DNA of 64,000 nucleotides. It comes from Cylindrotheca closterium (lineage: Eukaryota; Bacillariophyta; Bacillariophyceae; Bacillariales; Bacillariaceae). Position 1 is the first letter of the stretch. Each line of letters opens with the position of its first letter. The DNA is taken from contig CAKOGP040001980.1 in the NCBI GenBank assembly GCA_933822405.4, forward strand, positions 351,198 through 415,197, given 5' to 3'. The position numbers were made by a program, and so were the translations under genes. Under the pieces are notes generated by a model. The model had not been told where the DNA came from, did no database searches, and was given only the letters and a program-made list of their open reading frames with translations. Of this stretch, positions 1 to 64,000 are shown piece by piece.

Positions 1-342
1 CAAAGACTCATCCAGGTGGCTCGCATATGATACACAAACACTGTGGGAAGGACGCCACACTCGAATTCGAAGTCTTCCACAAGAAAGGTATACAACTCCT
101 AAATGGCATCGAACACCTGCGTCTTGGCGAGTTGTCAATGTGGTAATAGGGGCAAAAGTGGGATTGTACCCTTCTTCCACAACACTGTTGTTGCTCATGT
201 AAAAAGACGAATTCTCGAAAACGTGTTTTACCGAGCAATATACGGATGATACACAAGGAACTAAAGAAAAAACTTTGTTGCTCAGAGAATGAATCTATGC
301 TTAATGGGTTCCAGTGCAGTGCACATTCCCAGCACAATATTA

Positions 343-1212
343 TTATCCGACAGAGAGGACAGTACCGCCGACGATTGCAATGGCACATCCAATTACCAAA
401 AAGCACCAGTACATCAGCGATTCTAGATAACCAAGCTTAGTCCCGAATAAGCGGAGGTAGGCCGCAGAAGGGAAGATTACCGAGACAATTATGGTGCAAA
501 CCATGCCAACCATGAAACATAATAATGTGAAAGAGGGAATCTAGGTAGACAGCCATTAGTAAGGTCGAAAGAGCAAGACCACCTTAATCAAGATGGGCAC
601 TGCCTCGACACCCTTCTCTGTAGACAGGTATAGAGCAAAGATTTCTTCCATTTCAATTGCCAGGGGGAACGTTGTCAGAGTCAACTTGGAAAAGGCTATC
701 AAGATCATCAGATAAGTGAAGATTGTCAAATTCTGCTGACGAGTTTTCTTCGAGAGATAAAGCCACTTGGTCAAGCGCATAGCCCGTCAATCCAATAACT
801 GCAGGCCACACGCACAAGCGAAAATGAGATATTCTCAACAATTTCGAAAACCTGAGGTCTTTCCATCGAACATGAGTTACTGGGAACGATTGCATGTCCT
901 GAGAAGCAGTAGGCAACTATAGTCCGAATGTCGATGGAAGGCGCAACAAGGCTTCATGATAGGGTGGTTCACTATCTGGGATTGTTTTTGCAATTCGTTC
1001 CGTGATGTCTCCCTCGAAAACATAAGACAGAACGACAGAACCAACCACAAAATTGTCGCGACAGTTCCAACTATGCTGAGGTATGACAGCAAGCGGGCTG
1101 TGCGCAACAAGTTCGCAGGTATCGCCGAAACCACCGCTGCACCCATCATGTCGACGGATGTTAGATGGCCGAGGAACAATGCATGCAAAGTATATAATAA
1201 TTCTTCGTACAA
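343..1212 (-). pseudogene. Decayed vacuolar-type amino-acid transporter (AVT/SLC36-like)
   Basis: The minus strand carries transporter-like sequence split over several frames. A segment near 1140-1000 (PANLLR...LSYLSIVGTVATI) resembles the mid-protein helices of the Aa_trans family. A second frame near 700-640 has a helix like the family's (LIAFSKLTLTTFPLAIEMEE). A third frame at 500-343 gives a typical family C-terminus: FPSAAYLRLF, then a last helix ending GGTVLSVG and a TAA stop. Moving between the segments needs at least two or three frameshifts and no N-terminal half is present, so I call it a truncated pseudogene. A weak GT-AG intron could explain one frame change (about 585-540), so a badly predicted gene is not fully excluded. 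The family assignment rests on motif recognition only. Confidence 0.55.
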
Positions 1213-1379
1213 TCTGGTGCTTGTAGTATCATACGTCCATTTGCCGTGTATTTACTTCTGGCTCCATGTAAAGTACGTACTATTTTGCTGGCACTTATTT
1301 TCTATTTTTATTATTGTGTAAAAAGGAACAAAATATTTTAAAAAATACCATTTGGGAAATTGTAAAAAACGTTCTCGGT

Positions 1380-2100
1380 TCTCGGTCCACGATTCGTTAA
1401 ATGTTGCAGCGACCCATTTGTATCCACCTGAGCGTGGTTGGTGGATGGATCACTACGCTGACAAATTTAATGCGTTCTCTGTTTTTACGGATCCTTCGCA
1501 TCGCGAGTTCATCCCGGCACCAGTCCACCCCCTGCATCTCCAGGCATCGGTTTGCCTGGTTACCTTTGGTCGCAAGCAGAAGGTGGGAACAGAGTGGGCT
1601 TCGACGATCCAGTGCCATTGATAAGGGTGGGCCTCGAACCAGCAAAATTGGTGTGAATAACAAAAGGAGCAGCCTAATTGATACCTCTACTACTAGCTGT
1701 ACTACCAAAGCTGCAGCTTTGGTAGTACGAAAAGGAACTTTGGTACAATAAGGAATCGTACCCAGCTTGCTCCATCAGCCAAATAGAAGTTTGGCTGTGA
1801 CAAAGTCTTGCTACTGCTCTTGCTATCGGACTCATGGTGAAGTTTGGAGTGACGCACCCACAGGCGGCAGGAGGAGTGGTGCCCCAACGGCAGCCTTGGT
1901 CTTGTCGAGTGGGAGACAGTAGTCGAGACAAGCGGGTCTAATGATATTGGGGAATGATTTGATTGCTGTTCTGTCTTCGACTCTGATTATCAACTGGAAC
2001 GCCAAACGACAGTATCCACCCTTTTGGGGGTTCGGAGATTACTTCGTTCTTGGCTGCAGTAGTTTGGGGCTGTTAAAAGAAGAAAGCAGCACTGTAAATG
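1380..2100 (+). pseudogene. Gutted tandem copy of the downstream GAF-HPP gene
   Basis: Bases 1397-1620 match 2497-2728 of the intact HPP gene with long identical runs (for example the bases encoding GGWWMD), and 1786-2095 match 3701-3970, including the HPP-motif region and the C-terminus. The middle of the gene (most of exon 1, the intron and the start of exon 2) is missing and replaced by 1621-1785, which has no match in the functional copy. Frames are broken throughout and a stop codon precedes the C-terminal segment. It lies directly upstream of the intact gene on the same strand, as expected for a tandem duplicate that decayed. Confidence 0.8.
1699..1728. repeat. Perfect 30-bp palindrome
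   Basis: Two 15-base arms with no spacer, centred on CTGCAG: GTACTACCAAAGCTG followed by its exact reverse complement. It sits inside the 165-base insert that replaces the middle of the HPP pseudogene. It could be a scar of a mobile element or of hairpin-mediated deletion; no flanking target-site duplication was recognised. Confidence 0.85.
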
Positions 2101-2342
2101 GTACGATGGGGATAACTTCTACGAGAGCACTTTTCCAGATTATATTTGCCTCCATATGGGGCTGCGCTATTCCTAAAATTATTTGTACATTGACCAAGCA
2201 GGTTACAAGATGAATAGTCTGATGTTCCATCAGTCGAACAAGTCAACGATTCGTTGAAGTTTTGACACCAACGAAAAAACGTCGCCAACCATCAAAATCA
2301 TAATCAAAAACCATTTTACAAAGATAGTCAATTGATCCGATC

Positions 2343-3974
2343 ATGGCTACTGCAAGCAAGCATGTTGCCATAGATATCGAAGATGACGAGAGGGGCACTG
2401 ACGAACCTTACGATAGAGAATTTCTTCATCGAGTCATCGAAGATGCTGGTCGATGGGCCTACGGAGTAAAGCTTGTGGAACTGTGGGTTCTGAATGATGC
2501 GGCGACCCAACTGTATCGACCTGAGAGCGGTTGGTGGATGGATTACTACGCTGACAAAGATCACAAATTTTCTGTGTTGACCGATGCTTCACTTCCTGAG
2601 TTCATCCCGGCCGCACCTTTGGCTCCAGGCATTGGATTACCTGGCTACCTATGGTCGCAATCAAAAAGCGGGAACATGGTGGATCGTCGACAGAGTGGGC
2701 TACGATCCAGTGCAGTTGGAATGAGTGATAGAAGCGCCCAGCTTATTCCACCATCCCTATCTTGGTGCGAGGTGAAGCCTTTAGCCGCCGATCCTGACCA
2801 ACCTTACAATGAAAGATTGCAATATCTAGCAAAAGCTGGACTTGGACTAGCAGCAGGTGTACCATTCAACATTGGTGGAACACAAGGAATTGTAATATAC
2901 ATGGCTCGTGAGAGTGACGACCATTCAGAGCTGACCAATAGCGTCAATGAAGAGTATCTGCAACGGGCAACGACTGTGATTGGTTCTACATATTCCCTTC
3001 GAAAGCCAAGACTAGCGGTGGTGAATAGGAAAAAGGCTGCTTGTTCTGCAAGTTGGCGACGGGTGCGAAAGCGGCTAGCTGCTATCAAGGCAATGGGAAA
3101 GACGCTCAAGGAGGTCATCCAGGAAGAGAGTGAAAAGGAAAAATTTTCACACAATTCACAAGTAATCGGTGACTTTATCCATGATGTCGATGGAACTTGC
3201 AACACGATTGTAGGATATTTCATTGGAAAGTTGAAAATCGAAGCGACCAAATTCTTTGGTGCAAACGTAAAGGCACCACCAACTTTTGGTTGGATGCCAT
3301 CGTTATTTACGTTTGCAGGCTCGTTTGTTACGCTTGGTAAGCTCATATGTTATTTTGCTTTTGTGGTTGGTCGCGTTACTTCCAATGGTCTAACCCATCG
3401 TTTTCCAGCCATTCTGACGAATCTAAACAAGGCACTAGTTGAAGGCTATGGTTCGGGATACTCCATCGTTCTCCCGTAAGTTATTCAATCCTCATTCTGT
3501 CATGGTATTCATGAAATCCTCGACTAAGTAACTATCTATCTCATCTCTGTATCTGTTCTCCTCCTAAGACCATTTGGAGCATTAATGACTCTTCAGTACG
3601 GTTTGACAGCTGCCCCAGCCTCCCAACCTCGAAATGCTATTGTCGGTCAAACATTGGCCTTGATCATTGCGTGTTTGATTGGCCAATTAGACGAATTGGA
3701 ACTTTGGCTGCGACAAAGTCTTGCTACGGCTCTAGCCATCGGAGTCATGGTGAAATTTGGCGTGACGCACCCTCCGGCAGGAGCAGCAGCTTTGGTCTTT
3801 TCGAGTGGGAGACAGTCGTGGAGACAAGCGGGTCTGATGATATTGGGGAATGTGATCGCCGTTCTTTCGGCGACTCTGATTAACAACTGGAACGCCAAAC
3901 GACAATATCCAACCTTTTGGGGGTTTCGACCGATAACTTCGTTGTTTAGTCCTAAAACGAAGAAAGCAGCATAA
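2343..3974 (+). CDS. GAF-like domain plus HPP-family membrane protein
   Basis: Two exons, 2343-3475 and 3569-3974, joined across a 93-nt GTAAGT...AAG intron; the join gives PPFGALMTLQYGLTAAPASQPRN, trimmed here to its core PFGALMTLQY, a hallmark of HPP proteins. The first ~220 residues look like a GAF-type sensory domain (LVELWVLND, GIGLPGYLW, AAGVPFNIGG). A basic linker follows, then several hydrophobic segments and the signature VTHPPAGAAALVF. The HPP family is a set of small membrane proteins; bacterial and plastid members have been linked to nitrite transport, but nothing here shows the substrate. A GAF-like head suggests ligand control, which is inference. The ATG at 2343 is the first in frame. 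A decayed duplicate lies just upstream. Confidence 0.85.
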
Positions 3975-4257
3975 ATGATAGATCGTATGGTGGTGAGGAT
4001 GATAGACCTACATTGGTATGGTGTTTGTATAATGATAGATTGATATTATAACTTAGGCTTGGAACACAAGAGCGATGAGCGATCTTCAGATCAGACGGTA
4101 GTCCACCAACCCATCTTGAACAGTGTATCCAGTTCGGCGAGCGTGCTGATGACGGGAGAAGGACAGACACATGTTTCCAAGTTGAACTTCCAACTCATCA
4201 ACAAAACCAAGATCATCTTCCATTTTATTCCACACAATAATACTATACAATACAACC

Positions 4258-5055
4258 ATGCCCATCATCCAAACTGGTAGCAGAATTCAATACGTCTACT
4301 TCATCTTTGCGCTCATCTTGAGCTGCTCCTCCTATTTGACCAGTGCCTTTTCTGCCAACACGGGACTATCCAAGCAACAAGTGATTAGCATCTTGAATGA
4401 TGTTCCGGTATACGCCGTAACCCAATCCAATAAGGAAGGTATGATTCTGCTCGATGAAGAGGGCACCAAGAATCAAATTGCCTACTTTTTCTTCAATCCC
4501 GAGACGGCCAATGCAGTCTTTGGCCCTTTGCGACAAAAAGAAGGCGTCGATGCTGCTGCTTGGGATGTCACCCAGTTTCAGCTCGGCCTTGTTTGGTTTG
4601 AACTCGTCAAAGGCGACGCTACCAAGAACATTGACTACCGATTCGTTCCAGATTATAAGGAGCTTCAAGCCGCCCGAAAAATTCTAGACCCCAAGGGTGT
4701 GGACCCCTCCTTGTTTTCCGCATCTTATGACAAAGTGCCAATCTTTGTCGATCAATCCCTTCGTGTCACTGGCCGAGATGGCCAAAAGAAGTTTCCCATG
4801 TACTTTTCATTGCAAGATTTGTTAGAATCTTGTCAGCAAGCCAACAAGGAATACAAGCCAGAAGTTAATGTAGCGGACTTTTGCACGTTGGTGGAACAAA
4901 TGCAAGCGGACGACGCCGAAAATGATTTCAAAAATGTTGCCTTGGTGCCACCTACCATCATGCTAGTCAAGGGTGACGATAGTATAATAGAGGCGAACTT
5001 TCCAGCAGACGATGGTATCCTTGAGACTCCTACTGCAGAGGACAATTGGGATTGA
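4258..5055 (+). CDS. Tic22-like plastid import protein
   Basis: Intronless, 265 residues. A hydrophobic signal segment (about 11-30) ends at TSAF|SAN, a diatom-type plastid targeting junction. The mature part resembles the Tic22 family: LNDVPVYAVTQSN, then IAYFFFNPETANAVF, alternating short strands and helices in two related halves (about 45-140 and 145-245). Tic22 proteins are soluble intermembrane-space chaperones that help preproteins cross the plastid envelope; in plastids with four membranes the likely place is between the two inner envelopes. The family call is from pattern only; a divergent lumenal protein is the alternative. The ATG lies right after a CAACC context. Confidence 0.7.
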   Translation: MPIIQTGSRIQYVYFIFALILSCSSYLTSAFSANTGLSKQQVISILNDVPVYAVTQSNKEGMILLDEEGTKNQIAYFFFNPETANAVFGPLRQKEGVDAAAWDVTQFQLGLVWFELVKGDATKNIDYRFVPDYKELQAARKILDPKGVDPSLFSASYDKVPIFVDQSLRVTGRDGQKKFPMYFSLQDLLESCQQANKEYKPEVNVADFCTLVEQMQADDAENDFKNVALVPPTIMLVKGDDSIIEANFPADDGILETPTAEDNWD

Positions 5056-5552
5056 GAACAAGAAGAAGCAAGCAAGAAGTCTTTTAGTATGAGAACGATT
5101 GATTGATTGATTGATTGATTCATCCAATGAGTCAGTCTTTTATGTGAGATGTCTAATGCATTCAAAGATTTGGATATAAACCTAAATACTAGTCATGTTG
5201 CATGTAGATATCCTTCTGGAATGTCCCATTGGTATCTTGTTTGTTTGTCACTCTCACAATTTCAAATCCAATATTACCTATTGGCGTCTGGACAGTGTCC
5301 GTCTTTGGCACAGCCGCAAAATTTTGTACGCGTGACTTGGTACTTCACCGCGTACAGTAGACTTGAAATCCTCCGATCGATGCGAAAATGACATCGGGGG
5401 TCTTTTCAGGAGCGACGCAACAACAAGTTATCATTCCTTCGTCCATATACTAATAGAACAAACCATCCGCCACAGCACCAAGTTAAATAAGAATATCACA
5501 AAGCTCCCCACGCAGCAATACAGCAACACACAGAAGCAAGGAAGCAAGCAAG
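5056..5552. other. Intergenic region with a (GATT)6 microsatellite
   Basis: Holds six tandem GATT units at 5097-5120 in the likely 3' UTR of the Tic22-like gene. The last ~150 bases upstream of RPB2 are CA/AG-rich and probably form its promoter and leader. No other gene seen. Confidence 0.6.
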
Positions 5553-8500
5553 ATGGATTACGGCTATGGAGAAGGCGATTATCAGGAAGAGGGCGTCCAA
5601 GAGATGCAAGAGGACTCGGCAATGGACATGGACGATGTGCCCGTCACACAAGAAGATGCTTGGGCAGTGATTTCCGCCTATTTCGAAGAAAAGGGTCTCG
5701 TGCGACAACAATTAGATAGTTTTGATGAATTCATTCAAAACACAATGCAAGAGCTGGTGGACGACAGTGGCGACATTCGAGTTTCTCCTGAAATGCAACA
5801 CATGGTGGGATACGACGAAGAAAAGTTTGAAGATCAAGCAGCGAGCGCTACCAAACACGTTTTTGAGATCCATTTCGGTCAAGTGTACCTGTCCAAACCG
5901 ACCACTGTCGAAAAGGACGGAACGGTCACCAATATGTTTCCACACGAAGCACGATTGCGCAACATGACCTACAGTGCCCCTCTGTATGTCGATATTAGTC
6001 AAAATCAGTACCACGTCCCTCGCGACCTCAATATTGCGGATCCCTCGGAAGATCTCGGAGAGCCCTTTCAGACCGAACACGCCCGCAAAGAGTTTCTGGG
6101 ATATGTTCCAATCATGCTGCGGTCACTCTTTTGTGTCTTGTCCGATAAGGACGATGCCGATTTGGGAGATTTGGGAGAATGCATTTACGATCAAGGTGGA
6201 TACTTTGTCATTAATGGAAGTGAAAAGGTTATCATTGCTCAAGAACGTCTGAGTAATAACCACGTCTATGCCTTCAAGAAGAAGCAACCGGCCAAGTTTT
6301 CCTGGGTCATTGAAACCCGATCCCAGGTGGAGAATTCAACACGACCTGTGAGTACCTTGTACCTTCAAATGTACCAAAAGGGTGGTCGTGGAGCGATTGA
6401 GGGAAATCAAATTCGTTCCACTCTGCCGTATATTCGAACCGACATTCCTGTAGTCATTATCTTTAGGGCGTTGGGATATGTGGCGGATCGTGACATTATT
6501 GAGCACGTGGTGTACGATTTGACGGATGGAGAAATGATGGATCTCTTTCGACCATCTTTGGAAGAAGCCTTTGTGATTCAACGGCAAGAAGCCGCCTTGG
6601 ATTTCATTGGAAGACGTGGGTCGGCCAGAGACGTCACCAAGAATGATCGTATTCGATATGCTTCGGCCATTTTGCAAAAGGAAGTCTTGCCGCATGTGGG
6701 AACGGAAGAGCATTGCGAAACCAAAAAGGGATTCTTCATGGGATATGCAGTTCACAAACTGTTGGCTTGTAAATTGGGAAGATCCGATGAAGATGATCGT
6801 GATCACTTTGGAAAGAAGCGTTTGGATCTGGCTGGTCCACTGTTGGGAGGTTTGTTTCGTCTGCTCTTTCGAAAACTTACTACAGATGTCCGCCGACACT
6901 TGCAACGGTGTTTGGACGAAGGAAAGGTCTTTAACATGGGTGCTGCTATCAAGAGTAACCACATTACGGATGGTTTGAAATACAGTCTGGCGACTGGAAA
7001 TTGTAAGTCTCGAATTGGCAACAAGATTGTTATTATTGTAGATTTTGCAACGTTGCAACATACATGCTCACAAATCCATTATTCATCATTCTATCATTTC
7101 AGGGGGGGACAAGGGGAATGCTGGAAAGGCAGGTGTTTCACAGGTGCTGAATCGTTTGACATATGCGTCATCGCTATCCCATTTGAGACGTTGTAATACT
7201 CCCTTGGCTAGAACAGGTAAACAGGCCAAGCCTCGTCAATTACACAACACGCATTGGGGTATGGTGTGTCCTGCCGAGACTCCCGAGGGACAAGCTGTCG
7301 GACTGGTCAAGAACCTGGCCCTCATGGCCTACATTACGACGGGTACCGCTCAGGTTCCTGTCATGGAATTTTTGGAAGAGTTTTCTACTGAAAACTTGAC
7401 GGACATTTTGCCATCGGTCATTGCCGAACCCAATACCTGCAAGATTTTTGTCAACGGAAACTGGGTCGGTATTCATCGTGATCCAAAGGCGCTGGTGGAT
7501 ACCTTCCGATCGCTCCGACGAATGGTAGATATCGATGCGGAAGTGTCTATTGTGAGAGATATTGCGGCCAAGGAAGTCCGCATCTACACGGATGCTGGTC
7601 GTATCTGTCGACCTCTCTTCATTGTGCAGGATCAGCAATTGATATTGAAGAAGCAGCATATCATTCAACTTCAAGGATTTGATGGCGAAACAAAACTGAC
7701 ATGGTCCAATCTTTTGAATGAAGGTATCGTGGAATACATTGATACGGAAGAAGAAGAAACGACAATGATTGCCATGGACCCCATGGATTTGGATTCTGAA
7801 GAATCGTACTCTTCCACTTATACGCACTGCGAGATTCACCCTTCCATGATTTTGGGCGTCTGTGCTTCCATTATTCCCTTTCCCGATCACAACCAATCTC
7901 CGCGTAATGTCTACCAAAGGTAAGCTACTACAATGTGCCAGAGGTGTTGTTCTTTCTCCCTTTTAAGCTCTTTTCCTCACTAACGTTTTTTTACCGCTGC
8001 AGTGCCATGGGAAAGCAAGCTATGGGAATTTATGCTTCCAATTACCAAGTCCGGATGGACACAATGGCCCACGTGCTGCATTATCCACAAAAGCCTCTGT
8101 GTACTACACGAGCTATGGAGTTTTTGCATTTCAGAGAGTTACCCAGTGGAGTGAATGTGATTGTCGGAATTCTAATCTACACTGGATACAACCAAGAAGA
8201 TTCCCTCATTATGAATCAATCTGCTATTGACCGTGGTTTGTTCCGTTCTTCCTACTACAGATGCTACATTGACCAAGAGAAGGCCAGTTCTGTGGGAACC
8301 GTCGGATCTTTGAATTCGGAAATCTTTGAAAAGCCTTCGCACGACAGTACTCGAGGAATGAAACATGGTGAATATGACAAACTCGATGACGATGGCCTTG
8401 TTGCTCCTGGTACTCGTGTATCTGGTGACGATGTGCTGATTGGAAAGACGGCTCCAATGGATAGCAGTATGAACATGCCATCGCGATACACCAAGCGTGA

Positions 8501-9386
8501 TTGCAGTACATCCATGAAGGCAAACGAGAATGGTATTGTCGACAATGTGCTCATCAGTACTACCAAGGAAGGGTACCGATTCACAAAGGTTCGGATTCGC
8601 AACGTTCGTGTCCCACAAGTTGGTGACAAGTTTGCATCGCGTCACGGACAAAAGGGTACCATTGGTATGACGTACCGTCAAGAAGATATGCCATTCACTG
8701 TGGAGGGTATTGTTCCCGATATTATTGTCAATCCGCACGCCATTCCATCTCGTATGACTATCGCGCAGTTGATTGAGTGTTTGCTCGGAAAGGTGGTTGT
8801 CTTCCAAGGATGCGAAGGTGATGCTACGCCATTTACTGACGTTACTGTGGAAGATATCAGTACGCGGTTGCATGCTATGGGATATCAAAAGCACGGAAAC
8901 GAGCATTTGTATCAAGGCCACACTGGTCGTGCCATGAACGCCAGAGTCTTTATCGGTCCAACCTTCTACCAGCGTTTGAAGCATTTAGTCGATGATAAGG
9001 TTCACTCGCGAGCCCGTGGTCCTGTTGCCATGTTGACCCGTCAGCCTTTGGAAGGTCGATCCCGAGATGGTGGATTGCGTATGGGGGAGATGGAACGTGA
9101 TTGTTTGATTACACACGGATGTGCCAATTTCATCCGAGATCGATTCTTCTGCAACTCTGATCAATACAGAATTCATATTTGCGAGACCTGCGGCCTCACG
9201 GCACAATCCAACTTGAAGAAGATGACTTATGAGTGTCGCTCACCCGAATGTGTTGGGCGCCCTACCAAGATTTGTCAGATTGAAATCCCATATGCTTGTA
9301 AGCTTTTGCTTCAAGAAATGATGTCCATGTCCATCAGCACCAGAATCTACACTGATGTGCGCAAGACAAGAGACAATTCTTACTAG
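5553..9386 (+). CDS. RPB2: DNA-directed RNA polymerase II subunit 2
   Basis: Three exons: 5553-7002, 7103-7919, 8003-9386, with introns of 100 and 83 nt (GTAAGT...CAG, GTAAGC...CAG). The joins restore [18 protein letters not shown] and [16 protein letters not shown], both near-universal in RPB2. The spliced product is 1216 residues, close to the 1224 of yeast. Visible landmarks: the N-terminal protrusion and lobe, [17 protein letters not shown] in the fork region, [12 protein letters not shown] and [14 protein letters not shown] in the hybrid-binding region with the catalytic-site Lys/Arg, and a C-terminal zinc ribbon (CETCGL...CRSPEC). It forms half of the Pol II active centre in the nucleus and is single-copy in most genomes, so it is a good phylogenetic marker. 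Nothing odd was seen. Confidence 0.98.
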
Positions 9387-9563
9387 TTTTAGAATAGCAG
9401 CAGCGTAAGTTGTAAGCCAATTTATTCTGATAATAATTGGGTGGTAATGCATTCTGTCATGTCTGTTTGTCCATCACTCCAATATTCTTCGAAGTTGTTT
9501 GCTGGGTCGATGTGTAGAAATATGAAGCTCAGCTCGCGCTACAAAGTACCATAAAACGTAGCG

Positions 9564-12500
9564 ATGCTGGCGCGCAACGGCCGTCTCTCAACTTCAGACG
9601 ATGAAAACCAGGAAGGCTTTGTTTCAAATATTCACCAACATCAAACTTCAGTTGCCGCCCACGCAATATCATCCTTGGAGACCACACCAGAGATGGACGA
9701 TGACGCGAGCTCCTGGGATTCTTTTCGATCCGGTGATCCAGATTTTACTCCTCCAAATTGGATGGTTCAGTTTGTCAATTTCCGGAAACAATTGTTCCTC
9801 CAAACTGTAGAGCCTGTCATTGTGACGCTCTTGGGTCCTATGGAAGAGGAACTGGAGGACAATTTTTTGTATCAAGAGCAATTCAGCTATCATGCCGCTG
9901 GAAACATCTCTGGGGTCGACGCAACACACCGAAGGTTGAGCTTTCTCCCGAGTTATGTAGAAGATGCTGAATTTGAACGAGAAACGACAATGACAATGGC
10001 GTCCTGTGTGGTTCTGTTTATGATCATGGGCTGCATATCACTGGTTTTCTTGAGTTGTTTCTACCACAATCAAAAGACAAGTCCTTTATTCATTAGTCCA
10101 AGGCGGCATCGACTTCCAAAACTTGTACCACCACCGCTTCCGATCGATGGGTACTTTTCTTGGGTAAGGATTGACAGTGATTCATTGTTGCTTGTACATT
10201 GATTTCATCGATACTGACGATGCATTCTTAAGATCAAAATTTGTTTTTTTGTCTCGGATGAAGAGATCATCAAGCGCATTGGGTTTGATACATTGATTTT
10301 CCTTCGTTTTCACCGTCTGGCTCTGAGATGTATTGTGAAGATGAGTATCTTCAGCTTTGCAGTTCTACTGCCATTGAACTACACTGGAAATGGTGGTGCG
10401 AATGCCCAAGATATTACAGACTACATCCAGGACGTAGTCTTTACTGACTTCATGCGATTCTCAATGGCAAACATTCGTTCCGGAAGTCCACGATTATGGG
10501 CTCATTGCTTTGCAGCATATCTTTTGACTGGTATTGTTGTTAGAGAACTGTTGGCCGAATACGAAACGTATAACAGCATTCGCCATACATATCTTCTTTC
10601 ACGGGAGCCCCATCTCCGAACAGTCTTGGTCACAAACATTCCCAGACACTTGAGATCGTCAAGCAAGATCACAAGTTACTTCCGACATGTCTATCCTGAC
10701 GCCGTAAAGAGTGTATTCATGTGTCAAAATCTAATCAAACTGGAAACTCTTGTTTCGCAGCGAACAGCCTTGCTAGCAAACATAGAAAAAGAGGTCCTGA
10801 TACTCTGTCGGACGGAGAAAAAGAAGCTTTTCCAGCGCTCCCAATGGTCCACGGCGCAAGCCTACAACAAACTATTCAGCTTGGAAGAGTTGGGCATCGT
10901 CGAAAGTGCACAAGAAAGGCTGGCAGCTATGTACTCACAATTGGAAGAATTGAATAGTGAAGTGGAGATGGAGCAGCGCCGGCGTAGGCGAATAATGTCA
11001 AAGATGGATCACATGGAGGCCGGAGAAGGAAAGCAAGATATTGACTACATTCTTGCAGCTCCTTTTGTGTCGGCTGAAGATGCTAATCAACGACGGGTAT
11101 TGGGCCTGAAGGGAGGGACATCTCAACAGGAGGACCAGGATGTTGATTATCAGTTGTCAGAAGCTGATGGTGGTATGCAGATGGAGACAATTTCTGGAAA
11201 AGAAGAGAACCCACAGCTACGATCCAGAAGCCCAAGCACGGTTCCCAAAAGCAAGCCGTCACTAGAGGTCGATGAGCCACCGACACTGAACGGAAAACCG
11301 AGAGCTAAGGCAAAAACTGCGATTAGACGATATTCACGACAAATATCGAAAGAAAAGTCATTCTTTGGGAGACAAATCAACCCAGCCGGTCCAACCGAAA
11401 AAGCAGGATACATCGAAGAGCATGTCAATGAAGTTACGGACAAAGCTTTCGTTGTTATGAGTTCATACACCGCGGCTACTATCGCTATCCAATCGATGCA
11501 CTCATCAAAGCCAGGGGCGATGCAAGTGAGCACAGCACCCGAACCACGGGACGTTCTATGGGACAATATTTACATCAGCAAAGGTGCTACACGTACTCGG
11601 TCGATCATTGGAGACTTTCTGGTGATCCTCATCATCTCGTTTTACATTGTTCCCATCGCATTGATTTCACTGCTAGTCAGTGAAACGGCTCTGGTGTCAA
11701 TTTCGCCAAGGCTGGCACAACTAGACAAGGCTAGTGCCCTCTTTGCATCTGGAATTGCCATGGTACAACCGCTTTGCATTGTTTCATTGCAGCAGGCCTT
11801 GCCGCCCATTTTAATGGCCATTGGAAGAATGGAGGGATGCGTTTCGTTCAGTGAGGTTCAGATGCGGTCTTTCTCGCGATACTTCTTGTTTCAGGTCCTG
11901 AACGTTTTCTTGGTGACAACGATTGCCGGTTCGGTGTTCGATACCATTGCTATTATTGTCGAGAACCCAGAAACGGCTTTTGAGATGCTTGGCTATTCGC
12001 TGCCTCGTTTATCATCATTTTTTATTACGTTTGTGACGATCAAGTCTGTCCTTGGGCTAGGGGTTGAATTGGTTCGAACTGTCTCGATTGTTCAATCAAT
12101 AATCAGATACTTTTTGGTACCAAATATGACCTTGCGAAAGGCAAGAAGCATCATTCTTGGCTGTAGGGCTATTGATGATCCAGGCTGGTTTCCTTTTCAC
12201 AAGATCTTGGCCCAAGACATGTTGGTGGTTGTTATTTCAGTTGTATTTGCTGTCATTGCGCCGTTGGTACTGTTCCCATGTGCCATATTCTGTCTTCTTT
12301 CGCGCATCATGTGGACACACCATCACATGTATGTATACGAGAGCGTCTTTGAGAGTGGAGGTCAATTTTGGCCAAAGATCTTTAGGCGTTTTGTGTTTGG
12401 ATTGATCATTGCTCAGATGACAATCACTGGCCAATTCATTTTAAAGGATGCCCGACACGAGGCATATGCCACAATTGCTCTCATGTTTATGACCTACTTG

Positions 12501-13103
12501 TTTCTACGGAGCACACGAGCTCGTTATGACCCAACCAGTTCTACGCTGCCACTTGAAGTAGCGACTGTAATGGACATATCCATCGGGCAAGAGCGTGAAG
12601 CAAAAAGAAAGGCGCAGGAACAATCTGATTACAGTATGAATATGTCTCCTTCTGAAGATACTCTCAGCCCGACGATTACATCGGTAATGAGCGAGGATCG
12701 TGAGATCGACACAAATATTGGAGGTCACGATCCATACGACTTGGCATACCTGCAACCAGTTCTGAGAGCAAACCCAAGGGCAAAACCAGAACAACCGTTT
12801 CCCCCCTCGCAGCTTGGCGACGAGAATACGCTTTTTGGAAGGCAGGACACGATGGTAGACGAGAGTGGACTCATAGACTGTACAGGAACAGTGCGATTGA
12901 AGTGTTTGAGTCAACAGGACCGAAGGGTCATCAACAAGTGGTGGGATGAACAAGTAAAACGTGCAGGCCCGCAAAATTTTGGTGCTATTCTAATTGGATC
13001 CGAGTGCGGCACATTGACAATCGGAGATCGACGATCGACGTACATGAATCCCTACCAGGGTCCAGAAACACCTGCGCCCGCACACGGTCACCAATTTGTA
13101 TAA
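9564..13103 (+). CDS. OSCA/CSC1/TMEM63-type mechanosensitive cation channel
   Basis: Two exons, 9564-10163 and 10233-13103, with a 69-nt intron GTAAGG...AAG; the join gives GYFSW|IKICFFVSDEEII, in frame, for 1156 residues. After a ~140-residue acidic N-terminus come a helix (~146-167), a cytosolic region with SREPHLRTVLVTNIPRHL, a coiled segment, and then the RSN1_7TM pore block from about residue 650 (GDFLVILIISFYIVPIALISLL onward, here shown only in part). Proteins of this family are osmotically or mechanically gated Ca2+-permeable channels. An insert of about 110 Ser/Gln/Glu-rich residues in the cytosolic loop is larger than usual. The family assignment is strong; ion selectivity cannot be read. 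Confidence 0.85.
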
Positions 13104-13250
13104 TGATTGGTGGTACCAACCTACTCAAACAGACATTTAGTTAGGGTAGCGAGATCAAAATGTATAGAAACTGGATTCTGCTAGAACAAACTTTTGGGTA
13201 ATCGGATCTACAAAAGCAAGTTAGTCCCTCGAGTGAAATGCGGTTTTCAC

Positions 13251-14810
13251 CTACGATCGGGTGCCGTAGTATATCGCTTCAGAGGACGAAAGCAAGTGAA
13301 ATTCAGGCACACCCAACAAAGGTTGAAACGCTTTTGCGTCGGCGTGCTGGAGGACATAATGCAAGCCATCGCGAAAGGATGGATACGCGAAGGCAACATC
13401 ATGGGCCAAGGATCGAAATGCTTCCAGAACGTGGATTTGACGAGCCAACTTGTCGGCCAAGTTTTCCATCACGGACAAGTAGGCAGAAGAGCATGGATGG
13501 AAGAACTTGCGAAAGGGATGGTATGGATCATGATAATACATGTAGATTGGCAGATTGCGGTCAAGTAATACTCCTTGTTGCTGTCTTGAGTCAGGATTGA
13601 TTTTCGCGTTTTGCGACGACTCCATTTGGTGCAAGATCCAATATTGAAAAGGCCAAAACACCCCGTACTGATTCAAGAATTCGTGCAAAAGATTCTTCGC
13701 AGTATCGTGTGGGTTGGCTTGGTGAAAGGTGGGAAAGCTTTTCTTTTGAAGAGGAAATGGCCTCTGCTGTTTTCCTTGCTTCTGGTTTGTTTCTTGTACC
13801 CTCTTCCCATCGCTACCAATATTTCCATCATGTTCAAAATCCAAACTTCCGCAATGGGGCAATGTGCAAAGCGGATCGACTGGTGGCCGGGCATGAAAAC
13901 ATGCAGGAAGAAAGTCAACTTTTGTTTTCTCATGCTGTCGGGAAGAAAGAGTGGCGGACTCATCGAGGCGAATGCCAACGCTGTGACCAGCGTTTGGCAA
14001 TGTTTTGATGTCTCGTAGCAACCGTTTTTGGTCCGAAAGTGCCCGGAAGTCGCCGTCTTGGGTCCGAACTGGTACTGGAATATGGGGATTGGATTCTTTT
14101 GGATACATCAAAGAGGAGGGAGTGTTGGGATTGGATTGCGACTCGGTCAATGCATGTTCTTTTGCCAGAAATCTCGAACGATCCGCCTTCACCAAGATTT
14201 TGCAATTGCCCTTTTGTTCCTGGGTCAACGACTTGTTGTATTCCTTTGTACCCGCTACTAGTAATTCAGCACCCGATCGATGTGAACTCGCAGTTGTAAA
14301 GTTACTAGAGGAAAAAGCCAATGTCGAACTTTTCCCCTTGATGAGTTTTCGTTTCTTCGCCTTTTTGTTTTCGTCATTGCTAGATCGTTTCTTTGTTGTT
14401 TTCGGCTGCAACTTCTTGCTTTCTTTTCCATTTTGTATATTGACTAGTTTCGGCGTTGGGTTCCCTGGCGAAGTAAGTAAGGATAATGTAGTCAATCGAT
14501 TGTTTTGAGAAGGTAACATTAGCTCCTGTTTGAGGTTAGAAAAAGTCTTCGCAACGAGTTCTCCAGAAGCTTCAGTTCCTCCGCCTGCCACCGCCACAAT
14601 CGATGCTGCTAGCTCAAGTGCTTTTGCATGATTTTCTTCACTGGAAGGCATGGAAGAGCTATGATTTGGTTTGCTTCCCATTGGGAACGATTGCTGGTGG
14701 AGCGGAATGAATCCAGCAAGATCATTTGGATTCAACGAATCATCTTTCTTCTTGCGACTCGCTGCAAGTAGCTTCTTCATGTCTTGGACGACTGACGAAG
14801 ATTCTATCAT
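13251..14810 (-). CDS. Unrecognised basic, low-complexity protein
   Basis: Intronless, 519 residues, ATG at 14810. I do not recognise a family. The first ~330 residues are Ser/Lys/Asn-rich with a bipartite nuclear-localisation-like run (KKRSSNDENKKAKKRKLIK). The last ~150 residues look folded (HEFLNQYGVFWPFQYWILHQM, PIYMYYHDPYHPFRKFFHP, and a helix-rich end), with many aromatic residues. A nuclear protein is a fair guess and no more. It runs convergent to the channel gene, 147 nt away. Confidence 0.6.
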   Translation of the reverse strand: MIESSSVVQDMKKLLAASRKKKDDSLNPNDLAGFIPLHQQSFPMGSKPNHSSSMPSSEENHAKALELAASIVAVAGGGTEASGELVAKTFSNLKQELMLPSQNNRLTTLSLLTSPGNPTPKLVNIQNGKESKKLQPKTTKKRSSNDENKKAKKRKLIKGKSSTLAFSSSNFTTASSHRSGAELLVAGTKEYNKSLTQEQKGNCKILVKADRSRFLAKEHALTESQSNPNTPSSLMYPKESNPHIPVPVRTQDGDFRALSDQKRLLRDIKTLPNAGHSVGIRLDESATLSSRQHEKTKVDFLPACFHARPPVDPLCTLPHCGSLDFEHDGNIGSDGKRVQETNQKQGKQQRPFPLQKKSFPTFHQANPHDTAKNLLHEFLNQYGVFWPFQYWILHQMESSQNAKINPDSRQQQGVLLDRNLPIYMYYHDPYHPFRKFFHPCSSAYLSVMENLADKLARQIHVLEAFRSLAHDVAFAYPSFRDGLHYVLQHADAKAFQPLLGVPEFHLLSSSEAIYYGTRS

Positions 14811-15106
14811 CGTATCCTTGCTTTAAGTTCTTCTTCGTCGTCGTGAATTGCCTTTGTTGGAGACCCTGCTGCCTTAGGTGCTGGAGTTTTGGTTATTTTG
14901 TGAATGGGACAAAATGTGATGTCGCAGTTTCAAGTGAAACATTCATCCGTTCGACTAGGCGGAATGGAGTATTTAGTCGCAGGAATCGGATACCTCTCAT
15001 CCTATCATAAATATTTAAAATATAAATAATGCGATGCAAAATGAAATGATAACCAGGACTTCGACCCTCCCATCCTAAACAGACAAATCCCACCAAACAA
15101 GCAATC
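14811..15106. promoter_or_regulatory. Short divergent promoter region
   Basis: Separates the basic-protein gene (minus) from the small plastid protein (plus). An AT-rich block at about 15006-15030 (ATAAATATTTAAAATATAAA) could hold TATA-like elements for the rightward gene. No gene seen. Confidence 0.35.
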
Positions 15107-15472
15107 ATGAAACCTATGCTTCCCTTGTTTATATTCATTCTTACTCTGGCCCATTGTTCAGAGGCCTTTGCCCCATTGCATGCAACTACATCCAGTGCAA
15201 ACTCCATATTGAAAACACGAACAGTTCTGACAGCATACAAGAAATCCAAAACAACCTCTAGTGCAAACAAGAAGGTATCCAACAGGAACAAGGGATCATC
15301 GGAGGATGATGACGAAAAAGGAGGAGTCTTCTCCAAGCCAGCCAATCTCATATTTTTGCCATTTGTGGCCATTTTTGGACTGGATTTGGTGTTGAATATT
15401 CTGGTGGTTGTCAAACGATCTATTGAAGTTGCCTTGACGGGCCAATATACGTGTACGGGTCCTTGGTGCTAG
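15107..15472 (+). CDS. Small plastid-targeted single-pass membrane protein
   Basis: 121 residues, intronless. Residues 1-18 form a signal peptide ending in SEAFAPLHA, a near-ideal diatom plastid junction; the following stretch is Ser/Lys/Thr-rich like a transit peptide. A Lys/Asp-rich linker leads to one strong hydrophobic segment (LIFLPFVAIFGLDLVLNIL, about 82-101) and a short tail ending TGPWC. I know no function. Size and topology recall small thylakoid or inner-envelope subunits, which is only an analogy. Confidence 0.75.
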   Translation: MKPMLPLFIFILTLAHCSEAFAPLHATTSSANSILKTRTVLTAYKKSKTTSSANKKVSNRNKGSSEDDDEKGGVFSKPANLIFLPFVAIFGLDLVLNILVVVKRSIEVALTGQYTCTGPWC

Positions 15473-17415
15473 TGACTAATACCCCACTCTGCAACTTTAA
15501 GAATCCACATTATGTCACCGATTCGTTCATTCGTTAATTCAAGCGAGATTTGTCGAGTGTTTTCATGCTCGTCCAGTCAGAAAGTATCTAGACTGGGTCT
15601 GGAGCCACAAAGTGTGATGTAGAGATGGGACGAATTTTCTTCAGTCGATCGTCGAAATCTGGAAAATGCATATGCGTCTAGGACCAACAGAAGAACTGGA
15701 TGAAGTAAGCATTTGTATTGTGTTCTCAGACGAAATACTTTGCGAAGGAAAAGGATTGAATGGGGTGGTCTCGCGCTGTCGCTTTGATTGCTCGACTGCA
15801 TGTCATATTGTATTGAATGTTGTGAAACTGGCAACGTATCCCCGCATTCTGCTCGCTGGAGGAGGCTGCATTTCACATTGAACATCATGCACCACGAGGA
15901 CAGGCAAACAATGGCTATGGGAGTAAGCCGCCATAGTAGCCCTAGTCGGTGACATACTGGGGGCCTCTCGACAGCATTTTACCAGGTTTACAGAAGGGGC
16001 ATTTTTTAATAGCAACAGAAGGAAACTACTATTTAATATCTCCACTACCACGAAGATTTAAGTTACGAGTATTAGGCGAATCGATACAACGATAGGTTTT
16101 GATAATACAGCGGTCCTTGTAATTCAAATCAAGATTGTGAAAACAGTGAGCATCTTCCTCATGAAAATCAAAGTTAGGGTATTCTTCCATGAAAGAAGCG
16201 ATTATCTCCAGAAAAGCTGCCGTATCAAACTCAGAAAGACGAAGACCGGAGCAAATCTCTGCACATTTCGAAAGTTTGTATAGCGGTACAATGCACGACG
16301 TCTCCATGTTTCGTTAAACTTTGACATCGGATATCGAATATGATTGACCAACGATCCATCAAACAATAGCTCAATGCAATGGGAGAAGAAAAGATGAGCC
16401 ACCAGAGGAAAAAGAAGGCTTGATTTCCCCGATTTGCTGTCATGCAAAGCGAATGACTGTAGTATTTTATGTCGTCAACCATTCCTTTGTCTCAGGATTC
16501 CATTGCAGCAGCAATTCGCTTTGGCTCGAGCCAACTGTTGAAGGTATGAAAGGATCCGGGGTCGAAGTCTGTGCATGCGTAGATGCAAAGCCAAAATTGG
16601 TGGTAAGAAATGAGAATGGAGTGGTGACTTCATTTGTTGTGCAACCCGTTGCGGCAGCTTGGCAATTATTCCCACCAACCACAAACAAGGCTGCAAACAC
16701 ACGTATTTCTGATATTGGAGTGAATAGAGTCTGAGTCACTGAGCACAAATATGTGAATACTACTTGTGCAAATTAAGGATGCAATCTGAAATTATGTGCA
16801 ACTTGCATTACATTGCTTTTTCCCGTGTCCCCATCGGAGTATCCCATTCTTCTCCCGTGCATTTGAATTCAGTACAAATGGATTTCTGGACTGCCAAATC
16901 GCCCAATTCTTGATGTGTGGTGCTGTGTGATGAACCCTGCAGTCGTACAACATTATCCGAAGGTGCAAGAGAAATTGGAGGTGCTGTTGCCGGGTACAAC
17001 TGTGAATCTAATAATGAACGTACGAATTCTGTACACGAACATCTGCCCGACGTTTTTCAGAAGAGAATACAATACCGATTTGCAAATAAAAAAGCTCTGC
17101 TGGACGCATTTTGAATTTATAGTCATCATTCTTCTGGGCCTAATTTCATTTTTCATCCCTCCGGTTTGAGTCATTTCGGAAGATCGATGTCCCAGCACCC
17201 GGTACATGGTGGAACGGTACCGGTACAGGACAGGTTCGAAGGTGTCACCTTTTTTGAAGAAGAGTCACTCTCACGTGTACGTACAGTAACTTACACGCGC
17301 AAGTACGGAAGTTTTCACAAATACTGAAAGAACAAATCTTGTGCCGAGTTTTTTTGTCTTTCCAAAATCCATGTTTTTTTAGCCCACTTTCAACTTGAAC
17401 TTGCAACAAACAACG
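15473..17415. other. Gene-poor region with possible coding remnants
   Basis: Nearly 2 kb without a convincing gene. On the minus strand, 16748-16468 encodes a peptide with a hydrophobic N-terminus, and 16447-16029 holds two overlapping frames (FNETWRRRALYRYT, then FLEIIASFMEEYPNFDFHEED) that read like one protein with a frameshift. I could not join them with good splice sites, so they may be a decayed gene. 17200-17290 is rich in short GTAC/CACGTG palindromes, probably promoter sequence of the next gene. Nothing else seen. Confidence 0.4.
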
Positions 17416-20040
17416 ATGGATACTGAAAAGGTCAAAGCGGAAAGACCCAAGGTCTCCAAAGAGCGCCCCAGTCGCCGCAGCACGAAAGAGAGAGCACGCA
17501 GTCCGAACAACAAAAGTGAAAGAAGAGAGCAACGTGATCGTGAAGATCGTGAAGCCAAAGATCGAGCTCGAAGGCGGCGAAGTCGTTCTGGAGGAGGCAA
17601 CTCAGCTGACAATGGTCTCGAAAGAAGTGAGCGGAGAAGTCGCCGCGCACGTGAAGATAAGGCAGCCAAGGACAGGGCTCGGGCGAGCCGAAGTTCTGGT
17701 GTGGGAGCCAGCACAATCGAACGCCGGGACCGCCATGCAAAGGAAGACAAGGAAGCCAAAGATCGGGCACGCGGGAGACGAAGTTCTCGAGAACGCAGCT
17801 CAAGACCTTCTCCTCAAGTAGGTGCTTTTAGCGAAACTGATGATCGTCGAACCTCGCGAAAGGCATCCCGTCAAGGTAGCGTAAGGAAGGATAGGGATTC
17901 CAAAGCCAAAGAGAAAGGCAGACGTGGTCAGCAAGCATCCAGGCCCGGTGTTGAGAGCGTTGCTTCGTCGTCGCATAAGTCTCACCGCAAAGTCCAAGAG
18001 GATACAACAAGACAAGACAAGGAACGCGGAAAGTTGGGCGAAGCATATGATACTCCAACCATCGATGCTGAAGCGCCAGCCAAAGCGACGAATGATGAAG
18101 ATGAGTTCGCCGTGGAAGCTATGGCTGTCGACGTGGATGCGGAAGCAAACGAAGCAGCCAGAAAGCAGGAGGAGGAGAACAGACAACTGCGCCAGCGAAT
18201 GGACGAAATGGCGGAAACTCAACGGGCCGCTGAGGAACAAGCCGCAACGAAGAAGGAAGACGCGAAAAAGCGAAAGCGCAAGATCATGTGTGCAGTAGCG
18301 GTCTTTATCCTCGTGGTAGGTGGAGGTGTCGCTGCATACTTGCTGACCAAGTCATCAGATGAAGAATCCATTTTGAGTGGTCCTCTTCTAGAACCCGCAA
18401 ATCCAGCGAATGAGGCCACATCCTCGCCTGTGGTCGATGCAACTAGTTCTCCCATTGGTGCTCGCACTACCAGCCCTAGTAGCACCCCTACCGTGGCTCT
18501 TTTGTTCGACCCTCCCTCTGATGCCGATTGCGTGGCAATGAAAAATGGCGAGGTCGTTGAAAACCAGGATGATATGACTGAATTTAGTTTTGCTGTTGGT
18601 ATGGATGTGGCATTTTCCAGCGATGTTGATTTCGAGAACGTATTTGTGCCAGACCTGGAAAAGGCCATTCAAGAGTACCTTGTACCATCCTTGGCAAGGT
18701 GTCCAAGTGCCACAAGACGAAGGCTTCGCACTGTCGATCCCAATGCATATGTGATAGGCAATGCCATTTCTACTGTAGAATTCAATCCAGACGAACCATG
18801 TAAGGAGGAGATGGGTGGTTCAGCTTGCTTTCGGGTCTCTATCAATCTCAGTGTCTTTGTGAAGGACGAGATTGACCGCCTTATCGTGAAAGTGACAACA
18901 TTGATTGCAAATGCTTTTGATGCAGATAAAAGTTCCATCATCGATCTTCTGGAGTTGGGCCCACCCTACTTTCAAATCCTTCTGGTTTCTATCGGTTCGT
19001 TGGATCCAACAAATGCTCCCACTCTAAGCCCATCAGCTGTTCCAACCGCCACAATGATTCCATCGCAGACTCCTACAGGTAGCCCAACCATGGCTCCCGT
19101 AGTTGGCCCTACCACGGAACGACCGACGGAAGTTCCAAGCTCCGCACCAACTACACAAGAACCTTCCTTGGTCCCTTCGGAGGCAACACCCAGCCCTACT
19201 GTCGCTGATACTGTGGCGGATACTGTCGCTGATACCGTGGCGGATACTGTCGCTGATACCGTGGCGGATACTGTCGCTGATACTGTGGCAGATACTGTCG
19301 CGGATACTATCGCGGATACTGGGGAACCGACAGTGTCGGCTTCCAATCCTCCGACGAAAGTATCATCTGCGCAACCCAGTATCAGTCTTTCATTGTCACC
19401 TTCCAGCAGTCCATCCTCAAAACCAAGCAACTTGCCAAGTACCTCCCCATCTCAATTGCCGAGTGTGTCGCCCAGCGAACAACCGAGTTCAGCACCATCC
19501 CAATTGATCTATCCTATATCCTTTGGCCCCCAAACTACGTACGCAAAGGATGGGCCAGGTAATGAGGGATGCTTGACTAATGGTTACGCTTGCTATTCTG
19601 ATGCTTGCGCAGGAGTAGTCCCATTTCCGGGGTTCAGTCAGACGTTTGCCTCGTCTACTCGCGCAACTCCATATGCAGGTTTTGATTGGGAAACCAATCC
19701 ACTTTGGAAATTGGAATATGAACCTAGGGGATGGGATTGCTCAGCAAACTTTTGCGCTGGTCCAGACGATTGTTGCTGGGACGATGCCCTTATGGGAGGC
19801 TCGCAGATTGATCTGACCGGGACGCCCTTCGTATTCCATTCTGACACAGGCTTCGGATTGAATGGATTTGGAACGAAAACAAGAGTATCAATTGATGGTA
19901 CCCCTGTGAAATACTTTTATGACGTAGGAGGAACACTTGGCGTCACTGGTGGCAAAGTTCTGACAGTGAACTCTGGTGGATACTGTGGTTTAACGCAAGT
20001 CTATCCTAGAGTGACCCTCGAAAATCTAAATAATACTTGA
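17416..20040 (+). CDS. Single-pass protein: basic RS-rich head, Ser/Thr/Pro stalk, ADTV repeat, Cys-rich C-terminus
   Basis: 874 residues from the ATG at 17416, intronless. Residues 1-185 are Arg/Ser/Asp/Glu-rich with repeated (K/R)DRAR(R/G) units. An Ala/Glu/Gln-rich probable coiled coil (~245-285) follows, then one transmembrane helix (~289-313, AVAVFILVVGGGVAAYLL). The distal part has a SEA-like or unclassified fold (~375-520), a Ser/Pro/Thr mucin-like stretch, about ten ADTV units (~595-638), another Ser/Pro stretch, and a compact Cys/Trp/Gly-rich module (~699-874: FCAGPDDCCWDD, GGYCGLTQVYPRV). This looks like a type II or tail-out surface or cell-wall protein with a charged cytosolic head. 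The arrangement resembles diatom frustule or adhesion proteins in style only. No family recognised. Confidence 0.75.
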   Translation: MDTEKVKAERPKVSKERPSRRSTKERARSPNNKSERREQRDREDREAKDRARRRRSRSGGGNSADNGLERSERRSRRAREDKAAKDRARASRSSGVGASTIERRDRHAKEDKEAKDRARGRRSSRERSSRPSPQVGAFSETDDRRTSRKASRQGSVRKDRDSKAKEKGRRGQQASRPGVESVASSSHKSHRKVQEDTTRQDKERGKLGEAYDTPTIDAEAPAKATNDEDEFAVEAMAVDVDAEANEAARKQEEENRQLRQRMDEMAETQRAAEEQAATKKEDAKKRKRKIMCAVAVFILVVGGGVAAYLLTKSSDEESILSGPLLEPANPANEATSSPVVDATSSPIGARTTSPSSTPTVALLFDPPSDADCVAMKNGEVVENQDDMTEFSFAVGMDVAFSSDVDFENVFVPDLEKAIQEYLVPSLARCPSATRRRLRTVDPNAYVIGNAISTVEFNPDEPCKEEMGGSACFRVSINLSVFVKDEIDRLIVKVTTLIANAFDADKSSIIDLLELGPPYFQILLVSIGSLDPTNAPTLSPSAVPTATMIPSQTPTGSPTMAPVVGPTTERPTEVPSSAPTTQEPSLVPSEATPSPTVADTVADTVADTVADTVADTVADTVADTVADTVADTIADTGEPTVSASNPPTKVSSAQPSISLSLSPSSSPSSKPSNLPSTSPSQLPSVSPSEQPSSAPSQLIYPISFGPQTTYAKDGPGNEGCLTNGYACYSDACAGVVPFPGFSQTFASSTRATPYAGFDWETNPLWKLEYEPRGWDCSANFCAGPDDCCWDDALMGGSQIDLTGTPFVFHSDTGFGLNGFGTKTRVSIDGTPVKYFYDVGGTLGVTGGKVLTVNSGGYCGLTQVYPRVTLENLNNT
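19200..19320 (+). repeat. Tandem 12-base repeat encoding Ala-Asp-Thr-Val
   Basis: About ten in-frame copies of GCTGATACTGTG-like units with silent variation between GCT/GCG and ACT/ACC, ending in ADTIADTG. Two alternating unit types give a 24-base higher period. It lies within the stalk of the surface-like protein and is a likely length polymorphism. Confidence 0.9.
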
Positions 20041-20067
20041 AGTTATTCTATTTGAAAATGGATACTT

Positions 20068-21897
20068 CTATACTTCAACTGGTGTAGATTTTCTAGATTT
20101 TTCCTCTTGCGGTTGAAGCATGCTTTGTAATGTGTCATAAGTCAAACCACAACTTTCCAAATGTTTTGCCAGCCTATCTAGTGGATCCTCAACCTTTATA
20201 CTTTCTGTTGAGCTTTCGTTGATACCAAACAAGTTCTGATAGTCTTCTTTTCGCGGGACCAGCAACTCTTCTCTGGCCTTGGCTTGTCGTAAAATGCCAT
20301 GCATGTAGGTCCCCTTGACATTTTGGTTCAAGCCGTGAACCATGCCTTCAGGTCGGCCATTTTCAAATTCCATCAGAGGAGCTGTATCTTTGGGTTTGGT
20401 GGGAATACTGCCTAGGACGATTTTGCTGATACCACAGTGCAATTCAAAGCCATTGACCGGCAAGTTGGACGGGAGAAGCTTCCCCTTTAACGGCCGGACA
20501 ATTTTACATTCAGCAGGCTTCAAGGTTGTCTCGATCGGCAAGAGTCCTACTCCTGGGCGTGACGTGTTCTTCGCAACATCCTTGTTGTCACTGCTATGAC
20601 TGCTTTCTACATTGTGGGGATCATCGACACTCCATCCCAGCATTTGATATCCTCCACAAATACCCAAGACGACTCCACCTGCCGCTGCATGCTTTTGAAT
20701 GAATTTGGCCCAGCCCGAATCATGCAACCATTTCAAATCGAGTTGTGTCAATCGGGATCCGGGCAAGATGATGGCTGTCACGTCTGGATAGGGACGAGCC
20801 GGAATACGACGACGCCGCCATTGAACTTCAAATCGGGGATCGTTTTCGAGCGGGCACAAGTCGTCAGCAATGGCAATGTGTGGGTAGGCGACAACAACTA
20901 CGGTTGGTTTCTTGTAGTCTTTGTTGGCGTCTGGTCCTGTTGGGTTGGGTACGGTACCGCTGGTTTCCCAGGCCAGCCGTCGTTCAATACCTAAACCATC
21001 TTCTTCCGGAAGATTCAGGTTGTAAAGATAAGGGACAACAAAAATCGGTTTGCTTACCATTTTCTCCAATATGGATGGACCGGGTTCAAAATACTTGGCT
21101 TCTCCTCGGAGCTTGTTCACGATAACACCAGCACAGGCATCCCAATCTTCTTTGGACAAACACGCTTTAGTACCTACGATCTGCGCAAACACTCCCCCAC
21201 AATCAATGTTGGCTACTAGTATCCAGCGACACTTTAAAGCTCTCACCAACGAAAGGTTTACCACATCTCGTGACGCCAAGTTTAATTCAGTACAGCTCCC
21301 TGCTCCCTCTAGGACAATCACACTGGCATCCGTGGCTTGCGCCAAAGCTCGATGCGATTGGAGAATCATTTCTTTCATTGGTCCCGTTCTCTTGCCCAGG
21401 TCGCCATAAGTCTCTCGGACAATTTGTTTGCCCAAGACGACCACACTGCACATGTATTCTCCCTTTTCATTTTTGCCTCCGGATTTGAGCAAGAGGGGGT
21501 TCATTTCGACGCGAGGAACCAATCGGCAAGCTTCCGCTTGCAATGCCTGTGCTGTACCGATTTCACCATATCCTTGTTCTTCACTCTTGGAAGCATTCAA
21601 AGAAGAGGAGGAAGAACCTTCACCTTTCTTGCTCTTGCTTCCAGCCTTCTTTTTGCTTATGACTTGTTCAAAAGCCTTGTAGAGTGGTTCGCGTCGATCT
21701 CTTTCCGGAATGAGAGCTGGAGCAGCATTATTCGACATGTTTTGGCCCTTGAATGGTGCCACACGGACACCATGATTGGAAAAGACACGGCAAATCCCAG
21801 CTGTAATGATGCTTTTGCCAGCATCCGACATGGTTCCCAATACGGCAATCGATTTGCAAGGCTTGTGCTGTTTTGATCTACGAGGTGAACCCGACAT
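20068..21897 (-). CDS. cobQ: Cobyric acid synthase (adenosylcobyrate synthase)
   Basis: Intronless, 609 residues. All landmarks of CobQ/CbiP are visible: an N-terminal dethiobiotin-synthetase-like ATPase with GTMSDAGKS, PFKGQNMSNNA, EIGTAQALQAEA, NPLLLK and EGAGSCTELNL, then a class I glutamine amidotransferase half with LPGSRLTQLDL, nucleophile Cys in GICGGYQMLG, GVGLLPIETTL, GFELHCG and catalytic His in GTYMHGIL. The enzyme amidates four side-chain carboxylates of adenosylcobyrinic acid a,c-diamide using Gln and ATP. A Lys/Ser-rich insert (~80-106) is absent from bacterial enzymes. No signal or transit peptide is seen, so it is probably cytosolic. Eukaryotes do not make cobalamin de novo, so the role may be salvage or something new; ancient transfer from bacteria is likely. 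The stop lies 27 nt from that of its convergent neighbour. Confidence 0.92.
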   Translation of the reverse strand: MSGSPRRSKQHKPCKSIAVLGTMSDAGKSIITAGICRVFSNHGVRVAPFKGQNMSNNAAPALIPERDRREPLYKAFEQVISKKKAGSKSKKGEGSSSSSLNASKSEEQGYGEIGTAQALQAEACRLVPRVEMNPLLLKSGGKNEKGEYMCSVVVLGKQIVRETYGDLGKRTGPMKEMILQSHRALAQATDASVIVLEGAGSCTELNLASRDVVNLSLVRALKCRWILVANIDCGGVFAQIVGTKACLSKEDWDACAGVIVNKLRGEAKYFEPGPSILEKMVSKPIFVVPYLYNLNLPEEDGLGIERRLAWETSGTVPNPTGPDANKDYKKPTVVVVAYPHIAIADDLCPLENDPRFEVQWRRRRIPARPYPDVTAIILPGSRLTQLDLKWLHDSGWAKFIQKHAAAGGVVLGICGGYQMLGWSVDDPHNVESSHSSDNKDVAKNTSRPGVGLLPIETTLKPAECKIVRPLKGKLLPSNLPVNGFELHCGISKIVLGSIPTKPKDTAPLMEFENGRPEGMVHGLNQNVKGTYMHGILRQAKAREELLVPRKEDYQNLFGINESSTESIKVEDPLDRLAKHLESCGLTYDTLQSMLQPQEEKSRKSTPVEV

Positions 21898-22081
21898 TGT
21901 ACTCGACTAGAGAATGCGTTCGCTTGTATTGAAAATTGTGATTTTTCCGTGAAGAATGTTCAGCAGAGGAAGATGTGAATGACGTGATGGTTGTGGTTGG
22001 AGGTTTTGGTTTTGCACGTGCTTTGGAGTTTGCGTCCGTTACTTATTTCTTTATCGGACACAAAGGTTCGTGCGTCCGACT

Positions 22082-24766
22082 ATGGTCAGAAGAGAAAATA
22101 CAAAACGTACTGTACAGTATGATAACAATAATGCAACAATGCAATCGTCCAACAATAGGCCATCGCCCTCCAAACGGCAAAGAATGGAGACTTCTTCACA
22201 CGATGGAGAGACACAAAGTGAAGACGATTGGTCGATGTTTCGCCTTTTCCAGGAGCTCCTTTTGAATGGCACTACGCCACAAACACCACAAGATATGCCA
22301 ATGCAAATCAACCCATCATCGCTTCCAAAATCGCTGCTTCAATCAGGCCAGCTTCGGAACAACATTTCTAAATGGAGCACCATCTTTGTAAACCATGGTT
22401 TTCGAACTTCCCTCATTTCATCTCCACGTCAAGGAATCTCCGTGTACAAGGATTCCTTTGCTCTCGAAGACGTCAACAAGACGGATATGAATGGTGACAG
22501 CTCTACCGTCGGAAGAATATTCCTGGTTGCCATGTTTGCTCTTCATCCACATCAAGAAGAGATGGAGAAAGTGTATAAAATGTATCTTCGAAACCTCTAC
22601 AGTTTGTTCTTGTTCTGTCAACGTATGCGACAAGTCTCTCGCAAAGATGGAGATCAACTCGAAGAGATAGTTCGTGAAGAAGAAAAGTTGCTTTGTGGGC
22701 TTCTACTCTTATCTAAAAAACCTACTTGTACTCGCGAGGGCATCGAAGATGAAAGGCGAAAGCGTATGGAGGAAATATCAGCGTCCATACCTTCCAGAAT
22801 CCCAACCTTTCTTCAAGAAATACACAACGCCCATCCACAGCAACACCGGATCGAAGTTCTTGAACATGAATATCAACGGATCTGTTCTAGGACATCGACG
22901 CTATCCAATGCATTGGTCACACTTTTTCAATCCCAACACCAGTCTTCCATTGACAATATGGTCTTCAAGGCAAGCCCTTCTGTCAGCAAATATGAACGTA
23001 TTGCCATATATCTTTATGATGCAGAACTTGACCACAAGAAACCGCCACATTTCTTGTTCCTTCCAAGCTTACACGTGGCCTTGACGAAAGGCCCCGGTAC
23101 AATTGTCGAAACGATGATGGACTTCTTTTGGTCTCAGATGCTGAACCAAGGCTATTATGCAACATTAGCCCTGAAACGAATGCTTCACAATGACTTGGCC
23201 AATTTCTTTCGTTCTGGACTGACTGGAAGCATTTCCCTGCCTCTATTACAAATGTAAGCCCGGCCAACTCCGACTCCTACACTATGATCTCCTCTCATAT
23301 ATTTTGCGCTTCATTCTACGTGCAGGCATGCCCACTTTGCTCCCACTGCTCCCCTTTCGCTTTACTTGTACGGTAAGGCTGGTTCCGGCAAATCTTCTTT
23401 AGTCCGCAACTTTCCTTCGGCCTTGGAGGCAACCATCGAAAGGTTTGCAGACTCAGAAATGTTGGTCCGGTTTGTCAAACAAAATCTGAACAAGGTACGT
23501 TGGAAAGCGGTGGTTGCCGATACCTTGGTCAGTCATCCCTAAGTCCAATCGTTTCAGAAACACGAAACACTCGAGTTGGAGCTAGAGCTACGACCAAACA
23601 ACAATGACCTTTCTGTGATGAGCATCATTCAAGGTAGACGGATGACAATGGGACAAAGTAAACCTGGTCTGGTAGTTGTCAATCTAGAAGAAATGCCCAA
23701 CAATGAACCGGCAGCAGATCCGAATCAGTTGCAAGTCGCCAAACTGATTAGCCAACGATTTGGAGGACGGACAGGAGATTACAACAAGCAATCGAAGGTG
23801 CCGAGAAATTCTGAAAAGCGAGGTATTCAAAATGATGCTTCTCTGGTGACGCTATTTACCTCCAACTATATTCTGGATCCAGAATGTCTGGAAGCCATGA
23901 AGCGTCTGCCCTTGTTCAATAATCTTTCAGCTCATGAAATAGTGGCGGTCTCAGGTGCCGATCGAATGGCGTTTGCCCAAGCCTACCTTCAGAATTGTGT
24001 CAATAATCATATTACCGACCGAAAGGTGACTACTTGCATCGAGGGGACGATGCAGATAAATGCAGGTGACACCAGACCCATAGTAAGGCACTTGCGGATG
24101 CTTGCAGCATATATTGGCGAATTGGTGCCAGTCGCATCAATAGATTGTAACGGCAGTATTCAGGCAATGGTCAAGCACGTAGACTCTCGATGGCGTGTGC
24201 AAGTGGGAACACAATCACTGGAACTTCAGGTCGGTCCAAACTTGAACTTGTACCCGACAAACGAAGCATTGTTTGAGTTCAAGCGTTGTAAAAGCGTCAA
24301 CCTACTTCGGCAGAAATATGGTACGATTCTAGGAGAAAAGGAGCTGCACATTATTCTCAACTTTTGGCTATCAAAGACTTTGGCGCCTGCGGTGATTGTC
24401 TCAAACAAGCACGGTATCATCAATAGAGTTTTAGGTGCAGTTCGTGAGCTCAAAGGTGTGACATGTTTCACCGGTGTGGACTCCTCAAAGTACAAGATGA
24501 CGAAGAGCCTCTACGATCCTAGAGATACACCAAATCTTCGTGACGATATTTTAAAGGTTGGCCGTGGTGCCACCGTGGCCGTTGAGCTCAATTGCCCTTC
24601 CTCTGACTCGCAACTGTGCATTAGAGAAATGATCGAGGACAGCCCATCCATGACAGCGTTTTCTACAAGCAGATCCGCATTACACAAGGAAGGGTTGCTA
24701 TTTTTGATTCACGTCACTGGCACAATCACGCCCGAAGTCAAGTCTAGGGCGTCGATCATACTATAG
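22082..24766 (+). CDS. AAA+-like P-loop ATPase of unknown function
   Basis: Three exons: 22082-23253, 23326-23494, 23558-24766 (introns 72 and 63 nt, GTAAGC...CAG and GTACGT...CAG), giving 849 residues in one frame. The splice at 23253/23326 restores the Walker A motif LYLYGKAGSGKSSL. Downstream are a Walker B-like strand (GLVVVNLEEMP) and a sensor-1-like strand (TLFTSNYIL), so an AAA+ fold is plausible. The N-terminal ~380 residues are helical and unlike anything I know; the C-terminal ~400 residues include VGTQSLELQVGPNLNLYP and TLAPAVIVSNKHGI. It is divergent from cobQ across 184 nt, and a remnant downstream shows the pair was once duplicated together. No function assigned. Confidence 0.7.
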
Positions 24767-24955
24767 ATGGAGAAAGAAAGGGATAACTCTGTGTCAATCA
24801 ATTGTACGTCCTATGTAATGACGCTTCTTTCTTACATAAGTCAAACCGCAACTTTCAAAATATTTTGACAGCCCATCTATAGTGGATCCTCAGCCCTCCT
24901 AATTTCTGTGCAGTTTTCTTCGGGCGTCGATCATGCTACAGTTCGAGAAAGCTAG
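24744..24955. pseudogene. Remnant of a duplicated cobQ / AAA+ gene pair
   Basis: 24836-24915 closely matches 20135-20215, the 3' coding end of cobQ (shared runs include CATAAGTCAAACC and GTGGATCCTCA). Immediately after, 24923-24953 matches 24747-24779, the 3' end of the ATPase gene (GGGCGTCGATCAT...CTA...GAGAAAG). The order is what a tandem duplicate of the whole pair would leave after internal deletion. Confidence 0.65.
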
Positions 24956-25060
24956 GGTTATGTTCATAAACATTCTAGGGGTATAATCTATCTTTTAACG
25001 GATCGCTTGGACTCCATGGAACGGCAATCAGATTCCGTCCCGGACAAGTTGCAGCATACA

Positions 25061-28000
25061 TTATGTGATCGTCAGTATCGCCTTCTTGTCTTCTTCAAAG
25101 TCTTCCAGCAGTCCAGCGTTGTGAACGGCCGCAAAGGCTTCCGAGCCATCCTTCCCAGCTAAATCATAGATGGAAGCGAATCCTGCTGGGTGCTCATGTG
25201 CGAACTCAGTGAAGTCATAGACAACCCCATCGATGGCCACCCAGAGATCCTCTTCAGTGTTATGCTTTGCCAGCTCTTCCATGGTCATTTCCGGTAATTC
25301 AACAGTCGCGCCCTTTTGCTCATTCTGTGTTGTGGCCCGTTTCACTAGAGAAGTTCCCTTTTTCACAGGAACCTTTTGACCGACAATGGTACCAAAGACA
25401 GTGCACTCTAGGAGACTGTTTCCTCCAAGACGGTTGTTTCCGTGGACACCGCCAGTAACTTCGCCAGCAGCATGCAATCCTTTGATGATGGAGCCGTCTT
25501 CCTTGATCACATTCCCCTCGGTATCAATCTTGATTCCACCCATACAGTAGTGAAGTACGGGGGTCACTGTTCCCACGTAGAAGGTTTCTTTTGTCAAATC
25601 AGCATCTGGGACTCCTCGGAATGATGTCTTGCCGAATTCATCGTAGCCCTTACTGGCTGCCTGTTGATAACTCCTCATTGAATATGAAAGAGTTGAACTC
25701 CAAACATTCATCTTTTTGGCGAGGGCATCGATACCCTCAACCTTGGTCAAAAGGCCCTTGTGAGAGTAAAGATCGACATGTTTCTTGCCGTCTTCCGCTG
25801 CAGAAGACGAAAGTACCAAGAAAAAGGTTGGGACTTCGTGGTTTTGATTCCAAGTCCCAGTGGAGAGGTAGTGCGAGTCAGCTTCTAGCATTTTGTCTGT
25901 AACATAGGCACGTGTTCCGAGTTCATTGCAGAACCGTTTGCCTTTCTTGTCAAAGAGCATTCCACCGACACCGCGCATCAATTCTGCTGCAAGAACCTTG
26001 GTGGGGTTGGATGGATCTTCAGGATTTACCCATCCAGTTGGATGAATTTGAATCTTGTCCATATCTCTGGTAGCTGCTCCGAGGTCTGTAGCCAACGCGA
26101 TTCCATCTCCGGTGGAAAAGCCACCAGCAGTTGCTGGGAAGGACATCAATTCAGACCGATGCTGATCCAAGTACGATCCCTTGGAGCGATCGGATGCAAA
26201 TCCACCAGTGGCCAGAATGACATTGTCACCTCGAATGTCCTCCGCTGTTCCATCCAAGGTGGACTCACAAGCAACACCAATCACAGTATCACCCTCCATC
26301 AAAAGTTGTTTGACACGAGTGTCGACCATAATCTTGATCTTTCCTTGTTTTTCATAGGCACGGAGCTCCTTTTGCAAGTGATATATTATCTCAGCTCCAG
26401 CCATTCCATTGCTAGGTCGGTGCGTTCGTTTGTGCGAGTGTCCTCCGAGTTGAGCGAGAAGTGACAAGTCGACGTTGGCCCGTTCCTTGAGCCACATGAC
26501 GGCTTGTTCACTCTTGTCCACCAGTGTTCCAATCAAATCCAAATCGGCAACGCTTCCCGCAGATTTGATGGTGTCGTTTCGGAAAGACTCGATCGAGTCA
26601 TTGTACGAGTCACCCTGAGGGCAGCAGCCATTAATGCCAGAACTAGCCTTGTTGGAGTTACCGCCCAACAGGTGTTCCTTCTCCACCATGATGACCGTGC
26701 CGCCACGATCCAAAATATTGAGTGCCGCAGCCATACCCGCCAATCCACTACCCACAACGATTGCATCGGGAGAGGATGCCAATGATGATTCACTACTATC
26801 GTCGGAATCAAGCCCAATGGATGAAATCAAGGCAAGGAACTTTTCTGGATCGCTTGCATAATGTTTTCCCAGCACCAATAATTCGGGATGTTTGGAGAGT
26901 GCCAGCATGACTAGTTCGTTCTCACGAGCCATGCTGATAAGATTTTGTCGTCCAAGATTGGCAATGGCTCCTACTGTTCGATCCATGATATCCAAACTCT
27001 CCACAGGAGGTCCTCCATCCATTGCGTACGCCTGTTGTTCTGCCAATTGTCTATTTTTGCCCTTTTGTTGTTGTTCCGTCTTCCAGTAGTTGGTCGTCAA
27101 CTCTCGGACCTCGACCAAACTCTCGGAAAGTCGCGCCGCAGTATTGATCAATGCCACTACTTCGTTGCGCTCCATCTTGACGAGTTCGGTCGGCATGAAT
27201 AGAATTTTTAGTGCCGTCCCATACCCCATCATTGCCATTTTTCCATGAAGTTTGCATTGTTGACATTGGACACAATCCAGAATACTGGAGACATTGTGGA
27301 AGATTCCCTTGAAGTTTTGTTGAAGATTGATGCCCTGTTGTTGAAACATGAGTGATTCGTCAAATGCGGAAAAGACGCTGGAGCAGGATCTCAGAATGGC
27401 CGTGTCCATGAGTCGTTTCAACAAAATTTTGGCCGCCTCGTCGTCCACGATGTTACGGGATTGGACGTCGTAATCATAGAGGTAAGACGAAGCCTTTTTG
27501 ATGGCTCGGAGCATGACCACGTAGGAGAAATGCATGTTGCGAATGAATTCCGGATGGTTCTGAAACTTTTCCATGAAATATCGTGGATTGGATTCCCAAT
27601 CGGTCCGATTCTTTCGTTTGGAAGGTGGATAGTAGTTCTTGGCAATCGAAATGGTGGTTGACGTGTGGAGTCCACTGAGCAATCGATACAGAACTCGCTC
27701 TTCCAAGCAAGAATCCTGAGTCGTCATGCAATTCTCCTCATAGATGGATTTCCAAATATGTGTCCCATTGTAGCCAGTATTCCGTTCTGGGTTCAATTCC
27801 AAATCAACAATTTTGGTGCCCTTGCCCTCTTGAATACTGCTACACATGTCCATCCAAAAGGTCTCGGGTAGGTTTTCATCGTCGTCACAGGGTGTGCCCC
27901 CTCCTTCCACGACCATGTCGGTTTGTTGCTTCCAATCAAAGGTCTCTCGTTGAGGTTCCGAAGAAAACCCTTGCTCTCCCAAGGTTTGCAAGACACTGGA

Positions 28001-28477
28001 TCCAAAGGGATCATTTCCACCTCCAAAGCCCCCAAAGGCACCCTCGTCGGCCCCTCCTTGGACGGTACAAAGAGGTTCCGCTTCCTCGTCCAATCCCAAT
28101 TCCTCTGCACCTCCATCACATTCAAATTCCTCTTCTTCCTCCTCTTCCATTTCGTCGTCCTCCTTGTCCTTTCCATTCCGCCATTTGCTCAACGGACACT
28201 TGGCGTCCAGGTCGACGACAAAGGTCTTGAAAAAGTTGGTTTGTTGCAACTCACGAAAAATGGCGTTCAATTGGGAATCGTTGGCGCGTTCCAAATCTTC
28301 GCTGCTGCAGTGGGCATCGTCAATGGCACCGGTGGGAAAGAGTTCTTCCAAGACGGAGGCATCCACAGACGGTGAAATGGCGTGGCAAAGAGGCAGGGAT
28401 GCCAGTATCATCATTGACGCCATTATTATTGATGGAATGACAAGCATTAGTGCTTTGGGACGTCGTTGAGCCACCAT
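25061..28477 (-). CDS. ERO1 - soluble fumarate reductase - cytochrome b5 fusion
   Basis: One intronless frame of 1138 residues. Residues 1-33 form a signal peptide ending CHA. Residues ~50-465 are ERO1: CPLSKW, YYPPSKRKNRTDWESNP, FQNHPEFIRNMHFSYVVMLRAI, and the active-site CxxCxxC as C402-VQ-C405-QQ-C408 followed by KLHGK and GYGTALKILF. Acidic inserts (~104-200) with spaced cysteines replace the usual shuttle loop. Residues ~570-1035 are an Osm1/Frd1-type fumarate reductase: FAD-binding VVGSGLAGMAAAL, GGNSNKASSGING, IHPTGWVNPEDPSNP, AELMRGVGGMLFD with the catalytic Arg, and GNNRLGGNSLLECTVFG. Residues ~1060-1136 are a cytochrome b5 domain with heme ligands His1096 (HEHPAG) and His1119 (VHN). 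ERO1 oxidises PDI in the ER and normally passes electrons from its FAD to O2; here they could pass to fumarate. No KDEL-type tail is visible. Confidence 0.93.
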   Translation of the reverse strand: MVAQRRPKALMLVIPSIIMASMMILASLPLCHAISPSVDASVLEELFPTGAIDDAHCSSEDLERANDSQLNAIFRELQQTNFFKTFVVDLDAKCPLSKWRNGKDKEDDEMEEEEEEEFECDGGAEELGLDEEAEPLCTVQGGADEGAFGGFGGGNDPFGSSVLQTLGEQGFSSEPQRETFDWKQQTDMVVEGGGTPCDDDENLPETFWMDMCSSIQEGKGTKIVDLELNPERNTGYNGTHIWKSIYEENCMTTQDSCLEERVLYRLLSGLHTSTTISIAKNYYPPSKRKNRTDWESNPRYFMEKFQNHPEFIRNMHFSYVVMLRAIKKASSYLYDYDVQSRNIVDDEAAKILLKRLMDTAILRSCSSVFSAFDESLMFQQQGINLQQNFKGIFHNVSSILDCVQCQQCKLHGKMAMMGYGTALKILFMPTELVKMERNEVVALINTAARLSESLVEVRELTTNYWKTEQQQKGKNRQLAEQQAYAMDGGPPVESLDIMDRTVGAIANLGRQNLISMARENELVMLALSKHPELLVLGKHYASDPEKFLALISSIGLDSDDSSESSLASSPDAIVVGSGLAGMAAALNILDRGGTVIMVEKEHLLGGNSNKASSGINGCCPQGDSYNDSIESFRNDTIKSAGSVADLDLIGTLVDKSEQAVMWLKERANVDLSLLAQLGGHSHKRTHRPSNGMAGAEIIYHLQKELRAYEKQGKIKIMVDTRVKQLLMEGDTVIGVACESTLDGTAEDIRGDNVILATGGFASDRSKGSYLDQHRSELMSFPATAGGFSTGDGIALATDLGAATRDMDKIQIHPTGWVNPEDPSNPTKVLAAELMRGVGGMLFDKKGKRFCNELGTRAYVTDKMLEADSHYLSTGTWNQNHEVPTFFLVLSSSAAEDGKKHVDLYSHKGLLTKVEGIDALAKKMNVWSSTLSYSMRSYQQAASKGYDEFGKTSFRGVPDADLTKETFYVGTVTPVLHYCMGGIKIDTEGNVIKEDGSIIKGLHAAGEVTGGVHGNNRLGGNSLLECTVFGTIVGQKVPVKKGTSLVKRATTQNEQKGATVELPEMTMEELAKHNTEEDLWVAIDGVVYDFTEFAHEHPAGFASIYDLAGKDGSEAFAAVHNAGLLEDFEEDKKAILTIT

Positions 28478-28977
28478 GTTGATGTGACTGTGTTTTTTGT
28501 TGCAGCGATTTGTATCAAGGTTTCCGTTGGATATTTATGTGATAGATGTCTTGTTGTGAGGTGTTACAAGTGCCAAATCAGCAGTGATGTGCAAGTTGTC
28601 GTTTTGTTCCTGTAGTGTAGGATTGTTTGTTGTTTGTTTCAATAGGTATGACGTGAGAGCTGCAGTTTTTTTGTTTTGTTTTCTCAAACACAGGGTCGTT
28701 GGAAGATCGAAGAAAGGTTTCTCTGCCAGTCGTGCGACAGGTTTCGAGTTTCGACACGTTGAACGCCCCAAGTTCTCTTTTTCTCCATTAGCCGCACGCA
28801 AGCCAGCTACTCGCATTGGTTTGGTTTAAATTTTGGTCGCATGGATCGAAAACGTAAAACGTAACCACAAACAAACCACAAAATCATATCAAAAAGGCAA
28901 GCGATACAGTACCAGGTACCAGGTACCACACAAACGAAGGTTGCTTCCGTCAAGCTCTTGAGTTCTAGCCAACAATA
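28478..28977. promoter_or_regulatory. Divergent promoter between the ERO1 fusion and the epimerase
   Basis: 500 nt with no gene. Contains T-rich tracts and, at 28910-28928, overlapping ACCAGGT repeats that create two GGTACC palindromes close to the epimerase start. These might be regulatory sites; no known factor can be named. Confidence 0.35.
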
Positions 28978-30549
28978 ATGCTAGAGCGTTCTAATGAGTC
29001 AGTATCGAAAATGGCTTCACCAACCAAAATGCGCACCAGCATCAGCAGCCATGCCAGCACCTCCACATCACAGACTGCTGTTGCCACTTTGGAATCATTG
29101 CAAGTCTCTTCTTTGAACGAATTATCATTGGAATCAAGAGACGATGGAGGAAAGAAAACAAGAGGAAGTGGATCAGCCGCCAAACGATCCTCCTCTGCTT
29201 TATTGGGAAGGTCGTCTTCTGTCGCCAGTCTATCGGCCAACAACAACAACAACAAACGCAACAATAATTTTTGCATTGAACGCATCACTCTCTTCTTTGG
29301 GACCTTTATCGTCTTTTGCAATTTTCAAGCCAGCGAAATGCTACACGATACTATGTTGAACAGCAAGATTCAAACCATGCGATTTGTCACTTCATCATCG
29401 TCATCATCATCGTCGTTATCGTTGCCATTATCATTGTCGAAAGTATCATCACGGGATGGTAGTAGTAGTACTACATCATCATCCTTACATCCACAAGAAA
29501 CGTATACAAATATACCACAAATGACACAAGAACGAATACAATGGCTCAAGGGACCAGATGGACCCAAATACAATGTGTTGGTGACGGGAGCGGCGGGCTT
29601 TGTGGGCATGCATACCGCTTTGGAATTGAAACAAATGGGCATGACCCCCATTGGATACGACAATGTCAATCCCTACTACTCGACCCAACTCAAGGATTTG
29701 AGAATACAAGAATTGGAAAAACGCGATATACCATTTGTCAAGGGAGACGTTTGCGATCGAGAAACTCTGACAAACACGATAAAGGCCCACAACATTACCA
29801 GAGTCATACATTTGGCGGCCCAAGCTGGAGTGCGATATAGTCTCAAACATCCATTGGAATATACACACAACAATGTCGACTGCTTTGTACATTTGATGGA
29901 AACCATGGTGGCCCTCGGTCTAACCAAAGAGCCATTGGTATTTGCATCTTCTTCTTCGGTATATGGCAACAATGTCAAAATTCCATTCCAAGAGTCGGAT
30001 CGACTCGAGGATCCCGCATCCCTCTATGCTGCCACCAAACGATCTGACGAACTCTTGGCCCAAACCTATTTCAATCTATACAAACTCAATAGCATTGGGT
30101 TGCGATTCTTCACCGTCTATGGTCCCTATGGTCGTCCCGACATGGCACCCTGGATCTTTACCGACAAGATTTCCAATCAACAAACCATTCGAGTCTTTAA
30201 TCACGGACAATCCAAACGAGATTTTACCTTTGTCGGTGATATTGTCCAAGGAGTTGTGAATTCTCTCTTTGTGGATACCCACCAACCCGAACTGGTGAAT
30301 TTGGGAAATGGGCAACCCGTCTTGCTCCAGGATTTTGTCGAATTAGTGGAAGAACAAGTCAATGCCAAGGCTGTCATTGATTCCGTGGGCATGCAACAGG
30401 GTGATGTCCCAGTTACCTATGCCGACATAACAAAGGCGAGGCATCTACTAGGTTACAATCCAAACACGACGATTGAAGAGGGGATTCAACAATTTGTCTC
30501 GTGGTTTCGAGAACATGATGCATCGCAATATCGAATGACTACTCAGTAG
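28978..30549 (+). CDS. UDP-glucuronate 4-epimerase, Golgi type II membrane form
   Basis: 523 residues, intronless. A Ser-rich cytosolic head, one transmembrane segment (~101-118, ITLFFGTFIVFCNF), a Ser-rich stem, then a short-chain dehydrogenase/epimerase domain from ~198: NAD-binding TGAAGFVGMHTALEL, GYDNVNPYYSTQLK, HLAAQAGVRYSLKHP, FASSSSVYG, catalytic Tyr/Lys in YAATKRSDE, and RFFTVYGPYGRPDMAP, which is characteristic of UDP-GlcA 4-epimerases. It converts UDP-glucuronate to UDP-galacturonate for cell-wall or exopolysaccharide synthesis, probably in the Golgi lumen. Bacterial and plant homologues share these motifs. The closely related UDP-glucose epimerases are less likely. Confidence 0.88.
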   Translation: MLERSNESVSKMASPTKMRTSISSHASTSTSQTAVATLESLQVSSLNELSLESRDDGGKKTRGSGSAAKRSSSALLGRSSSVASLSANNNNNKRNNNFCIERITLFFGTFIVFCNFQASEMLHDTMLNSKIQTMRFVTSSSSSSSSLSLPLSLSKVSSRDGSSSTTSSSLHPQETYTNIPQMTQERIQWLKGPDGPKYNVLVTGAAGFVGMHTALELKQMGMTPIGYDNVNPYYSTQLKDLRIQELEKRDIPFVKGDVCDRETLTNTIKAHNITRVIHLAAQAGVRYSLKHPLEYTHNNVDCFVHLMETMVALGLTKEPLVFASSSSVYGNNVKIPFQESDRLEDPASLYAATKRSDELLAQTYFNLYKLNSIGLRFFTVYGPYGRPDMAPWIFTDKISNQQTIRVFNHGQSKRDFTFVGDIVQGVVNSLFVDTHQPELVNLGNGQPVLLQDFVELVEEQVNAKAVIDSVGMQQGDVPVTYADITKARHLLGYNPNTTIEEGIQQFVSWFREHDASQYRMTTQ

Positions 30550-31082
30550 CAGTTGTTCTAGTTGTTGTTGTTGTAGTGGGAGTGAACAAGGAAGTTGTTG
30601 ATGGAAGTGGAATGAATCAGCATCAGCAGATGAATGAATGAATTGATGAATACAATGATTGATTCGGTCATATTTTATCCCATCTACTACGCTAGGGCAG
30701 TCACGCTGGTTCCAAGCAACTTCTCTTTTTTGGCAGGAATTCAAATCAATCGTCGCCCTTGCGAAAATCTACCAAGCCAACCAACACAAGTAAATGGCAC
30801 CAATACATACATGACACTCATGTGTGTGCGTGAACAACAAGATGATTATCAAAGACATTCATCGAAAGAGTTGGTGGTTCCATGTAGACGCCGTCGCGTT
30901 CTCAGTTAAAAAGTGAACAAAAACATACTGGGAGGAATTTTGTATCCTTGTGAGGGAGAAATAGCCAATCAGTCCTGCATTGATGATACAACCCTCGTAT
31001 TGCAATCAATCATCATACAGTAGATGACCATAGCACTATAGCAAAACCAACATGCCATCCTTTTCAATCAAACAAAGTCGAT
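30550..31082. other. Convergent 3' intergenic region
   Basis: Between the 3' ends of the epimerase and the methyltransferase-like gene. Holds GTT- and GAAT-rich simple sequence near 30560-30660 and otherwise nothing recognisable. Confidence 0.5.
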
Positions 31083-32108
31083 TTATTGTTTCTTCAAGAT
31101 ATGAACATATCCTGTAGTCCCAAAAACTTCACGATTCTCGACATCCAACCGGTCCACCAGTTGCCAACCATACGTTGGATCCAATGCTCGATCGGTAGTA
31201 ATTGCCACGCAGCCATCTTTGCAGAATTTACCCAGCATCTGAGACCATTCCGGACCCAACATCAAGGCTCGTAATTCAGGCGAAAAGACCTTGGCCGAAA
31301 AGACAGTAGAGTAAGCAAAGATACAGTCTGCCTCGCTCAAAAGGTTGCCAAAGTTGTCAGCAGGTCCCAGGTGCAAGGATAGAGTATTATTCGTCTCCTC
31401 CTCTGATGACATGGTGTTCGTGGTAGTGGTGCTTGCAGATGAAAATGATGGATAGATCAAATCATGTTCGACAGCCTTTTGGCAATACCCCAGTGCTTCG
31501 TGGTGCAAAATGTCTGAAATTTCGATTCCATGTAAATTCCAAGCCTTGCTACTACTACTGCTACTACTATCATCAGGATTTCCTCCTCTACGTGTCATGG
31601 CAAGGTACAAGCCGATCCGACCACAACCAGATCCAAGATCAATCATGCAGGTGGTGGGACGAGACGCCGCTTGCGATTTGGAAGGCATGTGCTCCAAGCC
31701 CAAATCTATTAATTGGTCCAGACTTGTCAATGGAAATTCGGCGTAGGTCATGGCCAGTCGGGGATCGTTTGGATCCAATGCGGTTCCTGCTTCAATTCCT
31801 TGGGCATCTCGCCCCAGTCCGATGCGATCACCGTATAGGTCTTGTGGCATTAATACATTATTGATGACAGATTGAGCCTCTTCGCGGCCCAGTAGTGATT
31901 TTGTTGAAAAGGTGGATGACGATTCAGCTGAAGCTTTGCATTGGAAGTTGCGCCGGCCTGTTGACGGAAAAACAATAAACGCTTCAGTATGCTGCAGCAG
32001 TGACTGCAAAACACAAACTTCAACTACCCAAGACCATAATGATAGCGAAAGGAGACCACGACAACCAGTCCTGCAATGCGCACCCTTGTCCATGGTGGTC
32101 CTTGCCAT
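31083..32108 (-). CDS. Plastid-targeted SAM-dependent methyltransferase-like protein
   Basis: 341 residues, intronless. The N-terminus has a hydrophobic signal stretch and the junction TEAFIVFP, pointing to the plastid. A Rossmann-type motif I (MIDLGSGCGRIGLYLAM, ~152-168) is followed by the acidic ribose-binding strand (LHGIEIS) and DCIFAYSTVF in place of motif IV. This resembles class I methyltransferases, with a faint likeness to DOT1-like lysine methyltransferases around the motif I helix. A Ser/Thr-rich insert (~178-240) interrupts the fold. The substrate is not evident. It is divergent from the next gene, also plastid-targeted, across 206 nt. Confidence 0.65.
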   Translation of the reverse strand: MARTTMDKGAHCRTGCRGLLSLSLWSWVVEVCVLQSLLQHTEAFIVFPSTGRRNFQCKASAESSSTFSTKSLLGREEAQSVINNVLMPQDLYGDRIGLGRDAQGIEAGTALDPNDPRLAMTYAEFPLTSLDQLIDLGLEHMPSKSQAASRPTTCMIDLGSGCGRIGLYLAMTRRGGNPDDSSSSSSSKAWNLHGIEISDILHHEALGYCQKAVEHDLIYPSFSSASTTTTNTMSSEEETNNTLSLHLGPADNFGNLLSEADCIFAYSTVFSAKVFSPELRALMLGPEWSQMLGKFCKDGCVAITTDRALDPTYGWQLVDRLDVENREVFGTTGYVHILKKQ

Positions 32109-32314
32109 GATTGCCGTGGGATCCTTTTGTGCTTGAGGTTGGTGTGAAGATTAGGTGATGTCATCGTGTCGCGTCGGTCCGTCAACAGTATATACTGACT
32201 GACTGACTCAACCGACCATGAAGACCGACTGACGATTTTAACAACGACGATGTTGATGGCAACAAACTACAGTACCGGTAGACGTCAAGTCTACCTTAGA
32301 AACACTGCAACAAA

Positions 32315-33124
32315 ATGGTCCGCGCCATCAGTCAATCATCGATGGCTCTTTGCAGAATTTTCTATGCAGTTCTCTTGGGTTTCATCTTTCAAGCGCAGAA
32401 CACGAGCTGCTTTTCACCGAGTTCTACAACTGTATCATCTCATGCAAAAAGCTCCTACCATCACATTCACAATCAACAAGCTAGAATAATTGATGGCTCT
32501 GTTCAAAGGCATACATACTTGGCTAGCAGCAGTGACTCGTCAGTTACAACAGCAGCTCCTCCCGTACCATGGACCATGGAGGAATTGGAAGAACAAATAA
32601 ACCAATGTGGCTTTGTGGTTTCCTTCTCCACCTTTGGACCTGGCTATCGTGCCGTGGCACGGGCACAATTCAATGAATCTATAGTCTTGGGCTATGTGGA
32701 AGGTTTTGTACGACCAGCAGGAAAAATTCTGCATTTGGACAAGATGGAAGTATACAAACCAATGGTGGAGAAGGCTCGAAGAGAAGGAGGGGAGTCAGCT
32801 TTTGACTTTGGTGGTGTCGGCGCAGCTATTGGGCTACTTTTGGGCTATCGATGCATGCTGCACGGCTTGGAAAAAGGGTGCTCAATAGCCGAATTCTTGG
32901 CTATTGACGACGAAGAATTTCAACACAAGAGACTGGTGAAATACTACAAACAGTTTGGCTTCAAGATTGTCAAGTATGTTGGAGAGGATGTCCAAGATAT
33001 CCCAGACAGATTAGTTTGGGGAGGATGCGGCACTCTAATGAGAGAAGAGATACCCATTCTGCTAAAGAAATTTTCTCGCCTATTGGCCTTGATGAAGACT
33101 AGGCAAGAAGCGAAGAATAATTAG
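32315..33124 (+). CDS. Plastid-targeted GNAT-like acyltransferase
   Basis: 269 residues, intronless. The signal segment (~10-27) ends at TSCFSPS, compatible with plastid import. The mature domain (~85-240) ends with a GNAT-like pattern: FLAIDDEEFQHKRLVKYYKQ then FGFKIVKYVG, matching the last helix and strand where an acetyl-CoA-dependent N-acetyltransferase reads 'L...yY.r.GF'. A loop GGVGAAIGLLLGYRCM might be the pyrophosphate-binding turn but lacks the classic Q/RxxGxG/A. The activity is therefore tentative. Its stop is 61 nt from that of the convergent START-like gene. Confidence 0.55.
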   Translation: MVRAISQSSMALCRIFYAVLLGFIFQAQNTSCFSPSSTTVSSHAKSSYHHIHNQQARIIDGSVQRHTYLASSSDSSVTTAAPPVPWTMEELEEQINQCGFVVSFSTFGPGYRAVARAQFNESIVLGYVEGFVRPAGKILHLDKMEVYKPMVEKARREGGESAFDFGGVGAAIGLLLGYRCMLHGLEKGCSIAEFLAIDDEEFQHKRLVKYYKQFGFKIVKYVGEDVQDIPDRLVWGGCGTLMREEIPILLKKFSRLLALMKTRQEAKNN

Positions 33125-33185
33125 TTGGATAACGAATACTGTATCTTTTATTTTACTGACACAAGAACGGTTTGCATCCGATGAT

Positions 33186-35255
33186 CTAATCAAAAAGCTT
33201 CTGAATATCTTTGATCATGTTTGTTGCAGATGCTGGCGCTACCTTTTTGGCCAAAAACTCAGGAACGCCAGGCGGGTAAATATGAGTAATTGAGTTGAAT
33301 TCACTCACAGTATTGCCAGTCTTGCCGTCTTCTGCTGGGCGAATGAGATTCACACCAAGCAGCATTTCACTCGTAATTTTTTCCTTGTCGTTTATCAATG
33401 TTCCTTCGGCATCGTCAAATATTGACCTATTTACAATCATGTATGCGCCTGGGCAATCCTCTAAAGGCTTCGCATACATGAGGGACGTGATTTCGATGGC
33501 CTTCGGCAGAAGTTTTGGCTTGTTTCGTGATCTCAAAACTTTGATGGCCCCAGGAAGACCAATCGCGCTTTCCTCAGCTGAGGTGTGTAGATCTTGCTGA
33601 AAAACGACAACGTCATCTCGTCCTTGTGACATTTCGTTGTACTCCTTGATACGCGAAGAATCCAACATGAACTCGGTCAGCTCCTTTGGCGACGTTTGGA
33701 TCAGGCCTCTTGCCTTGACAACTGGCCACCTACATCCGTGGTTTTTGTGGCCGCAGTCTCCCATCCACACAAGAACATCTTTTCCTTGCACAGAATTGGT
33801 CGCAGTGCCGTTTTCCTCATACTTTGAAAGCGTCTTTTTGGTGTCACGTGTGGCCTTGAATCTTTCCGATTCGTCTCTGATATTATCCAGACCAAGCTTT
33901 GCTAGATTTTCTAGGATGGGCTTCAGGTTATCGTCAACATAAAGAAATCCAGGATTGTCACTTGTGTTGCTGTTTTCGATGTTCAGATCGTGTACGCGCA
34001 TGAATGCATCTGCTTTGATCTCATAGTCCAGTTGAGGTTCTTGAAAAGATGCCAATTGACGAGTGGAGTCAGAGTTACCAATCTTTGGAGTTGGAGCAGT
34101 GGCAGCATCAGCAGCGTGAGAAGGCGTTAGAGGCTCTATATTTTGGAATTCACCAGGAGGACCATTTTGAATTGTTTTGAACGATTCTAGAACAGCCTTG
34201 GCAGCGATTTCGGCTGACTTTTCCAACCGTGTCATTTCCGTTTTCGTGGCTTCGAAATCGTTCAATTCGTTTCGCAACTTCATTTCTGCCATCTGTAAAG
34301 CACTTTGCAAGGCTGCAATCTCATCTGTCACAGCGAACATACGCTTTTGAATTCCGTTACTCCTTTGTTGAAGAGCTAGCATATCAGACTGGACTTGGTT
34401 CATTTCAGATTGGTGATTTTGCATACAACTTTGCTGGGTCTTGAGCCACTTCAATGTACCTTCAGCACCCGAGTGACCAGAAGTATGGGCCGCAATCGAA
34501 GTTTCATTATTGGTTGAAGCTGCTTTCGATTTCTTCCCTTTTCTCTTGAAGAAGCTCCGTCCAGTATTCTTCTTGCTTGTGGTTGACGAAACGCTGCAGT
34601 CAATGCTTGTGTCAAGGTTGCTTGAGTTCAGGAATTCTGAAGTTACGACACTAGCATCATCGCAATCGCCATCCAAACTTTGAAGACTAAACGATTCACA
34701 AGTGGACATGCTGAGGTTGACTTCTTCCGATGGTTCAACATCTTCTTCCTCCGATTTGGATGATGCTTTACTCTTGCCTCCAAGACTTTTTCTGATGAGA
34801 CGAATCAGTTTCTTCTTCTTTTTCTTTCTCTTGGCTGCCTTTACAATTTCTGCATACTCCTGGGCATAACCATCCAGGTCCTCTTCTGCTATCTGCTCCT
34901 CACGAGGCTCATCGGTCACAACGGCGATGGCTGATGTATTCGGTTGAAGAACTTCTCCTTTCGGTGATGGCTCAGGGGAATTCTTTGATATGGTTCCGCG
35001 ACTACCAGTCGACTGTACAAAGGGCATGAAGTCCATACCTAGGAGAGGTTGCAAAAAATGAGGAATATCAACTCCCTCGTCACTGGAATCTGAAACAACA
35101 GACTCAGGGAGAGTCTTCTCGGTTTTCTGAGAATTTGGAGTGTCTTCATGAGAATCAATAGGCTTGTCTTCATGAGAATCGCTAGGTTTCATAAAACCAG
35201 AAAATATCACTTTGCCTCCAGCTGGAAAAGGCATTTCCTCTTCCAGTTCCCCCAT
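33186..35255 (-). CDS. START-like lipid-transfer domain protein with long coiled-coil N-terminus
   Basis: 689 residues from the first in-frame ATG at 35255. The N-terminal half is Ser/Glu-rich with a basic patch (KRKKKKKKLIRLIRK) and a probable coiled coil (~290-400, SEMNQVQSDMLALQQ). The C-terminal ~260 residues match the START/Bet v1-like pattern: VLVWMGDCGHKNHGCRWPVVKARG, here cut to its core CGHKNHGCRWPVVKARG, then SPKELTEFMLDSSRIKEYNEMS and GAYMIVNRSI. START domains bind sterols or phospholipids. No membrane anchor is seen, so a cytosolic or contact-site role is likely. The lipid cannot be named. Confidence 0.7.
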   Translation of the reverse strand: MGELEEEMPFPAGGKVIFSGFMKPSDSHEDKPIDSHEDTPNSQKTEKTLPESVVSDSSDEGVDIPHFLQPLLGMDFMPFVQSTGSRGTISKNSPEPSPKGEVLQPNTSAIAVVTDEPREEQIAEEDLDGYAQEYAEIVKAAKRKKKKKKLIRLIRKSLGGKSKASSKSEEEDVEPSEEVNLSMSTCESFSLQSLDGDCDDASVVTSEFLNSSNLDTSIDCSVSSTTSKKNTGRSFFKRKGKKSKAASTNNETSIAAHTSGHSGAEGTLKWLKTQQSCMQNHQSEMNQVQSDMLALQQRSNGIQKRMFAVTDEIAALQSALQMAEMKLRNELNDFEATKTEMTRLEKSAEIAAKAVLESFKTIQNGPPGEFQNIEPLTPSHAADAATAPTPKIGNSDSTRQLASFQEPQLDYEIKADAFMRVHDLNIENSNTSDNPGFLYVDDNLKPILENLAKLGLDNIRDESERFKATRDTKKTLSKYEENGTATNSVQGKDVLVWMGDCGHKNHGCRWPVVKARGLIQTSPKELTEFMLDSSRIKEYNEMSQGRDDVVVFQQDLHTSAEESAIGLPGAIKVLRSRNKPKLLPKAIEITSLMYAKPLEDCPGAYMIVNRSIFDDAEGTLINDKEKITSEMLLGVNLIRPAEDGKTGNTVSEFNSITHIYPPGVPEFLAKKVAPASATNMIKDIQKLFD

Positions 35256-35511
35256 TCTGGTATTTGGAAGGATCTTTGTGCGGTTCAATTGCGTTCTGAA
35301 ATTTGATTTGGTGTGTGTTTCGAGTTTTGTGACCGTTTTTTTATAGCATTGCACGCGCGCGTGACCGTTCTTTGGGTTTTGCAACGTTCATAATTTTTTT
35401 ATTTGACGACTGACTCACTCGCTCGACTAATCTGTTTCAAGTATGAGTGTAATAATATAAATAGTCCAAGTCTAATACCGTTACCTACAGAGTACGGCAC
35501 CAAACTTTGAC

Positions 35512-37208
35512 CTAGGAATTAATGAAGACATATTTTGTTTCCAGATACTCAGCCAGGCCTAAGTGACTGCCTTCTCTACCCAGGCCACTTTCTTTGACGC
35601 CTCCGAATGGCGCGACACAGGAACTAATAATCCCTTCGTTAACTCCAACGAGGCCAGCTTCGAGGCTAAAAGCAGAGAGTGAGAGTTCAGGTTTGAAGAC
35701 GAAATCATCACATTCATCATGCAGGCTTGCTTACCTGTTGGAAAACCGAAAGACTCTTGAAAGATTTTCTGTGCAAAAGTAGGATGCCAAGCCGACAGAG
35801 GAGTCATTCGCAATCGTCAAAGCTTCCTCTTCCGTCTCAAACTTGACGACAGGAACCACGGGCCCAAAGCTTTCCGTCTTCCATATGTCACTTTCAGTTG
35901 AAACATGTGTTAGTATGGTTGGCTCGAAAAACTGACCATCGAGGCGGTTCCCTCCAAGTTCACAAGTAGCCCCTTCTTCAATAGCGGCTCGAACTTTCTC
36001 CAACACCGAATCGGCTGCTTGCAGAGTAATCAGAGGACCCATGGTGGTGTCAGCTTCTATCCCCGCACCAACTTTAATTGCTTTTGTCTTTTCCACCAGC
36101 TTTTCTACAAAGATGTCATGAACGGAAGAGTGAACCAAGAAACGATCGGCGCAGACACAAGTTTGTCCCGCATTTCGAAACTTGCTGGCCATTGCGGCAG
36201 TCACCGCTTGGTCGATATCTGCGTCCTCAAATACAACAAAGGGAGCGTTACCACCTAGCTCTAAAGATAAGCGCTTGACAGTCTCACTGCTCTGTTTCAT
36301 AAGAAGCTTTCCCACCCTCGTAGAACCTGTGAAACTAAGCTTTTGAATGTGTGGACTTGTTGCCAAAAGTTCCCCCACACTTGGCGTTTCTTCAGTACTT
36401 ACAGTGCTGCGTTGCATCCCAAAACATAAGTTAGATTCTCTATACACGCATTCCCATAGTCTCATTCCATGTATGTAACTTACACAACTTGAAAGACATC
36501 GGAGGGAATACCAGCTTGTTTTGCTAAATTATCCAAGGCAATAGCACTCAGGGGCGTCAATTCACTGGGTTTCACAATGGCAGTACATCCCGCCGCCAAC
36601 GCCGGTCCAGCCTTTCTAGTAATCATAGCCATTGGAAAGTTCCAAGGTGCAATAAGGGCACAGACCCCCACTGCTTGTTGCACGGCCAGCACGTTTCCTT
36701 TTGGACCACCAGACGGTGTGGCAAAGGGAGACGGCACCATGAACCCCCCACCCGCACCGGTAGGGCGAATGGCCTCCGCTGCGTAGTAATCTAGAAATGT
36801 CGCCGCATAATTGACTTCTCCCTTGGATTCTGCCAAGGGTTTGCCTGACTCCAAGGTCATGATGATGGCAAGATCTTCACTGTTCGATTTGACAAGTCTA
36901 CTCCATTCAGACAGGCAAGTCGAGCGAAAGGAGGCAGTTGTGTCATCCCTCCATGAAGCCAGTGCATCTTTGGATTTTTCGATCGCTTCTGCAGCATCTA
37001 CGCTTTGGACCTCGGCAAGGACTGTGCCAGGAGAAGCCGGATCAAACACTGGGAAACTGGTCAATGATGAAGATGATTCTTTGTTCCAGTCGAGCAATGA
37101 ACTGTCATTGAGTCTGGAAACGACTGTACTACCAGTAGTGAGACTTCTTGCGTTCCTTGAAGTGATCGCAAAGGAAACCACCAAACGAGATGCCGTTCGA
37201 AGCACCAT
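35512..37208 (-). CDS. Succinate-semialdehyde dehydrogenase
   Basis: Three exons on the minus strand: 37208-36484, 36406-35735, 35665-35512, with introns of 77 and 69 nt. The joins give [20 protein letters not shown] and [15 protein letters not shown], in frame, for 516 residues. Aldehyde dehydrogenase landmarks: [40 protein letters not shown], catalytic Glu in [16 protein letters not shown], nucleophile Cys in [13 protein letters not shown], and [15 protein letters not shown] near the end. These fit the GabD/SSADH group, which oxidises succinate semialdehyde with NAD(P)+ in the GABA shunt. The Ser/Arg-rich N-terminus ([10 protein letters not shown]) suggests a mitochondrial presequence. Confidence 0.9.
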
Positions 37209-37456
37209 TGGATAGCATTGATTGATTAGATGGGTGTTTCAATCACTTTTTAAAAATATCTTTCGACGATTCATTCACGCGGGGATGATCTGTCGATAGT
37301 CCCCCTTACTTTGGGTGCATCCCCTCAACATCAGACCCGATTTGATTGAGTCGCGTTTTGAAAATTTGAATTCTGCCCAAGCATCAATCAACTCGTTCTC
37401 CCATGATCGATTGACGAAACACCACGATGCAAAACCCGTTCTCATAATCTACTACC

Positions 37457-38008
37457 ATGGGAGTCTTTGCAAAACTAAAACAGAAGAGCGCAGTAGCAGA
37501 AGGCTTGGCAGGAAGTGTCAGGGACAATCCTAATCCACAATGGCAACCCCCACCAAAACAGCATGTGGAGCTCGGCACTATCGACTACGTCAATCTGACT
37601 GCCGACGGCAAACATGGCGACTTTGACGCCGCCATTAATATTGCGAGATTGACTGGAAAGACCATCTTTGCCAACTTTGTAGAGTGGTCCGGGTGACAAG
37701 GGTGCAAGGACGCCGGGAGAATCTTTGCAGATCCCATTGTCAAACGAGCTGCCGAAGAACTCTTTGTTCCTTGCGCCTTCAATACGTGGGACCGGGGCGA
37801 TTCTCGGCGCAATCGTGCCATGAAAGATTGGGGTGCTGGACTAGCCAATAGCTGATGGGGGTACCTTCGCATCATTGATGCGGAGGGCAAAGAAGTAATC
37901 AATGGCACTCGTCAACTCACCTCACACCGATGCTTGGACGAGGTGAAACAAGTCATGAGGGAAGCCTTGGAAGACTCGCAAGAAGAAATTCCCTCATGGT
38001 TCCGATAA
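37457..38008 (+). CDS. Candidate thioredoxin-fold selenoprotein with two in-frame UGA codons
   Basis: From ATG 37457 to TAA 38006-38008 there are 183 codons, interrupted only by TGA at 37694-37696 (codon 80) and 37853-37855 (codon 133). Read as selenocysteine (U), the first lies in NFVEWSG-U-QGCKDAG, a UxxC version of the thioredoxin CxxC motif, and the second in GLANS-U-WGYLRIID. The flanking sequence stays protein-like through both codons (ADPIVKRAAEELFVPCAFN; DAEGKEVINGTR), matching the beta-alpha pattern of thioredoxin-family proteins. No TAA or TAG interrupts. Diatoms are known to use selenocysteine. A redox role is likely but the partner is unknown. Standard gene callers would stop at residue 79. 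A pseudogene with two nonsense changes is the alternative. Confidence 0.75.
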
Positions 38009-38128
38009 TAACAATATATTAAGCAATATAACCTGGATCGAATGGTGTGCTGTTTCGGTGGCATGAATGACCCATCTTGTGGTTTCAATTGATCATACGA
38101 TGGTGAAAAATGCTTGCAATACCATATA

Positions 38129-38191
38129 CTAGAGATTCATGAAACACAGTCATAATGCATTTGAAAACTGTAACAAAGAATCGATGCCTAG
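38129..38191 (+). promoter_or_regulatory. Possible SECIS-like element in the 3' UTR
   Basis: Downstream of the selenoprotein candidate lies ATGA (38139), 11 bases, AA (38154), 22 bases, GA (38178), the order of a SECIS core. It is flanked by pairing GATTC/GAATC and CTAG/CTAG arms, with an inner ACAGT/ACTGT helix. The inner helix is short and mismatched, so this is a weak candidate. Confidence 0.25.
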
Positions 38192-38229
38192 TACCTTGTT
38201 TTGTGATTGGTTTTCTATTATTTGAACAA

Positions 38230-39741
38230 TTAACCCATCTTGAAATGGAACTGTTGTCCACCCCCGCCACGACGTTGTCCACCGCCTCCACCATGGAACT
38301 GTTGGTTGAAGAACATGCGAGGATCAAAGTGATGACCTCCGCCACCACCACCACCGCCTTGGTTATCAAAGACGTCTTCACCTCGGTCGTACTTGGCCTT
38401 CATTTCGTCATCCGACAGAACTTCGTATGCTTCTCCAATGTCGGCAAACATCTTCTCAGCTTCTTCGAGATTATCAGGGTTCTTATCAGGATGCCATTTC
38501 AAGGCGAGCTTGCGGTAGGCAGATTTGATTTCCTTTTTGGAAGCCGTGCGTGGAAGACCCAGAATCTTGTAGTAATTCTTCTCTTTGCTTTGTTTCAGAG
38601 CCACTTGGGCTTCCTGGACCTTCTTCTTCGCTTGTTGCTTCATTTCACCATCGGGTGCATTTTCATAAGCCTGACTGAAGGTTCGGACTGCATCCTCGAA
38701 TTGTTCGGCATGTGTTTGAGCATCTCCAAGAGCCCACAGACCTTCCAATGATTCCTCTTCCTCGATGTGTTTGGAAGCTGCTGCCAAGGCCTTTTGATGA
38801 TTTCCTAATCTAGAATATGCCTTGACAATTTTCAATTGAGTGGGTCGATTGAATGCAGTATGGGTAGGATCAATTTCCATGGCCTGAGTATAAAATTGAA
38901 TGGCGTCTGAAAAGTTGCCGTTGTCGTAGGCATCATCTCCCTTTTTGCGCTTCTTTTCAATCTTTTTGATAAACTTGTGCCCCTCTTTGCACCCCTTGTG
39001 TTCTGGATCAAACTTGAGTGCCTCACGGTAGTGCTGTATCGCCGAATCGTGTTCTCCCAATCGGCCATAGGCATCGCCACGTAGTCGGTATGCCTCCAGG
39101 TTTTGTGCATGTTGTTTGAGGACTTGGCCAGTATCGCTAATGACACCGTAGTAGTCACCATGGTGGTAAAGCGCTTCTGCCTTTAGAAACAAGAGATCAG
39201 AAGCCTGTTCCACTTGACTAATGGCACGTTGGTAATATTGAGACGCGGAATAGTAGTCCTCGTTCAACATGGCGTGTCCAGCATGGAGAATATCACTCTC
39301 GCACTGCGATGCTTCCTCATAGAGCTTAGTGTACTCTTCTGAATCATCCCCTTGAATTGACTTCAATTCGTTCACGGCAATGTCGCACTGACCCAACTGT
39401 TTCAACAACTTGGCCTTCGATTTGCGATAACTGTTGTTGGAGGGATCCAACTCGACGGCCTTGGTGATGGACCCCAAAGCGTCGCTATGCTTGCGCATAC
39501 GAGATTGAACGCGAAAGAGTTTGAAATGGTTGATTCCATTCTCTGGTTCCAATTCGGCAGCTTTGCGAATCAGCTGTAAGGCTTCGTCATAATTGCGTAG
39601 CGACAAAGCTTCATCACCCCGACTGCGAAGTTTTCCTGGCGACCAGGAATTAATGTCGTTTCTAGCTTCTTGCTGAGCACCAACACTAGCCGCGAAGTAG
39701 ACCAATGAGACAAGAGCCACTCGACGGAGACTGTTCATCAT
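38230..39741 (-). CDS. DNAJC3: ER-lumenal TPR/J-domain co-chaperone (DNAJC3/p58IPK-like)
   Basis: 503 residues from the ATG at 39741; this start gives a good signal peptide ([18 protein letters not shown]), whereas upstream in-frame codons do not. About nine TPR units span ~30-380 (for example [37 protein letters not shown]). A J domain follows (~390-460) with [20 protein letters not shown] and the essential HPD in [11 protein letters not shown], and then a Gly/Phe-rich tail (GGGGGGG...[14 protein letters not shown]). This is the DNAJC3 layout. Such proteins hold unfolded clients and hand them to the ER Hsp70 BiP. No KDEL is seen. It is convergent with the selenoprotein candidate. Confidence 0.88.
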
Positions 39742-40060
39742 GAAAGGTTTGGAAGGCACTGGAACTTCAATTGATCGATCTCGTTCCAATGCGGTCTTTC
39801 GTTTTTTTCTCAAGAGATCGATTACGTCGGCTATCGTGAATCGCGTGACCGGTCTTGCTTGCATGGGCTTCCACGTGGAAGGAAATTCTGAAACCACAGG
39901 AGGGTCACGATGATACCACACAAAGAGTCGGCGATTCGGTATTGCACTGAACCAATGGGGAACAGTTGGTGAAGTAGAACTCCTAAGGAAAGTTGGGACG
40001 GCACTCTAATGATGGAAAAGATGGATTTCTAGACATATTATGGTAACTAGCTATCAGCTA
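39742..40060. other. Intergenic region
   Basis: Lies upstream of the DNAJC3 gene and downstream of the acidic-protein gene, both on the minus strand. An open frame extends upstream of the DNAJC3 start through 39921 but has no better start; treated as leader or promoter. Nothing else seen. Confidence 0.4.
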
Positions 40061-41032
40061 TCACTTCGTGACAAAAATAGTGGGAGCCAAGCTCTTGTTT
40101 TTGCCGCCTCTGCCCCCACGATTCACTCGGACCATATTCTTCATTTTCTTCGATCGCTTCCACGTGTTGTCCACTTGCCACTTTCGCTTCTTGCCAGTGG
40201 CACCGCGCGCCACTCCGTCGGATCCATTGTCAAGGGAACCTCGAGAAAACATGGTGGCTTGCTGGGATAGTTTGTTGGTAGGGACAGCAGCAATGGCATT
40301 TGCCGTAGAATCCTGTAGTGGATTCTTGAGCACGACTACTTGTATATTGTCATCCACCTCTCTGGGAGTATCGTCCATGTCGTCCTCGTCGTGAGATACA
40401 ACAAAGGTAGTATGCTTTCCCTTTCGTTTGGTCTTTGCCAGTTCTCTTTGCTCTTCTGCCTTTGCCGCTTCCAGTTCTGCAAAGAAGGCTTCGTCAAACT
40501 CGTCGTCACTTTCACCCTCTTCGTCTTCAACTTGCTTTCGTTCTCGCTTTTTGCGCTTCTTTTTCGATTTCGTTGCCAACTTTTCTTCCACATTCAATTG
40601 TTCCAGAATATCTTCTCGTGCCTTGGAACCTGTCACTTCTTCGATAGCGTCATCATCATCGTCGTCACTCTCTTCCTCGTTATCATCATTCTCAGGTTCA
40701 CCTTCTTCCTCTACTGGTTCATCTTCCACATCCTCATCGTCACCAAATACAATTTTCTTGTTTTTTGTTGCGGCGGCCTCAATGGAAATCTTGAGACCGA
40801 CACCAGTAGCCTTGGATTTCATCGCTTCCTTCTTTTGCTGTTTTCGTGCCTTGGCAGTTTGCTTCTTTTTGCTATTCTTGCCCGGTTCGGGAGTCGATAC
40901 TTCTTCTGGAGCTTCATCGTCGTCATCATCGTCGTCTTCGTTCGTAGTAGCAGTCACAACATTTTCCACCTCTACATGCTCCTCACGTGCGCTTTTGGAT
41001 TCGATCCTTTTGGATCTTCGTGTGGTAGCCAT
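40061..41032 (-). CDS. Acidic/basic low-complexity nucleolar-type protein
   Basis: 323 residues, intronless. Alternating poly-Asp/Glu blocks (DEDDDDDDDEAPEE, EEESDDDDDD) and Lys-rich blocks (KKKRKKRERK, KKQQKKEAMKSK) lead to a conserved-looking C-terminus: NPLQDSTANAIAAVP, ATMFSRGSLDNGSDGVARG, KKRKWQVDNTWKRSKKMKNM. This composition is typical of small-subunit processome or other ribosome-biogenesis factors (a distant similarity to Bud21/Utp16-type proteins is possible), but I cannot name the family. Probably nucleolar. Confidence 0.6.
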   Translation of the reverse strand: MATTRRSKRIESKSAREEHVEVENVVTATTNEDDDDDDDEAPEEVSTPEPGKNSKKKQTAKARKQQKKEAMKSKATGVGLKISIEAAATKNKKIVFGDDEDVEDEPVEEEGEPENDDNEEESDDDDDDAIEEVTGSKAREDILEQLNVEEKLATKSKKKRKKRERKQVEDEEGESDDEFDEAFFAELEAAKAEEQRELAKTKRKGKHTTFVVSHDEDDMDDTPREVDDNIQVVVLKNPLQDSTANAIAAVPTNKLSQQATMFSRGSLDNGSDGVARGATGKKRKWQVDNTWKRSKKMKNMVRVNRGGRGGKNKSLAPTIFVTK

Positions 41033-41324
41033 CTTGTTTTGTAAAAAATAAAACTAGTTTGTCGTGAATTGTCGTTGACAATGTCAGATGATTTCGGAAC
41101 TGTTGTTGTCTGTCAATAGTTTTGTTTTCGTTGACGGATGGATCTGAAAAAATTAAAAGTGGTTGGTTGGAAGATCGGACGACAACAGACTGGACTCACG
41201 ACTAAACTGAGACCCATGACCCAAGATTCAAACCACACATCAAAATTGAAACGTCACAATAAACTCGAACACCAATATTAGGCAACAGACTTATTGTGAC
41301 CTGCTATACTACTCTATATCCATC
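41033..41324. promoter_or_regulatory. Divergent promoter region
   Basis: Between the acidic protein (minus) and the Nudix gene (plus). Contains GTTG/GTTT-rich sequence and no gene. Confidence 0.3.
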
Positions 41325-42074
41325 ATGAGGATCTTATCGTCGCCCATTCTATTCATCATAGTTTCTTTCTTGGCAAACTGCGTCATCCAGGCTTTTTGCA
41401 CGATACCACCGTCATTACCCGCTTCCAAGAAGTGCGGGGAATCCATCCAAACAAAGAACACGTTGCAACTTCGAGGGGGCTCCGAGGATGGAGATGAAGA
41501 ATCGTCGTCTTCCTTCGAAATCTTGGACGAAAAAATCGCCTACAGTGGGTGGCGAACCATTGTTCAGCGCAAAGTAAAAATGCGCAACGGCAAGGTCGTC
41601 GATTTCGATCTGGTGGGAGTCAAGACTGGGGATGCCGCCGTCTTGGTCTTTGCCTTTGACACCAAGACCAAGACTGCCACGTTGATACGAGAATACATGC
41701 CCGCCTCCCACAAGGTACTCTGGGGAGTAGGTGCTGGGCTCATTGAAGAAAAGCACGGACACGATGCTTACTTGGCGGCCCAACATGAACTCGAGGAGGA
41801 GTGTCACTTGACTGGAGGCGAGTGGATTCCTTTGACCAATGCGGCGACGGCCATGGACAAGTATGCATTGACAAATATCCATGCCTACTTGGTATTGAAT
41901 CCTGAACCTGCCATAAATCCAAAACCACTGGATGACGAGGAAGACATTGAGATTGTCCCTGGGGTTGCAATCGGGGAGATTATGGAATACATTGCCAATG
42001 GAGAAATGAATCTAGTCGGAGGCTGGGGATGCATGCTGGCAATCTCAAAACTTCGGGAACTTAATCTGATATAG
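41325..42074 (+). CDS. Plastid-targeted Nudix hydrolase (ADP-sugar type) with altered Nudix box
   Basis: 249 residues, intronless. A signal peptide ends near CVIQAFCTIPP, a plastid-type junction. The fold is that of ADP-ribose/ADP-sugar pyrophosphatases: AYSGWRTIVQRKVKMRNGKVVDFDLV, trimmed to WRTIVQRKVKMRNGKVVDF, and TATLIREYMPASHKVLWGVGAGLIE. The Nudix box aligns as GAGLIEEKHGHDAYLAAQHELEEECHLTG; in 20-residue view LAAQHELEEECHLTG. The metal-binding glutamates (ELEEE) remain, but Arg of REUXEE is His and the following Gly is Cys/His. Activity may be retained, altered or lost. Its stop is 38 nt from that of convergent gatB. Confidence 0.78.
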   Translation: MRILSSPILFIIVSFLANCVIQAFCTIPPSLPASKKCGESIQTKNTLQLRGGSEDGDEESSSSFEILDEKIAYSGWRTIVQRKVKMRNGKVVDFDLVGVKTGDAAVLVFAFDTKTKTATLIREYMPASHKVLWGVGAGLIEEKHGHDAYLAAQHELEEECHLTGGEWIPLTNAATAMDKYALTNIHAYLVLNPEPAINPKPLDDEEDIEIVPGVAIGEIMEYIANGEMNLVGGWGCMLAISKLRELNLI

Positions 42075-42112
42075 ATATGGCCTCCCTAGCTAAATATCGT
42101 TGGGGAGCTGGC

Positions 42113-43952
42113 TCAGTCGTCTGCTGGAACAACTTCTTCCAAGACTTCCAACAGAGTCTCGTTCAAGCGTTCTGGGTGGGCATTTCCTCTACTCTTTCCC
42201 ATGGCTTTGCCCATCAACACCTTTGTAATCTTCTGCGCAAACTTCTCCCCCAATTTGTATCGTTCCATTTCTTCCGGACTGTCATCAATGACGTCCCGAC
42301 AAATCCGGGTCAACTCGTCAGGATCCGTTATCAGTTTGAAACCATTTTCGTCGGCCACCTGTCTTACAGTCATTTCGGTCTTCTCCTCATGCAGTATTTT
42401 CAATAGTTGCTTCGCCATGGTGTTGGAAATGCTTCCTTCCAGCATTAGAGCTATTATTCCACCAAGGTGTTTCCCATTCACTCCAGAGAACTTGACCGAG
42501 TTATCTTCACCCAGGGTCTCTTTGATCTTGACATCGTCCTCACGGACTAGAGCAAATAGTCCATTGCACAAGAGGTTGGCTGTCGCCTCAGGGACTTGTT
42601 TGATGACTCGTTCGGGCTCTTCACTCAATTGGCCCTGAGCTTCTTCCACTGCAGTATCAAACATTTGAATCGCTGGAGGATCGCCTGTTATTACACCTGC
42701 CAGGTAGGCAGATATGTCATAGTCCCGTTGCAACCGGTCACGAGCATCTTGAGGCAACTCCGGTAGAGCAGTCTCCAGGAAAGATTCTAAATTCTGCCCA
42801 TCAAAAGTATCCTCATCGATGGATACGGGAGGCAGATCGGGTTCTGGCATAAACCGATAATCCTTTGCTCCCTCCTTGCTACGAATGACTACAGTCTCTC
42901 CACTCGTCACATCGAATGTTCTGGTTTCTTGTGCTGTTGGGTTGCCTGCCATCAAGGCGTTCACTTGTCGAACTGCTTCGTATTGCGCCGCCTGTTGAAC
43001 CTGTCGAATGGAGTTCAAGTTTTTCACTTCTACGCGATTACCAGCAGAATGAAGCAGTTCATCGTCATCCCCAACATCATCAGTTTTATCTCCATCTTCG
43101 ATTGGGGCAACAGAGACATTCAAATCACATCGAAGAGACCCTTCTTCCATCTTTCCATTGCAAGTACCAATATGCTTCAGGAGCGTCCGTAACGTTTCAA
43201 CAGCTACAGCAGCGTCACTGGCAGATCGCAAATCGGGGTAAAAGACAATTTCTGGAAATGTGAAAGTGTCACAAGAAAGAATTGTGAGCGATCTGAAGGG
43301 ACCAATGTCGTGCTCAGCTCGCCAGCTGCTTACCAATAAGTGCACAACCAGCGCGATTAAAGTCTACCAGCGACTCGGTGATTCCATTACGAGTAGCATT
43401 GATTGTTTTCCCGGTATCTTGTTCCAATTGAATCCGTTCAATCCTCGTCACAAAGGACTCGCCAACCTCACCCTTTTTCTTTCGCTTCTTCTTCAGCTCT
43501 CTCTGACACACCAGAACTCCATCTCGAGCAAGTGGCCATCGTTGTTGCGTGACTTGATATCCCAACGGTAAATCAGCATAGAAGTAGTGTTTTCGCTCAA
43601 ACCGAGACATGGATGGAATTTGGCATTTGGTGGCAGCCGCCGACAGAACAGCAGCTTGTACTGCTTCTTGGGAAACCCGTGGCAATACTCCAGGAACACC
43701 CACGTCAAAGGGCCAGACAGAAGTATTCGGAGTTTGATATAGAGTAGAAGTTTTGGGTAATGGGGTCCCACTGAAAAGCTTTGTGGCAATATCAAGTTGA
43801 GCATGGACCTCCAATCCGATCACAGTCTGAAACCGAGGAGAGCCTTTGTTTTTGGAAGATACAACGCCGCTGGATGGGTCCACTGACCAAGAAAAGCATC
43901 GACGTTTTAGCGAAGAAAGGTTGACCCTTGCACTATTAGTTCTCCATATCAT
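42113..43952 (-). CDS. gatB: Organellar glutamyl-tRNA(Gln) amidotransferase subunit B
   Basis: Two exons, 43952-43334 and 43251-42113, with an 82-nt intron (GTAAGC...CCAG). The join restores CALIEIVFYPDLRSA, giving 585 residues. GatB landmarks: VIGLEVHAQLDIATKLFS, GVPGVLPRVSQEAV, KHYFYADLPLGYQVTQQ, SLVDFNRAG, MEEGSLRCDLNVSV, VEVKNLNSIR, DYRFMPEPDLPP, and the C-terminal GatB/Yqey helical domain (IIALMLEGSISNTMAKQLLK). With GatA and GatC it converts Glu-tRNA(Gln) to Gln-tRNA(Gln) in mitochondria and/or plastids. The Arg/Ser-rich N-terminus (SLKRRCFSW) fits an organellar presequence. A Lys-rich insert (KKKRKKKGE) sits in the kinase-like core. Confidence 0.93.
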
Positions 43953-44242
43953 TCTGGTTGTATGTTGAATAGCATAGCACAGGTAATGGAATTGAGCGTG
44001 ATGGTGGTTGATGAGTTGCAGATCCCCCTTTTCACAGAACGGAAAATACCCCCAATGTCACATATAGTACGTCAGTCGTTCATTTCGCTCGATGAAGCTG
44101 ACAATCGAAGATCGGCATCAGTGAATGAGAACCACAACTGCATACCATCAATTGGAAATTGTAATCGTTTGCCAGAAGTGAACCAATCAGGCATTATCTC
44201 ATCGATTCATTCAGCAATAAGCTACCCAGACTATCAGGAACA
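43953..44242. promoter_or_regulatory. Divergent promoter between gatB and acylphosphatase
   Basis: 290 nt separating two divergent genes for organellar proteins. No gene or clear motif recognised. Confidence 0.3.
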
Positions 44243-44894
44243 ATGAAGCAATATATCTTCGTCCTTTTCGCTCTTTTGACAACTGCAATTCAAGGATTTG
44301 CTCCCACAAGACAACATCAACAAAGGACAGTGCTTCGAGCAACTGATGGTGAAGATCCGAATGAGATTGTTGCCCGTCGTATTACAGTCAAGGGAGCCGT
44401 ACAAGGTGGATACTACCGTTCGTGTGTGAATAATGAAGTGAGTCGCTTTTCTGAACCTCAGCATGTCGAAGTTTTTGACTGTTAAGTCATTTGTTGACTG
44501 ACAATGTTTTCACCACCACTATCATAATCACCACTATCCTGAAGGCTGGAAAATTTCGCAGACTTGTTGGCACAATGTCACCGCCAGATGAAAGTGATGA
44601 AGCTGAAATATATGTAGAGGTAAGATTGACAGATACCTTGATTCCTGAGACGAAGACGTAAAAGGGGAAGACAACATACTGGATGACAGATTGGAAGCTC
44701 CTCTTGGTTTTTCAGTTCCACTCAACAATATTTCAAATGATTAATCCATGTAGGGGAAGCGAAAATTGATGGCTGGGTTCATTCGATGGTGCAAAAAGGG
44801 CGATGTTGGACTCAATCAACAAGCGAAGGTTATTGACGTGAAGGAGGAGGACCCAACAGGTCTCTACGAAAGCTTCTACGTCAAAACGAAATAA
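44243..44894 (+). CDS. Plastid-targeted acylphosphatase-like protein
   Basis: Three small exons, 44243-44437, 44545-44619 and 44754-44894, all joined at codon boundaries (introns GTGAGT...AAG and GTAAGA...TAG), give 136 residues. The signal peptide ends at IQGFAPTR, a plastid junction. The mature domain reads RITVKGAVQGGYYRSCVNNE, where VQG and YYR correspond to the acylphosphatase VQGVxFR loop with its phosphate-binding Arg. Next come GFIRWCKKGDVG and VIDVKEEDPTGLYESFYV, as in the family's ending. Acylphosphatases hydrolyse acyl phosphates such as 1,3-bisphosphoglycerate. The usual Asn of the active site is not clearly placed, so catalysis is uncertain. Confidence 0.72.
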
Positions 44895-45324
44895 TTTCTG
44901 GTCCGATACTTTATGGTTCTACATCAACATGTGAAAAGAAAAAAATCAAACTAGTGAGCAGCATCGACGGGGCAAAACCAACATGTGAAGAACGCAAAAA
45001 AGTAGATTCTTGGAAGAGCTTGTTAACAATGTGCGAATGTGCGAAACTCGCAAGCATCCTACCATATGGAGATTACAAAGATGTTATATGAATCAAGGTG
45101 ACTTCTGCTGTTTAATGTTAAGTTGTGTAGTTGTATTGTAGAGCGAGATAGGCTTACTTCAGAGCAAACATCAATAATCCTCCTCACTGACCAAATGATC
45201 GCGCGTCCATTTCGTGCGACGTGTCTCTTTCGATCACCACTTTCCAAATTTTATTGCGCCAACCCGAAGCCATAATGTTGGATGTGTTAGAGCCACAAGC
45301 AAGCACCACACACCACTTGGATCG
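44895..45324. other. Intergenic region, 3' UTR plus promoter
   Basis: Between the acylphosphatase and trhO. An in-frame extension of trhO reaches 45214 but begins with GTG, so I leave it outside the coding region; part of it could encode a presequence if an upstream exon exists. Nothing else seen. Confidence 0.4.
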
Positions 45325-46347
45325 ATGAAGGAGTACACGCTTCCGAAAATGGCTGCAGAGGAGGCGAGTCCAGCGTCGATGCCTCATCGGGTTCTCGCTC
45401 TGTACAAGTTTACCCCGCTGCCAGAGGACAACCTGAAGGAATTGCAACAAGAACTGGAGAACGAACTGAGAAAATTTGGAGCACGGGGGACCTTGCTGGT
45501 GGCAACCGAGGGAATCAATGGAACAATCTGTTATCCTTATCCACCATCCGCTGATAACGACCCAGTGTATGAATATATTCAAGGGAAATTCGGCAACACG
45601 CTGCGTACGAGGATATCAAGTTACAACAAGCCCGTCTTTGCTAGGCTGAAAATCAAGCTGAAATCAGAAATTGTCACCATGCATCAAGACGATATTCATC
45701 CAACGGAATGTGTTGGAACTTATGTTGGGCCTGAAAAATGGAATGAGCTCTTGAAAGATCCAGAATGCACTGTGATTGATACTCGAAACGAATATGAAAT
45801 TGATGTGGGAACCTTTCAAAATGCTATCAATCCACACACCCAGAGCTTTGTAGAATTTCCAGACTGGATGAAGAAAAATATCAGTGGAGACAAGGCTCCC
45901 AAGAAGATAGCCATGTTTTGTACCGGTGGCATTCGATGCGAGAAAGCTACAAATTCAGCTTTGAAGATGGTACCCAAAGATGTTCCTGTGTATCATTTGG
46001 AAGGAGGGATATTGAATTATTTGGATACTGTAAAGCCGGAAGATTCATTGTATAATGGAGAATGCTATGTATTTGATCAAAGGGTAGCCGTTTCGTATGG
46101 TCTGAAACCAAGCGAGAAATATTTTACCAGTTGCCACGCTTGCCGACATCCACTCTGCGCTGAAGATTTGGAACACAAGGGCTACGTCGAGGGCCTGTCA
46201 TGCCAATGGTGTGCGGATAAGATCACCGAGAAGCAGAGGGAGCGTTTTGCCCAACGACAGAAACAGATCGAACTTGCAAAGAAAAGCGGAACAGTTCACA
46301 TTCACGATCCCAAGGAGTTGAAAGCTCAAAAGTCAATTCAAACGTGA
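45325..46347 (+). CDS. trhO: tRNA uridine-34 hydroxylase, rhodanese family
   Basis: 340 residues from the ATG at 45325. The N-terminal acylphosphatase-like domain (VLALYKFTPLPEDNLKELQ; GTLLVATEGINGTI) is followed by a rhodanese domain with TVIDTRNEYEIDVGTF and the catalytic Cys in MFCTGGIRCEKATN. A Cys-rich zinc-site-like region (CHACRHPLCAEDL, CQWCADK) closes the protein. This is the TrhO/YceA layout. Bacterial TrhO makes 5-hydroxyuridine at the wobble position of tRNAs. Members occur sporadically in eukaryotes, including algae. Location is unclear: no strong presequence from this start. Confidence 0.85.
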   Translation: MKEYTLPKMAAEEASPASMPHRVLALYKFTPLPEDNLKELQQELENELRKFGARGTLLVATEGINGTICYPYPPSADNDPVYEYIQGKFGNTLRTRISSYNKPVFARLKIKLKSEIVTMHQDDIHPTECVGTYVGPEKWNELLKDPECTVIDTRNEYEIDVGTFQNAINPHTQSFVEFPDWMKKNISGDKAPKKIAMFCTGGIRCEKATNSALKMVPKDVPVYHLEGGILNYLDTVKPEDSLYNGECYVFDQRVAVSYGLKPSEKYFTSCHACRHPLCAEDLEHKGYVEGLSCQWCADKITEKQRERFAQRQKQIELAKKSGTVHIHDPKELKAQKSIQT

Positions 46348-46474
46348 AGCAACATAAAACTATATCCCCACCTTCGTAACAGCCCAATTGAGCGTCTAGT
46401 ATTCCGATCGGTTCCCTTGCTATAGTCGTAACCAAAGACATTGCAACAGTTCCCATTCAAAATTAACATGTAAA

Positions 46475-47516
46475 TTAATTACCAATAGTAATACCCAAAT
46501 CCGAAAACGATGTTGGAATATTCAAGCTATCCACGAAATCCTGTTGTGGGAAAGCAGAGAATCGGTAGGCAGAAGATTGGAATGGTGTTCCATCTGCATC
46601 CGTTCCAGTCCATACCACGTGAAAGGCAATGTCGCACTCGGTACTTTGACTACTAACCCCTTCATCGCAAACCGACTTGTCCTTTCCGCAGCCTCCGGCA
46701 GGTGTTTGAATTGCAGCTGGTTCTCCATCGAATCCAAACGTGTTGATGCCGCATTCCAAGTCTTTGCAAAAAATGCAGCCGTCATCCCATGTGATTCCGT
46801 CGACCACTCCGTCCTTGACATCAATAATGGCCGTCAATTGTGGATAGATCTTTGCCTCGTCTACGTCGTAATACAACTTCTGGAAGGAAACACTGTATTT
46901 GTGGCATAACGGAACGTGTGAGTGTCTGTTGTTACACATCCCTGGAGTCGTTTTCCCTAGTGTCACTTACCCATTTTGTGATGAGACATGAATGCCAATA
47001 TCCTTGTCGGCAAAGTTTCCTAGTTTTGATATGGAACCTCTTTGACTGATCAAATGTGTGTAGGCTGGACGAATAGGAACAGGAAAGCAAAACTATAAAT
47101 AAGAACGGTCTTGTTGTGACATGATTGAACATCGAGCCCCAATCAGACACCTTCACTACAGCAGTCCAGACACACACACACACACACACACACACACAGC
47201 GCATATAGTGATACTTACAAGCAGGAACAATGAATCTGGAGAATTCGTCGGCAATTGGTTGAAAGCTCAGTCGGACGTAATCAACAACCTGTCCATTCCA
47301 GTTGACGCCGTTGGAAAGAACCAAACATATTGTTGTCTTTTCACCAATGGTGACAAGGGGATTTAGGTTGCCATCCACACATCCTCCCCACGTGGGTGCC
47401 GGAGAGGGTGTGGGTTGGTCGGGAACTTGAGGTTCACCTGATTGCTCGTCCTGGGCGTTTGTGAAACTGACAGCGCAGAAGAGGCCTAAGACCTTTAGGA
47501 TGCGAGATGGACGCAT
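46475..47516 (-). CDS. Secreted or lumenal protein of unknown function
   Basis: Three exons on the minus strand: 47516-47219, 47064-46971, 46892-46475 (introns GTAAGT...CAG and GTAAGT...CAG), 269 residues in one frame. Residues 1-21 are a clear signal peptide (LGLFCAVSFTNAQ). A Pro/Gln-rich spacer precedes CVDGNLNPLVTIGEKTTICL and two Cys-rich stretches (CIFCKDLEC, PAGGCGKDKSVCDEG), consistent with disulfide bonds in a secreted domain. No family recognised. Intron 1 holds a long GT repeat just after the donor. Confidence 0.75.
47170..47198. repeat. (CA/TG)n microsatellite inside an intron
   Basis: About 14 CA dinucleotides on the plus strand. In the sense of the host gene this is a (GT)n tract starting about 20 bases after the intron 1 donor, a place where repeat length can affect splice-site choice. 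Confidence 0.95.
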
Positions 47517-47834
47517 TCTTTGTTTTGATAATCGAAGGGAGCTTGGGTTGTGGTGGTAGTTTTGACCTCAACAGTTGGATGTCGGGTCTTCTGCTGGTTG
47601 TTGATGCTCATTTGTTGCTGTTTTTACGTTCCGGAAAGATCTACGGGATGACTACGTTGAAAAAGTACCAGAAATGACAGTCGAAGGGGTCAATTACTGG
47701 ATCACAAATGACCAATCCGATCTGATGGATGTGAAGTCTGACCGGTGTCAGTTCTTCGCCCATCACCCTCGAATCAATCAACGTCTGCAACATCTGCAGA
47801 ATAAAAATCATTCCAGAGTTATTATTACGACGAG
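47517..47834. promoter_or_regulatory. Divergent promoter region
   Basis: Between the secreted protein (minus) and the His-rich plastid protein (plus). No gene or clear element seen. Confidence 0.3.
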
Positions 47835-48839
47835 ATGTTTCGATCATTGATTCTTGTTGCAGCATTTGCTTCCTCTCTTCTATATTCGGAAGCCTTCCTA
47901 ACACATCATCGTGTGGAGCGAAGGAGTCTTAGTCCTCTCCAACACGCCGGTCACGATCACAATCACGATCATGGTACTCACGATCACAATCACGATCATA
48001 GTATTCACGATCACAATCATGACCACGACGAGAGCGACGACCCACCTCCACCTCCGTTGGACGAAGAAGAGATTCGAGAAATTGAGAATGCCGAACGACG
48101 AAAGAAAGTAAAATTTCGCCAATTAGTGGCGGATTCCGTGGCTGTGTCGAATCCGGAACATCTGCCAAAACTGTTGGCCAACAACATTGGCGCCATTGCG
48201 GCCCTTCAGGGACAAGAAGGTGCTGCCATTATCAAGGAAATTGTGGAAGATGCCAAAGCCGAAGGGGAAGAGCAGTTTAATCGGACTGTCATAGTGATTG
48301 AAAGTATCTTAAGCTTTGCGGAATCTTTCGTGGAAGAGGCGGAAAGTTTGGATTCGAAGAATAAAAAGCTACTGGGAAAAATTATCAACGCCATGAAATC
48401 AAGCGAGGATGCCATGGATGAACTCATGGAGGTCGAAAGGGACAACTTTACAGCTGGATTCTTGCGCCATATCGAAGGAGAATGTGAAAGAATAGGCAAC
48501 GCCCCGAAAATGACGACAGAGAGCACGCGTCTCATTGAACTACTTCGGGTAATCCAGGCTAGGGTACTGGAAGAGATTGGAGCAGACATGGGCGAGGCAA
48601 CTTTGGTACTTGGTCAGCTGATGGGGTACGATGACAGAGATGAATTGCTTGGTGTCTTAGATGCAGGTCTTACGGTTCAGGGCCGAGAATTTGCTGTGGA
48701 GATGAAAGGCTTGACAGAGGAAGCCTTGAGAGGATTCGAATCTGTCCATGGCGGTGTAGAACCTGAGCTCTTGGATAGAGTTTCCTTTGTGGATCAACGG
48801 CTGACGAACTATTTGGAAGAGACGAATGAGTTCCAATAG
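47835..48839 (+). CDS. Plastid-targeted protein with His/Asp metal-binding repeat
   Basis: 334 residues, intronless. The signal peptide (LILVAAFASSLLYS) ends at SEAFLTH, a plastid-type junction. Right after the transit region, residues ~37-65 consist of HDHNHDH units separated by GT, SI and ES, giving some dozen His and nearly as many Asp residues; this should bind Zn, Ni or Cu. A Pro5 stretch follows, then a ~260-residue acidic all-helical domain (NAERRKKVKFRQLVADSV, ELLRVIQARVLEEIGADMG) of no family I know. The repeat could be a metal chaperone or store for plastid metalloproteins, which is inference. Confidence 0.75.
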   Translation: MFRSLILVAAFASSLLYSEAFLTHHRVERRSLSPLQHAGHDHNHDHGTHDHNHDHSIHDHNHDHDESDDPPPPPLDEEEIREIENAERRKKVKFRQLVADSVAVSNPEHLPKLLANNIGAIAALQGQEGAAIIKEIVEDAKAEGEEQFNRTVIVIESILSFAESFVEEAESLDSKNKKLLGKIINAMKSSEDAMDELMEVERDNFTAGFLRHIEGECERIGNAPKMTTESTRLIELLRVIQARVLEEIGADMGEATLVLGQLMGYDDRDELLGVLDAGLTVQGREFAVEMKGLTEEALRGFESVHGGVEPELLDRVSFVDQRLTNYLEETNEFQ

Positions 48840-48973
48840 ACCAACAACCAAATCTCTATGGATCAAAATGAAACTGACGCCCTGTTACTAACTAGGAGAT
48901 GAATCAACACTGTTGGCTACTAGGATCAACTTCTCTTCTCCCCTTATTGCATCACAATACTACAGTATTGGTC

Positions 48974-51139
48974 CTATCGTGGCTGAAAAAAGGTTTTGAT
49001 ACTTCGAGCCTTCTTTCTGGGTGGACCTCCAGCTGTCGATCGTCGACTGGTGGCAGTCAAGACGTAATTTTCACGATCGTATTTTGCCTGCAATTGTCGC
49101 GCCAGTTCCATATCGTTGTCAACGGGTGTTGGTGGTGGTTCCTTCGAGACCACCAGTGGAGGTCGATTGCTGGAACTACTGCTATCGTCATTGTCTTTCT
49201 TGGAAATGCTAGCTTGCAATTCTTTGGCCAACTCTTCGTCACTCTTTTCTGTACTGCCATCTGGAGTGATGGCTCGTGGATCATTGTCGTCGTTATTGAG
49301 AGATGGCAATGGACCTTGTTTTGCCTCTGACAACGAGAGGGATTCTGCTGCGATCATGTCCGATTTGGAAGAAAAGTATTGTTCCACGCCATCAGAACGA
49401 AGCATGGATTGTTGCTGTGGTGGATGATTCGAAAATCGATGGCTCGATGCGATCCTACCGTCACCCCCCTTTGTTGTTTCGGCACCACCAGAAGAAGAAA
49501 AGAAATTTTCAATGGACGAAACTCCTGAAGGTCCCATGGGTTCAAAATTGTTGGCCGACATGCCAACTCCTCGCAATTTTTGTTTTTGCAAAATTGGAAT
49601 CAGCTTTTCCATGGCTTGCTCCTGTAGTGTTTCTGCCTTTTTGGACGCCTTCATGCCTTCATTTGGATACTGCAATCGAACCGACTTGGTGTTCCGCTGG
49701 CTCCGATGGGAGCCATCGTTTGGGCGTTGTCCATTGCGAGTCGTATAGTAGGTATAATTGAGAGTGCAAGTCTTGGGATACCGCTTGTTGCGCACCTTGT
49801 CCTTTGCGACTCTTGCGACAATTTCATTGGCAATAATGTTGAGCCATTTTTGTATTTCAGCCACTTGGTTCGTGGCGGTAAATGATTTGAAGGCAGTGAT
49901 GGATTTGACCAAGGCGCCAGTCGTCTCCTTGACTTGTTCATTATCGTTCCCCCGACAAGCATCAAATACGAGCAATGCTGTTTCTTGCGAAAAGTGATGC
50001 AAGAGAACTGGTAATGGAACTTGCGCCAAGTCCCCCATGGTGGCATCTTTTTTTTCATCCAACACTGTGTGAATCACCTTTTTCCCCAGTTTGCCTCCAA
50101 AATTGCGGACCTTTCGTATTTTGGTCGTTTCCATGACGGTCTCAAAATTGTTTGGATGCAAGACTGCTTGACCATTTGGTTTCCCATAGCCCGCTGCCAA
50201 TTTGGCCATCATTTTGTTGGTGGCAATCCCCGCCGACATGGTAAACCCCAAATGATTCCAAACGTCGGTTCGAATCTGCTGTGACACTTGACACGCTCGA
50301 TGCAGTGCAATTTTTAAGGGTGATTGTTCGTCATCTTCATTGTGAATGGAAGAATCTCCGACTACAACAGTAGGCTTTTGATTTGGTATGCCTTTGCCTT
50401 TGCCTGTGCTTGTGCTTGCTTTGGAAGAATCATCAGTTGTAGAGGATGTTTGTACATGACCTTCATTATTGATGTCAGAACCATCGTTATTGTAGCAATA
50501 TTTGGTAATGTCCAAGTAAAATTCATCAATACTCGCTCGTTCCAGGACGAAATGATCTTTTCCACCCAAATGCTTGGTCAGACTCTCCAACACTACAGAA
50601 AAGATCGTCATGGAGGCTAATCGATATCGTTCCAAACAGGCCTTGCCCTCGTAATAATGTTTTCGAACACCCAGTTGCTTCCTCTCCTCCATTTGTTGCG
50701 GTGGTGTCAATTTGTAGATTTTGTCAAAGGCTGTTTTATAGTCTGCGTCTTGATCTTCCATTCCAATGTCATCCTCCTTATTTTCTTCATCATCGTTCGT
50801 ATCATTCTCATGATTCTTTCCCCCTTTTTCACTACCACTACTACTACTACTACTACTACTATTACTATTAGAGGATTGCAAAATGTGCAAATGAATCGCA
50901 TGACACTTGCCCTTGCTTTTTTGTGCTACGGCATCCCAGGAATCTCCCCGTTGAATTCCAAATTCTCGTGCGGGATAGGTCACGGCCAAGGTCGAATTCC
51001 ATTGCAACAAGGCCAAACTTGTGTCTAGTGGCAAACCAAGTCGAACCCGTTCGCATTGGGCATAAAAACAATCCAAATCAAAGAGTAGAACGATTCGATT
51101 ATTGTTGCGAGTTTGGTTGTGGTGGTTTTGGTTGTTCAT
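48974..51139 (-). CDS. Y-family translesion DNA polymerase (Pol eta/iota type) with ubiquitin- and PCNA-binding motifs
   Basis: 721 residues from the ATG at 51139; the frame is open further upstream, but only low-complexity His/Ile sequence is gained. Catalytic landmarks: VLLFDLDCFYAQCERVRLGL, LAVTYPAREFGIQRGD, the palm acidic pair in SIDEFYLDITKY, TMSAGIATNKMMAKLAAGYGKPNGQ (in parts), and KVRNFGGKLGKK. The tail has two UIM-like motifs (SDEELAKELQASI, ~633; DMELARQLQAKYD, ~676) and three PIP-box-like sites (SSIENFF, ~543; GVEQYF, ~583; RSIKTFFQPR at the C-terminus). Such polymerases bypass UV photoproducts at ubiquitinated PCNA. Metazoan and yeast Pol eta use a UBZ zinc finger instead. Poly-Ser and Asp/Glu inserts lie in the fingers region. 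Confidence 0.88.
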   Translation of the reverse strand: MNNQNHHNQTRNNNRIVLLFDLDCFYAQCERVRLGLPLDTSLALLQWNSTLAVTYPAREFGIQRGDSWDAVAQKSKGKCHAIHLHILQSSNSNSSSSSSSSGSEKGGKNHENDTNDDEENKEDDIGMEDQDADYKTAFDKIYKLTPPQQMEERKQLGVRKHYYEGKACLERYRLASMTIFSVVLESLTKHLGGKDHFVLERASIDEFYLDITKYCYNNDGSDINNEGHVQTSSTTDDSSKASTSTGKGKGIPNQKPTVVVGDSSIHNEDDEQSPLKIALHRACQVSQQIRTDVWNHLGFTMSAGIATNKMMAKLAAGYGKPNGQAVLHPNNFETVMETTKIRKVRNFGGKLGKKVIHTVLDEKKDATMGDLAQVPLPVLLHHFSQETALLVFDACRGNDNEQVKETTGALVKSITAFKSFTATNQVAEIQKWLNIIANEIVARVAKDKVRNKRYPKTCTLNYTYYTTRNGQRPNDGSHRSQRNTKSVRLQYPNEGMKASKKAETLQEQAMEKLIPILQKQKLRGVGMSANNFEPMGPSGVSSIENFFSSSGGAETTKGGDGRIASSHRFSNHPPQQQSMLRSDGVEQYFSSKSDMIAAESLSLSEAKQGPLPSLNNDDNDPRAITPDGSTEKSDEELAKELQASISKKDNDDSSSSSNRPPLVVSKEPPPTPVDNDMELARQLQAKYDRENYVLTATSRRSTAGGPPRKKARSIKTFFQPR

Positions 51140-51852
51140 ACTGACGATGAGGAGATGATGACGATGATGATGATGATGAATCTGCAATGACGAAAAGACC
51201 AAGAGGAATGAATTGTTTGACTCAATCAATCGATCAATCAATCGAACGGTGATAGTATTGTGAAATCTTATCAGCACCGATACGAATTTGAATGTCTTTT
51301 TATCGTTTGATGTTGTTGTTGTCGTGTACGTGTACCAGCAGTGATTCCAACATGGAGACAATCAACTGTCCGAACCTTGGATTGAAGTTGATGAGCGTGA
51401 TGGTTTGAGTTTTTTAATGGAACTTGTTTAGTTGTTTGTCAACCCGAATATGATGATGAATAGTTTCGTTTCCACCAAAAATACGATCGAAAAATATTAT
51501 ACGATCAGGACAGCGGATGGACGTAATGTCGTTTTGCTGTCACAATGTGTAGGAATACTACGACAAACAGAAGCACCGGCCGGCTCTGTGCCTCCTTTCC
51601 AGGAGGCAGTCACCCGTTTCCTTCTTTTTTTGTTTGTGTCAACGTGACCACCACCTTGCAAGTTTCAAATTTCCTTTTTTGTATCAGCATCATTGCTGTT
51701 CTTGAAAGGTTTCGCTAATCGCAATCATTCCCAAACCAACCATCCAGGACGAGAGTTAGAAGAACAATTCTATCTACGCATATCTATTCCTAGGTATAGC
51801 TATCAATACCCAATCATAGCAATCATAGCAAACATACAGCAATAGCATTACG
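51140..51852. promoter_or_regulatory. Divergent promoter region between the polymerase and the phosphatase
   Basis: 713 nt with no convincing gene. Contains ATG/GAT-rich simple sequence near 51145-51180, GATTGATT-like repeats near 51225-51245, and repeated AATCATAGCA units just upstream of the phosphatase start. Confidence 0.4.
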
Positions 51853-53517
51853 ATGAGCGACCCCAACAACAATGAAGATATTGCCAAGTTGCAAGACCAA
51901 ATCAATTCCTTAACCAACCAGCTGGAAGCTGCCAATCAAGCCAACAAGGGCAGCACCAACAGTAAGAGACGTCAAATAGCCCCCGCTGCAGTGCACATTC
52001 AGCAAGTCGATGGCGGCATTGGCCAACGTCCCTTTTTGCAATCCCGGCGTGAAATGATGGGCCGGACTGCTTCCATTTGCACACGACAAGTCATGTCCAA
52101 TCTGCCCACGGGAGAAAATGACTACAGTAATCATCCGCTCGCTCTACGGATTATGGACATGTTTCAACGTCCTTCTGAGAATCTAGATTACCTGAATAGC
52201 GAACAGTTTGCCAAGGATTTGTTCAAGCTCTGCCAAAAAGTGAGACATGTCCTCGAAGGTGAACCCCGTGTGGTCTTTTTGCAAAGTCCAGCCTATATTT
52301 TTGGAGACATTCATGGAAACTTGGAGGATCTTCACTTTTTCTCTGATAACATCTGGAGATTGGGCATGTCTCTGACGGCTGGAAACTTTTTGTTTTTGGG
52401 AGACTATGTCGATCGCGGCATGTCTTGTCTCGAAGTCACGGCTTATCTTCTAGCCATGAAGTTGCAATTGCCAAACAAGGTCTTTCTCTTGAGAGGAAAC
52501 CACGAAACTAGAGACGTCAATGGATGGGAAGAACACTACGGAGAACGATCATTCATCTACCAGTGCCGCCAACGTTTTGGTGATGATATCGGATACCGCA
52601 TCTGGGAAGCCTGCAATCAAGTCTTTGATCGATTGCCTCTCTGCGGTGTGGTGGATCAAGATATCTTTTGTGTTCACGGAGGTATCCCTAGACCAGTAGG
52701 CGAAAATACTACTCGTATTCAAGATATATTGAACGTTTCCAAGGTGGCTGGTATCAATCCTCCCTACGAACATGAAGATGATGACTACCAACAGGTAGCA
52801 TCCGATTGTATTTGGAGCGATCCGGCTTCCGAAGAACAAGAACAGTACAGCGTTGACCCCGAATCTGGATTTGGAGAGTCGCTGAGAGGGGGCGGGGCCA
52901 TTTGCTTTGGAAACAAGGCCGTTACTGACTTTTTGGCACAACAGGGATTCTCCTACATTATGCGGGCTCACGAAGCACACGCCGAAGGTGTCGCTGTCTC
53001 CAAGGGGGCTCGTGTCTTTACAGTCTTCTCGACATCCAAGGATCACAACCAAGGCTCCCAAGCCTTGGCCGGATGTATCTTGGTCGATGGCGAAAAATTA
53101 CAAGTCATTAACCGCAGTCCGGCCTACAAGAACCAATACGTACACCGAAGAGATAGCGTTAGCTTGAACGCTCTTTCTCCCACTGAAATCAGCAAACGAA
53201 TCAAACTTGGTCTCATTAGTCAAGATGATGACGAGTCCAGCGAAGAAGAATGGGATGACTTTGATGAATCGAGTGAAGAAGAATCGGATGAAGAACCCCC
53301 CGTCTATGCCTTTTCCAAGGAACGACGTCGGTCGTCGGTCAATCTTGGTGAAATGGCTGCCAGATTCAATTCGGAAGAATGGGACTCGACTCATACTTCT
53401 GGATTTGTGGGTACTTCCAGTCGTCATTTGAATGCTTTGGAGGATGTCATTCGGGAAGATGATGAGGAGGAAGCAGAAGAGGATTCAAGGTCGACAGTAG
53501 AGGGCGATATCAGTTAG
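51853..53517 (+). CDS. PPP-family serine/threonine protein phosphatase
   Basis: 554 residues, intronless. A short N-terminal coiled coil ([19 protein letters not shown]) precedes a PP1/PP2A-like catalytic domain (~85-430) with the three invariant metal-site motifs: [29 protein letters not shown] and [19 protein letters not shown], plus the distal FCVHGGIP and [20 protein letters not shown] with Asp-Val instead of the usual Ser/Ile and insertions after IPRP set it apart from canonical PP1. The C-terminal ~110 residues are very acidic ([20 protein letters not shown]) and likely regulatory or phosphorylated. Substrate unknown. Confidence 0.88.
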
Positions 53518-53999
53518 ACCAACAACAACAAAAACAAGAAGAATGAAACTAGTATTTTTTATTTATAATTTATACTATACGAAACTAAAACTAGAACTAA
53601 ACGAATAACAACAATAGGATACAAGCCAGATGCAACGTTGATTTCCGATCTATAATGATACTTCACTCGCACAAGAGGTACTGTACACTGTACAGTGCCT
53701 TTCTTTCAAATTTTGGACCAATGGGCGAAACAAATAATTTTATTGTTCCTACCTTGAAATGAAGAGCTTACTTAGACTACATTAAAAACATAGAACCAGA
53801 ACTATCCTATCATATTGCAATGTTGTAGAAGAAAATAAAAACCAAGACAAGAATAAAAGATGGAATTATACAATCATCGCAAGCAGGTATTTTTTAACAT
53901 AGTGCTTGCATCTTCTAAAATCATATTTGCAAAATTTTGGGAAAATTTTGAAAACCAGCAAATAGCAAAATGAATATGAATCGCATGGAATCTTTTGCT
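53518..53999. other. AT-rich convergent 3' region with a hairpin
   Basis: Between the phosphatase and the first RING gene, both ending here. Very AT-rich. A 10-bp inverted repeat at 53677-53699 (GGTACTGTAC, loop ACT, GTACAGTGCC with one T-G pair) could act as a transcript hairpin. No gene seen. Confidence 0.5.
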
Positions 54000-55462
54000 C
54001 TAAGCTGAAACATCCGAGGACGTGGTAACGATGTTATTGTTTTCAGGAATCGTTTTGCCCCCTTCAATTTCGGTTTCGATCTCTGGTTTTGCTTCCCCTT
54101 CAGCTTCAGCTCCAACTTTTCCCGTTTCAACGTCAGTTTCCGTTTCAGTGGTCGCAGCTTGTTCCTCAGTGGAAGCTTCTGGCTCTGCTGCCGCTGCAGC
54201 TGCTTGCTGCCGCTGTTGGATTTCCTCTTGGTTCTTTATACTCCATGCTTCCAGTCGTCTAGCAGCTTCTTCATTGATTCCTCGAATCTTGTCCACTCGG
54301 GCTTCACCGAGAACTTGATAGGAGGAGGCTGTGAACTCATCAGGGGTGATCATATCGGACCGGCAAATGGGACAGTTGAGGTGTTTCTTTTCCACCCACT
54401 CCATAAAACACGCGAGATGGAACATGTGACCGCACGAGCTACCAATGACTACCTTTTCTCCATGCTCTGCAAAGAAGAGAACAATGGGACAGACGATCAT
54501 GACACATTGGATTAGATTCATTCAACTCGCAGTACGATTCATTCCTCTTCGCACGATCTCTCGGCAAGCACTTACCATAATCTTCAAGGCAGATGGAGCA
54601 AATGCCTTCCTCTGCTTCTTCTAAATCATCAGAAATTGCAGCTGACGCCTCCTTCGATTCAGGGCCTTGATTTGGCTCGTCCTTGTTTTCTTCGTCTGAA
54701 TTTTCGTCGCTGTCGACGATATCTTCTTTCGTATCGGCTTTGGACTCTAAGTCATCCTTCTCATCTTCTTTGTTCGAAGTGGGCCAAGCAAAGTGTTAGC
54801 TCGGTCCATCGTGATCATGAGCCATCATCTTGGCACGATAACTTACTGTCAGTTTTGGTTTCAGTTATCTCCGGAGAATCATCCTCGCTCGATTCTTCCG
54901 ATTTGACTATTGATGTTGTAATTGTGGACTCAGCTTTTCCTTCCTCAATGTCTCCATCTTTACTCTCCTCAACCTCGTCAATCTTTGAAGTTTCAGCTTC
55001 ATCGTCAGCCTGTTCTTCCTTCTCAGCATCGTCAGATGCCGGATCATCAGTCTCACCCCCGTCCACATTTACAGCTTCTTTGTCTACAACGACACTCGAT
55101 TCTTCAGTCTTCTCCAGGTTTTCATCGTTACTGCTGGAAGCCTCCGTTGTCTTCTTTAATGATTCATCCTTTGATGCCTTCGTCACGTTGGTTTCTTTCA
55201 CAAATGGAAACGAATTTGCTTCAAAATGATACCTTATCACTTTTGTCTGTTCGTCTTTGAGAAGTCCAGCTAACCCTGCCTGTCGTACCAATATTGGAGC
55301 AACCCTTCTCGCTTCTAGCTCATCTGGTGTCAGTAGATCTTCACCTGATGTACGGTCAAACAACCAAGAAATGAAGTAGACAAGTCCAACAATCGCAATG
55401 ATGACAACAACACCCGAGACGAAAAACAGGGAACCCTGAAACATTCCTTCAAAATCAACCAT
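54000..55462 (-). CDS. Membrane-anchored RING-H2 protein, copy 1
   Basis: Three exons on the minus strand: 55462-54847, 54767-54576, 54466-54000, giving 424 residues. One N-terminal transmembrane helix (~13-34), then LLTPDELEARRVAPILVRQA and GLAGLLKDEQTKVIRYHF, a long acidic Ser/Glu linker, and a RING-H2 domain: GICSICLEDYE, SCGHMFHLACFMEWVE, LNCPICRSDMIT. The C-terminus is Ala/Glu-rich. Proteins of this kind are usually E3 ubiquitin ligases anchored in an endomembrane. The last intron splits the RING after its first Cys pair, in phase 1, exactly as in the neighbouring copy. The position of the intron 1 acceptor (AAAG|AAG) is the least certain part. Confidence 0.8.
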
Positions 55463-55880
55463 TGTCTAGAGTATTAGAATGATATTATATTCGTGAGTGT
55501 TAGCAGAGGTATTAGTCTCTTTCAAGGTGAAAAAATTGGTTTCGAAGTTTGTTGCCAGCAGATGGAACTTCATCCTTTCGAAAATCGGAACTTTGTGCTC
55601 GCGTGACCACTCTGACTCACCCATTTGAACCACGTGTCCTATAAAATCCACCCCCAAAATTGGGAGAGGATCGGTGGCACTACCCGGTATCGTATTACAC
55701 TAGGTAGAGGCCAGCCCATCATTGTTATCGCACCTATAGGTCAGAGGTATATGACCAATCTTCCAGTGGACTACATAGGACTACAGCCAAGATCGAACAC
55801 TGAATATCCAAATGGTGGAGTCCAAAGCGATAAAAGATCAGGATTTCAAATATCTATAGAAACTCTGCTCTGGAATTGTA
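55463..55880. other. Intergenic region between the two RING genes
   Basis: Promoter of RING copy 1 and 3' flank of copy 2, both on the minus strand. A plus-strand frame crosses part of it but shows no family or start context. Nothing else seen. Confidence 0.45.
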
Positions 55881-57090
55881 CTATTGAACCATCGCAACGG
55901 TCAGTCTGGAAGTATCTGCTGCTGCTGGTGGAGCCATTCTGGCTGGAGGATCCCGTCTGACCGACGGATCAACTGGCTCTGAAGAGGATGATGCTTCATC
56001 ACCAGCTGACTCTTCTATTCTTTCTTCTGGCTGATCAGCCTCCCAAGCTGCTAATCTTCTCGCGGCTTCCTCATTGATGTGTTTCAGTTTATTCACCCGC
56101 TGTTCTCCCAGGACTGCATACGCCGATGTCAAAAAGTTCTCCGAAGTCATCATCTCCGATCGGCAAAGGGGGCAGTCTGTGTGGTTCTTTTCAACCCATT
56201 GCATAAAGCATTCAAAATGGAACACGTGTCCACAGGAGTTCCCAATCATAATGTTCTCTCCTTCCTCTGATAGTGGAAGTCAATCGGTAAAGATTAGAAA
56301 ACATTTTTGTGTTGATAAGTTCACACGGCTCTTCAGCCAGATCTCGCTTACCAAATTCAACCAAACAGATTGGGCAAACGCCTTCCTCGGATTCCTTCTC
56401 AGTATCGCCACCCGAAGACTCTTTCTCTTTTTCTCTCCCAAATCTTTTCGGCTTTCCATTTTTATCAAGTTCTCTTTTGTTCTGATCCACATTGATACCA
56501 ATTGATAGCGTTAATTTGCTGCCTCGGTTCAAGTTGTTTGAACCCTTACAGCAGCTACAGCCATGCTTGCGCTTTGACTTAAATTTGCCTTGTTTTTTCC
56601 CATTGCTGTAGTTTGCTTCGACATCAGTATCCTGTTGACATTGAGATTTGGGGGTCAATTTGGAATCTGTATTCGAAGAATCGTTATCACTTTTGGAGTT
56701 CGCATTCATCAAAGTTTCAGCTCGCTTGGTTCCTTCCCTTGCACCAGACTTTTTTTCATCACTAGCATCAGCCTTTTCAGGTTCAGATCTGTCGTTTGGA
56801 GCCTCTATATCAATACGGGAATAATTCTTGATGCACGCTGTCGAGCTTTCTTGAAAGAAATGGCGCATCACTCGGTTCTTTTCATCCGGTAGCAAACCTG
56901 CCAAACCAGCTTCTTTCACCAGTGTTGAGGCTATCCGTCGCTCCTCTAGCTCTGTTGGAGTCAGTAAGGCCTCCACTGACCCAGACGCCCTGTCATAAAT
57001 CCAAGCAACGACGTACACGACGACCACCAGAGCAATCACCACAGCCAGCCCGGAAAAGAAGAACATGGAGGCAACTTTAAGCTGCACCAT
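55881..57090 (-). CDS. Membrane-anchored RING-H2 protein, copy 2
   Basis: Two exons, 57090-56352 and 56266-55881, with an 85-nt intron (GTAAGC...CAG), giving 374 residues. The layout matches copy 1: transmembrane helix (~9-31), LLTPTELEERRIASTLVKEA and GLAGLLPDEKNRVMRHFF, a Lys/Ser-rich linker with a basic Cys patch (KRKHGCSCCKGS), then RING-H2 motifs GVCPICLVEFE, SCGHVFHFECFMQWVE and TDCPLCRSEMMT, ending Ala/Glu/Pro-rich. Same strand, order and intron phase show tandem duplication with copy 1, but the linker has diverged from acidic to basic, suggesting different partners. Likely E3 ligase. Confidence 0.83.
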
Positions 57091-57724
57091 CTTTTCAACT
57101 TGCCAATTGAATTTGACTTGAAGATGTCACAAGGTCAAAATGGGTTCAGAAACTAACCAAGACTGCCTCCCAAGTTGGTTGTGTCAAACGGAATGATGCT
57201 GAAAAACAAGCAAAGACAGCTGTGTGAACTGAAGCGACCTTGGGGCTCGGGAACAGTAAATCTATCGTGTCAAAAATAAGAGCGCTGCTCAATATGAATA
57301 CTCGGCGTATTCAATTCGGGTTTTGGTCGCGGGTGGTAGAAAGTCCAGCTGTGCCAGTACACGTACCATGTACGTGTAGGTATTGTATTGTAGCTAGCAA
57401 AACGTCAAGGGATACACCAACAACCACATTAGCCCGATTTACTGTATTTTGACCCACGTTATATTATTAGATATTATGTCATGATTTTGGGTTGGTTAGT
57501 GTTATCCTCAGCTACGGCTTCTGTTCCATGCCCAAAGGTGGCTCTTCAAGTAGGAGCTATCATTTGGTATATACCATACCTGTAGAACTGAATCCCAAAG
57601 CCAGCCATTCGCCGTTTCGTTTTTTAAAGTGAACTCAACATATGCATACAGCTACCGTGTTCTTCTCTCCCCCACCAAGGCACGTTGCTTAGTTGGAATG
57701 AATTTGCAAAAACTCATTCCTCGG
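57091..57724. promoter_or_regulatory. Intergenic region with a 9-bp-arm inverted repeat
   Basis: Upstream of RING copy 2 and downstream of the prolyl hydroxylase, both on the minus strand. 57358-57378 is a perfect inverted repeat (TACACGTAC, spacer CAT, GTACGTGTA) containing ACGT cores of the kind bound by bZIP factors. No gene seen. Confidence 0.5.
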
Positions 57725-59267
57725 TCACTCGGTGCAATGATTGCCATGAGGAGTCTTGAAATCGCGCAAATGAAACCAGGCATTCGCACCATACTTCATA
57801 CCCTTAATAACTGGTAAAGCTGCATGAGTGGTCCGCTCGTCCTTTGCCGCAGTGTTTTCATTTAGAACTGATGGCCAAAGCAGAGCCATTCCCTTTTTGG
57901 GCATGACGGTAATCCCCAGTTGATCAAATTCGGTTCCACCTCCCTCTTCTACATTGTTGAGATACAGATAGACCGTCAAAATACGAACTCCTTGTTGCCT
58001 GTTGTGGGTGTATGAGTACGAGATGGAAGCAAATTATTAGTTCCTATCTTTCCTATTGGAAATCAAATGATTTGTTCAAAGATCCACTTTTTGTTCTTCG
58101 TACCTTTTCAGCTCATTTGCCAGATAGTCATGATGATTATGGTAATATTGACCCGGTTCATACTCCAGTAGTTGTAAGTACTCCGAGTTCATTTCATCAA
58201 TACCAGTGAGATTGGACAATCGTTCAATCACTTGACGGGACATGGGATCGGCCGAACAATCTTCTCGACACCAGGTTTGGGTAGACGTCCGAGCGTCACT
58301 GACCACATGTTCCGGGGTACCATCCGGATGGATCTTGGCCATGCCCTTGCTTCGTTCAAATCCCATTTCCTGGCCCAAAGCAATCAATCGATCCGCTTCA
58401 TCGGGTTGAATCAAATTTTCCATGGTAATGACCCATGGACCGTTCGTGTTCGGAGACGCCAATATGGTCACATTGTACTTTGTTAGATACGGTTCCTGAG
58501 TTAATTTTTGAAACATTCTATCAAGGTCTCCTGCTTGCCAAGCAAGAGGTGCCTCTGGGTCAATGGGACATCGGGTCTCGGTCGAAAGATAGTAGCAGGA
58601 TTGACAGGCGGGAGCACAATTCATTTTCATGTATCCTGGATTTTCCTCACATTCCCCATCTAGAGCCCAAACCGTACAGTCGGCATGTGTATTCTTGCAT
58701 TTGTTTCGTATGCTCTGTTTCATCATGGTCGTCTTGAGGTAATGCTCGGATTCTGCAATGGCCATGAGCACTTTATCTGGTGAGAACGAAGCTGAGCCCA
58801 ATCCTTGCTCGACTCCCATGTCGATGTCTCCTTCTCCATAAGTTTGGATGCTGTAAATGAATGATGCAGAAGGAATGAAATAATTAATGTGAGACGCCAT
58901 CATTCCTGGAGCATGTTTGAAGACGTCCAATATAAAATAATACTCACTCCTCTTCGACTTGACATTTCCCACAAGAAAGCGCACAGTAGACCCACATGTA
59001 ACGTGGATTGGTCAAACATTCTCCCGAATCGGCCCAATACCGGCACCCGTCGTTCCTATCCTCACAGCGTGACAGATCCTCCACTTGTACTACTGCCTCA
59101 CCACTCGAAGCACAAGTACCACCATCCTCACTCGAACAGGTTTCTTCGTCTTCTAGAGTTGCCTGTGTTCCCGAATTTTCTCCCTTGACGGCAGCCAAAG
59201 CGCCAGGAGCGATAACCAACAGACAAAGGGATAGTACTAGAAAGATTGTAGCGTTCCAGACCTTCAT
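57725..59267 (-). CDS. Secretory prolyl 4-hydroxylase with two ShKT domains
   Basis: Three exons on the minus strand: 59267-58948, 58850-58104, 57998-57725. The second join gives ANELKRQQGVRILTVYLYLNN (core LKRQQGVRILTVYLYL), typical of prolyl hydroxylases; total 446 residues. A signal peptide or anchor (~1-26) is followed by two six-Cys ShKT domains (CEDRNDGCRYWADSGEC...CGKC; CKNTHADCTVWALDGEC...CQSC). The 2-oxoglutarate dioxygenase domain has the iron ligands in YYHNHHDYL (HxD) and the distal His in RTTHAALPVIKG, with the 2-oxoglutarate Lys in GMKYGANAWFH. It hydroxylates prolines in the ER/Golgi, as for collagen-like or wall glycoproteins. ShKT modules on P4Hs are known in algae and plants, usually C-terminal; here they precede the enzyme. 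Confidence 0.88.
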
Positions 59268-59650
59268 TATAATGTGTACTTTTTCTGGATGCAATAATCC
59301 GCAAAGAAATTAGCAAGGACTTGGCCCTTTGAGCAATGATGATCTTGGCTTTTTTTGAAAGTGTTTATTCACCCTCTAGCAATCGACTGAAAGAGTTCGC
59401 ACCAGAAGTCACCCAATGTGATGCGAAAGGGTAAAGTGTTCCCGACCCAGTCGACTCTGCCTTCAGTTGTATGTAGAAAGTCTACGTGGAAGATGCGAAC
59501 CCCCTCACTTGAGATCTTCGCCACCCACCAATGATGATTGACATCTTGTTCCATCATTTGAGTTGATAGATCCTTGGCAACAACTGATCGATCCTATCTC
59601 GTAAACAACCACTAAACTATACACACACAAACGCGCAACAATAAAATACA
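59268..59650. promoter_or_regulatory. Divergent promoter region between P4H and isocitrate dehydrogenase
   Basis: Contains a short minus-strand open frame (59557-59369) with EGVRIFHVDFL, faintly like the start of P4H exon 3, perhaps a remnant. Otherwise promoter-like sequence with CAACAATAAAATACA just before the isocitrate dehydrogenase start. Confidence 0.4.
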
Positions 59651-62135
59651 ATGTTATTTCACCGCGCCGCCATTGCTGCCTTTTCGAGACAGCAGTCATC
59701 ACGATTTGCCCCTCGCAGCATTCGATTGTTGGCCTATCCAAGATACTTTTCAGCTGTCAACGTTCCACCACCTCCCACTTCCAATCATGCCTACACGCCG
59801 CTGAAAGAAGTCAAGGGTACCATCATCTATACGGAAACAGATGAAGCTCCAGCTCTCGCTACGTACAGTTTGTTTCCTGCCGTTTCCAAGATCGGGGCTT
59901 TGGCCGGGATCGACATGGTCCCGTGTGACATTTCCGTGGCGGGTCGTGTGTTGGCCCTCTTTCCCGAGAAACTCAAAGAGGATCAACGGGTTCCCGACAA
60001 CCTTGCCTATCTCGGTGAACTAGCCAAGACTCCCGAGGCCAATATCATTAAGCTGCCCAACATTTCGGCTCCTTTGAATCAATTGGAAGACTGCATCAAC
60101 GAATTGCGCGCCAAGGGATACGACGTTCCACTTTATCCACGAGAACCCAAGGATGAGTCGGAACAAGAAATTCAGGACAAGTACAGCAGTATCATGGGAT
60201 CTGCCGTCAATCCCGTCTTGAGAGAGGGCAATTCCGATCGTCGGGTCGCAGCTCCCGTCAAGGCATACGCCCAAAAGAATCCTCATCGAATGGGCATTTG
60301 GAGTAAGGCCAGCCGTACGCATGTGGCACACATGACCCAAGGGGACTTTTATGGAAGCGAACAAAGTACCTCTATGAAAGAAGCTACTGATGTGATCATT
60401 GAATTTGCTCCCAAGAATGGTGCTAAGGTCGTCCTCAAGGAGAGCAATCCGCTCGAAGCTGGAGAAGTCATTGATGCTTCGACCATGTCCATTACCAAGT
60501 TGTGCAACTTTTTTGAGGATGAAATTCAAGATGCTAAAGATTCGGAATTGCTATTTAGTTTGCATCTAAAGGCAACCATGATGAAGGTTTCCGATCCAAT
60601 CATGTTTGGACACTGCATTCGTGTCTTTTACAAGGATGCCTTTGCCAAGCATGGCAAATTGCTAGAAAAGATTGGAGCCAATCCCAATCAAGGATTGGGA
60701 TCCATCTTTGAAGTCGTCAAGGAAAAGTTGGAAGTCAACGAGGCCATTCAAGTCTTGGATGATTTCAAGGCCTGTTACGAGGATCGTCCTTGGTTGGCCA
60801 TGGTCAATTCTGACAAGGGAATTACCAACTTGCATGCGCCAAATGACAGTAAGTAATGTTCTGTAGTGAAGAAGACGTGTACCATTGCTAGCGGCAAATC
60901 CATGCACTAACCCTCCTCTTTCCTCTCTCCCCCTTTTTTCCTTTTCGTTTTCAGTCATTATTGATGCTTCCATGCCCGTCGTCGTTCGTGATTCTGGTAA
61001 AATGTGGAACAAGATGAACGAATTGGAAGATACCAAGTGTGTCATTCCTGATCGTTGCTATGCTACCATGTACCAAGAAGTCTTCAACTACGTCAAGACC
61101 AATGGACAATTTGATGTCGCCACCATGGGAAATGTTGCCAACGTGGGGCTCATGGCCCGCAAGGCGGAAGAATATGGATCCCACGACAAAACATTTGAAA
61201 TGAAGGATGATGGTATTGTCACTGTCACCGACAAGAACTCGGGTGAAGTCTACTTTCAACATCAAGTGGAAAAGGGTGACATTTGGCGAATGGCACAAAC
61301 CAAGGATGACCCCATCAGGGATTGGGTCCGATTGGCAGTCTCTCGTGGCAAGGCTACTGGAGACCGAGTTATTTTCTGGTTGGACAAGAATCGGGCCCAT
61401 GATCGAACTCTATTGGACAAGGTCAATGAATACTTGTTGGATCACGACACGGATGGAGTTGATATTAGTATCATGAAGCCAGTCGATGCCATTCGAACTT
61501 CCATGGAACGCGCAACTGCCGGCAAGGATACCATTTCGGTTACTGGTAATGTCTTGCGAGACTACCTAACAGATCTCTTTCCCATTTTGGAGCTTGGTAC
61601 TTCTGCCAAGATGCTTTCCATTGTTCCACTCTTGGCCGGTGGTGGTCTGTACGAGACGGGCGCTGGTGGATCGGCACCCAAGCACGTGGAACAATTTTTG
61701 GAGGAGGGTCACTTGCGATGGGATTCTTTGGGAGAGTACTTGGCACTAGCTGTTGCCTTTGAACAAATGGGAGCAAGTACGGGGAATGACAAGGCTACCA
61801 TGCTTGGTGAATGCTTGAACAAGGCTGTCGGACGTCTCCTCGACAACCGAAAGAGTCCTTCTCGTATTGTTAACCAAATTGACAACCGTGCCACCAACTA
61901 CTACGTTACTCTCTATTGGGCCGACTTTTTGTCCCAAGAAGACCCTGCCTTCAAGCCACTCTTTGAAGAGCTTTCTGCCGGACGAGCCGCCATTGTCGAA
62001 GAGTTCAAAGAGTCTCAAGGAGAACCTGTCGATTTGGGAGGATATTACTTGCTCGATGCGGAAAAGGCTACCAAGGCCATGAATCCTTCCAAGACCTTGT
62101 CCAAGATTCTAGCTTCCATCGGCACCAAACTCTAA
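59651..62135 (+). CDS. Monomeric NADP-dependent isocitrate dehydrogenase
   Basis: Two exons, 59651-60848 and 60955-62135, joined across a 106-nt intron (GTAAGT...TTTTCAG) to give [21 protein letters not shown] (core [17 protein letters not shown]); 792 residues. The N-terminus ([23 protein letters not shown], e.g. [19 protein letters not shown]) is an amphipathic basic mitochondrial presequence. The mature part matches the monomeric ~740-residue IDH family throughout: [72 protein letters not shown]. It decarboxylates isocitrate to 2-oxoglutarate, making NADPH. This family is mainly bacterial and differs from the dimeric enzyme of most eukaryotes; it is also known from some algae. Confidence 0.95.
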
Positions 62136-62166
62136 GCAACATAGTAGAATGATGTGGATGTGTAAC

Positions 62167-62172
62167 AATAAA
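62167..62172 (+). terminator. AATAAA polyadenylation-type signal
   Basis: AATAAA 32 bases after the isocitrate dehydrogenase stop, within the 67-nt gap to the convergent ALG8 stop. The two transcripts must overlap or end within a very small space. Confidence 0.4.
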
Positions 62173-62202
62173 AGCCAAGAGATCTAGAAACAAGAAACAC
62201 TA

Positions 62203-63789
62203 CTATATGTTCTTATCTTTTATTCGTTCATCTTCCACCGCCAATAGCTGTGCCAGGCTGACAATCCAGCATGCTACTAAACCCAGGGCGCAGATGATAG
62301 ATGTTATCATGAGTGGAAGAAATTCCCATTTTCCTTGAATTGGCAAGACTTCCAAGATAATAATCACAATTCCCACCAACAAGGAACAGAGCTTTCGAAA
62401 GCTTCCAAAGCGTTCCTTGGAGAATTGAACGCACAGGGCCATAAAGGTAACATACGAAACTACTTTGAAGCCCAACTCGACGGGTCGAAACAAGAGCGGA
62501 AAGAGACCCAAAAGGCCCCACAGGGACATTTGCCAAAACAAGAGCGAATGCGAGTAGCCTTTGTTGTTTCGATCATCATTCTGACACACCAACAGTGTCA
62601 AGGGGATCAACGCCGTCATGATGGCTTTCTCGTGCACGTGCCAAGCGAACATAAAGGAACAGAGAGAGCAGTAGACTACAGCCTGAATCAATTTGACATT
62701 GGATCTCCGCGTGGATGCCACTATCAGTGCTGGTAGCTGCGAGACAAACATAAGTACCGCACACACCAAAGGAGTGGGTTCGGGAAGGTGCGAAATAGGA
62801 ATCCAAGGGAGTCTAGGGGAAGCCACTTTGACTACCTTGTCGGCCAGCAAGTAGAGTGCCCAGACATTGGCGGCCCAGTAGTCATGCACCAAACCTCGAC
62901 CAAATGGAAAGAGTCGGGCGAGTATTTGAAGTAGTTGACCTTTAGGATCTTCTTGCAGCAAAAATGGTACCCATGGTGCCAGCAAGCAAATGGCAGTGAC
63001 ACTGGCCAAAGCGGCAAAGTTTCTCAATTGAAATCCCTTTCCGTCAATTTGACAATAGGACATTAATAAGTAACAAAAGTACAGTGGCGCCAACGTCAAG
63101 TACAAGTGCTTAAGGTTCAGCAAGAATGCGTACAGTATCGCTCCTCCTAAATGACAGAAATGATACCCCCGCTTATTGGGACCAAGATTGTTGCCTTGCA
63201 TCAACAATCCAAGAGATCCAAGAAACAATCCCAACAACATTCCATTGTATTGAAAGTGAATATGATCGAGCCATAGCATACCGGGATTCCAGACTATAAG
63301 CAAGAAAGCCATGGACGATCGATACAATGGTTTTCCATGATACATGGAACGGCATGCCATGTAGGCGCCGATCCAAAATATCAAATCACTCGCAATGACA
63401 GTGCATCGGTGAAAGACAATACAATCTTCGGAAGGAGTGTTATCCGAATCTGGCAACAGATCCAGGCATCGATCTCCCAGAGGTACAATTCTTGAAGTCA
63501 AAGGATTGTTGGATAGGAACGCTTCAAAGTATGCAAACATGGGTGGATAATCCAAGGTGTGCACCGTCGTCCCGTTGACGTCATTAAAGTACCATTCCGA
63601 CAGCGGCAGATTATGTGTGACAGCAAGCCAGTTGCGGTGAACATCGAAGTCAGTGGACCGATACGTAGGCATTAAGATGATTTTGAAACATACCGAAATC
63701 AGTAGGATGGGGGGCAATATCCTGGATGGCTGATTCAAAAGGTCAGTAATATCATAATCGTTTGTGTCAGTTTTTGCTTGCGTCTTCAT
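62203..63789 (-). CDS. ALG8: Dolichyl-P-Glc alpha-1,3-glucosyltransferase, ALG8 type
   Basis: 528 residues, intronless, with about ten or more hydrophobic helices. The first lumenal loop carries the ALG6/ALG8 hallmark STDFDVHRNWLAVTHNLPLS followed by LDYPPMFAYFE; HRNWLA and the spacing fit ALG8 rather than ALG6. Further landmarks: WNPGMLWLDHIHFQYNGML, LNLKHLYLTLAPLYF, FLFGWHVHEKAIM-like FMFAWHVHEKAIMTALIPL, all typical. The enzyme adds the second glucose to the lipid-linked oligosaccharide on the lumenal side of the ER during N-glycan assembly. No odd features. Confidence 0.92.
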   Translation of the reverse strand: MKTQAKTDTNDYDITDLLNQPSRILPPILLISVCFKIILMPTYRSTDFDVHRNWLAVTHNLPLSEWYFNDVNGTTVHTLDYPPMFAYFEAFLSNNPLTSRIVPLGDRCLDLLPDSDNTPSEDCIVFHRCTVIASDLIFWIGAYMACRSMYHGKPLYRSSMAFLLIVWNPGMLWLDHIHFQYNGMLLGLFLGSLGLLMQGNNLGPNKRGYHFCHLGGAILYAFLLNLKHLYLTLAPLYFCYLLMSYCQIDGKGFQLRNFAALASVTAICLLAPWVPFLLQEDPKGQLLQILARLFPFGRGLVHDYWAANVWALYLLADKVVKVASPRLPWIPISHLPEPTPLVCAVLMFVSQLPALIVASTRRSNVKLIQAVVYCSLCSFMFAWHVHEKAIMTALIPLTLLVCQNDDRNNKGYSHSLLFWQMSLWGLLGLFPLLFRPVELGFKVVSYVTFMALCVQFSKERFGSFRKLCSLLVGIVIIILEVLPIQGKWEFLPLMITSIICALGLVACWIVSLAQLLAVEDERIKDKNI

Positions 63790-64000
63790 GGTGATGGATT
63801 GAATTACAGATCGCTGCGTGTCACCAGTGGAAAGTTAGGATACCCTCTTGTTGAATATAAAGCTATTGGTTTGTTTTCGCCGAAGTGGAAATCAGGAAGG
63901 TATCATACCAGCTTTTGCTGTTTTGTCTTCAGCTTCGCCTGTTGTTTTCTGTTTCATTCCTTGATCCGATCGACCAATCATAAGTACTCATTTAGCTCTT
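63790..64000. promoter_or_regulatory. Promoter region of ALG8
   Basis: Window edge, upstream of ALG8 on the minus strand. No gene visible. Confidence 0.35.

Follow-up and report, generated by a model that had tools for sequence, protein, structure and literature searches.

The window, a 64,000-nucleotide stretch of a Cylindrotheca closterium contig, carries a gene in which ERO1, soluble fumarate reductase (FRD) and cytochrome b5 domains follow one another in a single frame, here called P0001. The frame runs without a break from ATG to stop, from 28477 down to 25061, and frame 1 of the plus strand contains numerous stops across the same positions. The uninterrupted 1138-codon frame proposed in the first-pass annotation was therefore confirmed, on the minus strand. 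Its features are listed in Table 1.

Table 1. Features of the ERO1–FRD–b5 fusion gene (positions in the window)
Feature	Position	Strand	Remark
Entire fusion gene P0001	25061..28477	-	Unbroken, 1138 codons
Putative signal peptide, residues 1-33	28379..28477	-	Hydrophobic run; cut between LCHA and ISPS placed by eye
ERO1 domain, residues 49-465	27083..28333	-	
Acidic shuttle-like arm C120...C137, 16 residues between the Cys	28067..28120	-	Shuttle role inferred from position
ERO1 active site CxxCxxC, C402/C405/C408	27254..27274	-	120/120 sequences; aligns with yeast DCVQCDRC
Helical linker domain joining ERO1 and FRD, residues 494-555	26813..26998	-	
Soluble fumarate reductase (FRD) domain, residues 565-1040	25358..26785	-	
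R856 codon, counterpart of catalytic Osm1 R326 / Fcc3 R402	25910..25912	-	By alignment
Cytochrome b5 domain, residues 1063-1130, haem ligands H1096 and H1119	25088..25291	-	Pfam; both His in 104/104

All three domains were detected by profile search. Pfam ERO1 (PF04137) matched residues 70-456 over positions 2-353 of the 354 in the profile (E 1.8e-82; 277.7 bits, cut-off 27), FAD_binding_2 matched residues 571-1022 (E 3.9e-77) and Cyt-b5 (PF00173) residues 1065-1121 (E 2.2e-18; 66.5 bits, cut-off 23.7). The middle part was also recognized by NCBIfam TIGR01813 flavocytochrome c (365.2 bits, cut-off 285.45). Yeast and human Ero1 were the best solved relatives of the first part by sequence, and this part has the ERO1 fold; yeast Osm1 was the best match of the middle part both by sequence (E 9.3e-79) and by fold. 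The ERO1 core, with CxxCxxC at 402-408 as first annotated, was supported by both Pfam and alignment. The FAD fumarate reductase that had been described as complete also stood, with TIGR01813 over its cut-off and the catalytic set kept, except that the GxGxxG motif given at 577 spans residues 576-581. The catalytic arginine had been misplaced at about 835: R835 corresponds to Osm1 R304, which belongs to the proton pathway, and the catalytic residue is R856.

Relatives were collected with the ERO1 part as query among proteins 0.55 to 1.75 times the query length, which gave 397 proteins, and the best 120 of these (P0001 and 119 others) were analyzed. All of the best 120 contained both ERO1 and FAD_binding_2, and 104 contained Cyt-b5 as well. 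Among the 16 sequences without Cyt-b5, 15 ended within the FRD domain and one, P0097, which is partial in its source, ended just beyond it, so that the absence of b5 looks like truncation or unspliced introns; the idea that b5 is dispensable was rejected for the same reason, and the b5 unit of the fusion looks obligatory from the sequences. The 76 aligned relatives were 55-91% identical to P0001, and the same architecture recurred on many separate contigs, from metagenomes as well as from genomes independent of each other, and also in transcriptome entries. Eight sequences (P0003, P0042, P0044, P0045, P0056, P0057, P0065 and P0104) carried MMETSP transcriptome labels, which places both modules on one transcript in these cases; P0003 is a C. 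closterium transcriptome entry (taxid 2856) that is 91% identical to P0001. These observations argue against chance or an assembly join, and the reading in which an assembly or gene-model artefact had united two genes has practically no likelihood left, as the fusion recurs across all these sources, the transcriptome entry of C. closterium itself included. Each of the three outcomes that would have counted against the first-pass annotation, namely a join between modules, two separate transcripts, and absence of the fusion from all relatives, was contradicted by the 120 two-module sequences from many separate contigs, by the eight transcriptome-labelled entries and by the shared architecture across diatoms.

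All organism-labelled sequences among the best 120 of 397 were from diatoms. By label or taxid, the fusion was present in Cylindrotheca closterium, C. fusiformis, Bacillariaceae, Nitzschia, Pseudo-nitzschia arenysensis, P. heimii, Leptocylindrus danicus, Skeletonema marinoi, S. dohrnii, four Thalassiosira, Mediolabrus, Cyclotella meneghiniana and Detonula confervacea. In a quick yeast-rooted tree of the ERO1 part, in which the position of the root had no support, Leptocylindrus and two other relatives diverged first. Searches elsewhere added little: a query with the yeast Ero1 core for long ERO1 proteins returned seven proteins, of which one (P0009) was a fusion, but it missed the other known fusions and so carries no weight as a negative; 564 plasmid records had a match but none covered 80% of the query, and the five listed matched the FRD part only; and a scan of viral contigs gave four pattern matches, none of them confirmed. 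Diatom genes encode a genuine ERO1–FRD–b5 fusion that is conserved and widespread within diatoms. Thalassiosira, Skeletonema and Pseudo-nitzschia are planktonic genera, and the suggestion that the fusion serves a diatom meeting dark, anoxic sediments is for that reason too narrow.

Residue conservation was examined in an alignment of 77 of the 120 sequences, which were picked by hand for the presence of the b5 domain and for some diversity; the 43 sequences left out were all 16 that lack b5 plus 27 further ones, and key residue counts were redone on all 120. The active-site cysteines C402, C405 and C408 were kept in 120/120. So were T234, Y236, W242, S268 and H271, while R232 was kept in 113 and R313 in 118 of the 120 (not Arg in 7 and 2, respectively); we take these seven residues to be the ERO1 FAD contacts, from their positions in yeast Ero1. 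A sequon ahead of the ERO1 active site, N395-x-S397, was also found in 120/120. Both haem ligands of the b5 domain, H1096 and H1119, were present in all 104 sequences with b5, in agreement with the heme histidines first reported. In shortened sequences among the 120, the deviations were gaps, Ser at 976 in two cases and Gln at 1096 in one. Mean identity to P0001 was similar in the ERO1 (67.8%), FRD (72.3%) and b5 (69.8%) domains, and the 62-residue helical linker was better kept (53.6%) than the loose linkers (15.7% and 24.2%). The Osm1 residues critical for fumarate, H281, E301, R304, R326, H435 and R477 (PMC6242907), correspond to H812, E832, R835, R856, H976 and R1016 of the fusion. Each was present in 77/77 of the aligned fusions; among the 104 sequences with b5, five were invariant and R856 was found in 103, the remaining sequence having a gap.

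Canonical ERO1 has a mobile shuttle pair of cysteines with C-x4-C spacing. Ero1 of yeast and human have this shuttle and are unfused, whereas the diatom fusion, joined to FRD-b5, has a long acidic C-x13-28-C arm. No C-x4-C was found between residues 94 and 217 in any of the 77 aligned fusions, and the arm pair C120/C137 was present in 120/120, with 13-28 residues between the two cysteines in the 77. Two copies of the arm motif were found in 38/120, and the arm has low pLDDT in the structure model. Standalone diatom ERO1s showed a C-x4-C-type motif within the first 200 residues in 115/120 (best 120 of 418). The acidic arm takes the place of the canonical shuttle, and C120/C137 may possibly perform the shuttle function.

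Several features bear on the location of the protein. A hydrophobic N-terminus was found in 68 of the 73 aligned fusions that start with Met, and in P0001 the hydrophobic run is followed by no Phe at +1 of the cut placed by eye. The ERO1 part of the fusions carried 3.4 sequons on average, with none of the 73 lacking one, and a KDEL-like C-terminal end was found in 0/77. The hydrophobic N-terminus and the ERO1 sequon suggest that the fusion is probably ER-lumenal. A profile search of the genome detected ERO1 at two loci only, the fusion and a standalone gene (C562). The C562 protein is identical to an NCBI protein of C. closterium. It and its relatives (best 120 of 418) kept CxxCxxC in 120/120, had the first FAD Arg replaced by Glu, Gly or Asp in 113/120 and the second by Glu in 113/120, and had the N395 sequon in 0/120. 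Diatom plastid proteins typically carry a presequence in which a signal peptide is followed by Phe. Many members of this family have such a presequence, an example being STAFAPSP in T. pseudonana. By crude rules of our own, applied to sequences starting with Met (8/120 standalone ERO1s and 4/77 fusions were left out), a plastid-type presequence was found in 49/112 standalone ERO1s against 12/73 fusions under the strict rule. Under a looser rule, for which sequences without a hydrophobic N-terminus (10 standalone, 5 fusions) were also set aside, the counts were 80/102 and 26/68 (Fisher P 1.6e-7, kinship between sequences ignored). A sizeable share of the fusions thus passes the looser rule too. 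Standalone ERO1s had 0.39 sequons per protein and 79/112 had none, and this family is probably plastid-directed. Since the one other ERO1 locus detected belongs to this family, with its plastid-like presequences and rare sequons, the fusion appears to be the sole ERO1 of ER type among those detected in the genome. ERO1 is not the sole candidate oxidase, as three QSOX-like loci were found (Trx plus Erv1/Alr domains were confirmed for one); the genome also encodes a VKOR protein whose end looks Trx-like by eye, so that further makers of disulfides are present. Besides these, it encodes an FRD-b5-b5 protein (L002), 25 kb from the fusion, and a separate FRD alone with a hydrophobic N-terminus.

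Among the proteins compared, L002 resembles the fusion in having FRD followed by C-terminal b5 (53% identity across 569-1129), but has no ERO1, two b5 domains and an N-terminal hydrophobic segment that by eye is signal-anchor-like. In the bacterial flavocytochrome c3 fumarate reductase (Fcc3), an electron-feeding module lies N-terminal to the same FRD domain. The fusion likewise has an N-terminal feeder and a haem on the same chain, although in Fcc3 the feeder is itself the haem domain, whereas in the fusion ERO1 is N-terminal and b5 C-terminal. Ero1 has been proposed to dock near the Fcc3 haem-domain site (PMC6242907). A close precedent is the yeast pair: when oxygen is depleted, Ero1 and Osm1 acting jointly use fumarate for thiol oxidation, either via free FAD or with the two proteins touching directly (PMC6242907). 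The free-FAD route invoked in the first-pass annotation is thus published, but a direct contact, if a weak one (Kd about 150-200 uM), has been reported as well. In the docked yeast proteins the two FADs were > 20 A apart, and direct transfer between them was termed controversial by the authors (PMC6242907). Moreover, thiol oxidation persisted with a chimeric Osm1 that showed no binding to Ero1 (PMC6242907), and so contact is not strictly needed in yeast. The FRD domain of the fusion resembles ER/mitochondrial Osm1 in both sequence and fold and has its six catalytic residues, and the chemistry proposed here, from Ero1 to Osm1 to fumarate, is that of the published yeast scheme (PMC6242907). The difference is that Osm1 and Ero1 are two separate proteins and Osm1 has an aromatic pocket and no haem domain, whereas the fusion is one chain with b5 and without those aromatics.

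We propose that the fusion would act as a single-chain, ER-lumenal thiol:fumarate oxidoreductase. Electrons of reduced PDI would pass through the acidic C120/C137 arm to C405/C408 and the ERO1 FAD, and from there to the FRD FAD within the same polypeptide, either directly or, more likely, through one-electron relay by the b5 haem, which would sit in the lumen; fumarate would be reduced to succinate at R856. Disulfide making by ERO1 could then continue when oxygen is scarce and would yield less H2O2 when oxygen is present. The b5 haem is the obvious one-electron relay between the two flavins, and is present in every sequence that reaches that far. Points against this reading are the distance between the docked yeast FADs, the activity of the non-binding Osm1 chimera, the QSOX-like loci, and R232, a presumed ERO1 FAD contact that is not Arg in 7/120. 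We hold with moderate confidence that ERO1 is coupled to fumarate inside one chain, where we infer the ER location, the electron-transfer steps and the fumarate substrate.

The main alternative is that the two modules share a chain without exchanging electrons. ERO1 would use O2, FRD-b5 would take electrons via b5 from another lumenal donor and pass them to fumarate, and the fusion would serve to fix stoichiometry or to retain FRD in the ER. We regard this as a serious though rather unlikely reading. Its support comes from L002 in the same genome, whose FRD is joined to two b5 domains but to no ERO1, so that FRD-b5 can presumably work without a fused ERO1; from a small FRD tree that groups the fusions with L002 (0.999) and gives 0.49 for monophyly of the fusions; and from the full-length structure model, whose pTM of 0.55 gives no sign of a fixed ERO1-FRD arrangement. 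However, the helical linker between ERO1 and FRD is confidently folded in that model, and diatoms have conserved the fusion as a whole; together these suggest more than tethering. Besides, we know of no lumenal b5 reductase, and the reduced ERO1 flavin would be the nearest donor.

A further question is whether the two halves communicate through free flavin, ERO1 reducing free FAD and the FRD half reoxidising it, so that the fusion merely raises local concentration. This is one of the two published Osm1 routes in yeast, where Osm1 oxidises free flavin via a pocket that includes W295, F297 and F362 (PMC6242907). Residues K76, S78, L298 and Y363 of the pocket were kept in 77/77 fusions, but aromatic residues were found at the equivalents of W295, F297 and F362 in 0/77 at any of the three positions, the N359 equivalent was His in 77/77 and P162 aligned to a gap. 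Free FAD is disfavoured as the main route by these residues, and we consider this reading improbable. The absence of the aromatic free-flavin pocket instead favours intramolecular transfer, perhaps through b5, and with the altered pocket the fusion would solve the weak affinity of Ero1 for Osm1 by providing an intramolecular route. The aromatic pocket is absent from L002 too, and both pocket Phe are kept in the b5-less FRD of the same genome; these three comparison proteins give no more than a hint that FRDs with b5 receive their electrons from a protein partner and not from free flavin. The aromatic pocket is a feature of Osm1 and is not known to define the whole family. With one Osm1 and two own paralogs compared, the missing aromatics could be a mere non-fungal trait. 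It is similarly improbable that the substrate of the FRD half, and hence the electron sink, is another activated alkene (urocanate or an acrylate, for instance), because the six fumarate-critical residues of Osm1 are kept in 77/77 and, bar one gap, in 104/104, and because both sequence and fold give Osm1 as the best match.

Coupling to fumarate within the chain, if extended to the history of the group, leads to a more tentative proposal, which we find possible but doubtful: in the common ancestor of the diatom lineages sampled, the ER ERO1 may have been replaced by a haem-wired fusion passing electrons from ERO1 FAD to b5 haem, FRD FAD and fumarate, so that oxygen-independent oxidative folding would be built into the secretory pathway and the only other ERO1 would be a plastid-directed ERO1-like enzyme.

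No published description of such an ERO1-FRD-b5 fusion was found among the matches listed, as judged by titles and the starts of abstracts, in a collection that covers subscription journals and preprints thinly. The Osm1-Ero1 coupling of yeast is already published and the chemistry is of a known kind; the single-chain enzyme appears to be the new part. The wider question is whether Ero1 can pass electrons to a non-oxygen acceptor in the ER, and whether it touches a fumarate reductase in doing so. In plant work, sensitivity to hypoxia has been read as an early sign that a second acceptor, yet to be identified, exists (PMC9516139). That diatoms have kept a natural fusion is strong evidence, if circumstantial (of the Rosetta-stone type), for a physiological partnership of ERO1 and fumarate reductase, and the fusion offers one purifiable chain for measuring the coupling of ERO1 and FRD. 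Diatoms are major primary producers, and the fusion suggests that they have a built-in route for folding secreted proteins without oxygen. If this is true, a folding oxidase that needs no oxygen and releases less peroxide would matter to the survival of diatoms in the dark and at low oxygen.

The acidic C...DAEPxC arm motif of the ERO1 part was present in two copies in 38 of 120 fusions (the best 120 of 397), among them P0053, P0064, P0103 and P0104, with Mediolabrus, Skeletonema, Cyclotella, Detonula and one Thalassiosira as named bearers. The doubled motif may represent two shuttles, or a regulatory disulfide. In the fumarate reductase (FRD) part, matches of eight relatives (P0049, P0054, P0059, P0063, P0071, P0096, P0099 and P0119) to the fusion all ended at residue 848 or 849, which suggests that these relatives have in common an intron near residue 848 that is absent from the window gene.

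The neighbouring locus L002, 25 kb from the fusion, has an N-terminal hydrophobic segment, and the FRD-b5 part of the fusion is 53% identical to it. It is possible that L002 is the source or a sister of the fused FRD-b5 unit.

Features discussed, with their locations (C numbers, contigs of the same C. closterium assembly)
Feature	Location	Strand	Description
Arm motif	window 28067-28120	-	acidic, in ERO1 part of fusion
L002	C435:349289-351289	+	FRD with two C-terminal b5 domains; end at window 1-92
L004/L010	C562:451185-452242		second ERO1
L012	C560		QSOX-like in appearance
L013	C553		QSOX-like in appearance
L014	C112		QSOX-like in appearance
L017	C201:273155-273655		VKOR protein

Beside the fusion, L004/L010 and its orthologs (P0127-P0246, the best 120 of 418) form a second, widespread diatom ERO1 family. 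Its members have plastid-like presequences and sparse N-glycosylation sequons, and the FAD Arg positions are changed, mostly to acidic residues or Gly; this family is probably an ERO1-like oxidase of the plastid or periplastid. The VKOR protein, which has a plastid-type presequence (SAEAFVP) and, by eye, a thioredoxin-like end, adds one more disulfide-forming system. The three loci of QSOX-like appearance (thioredoxin plus Erv1/Alr, both domains being confirmed by Pfam for L012 only) may provide the secretory pathway with alternative oxidases.
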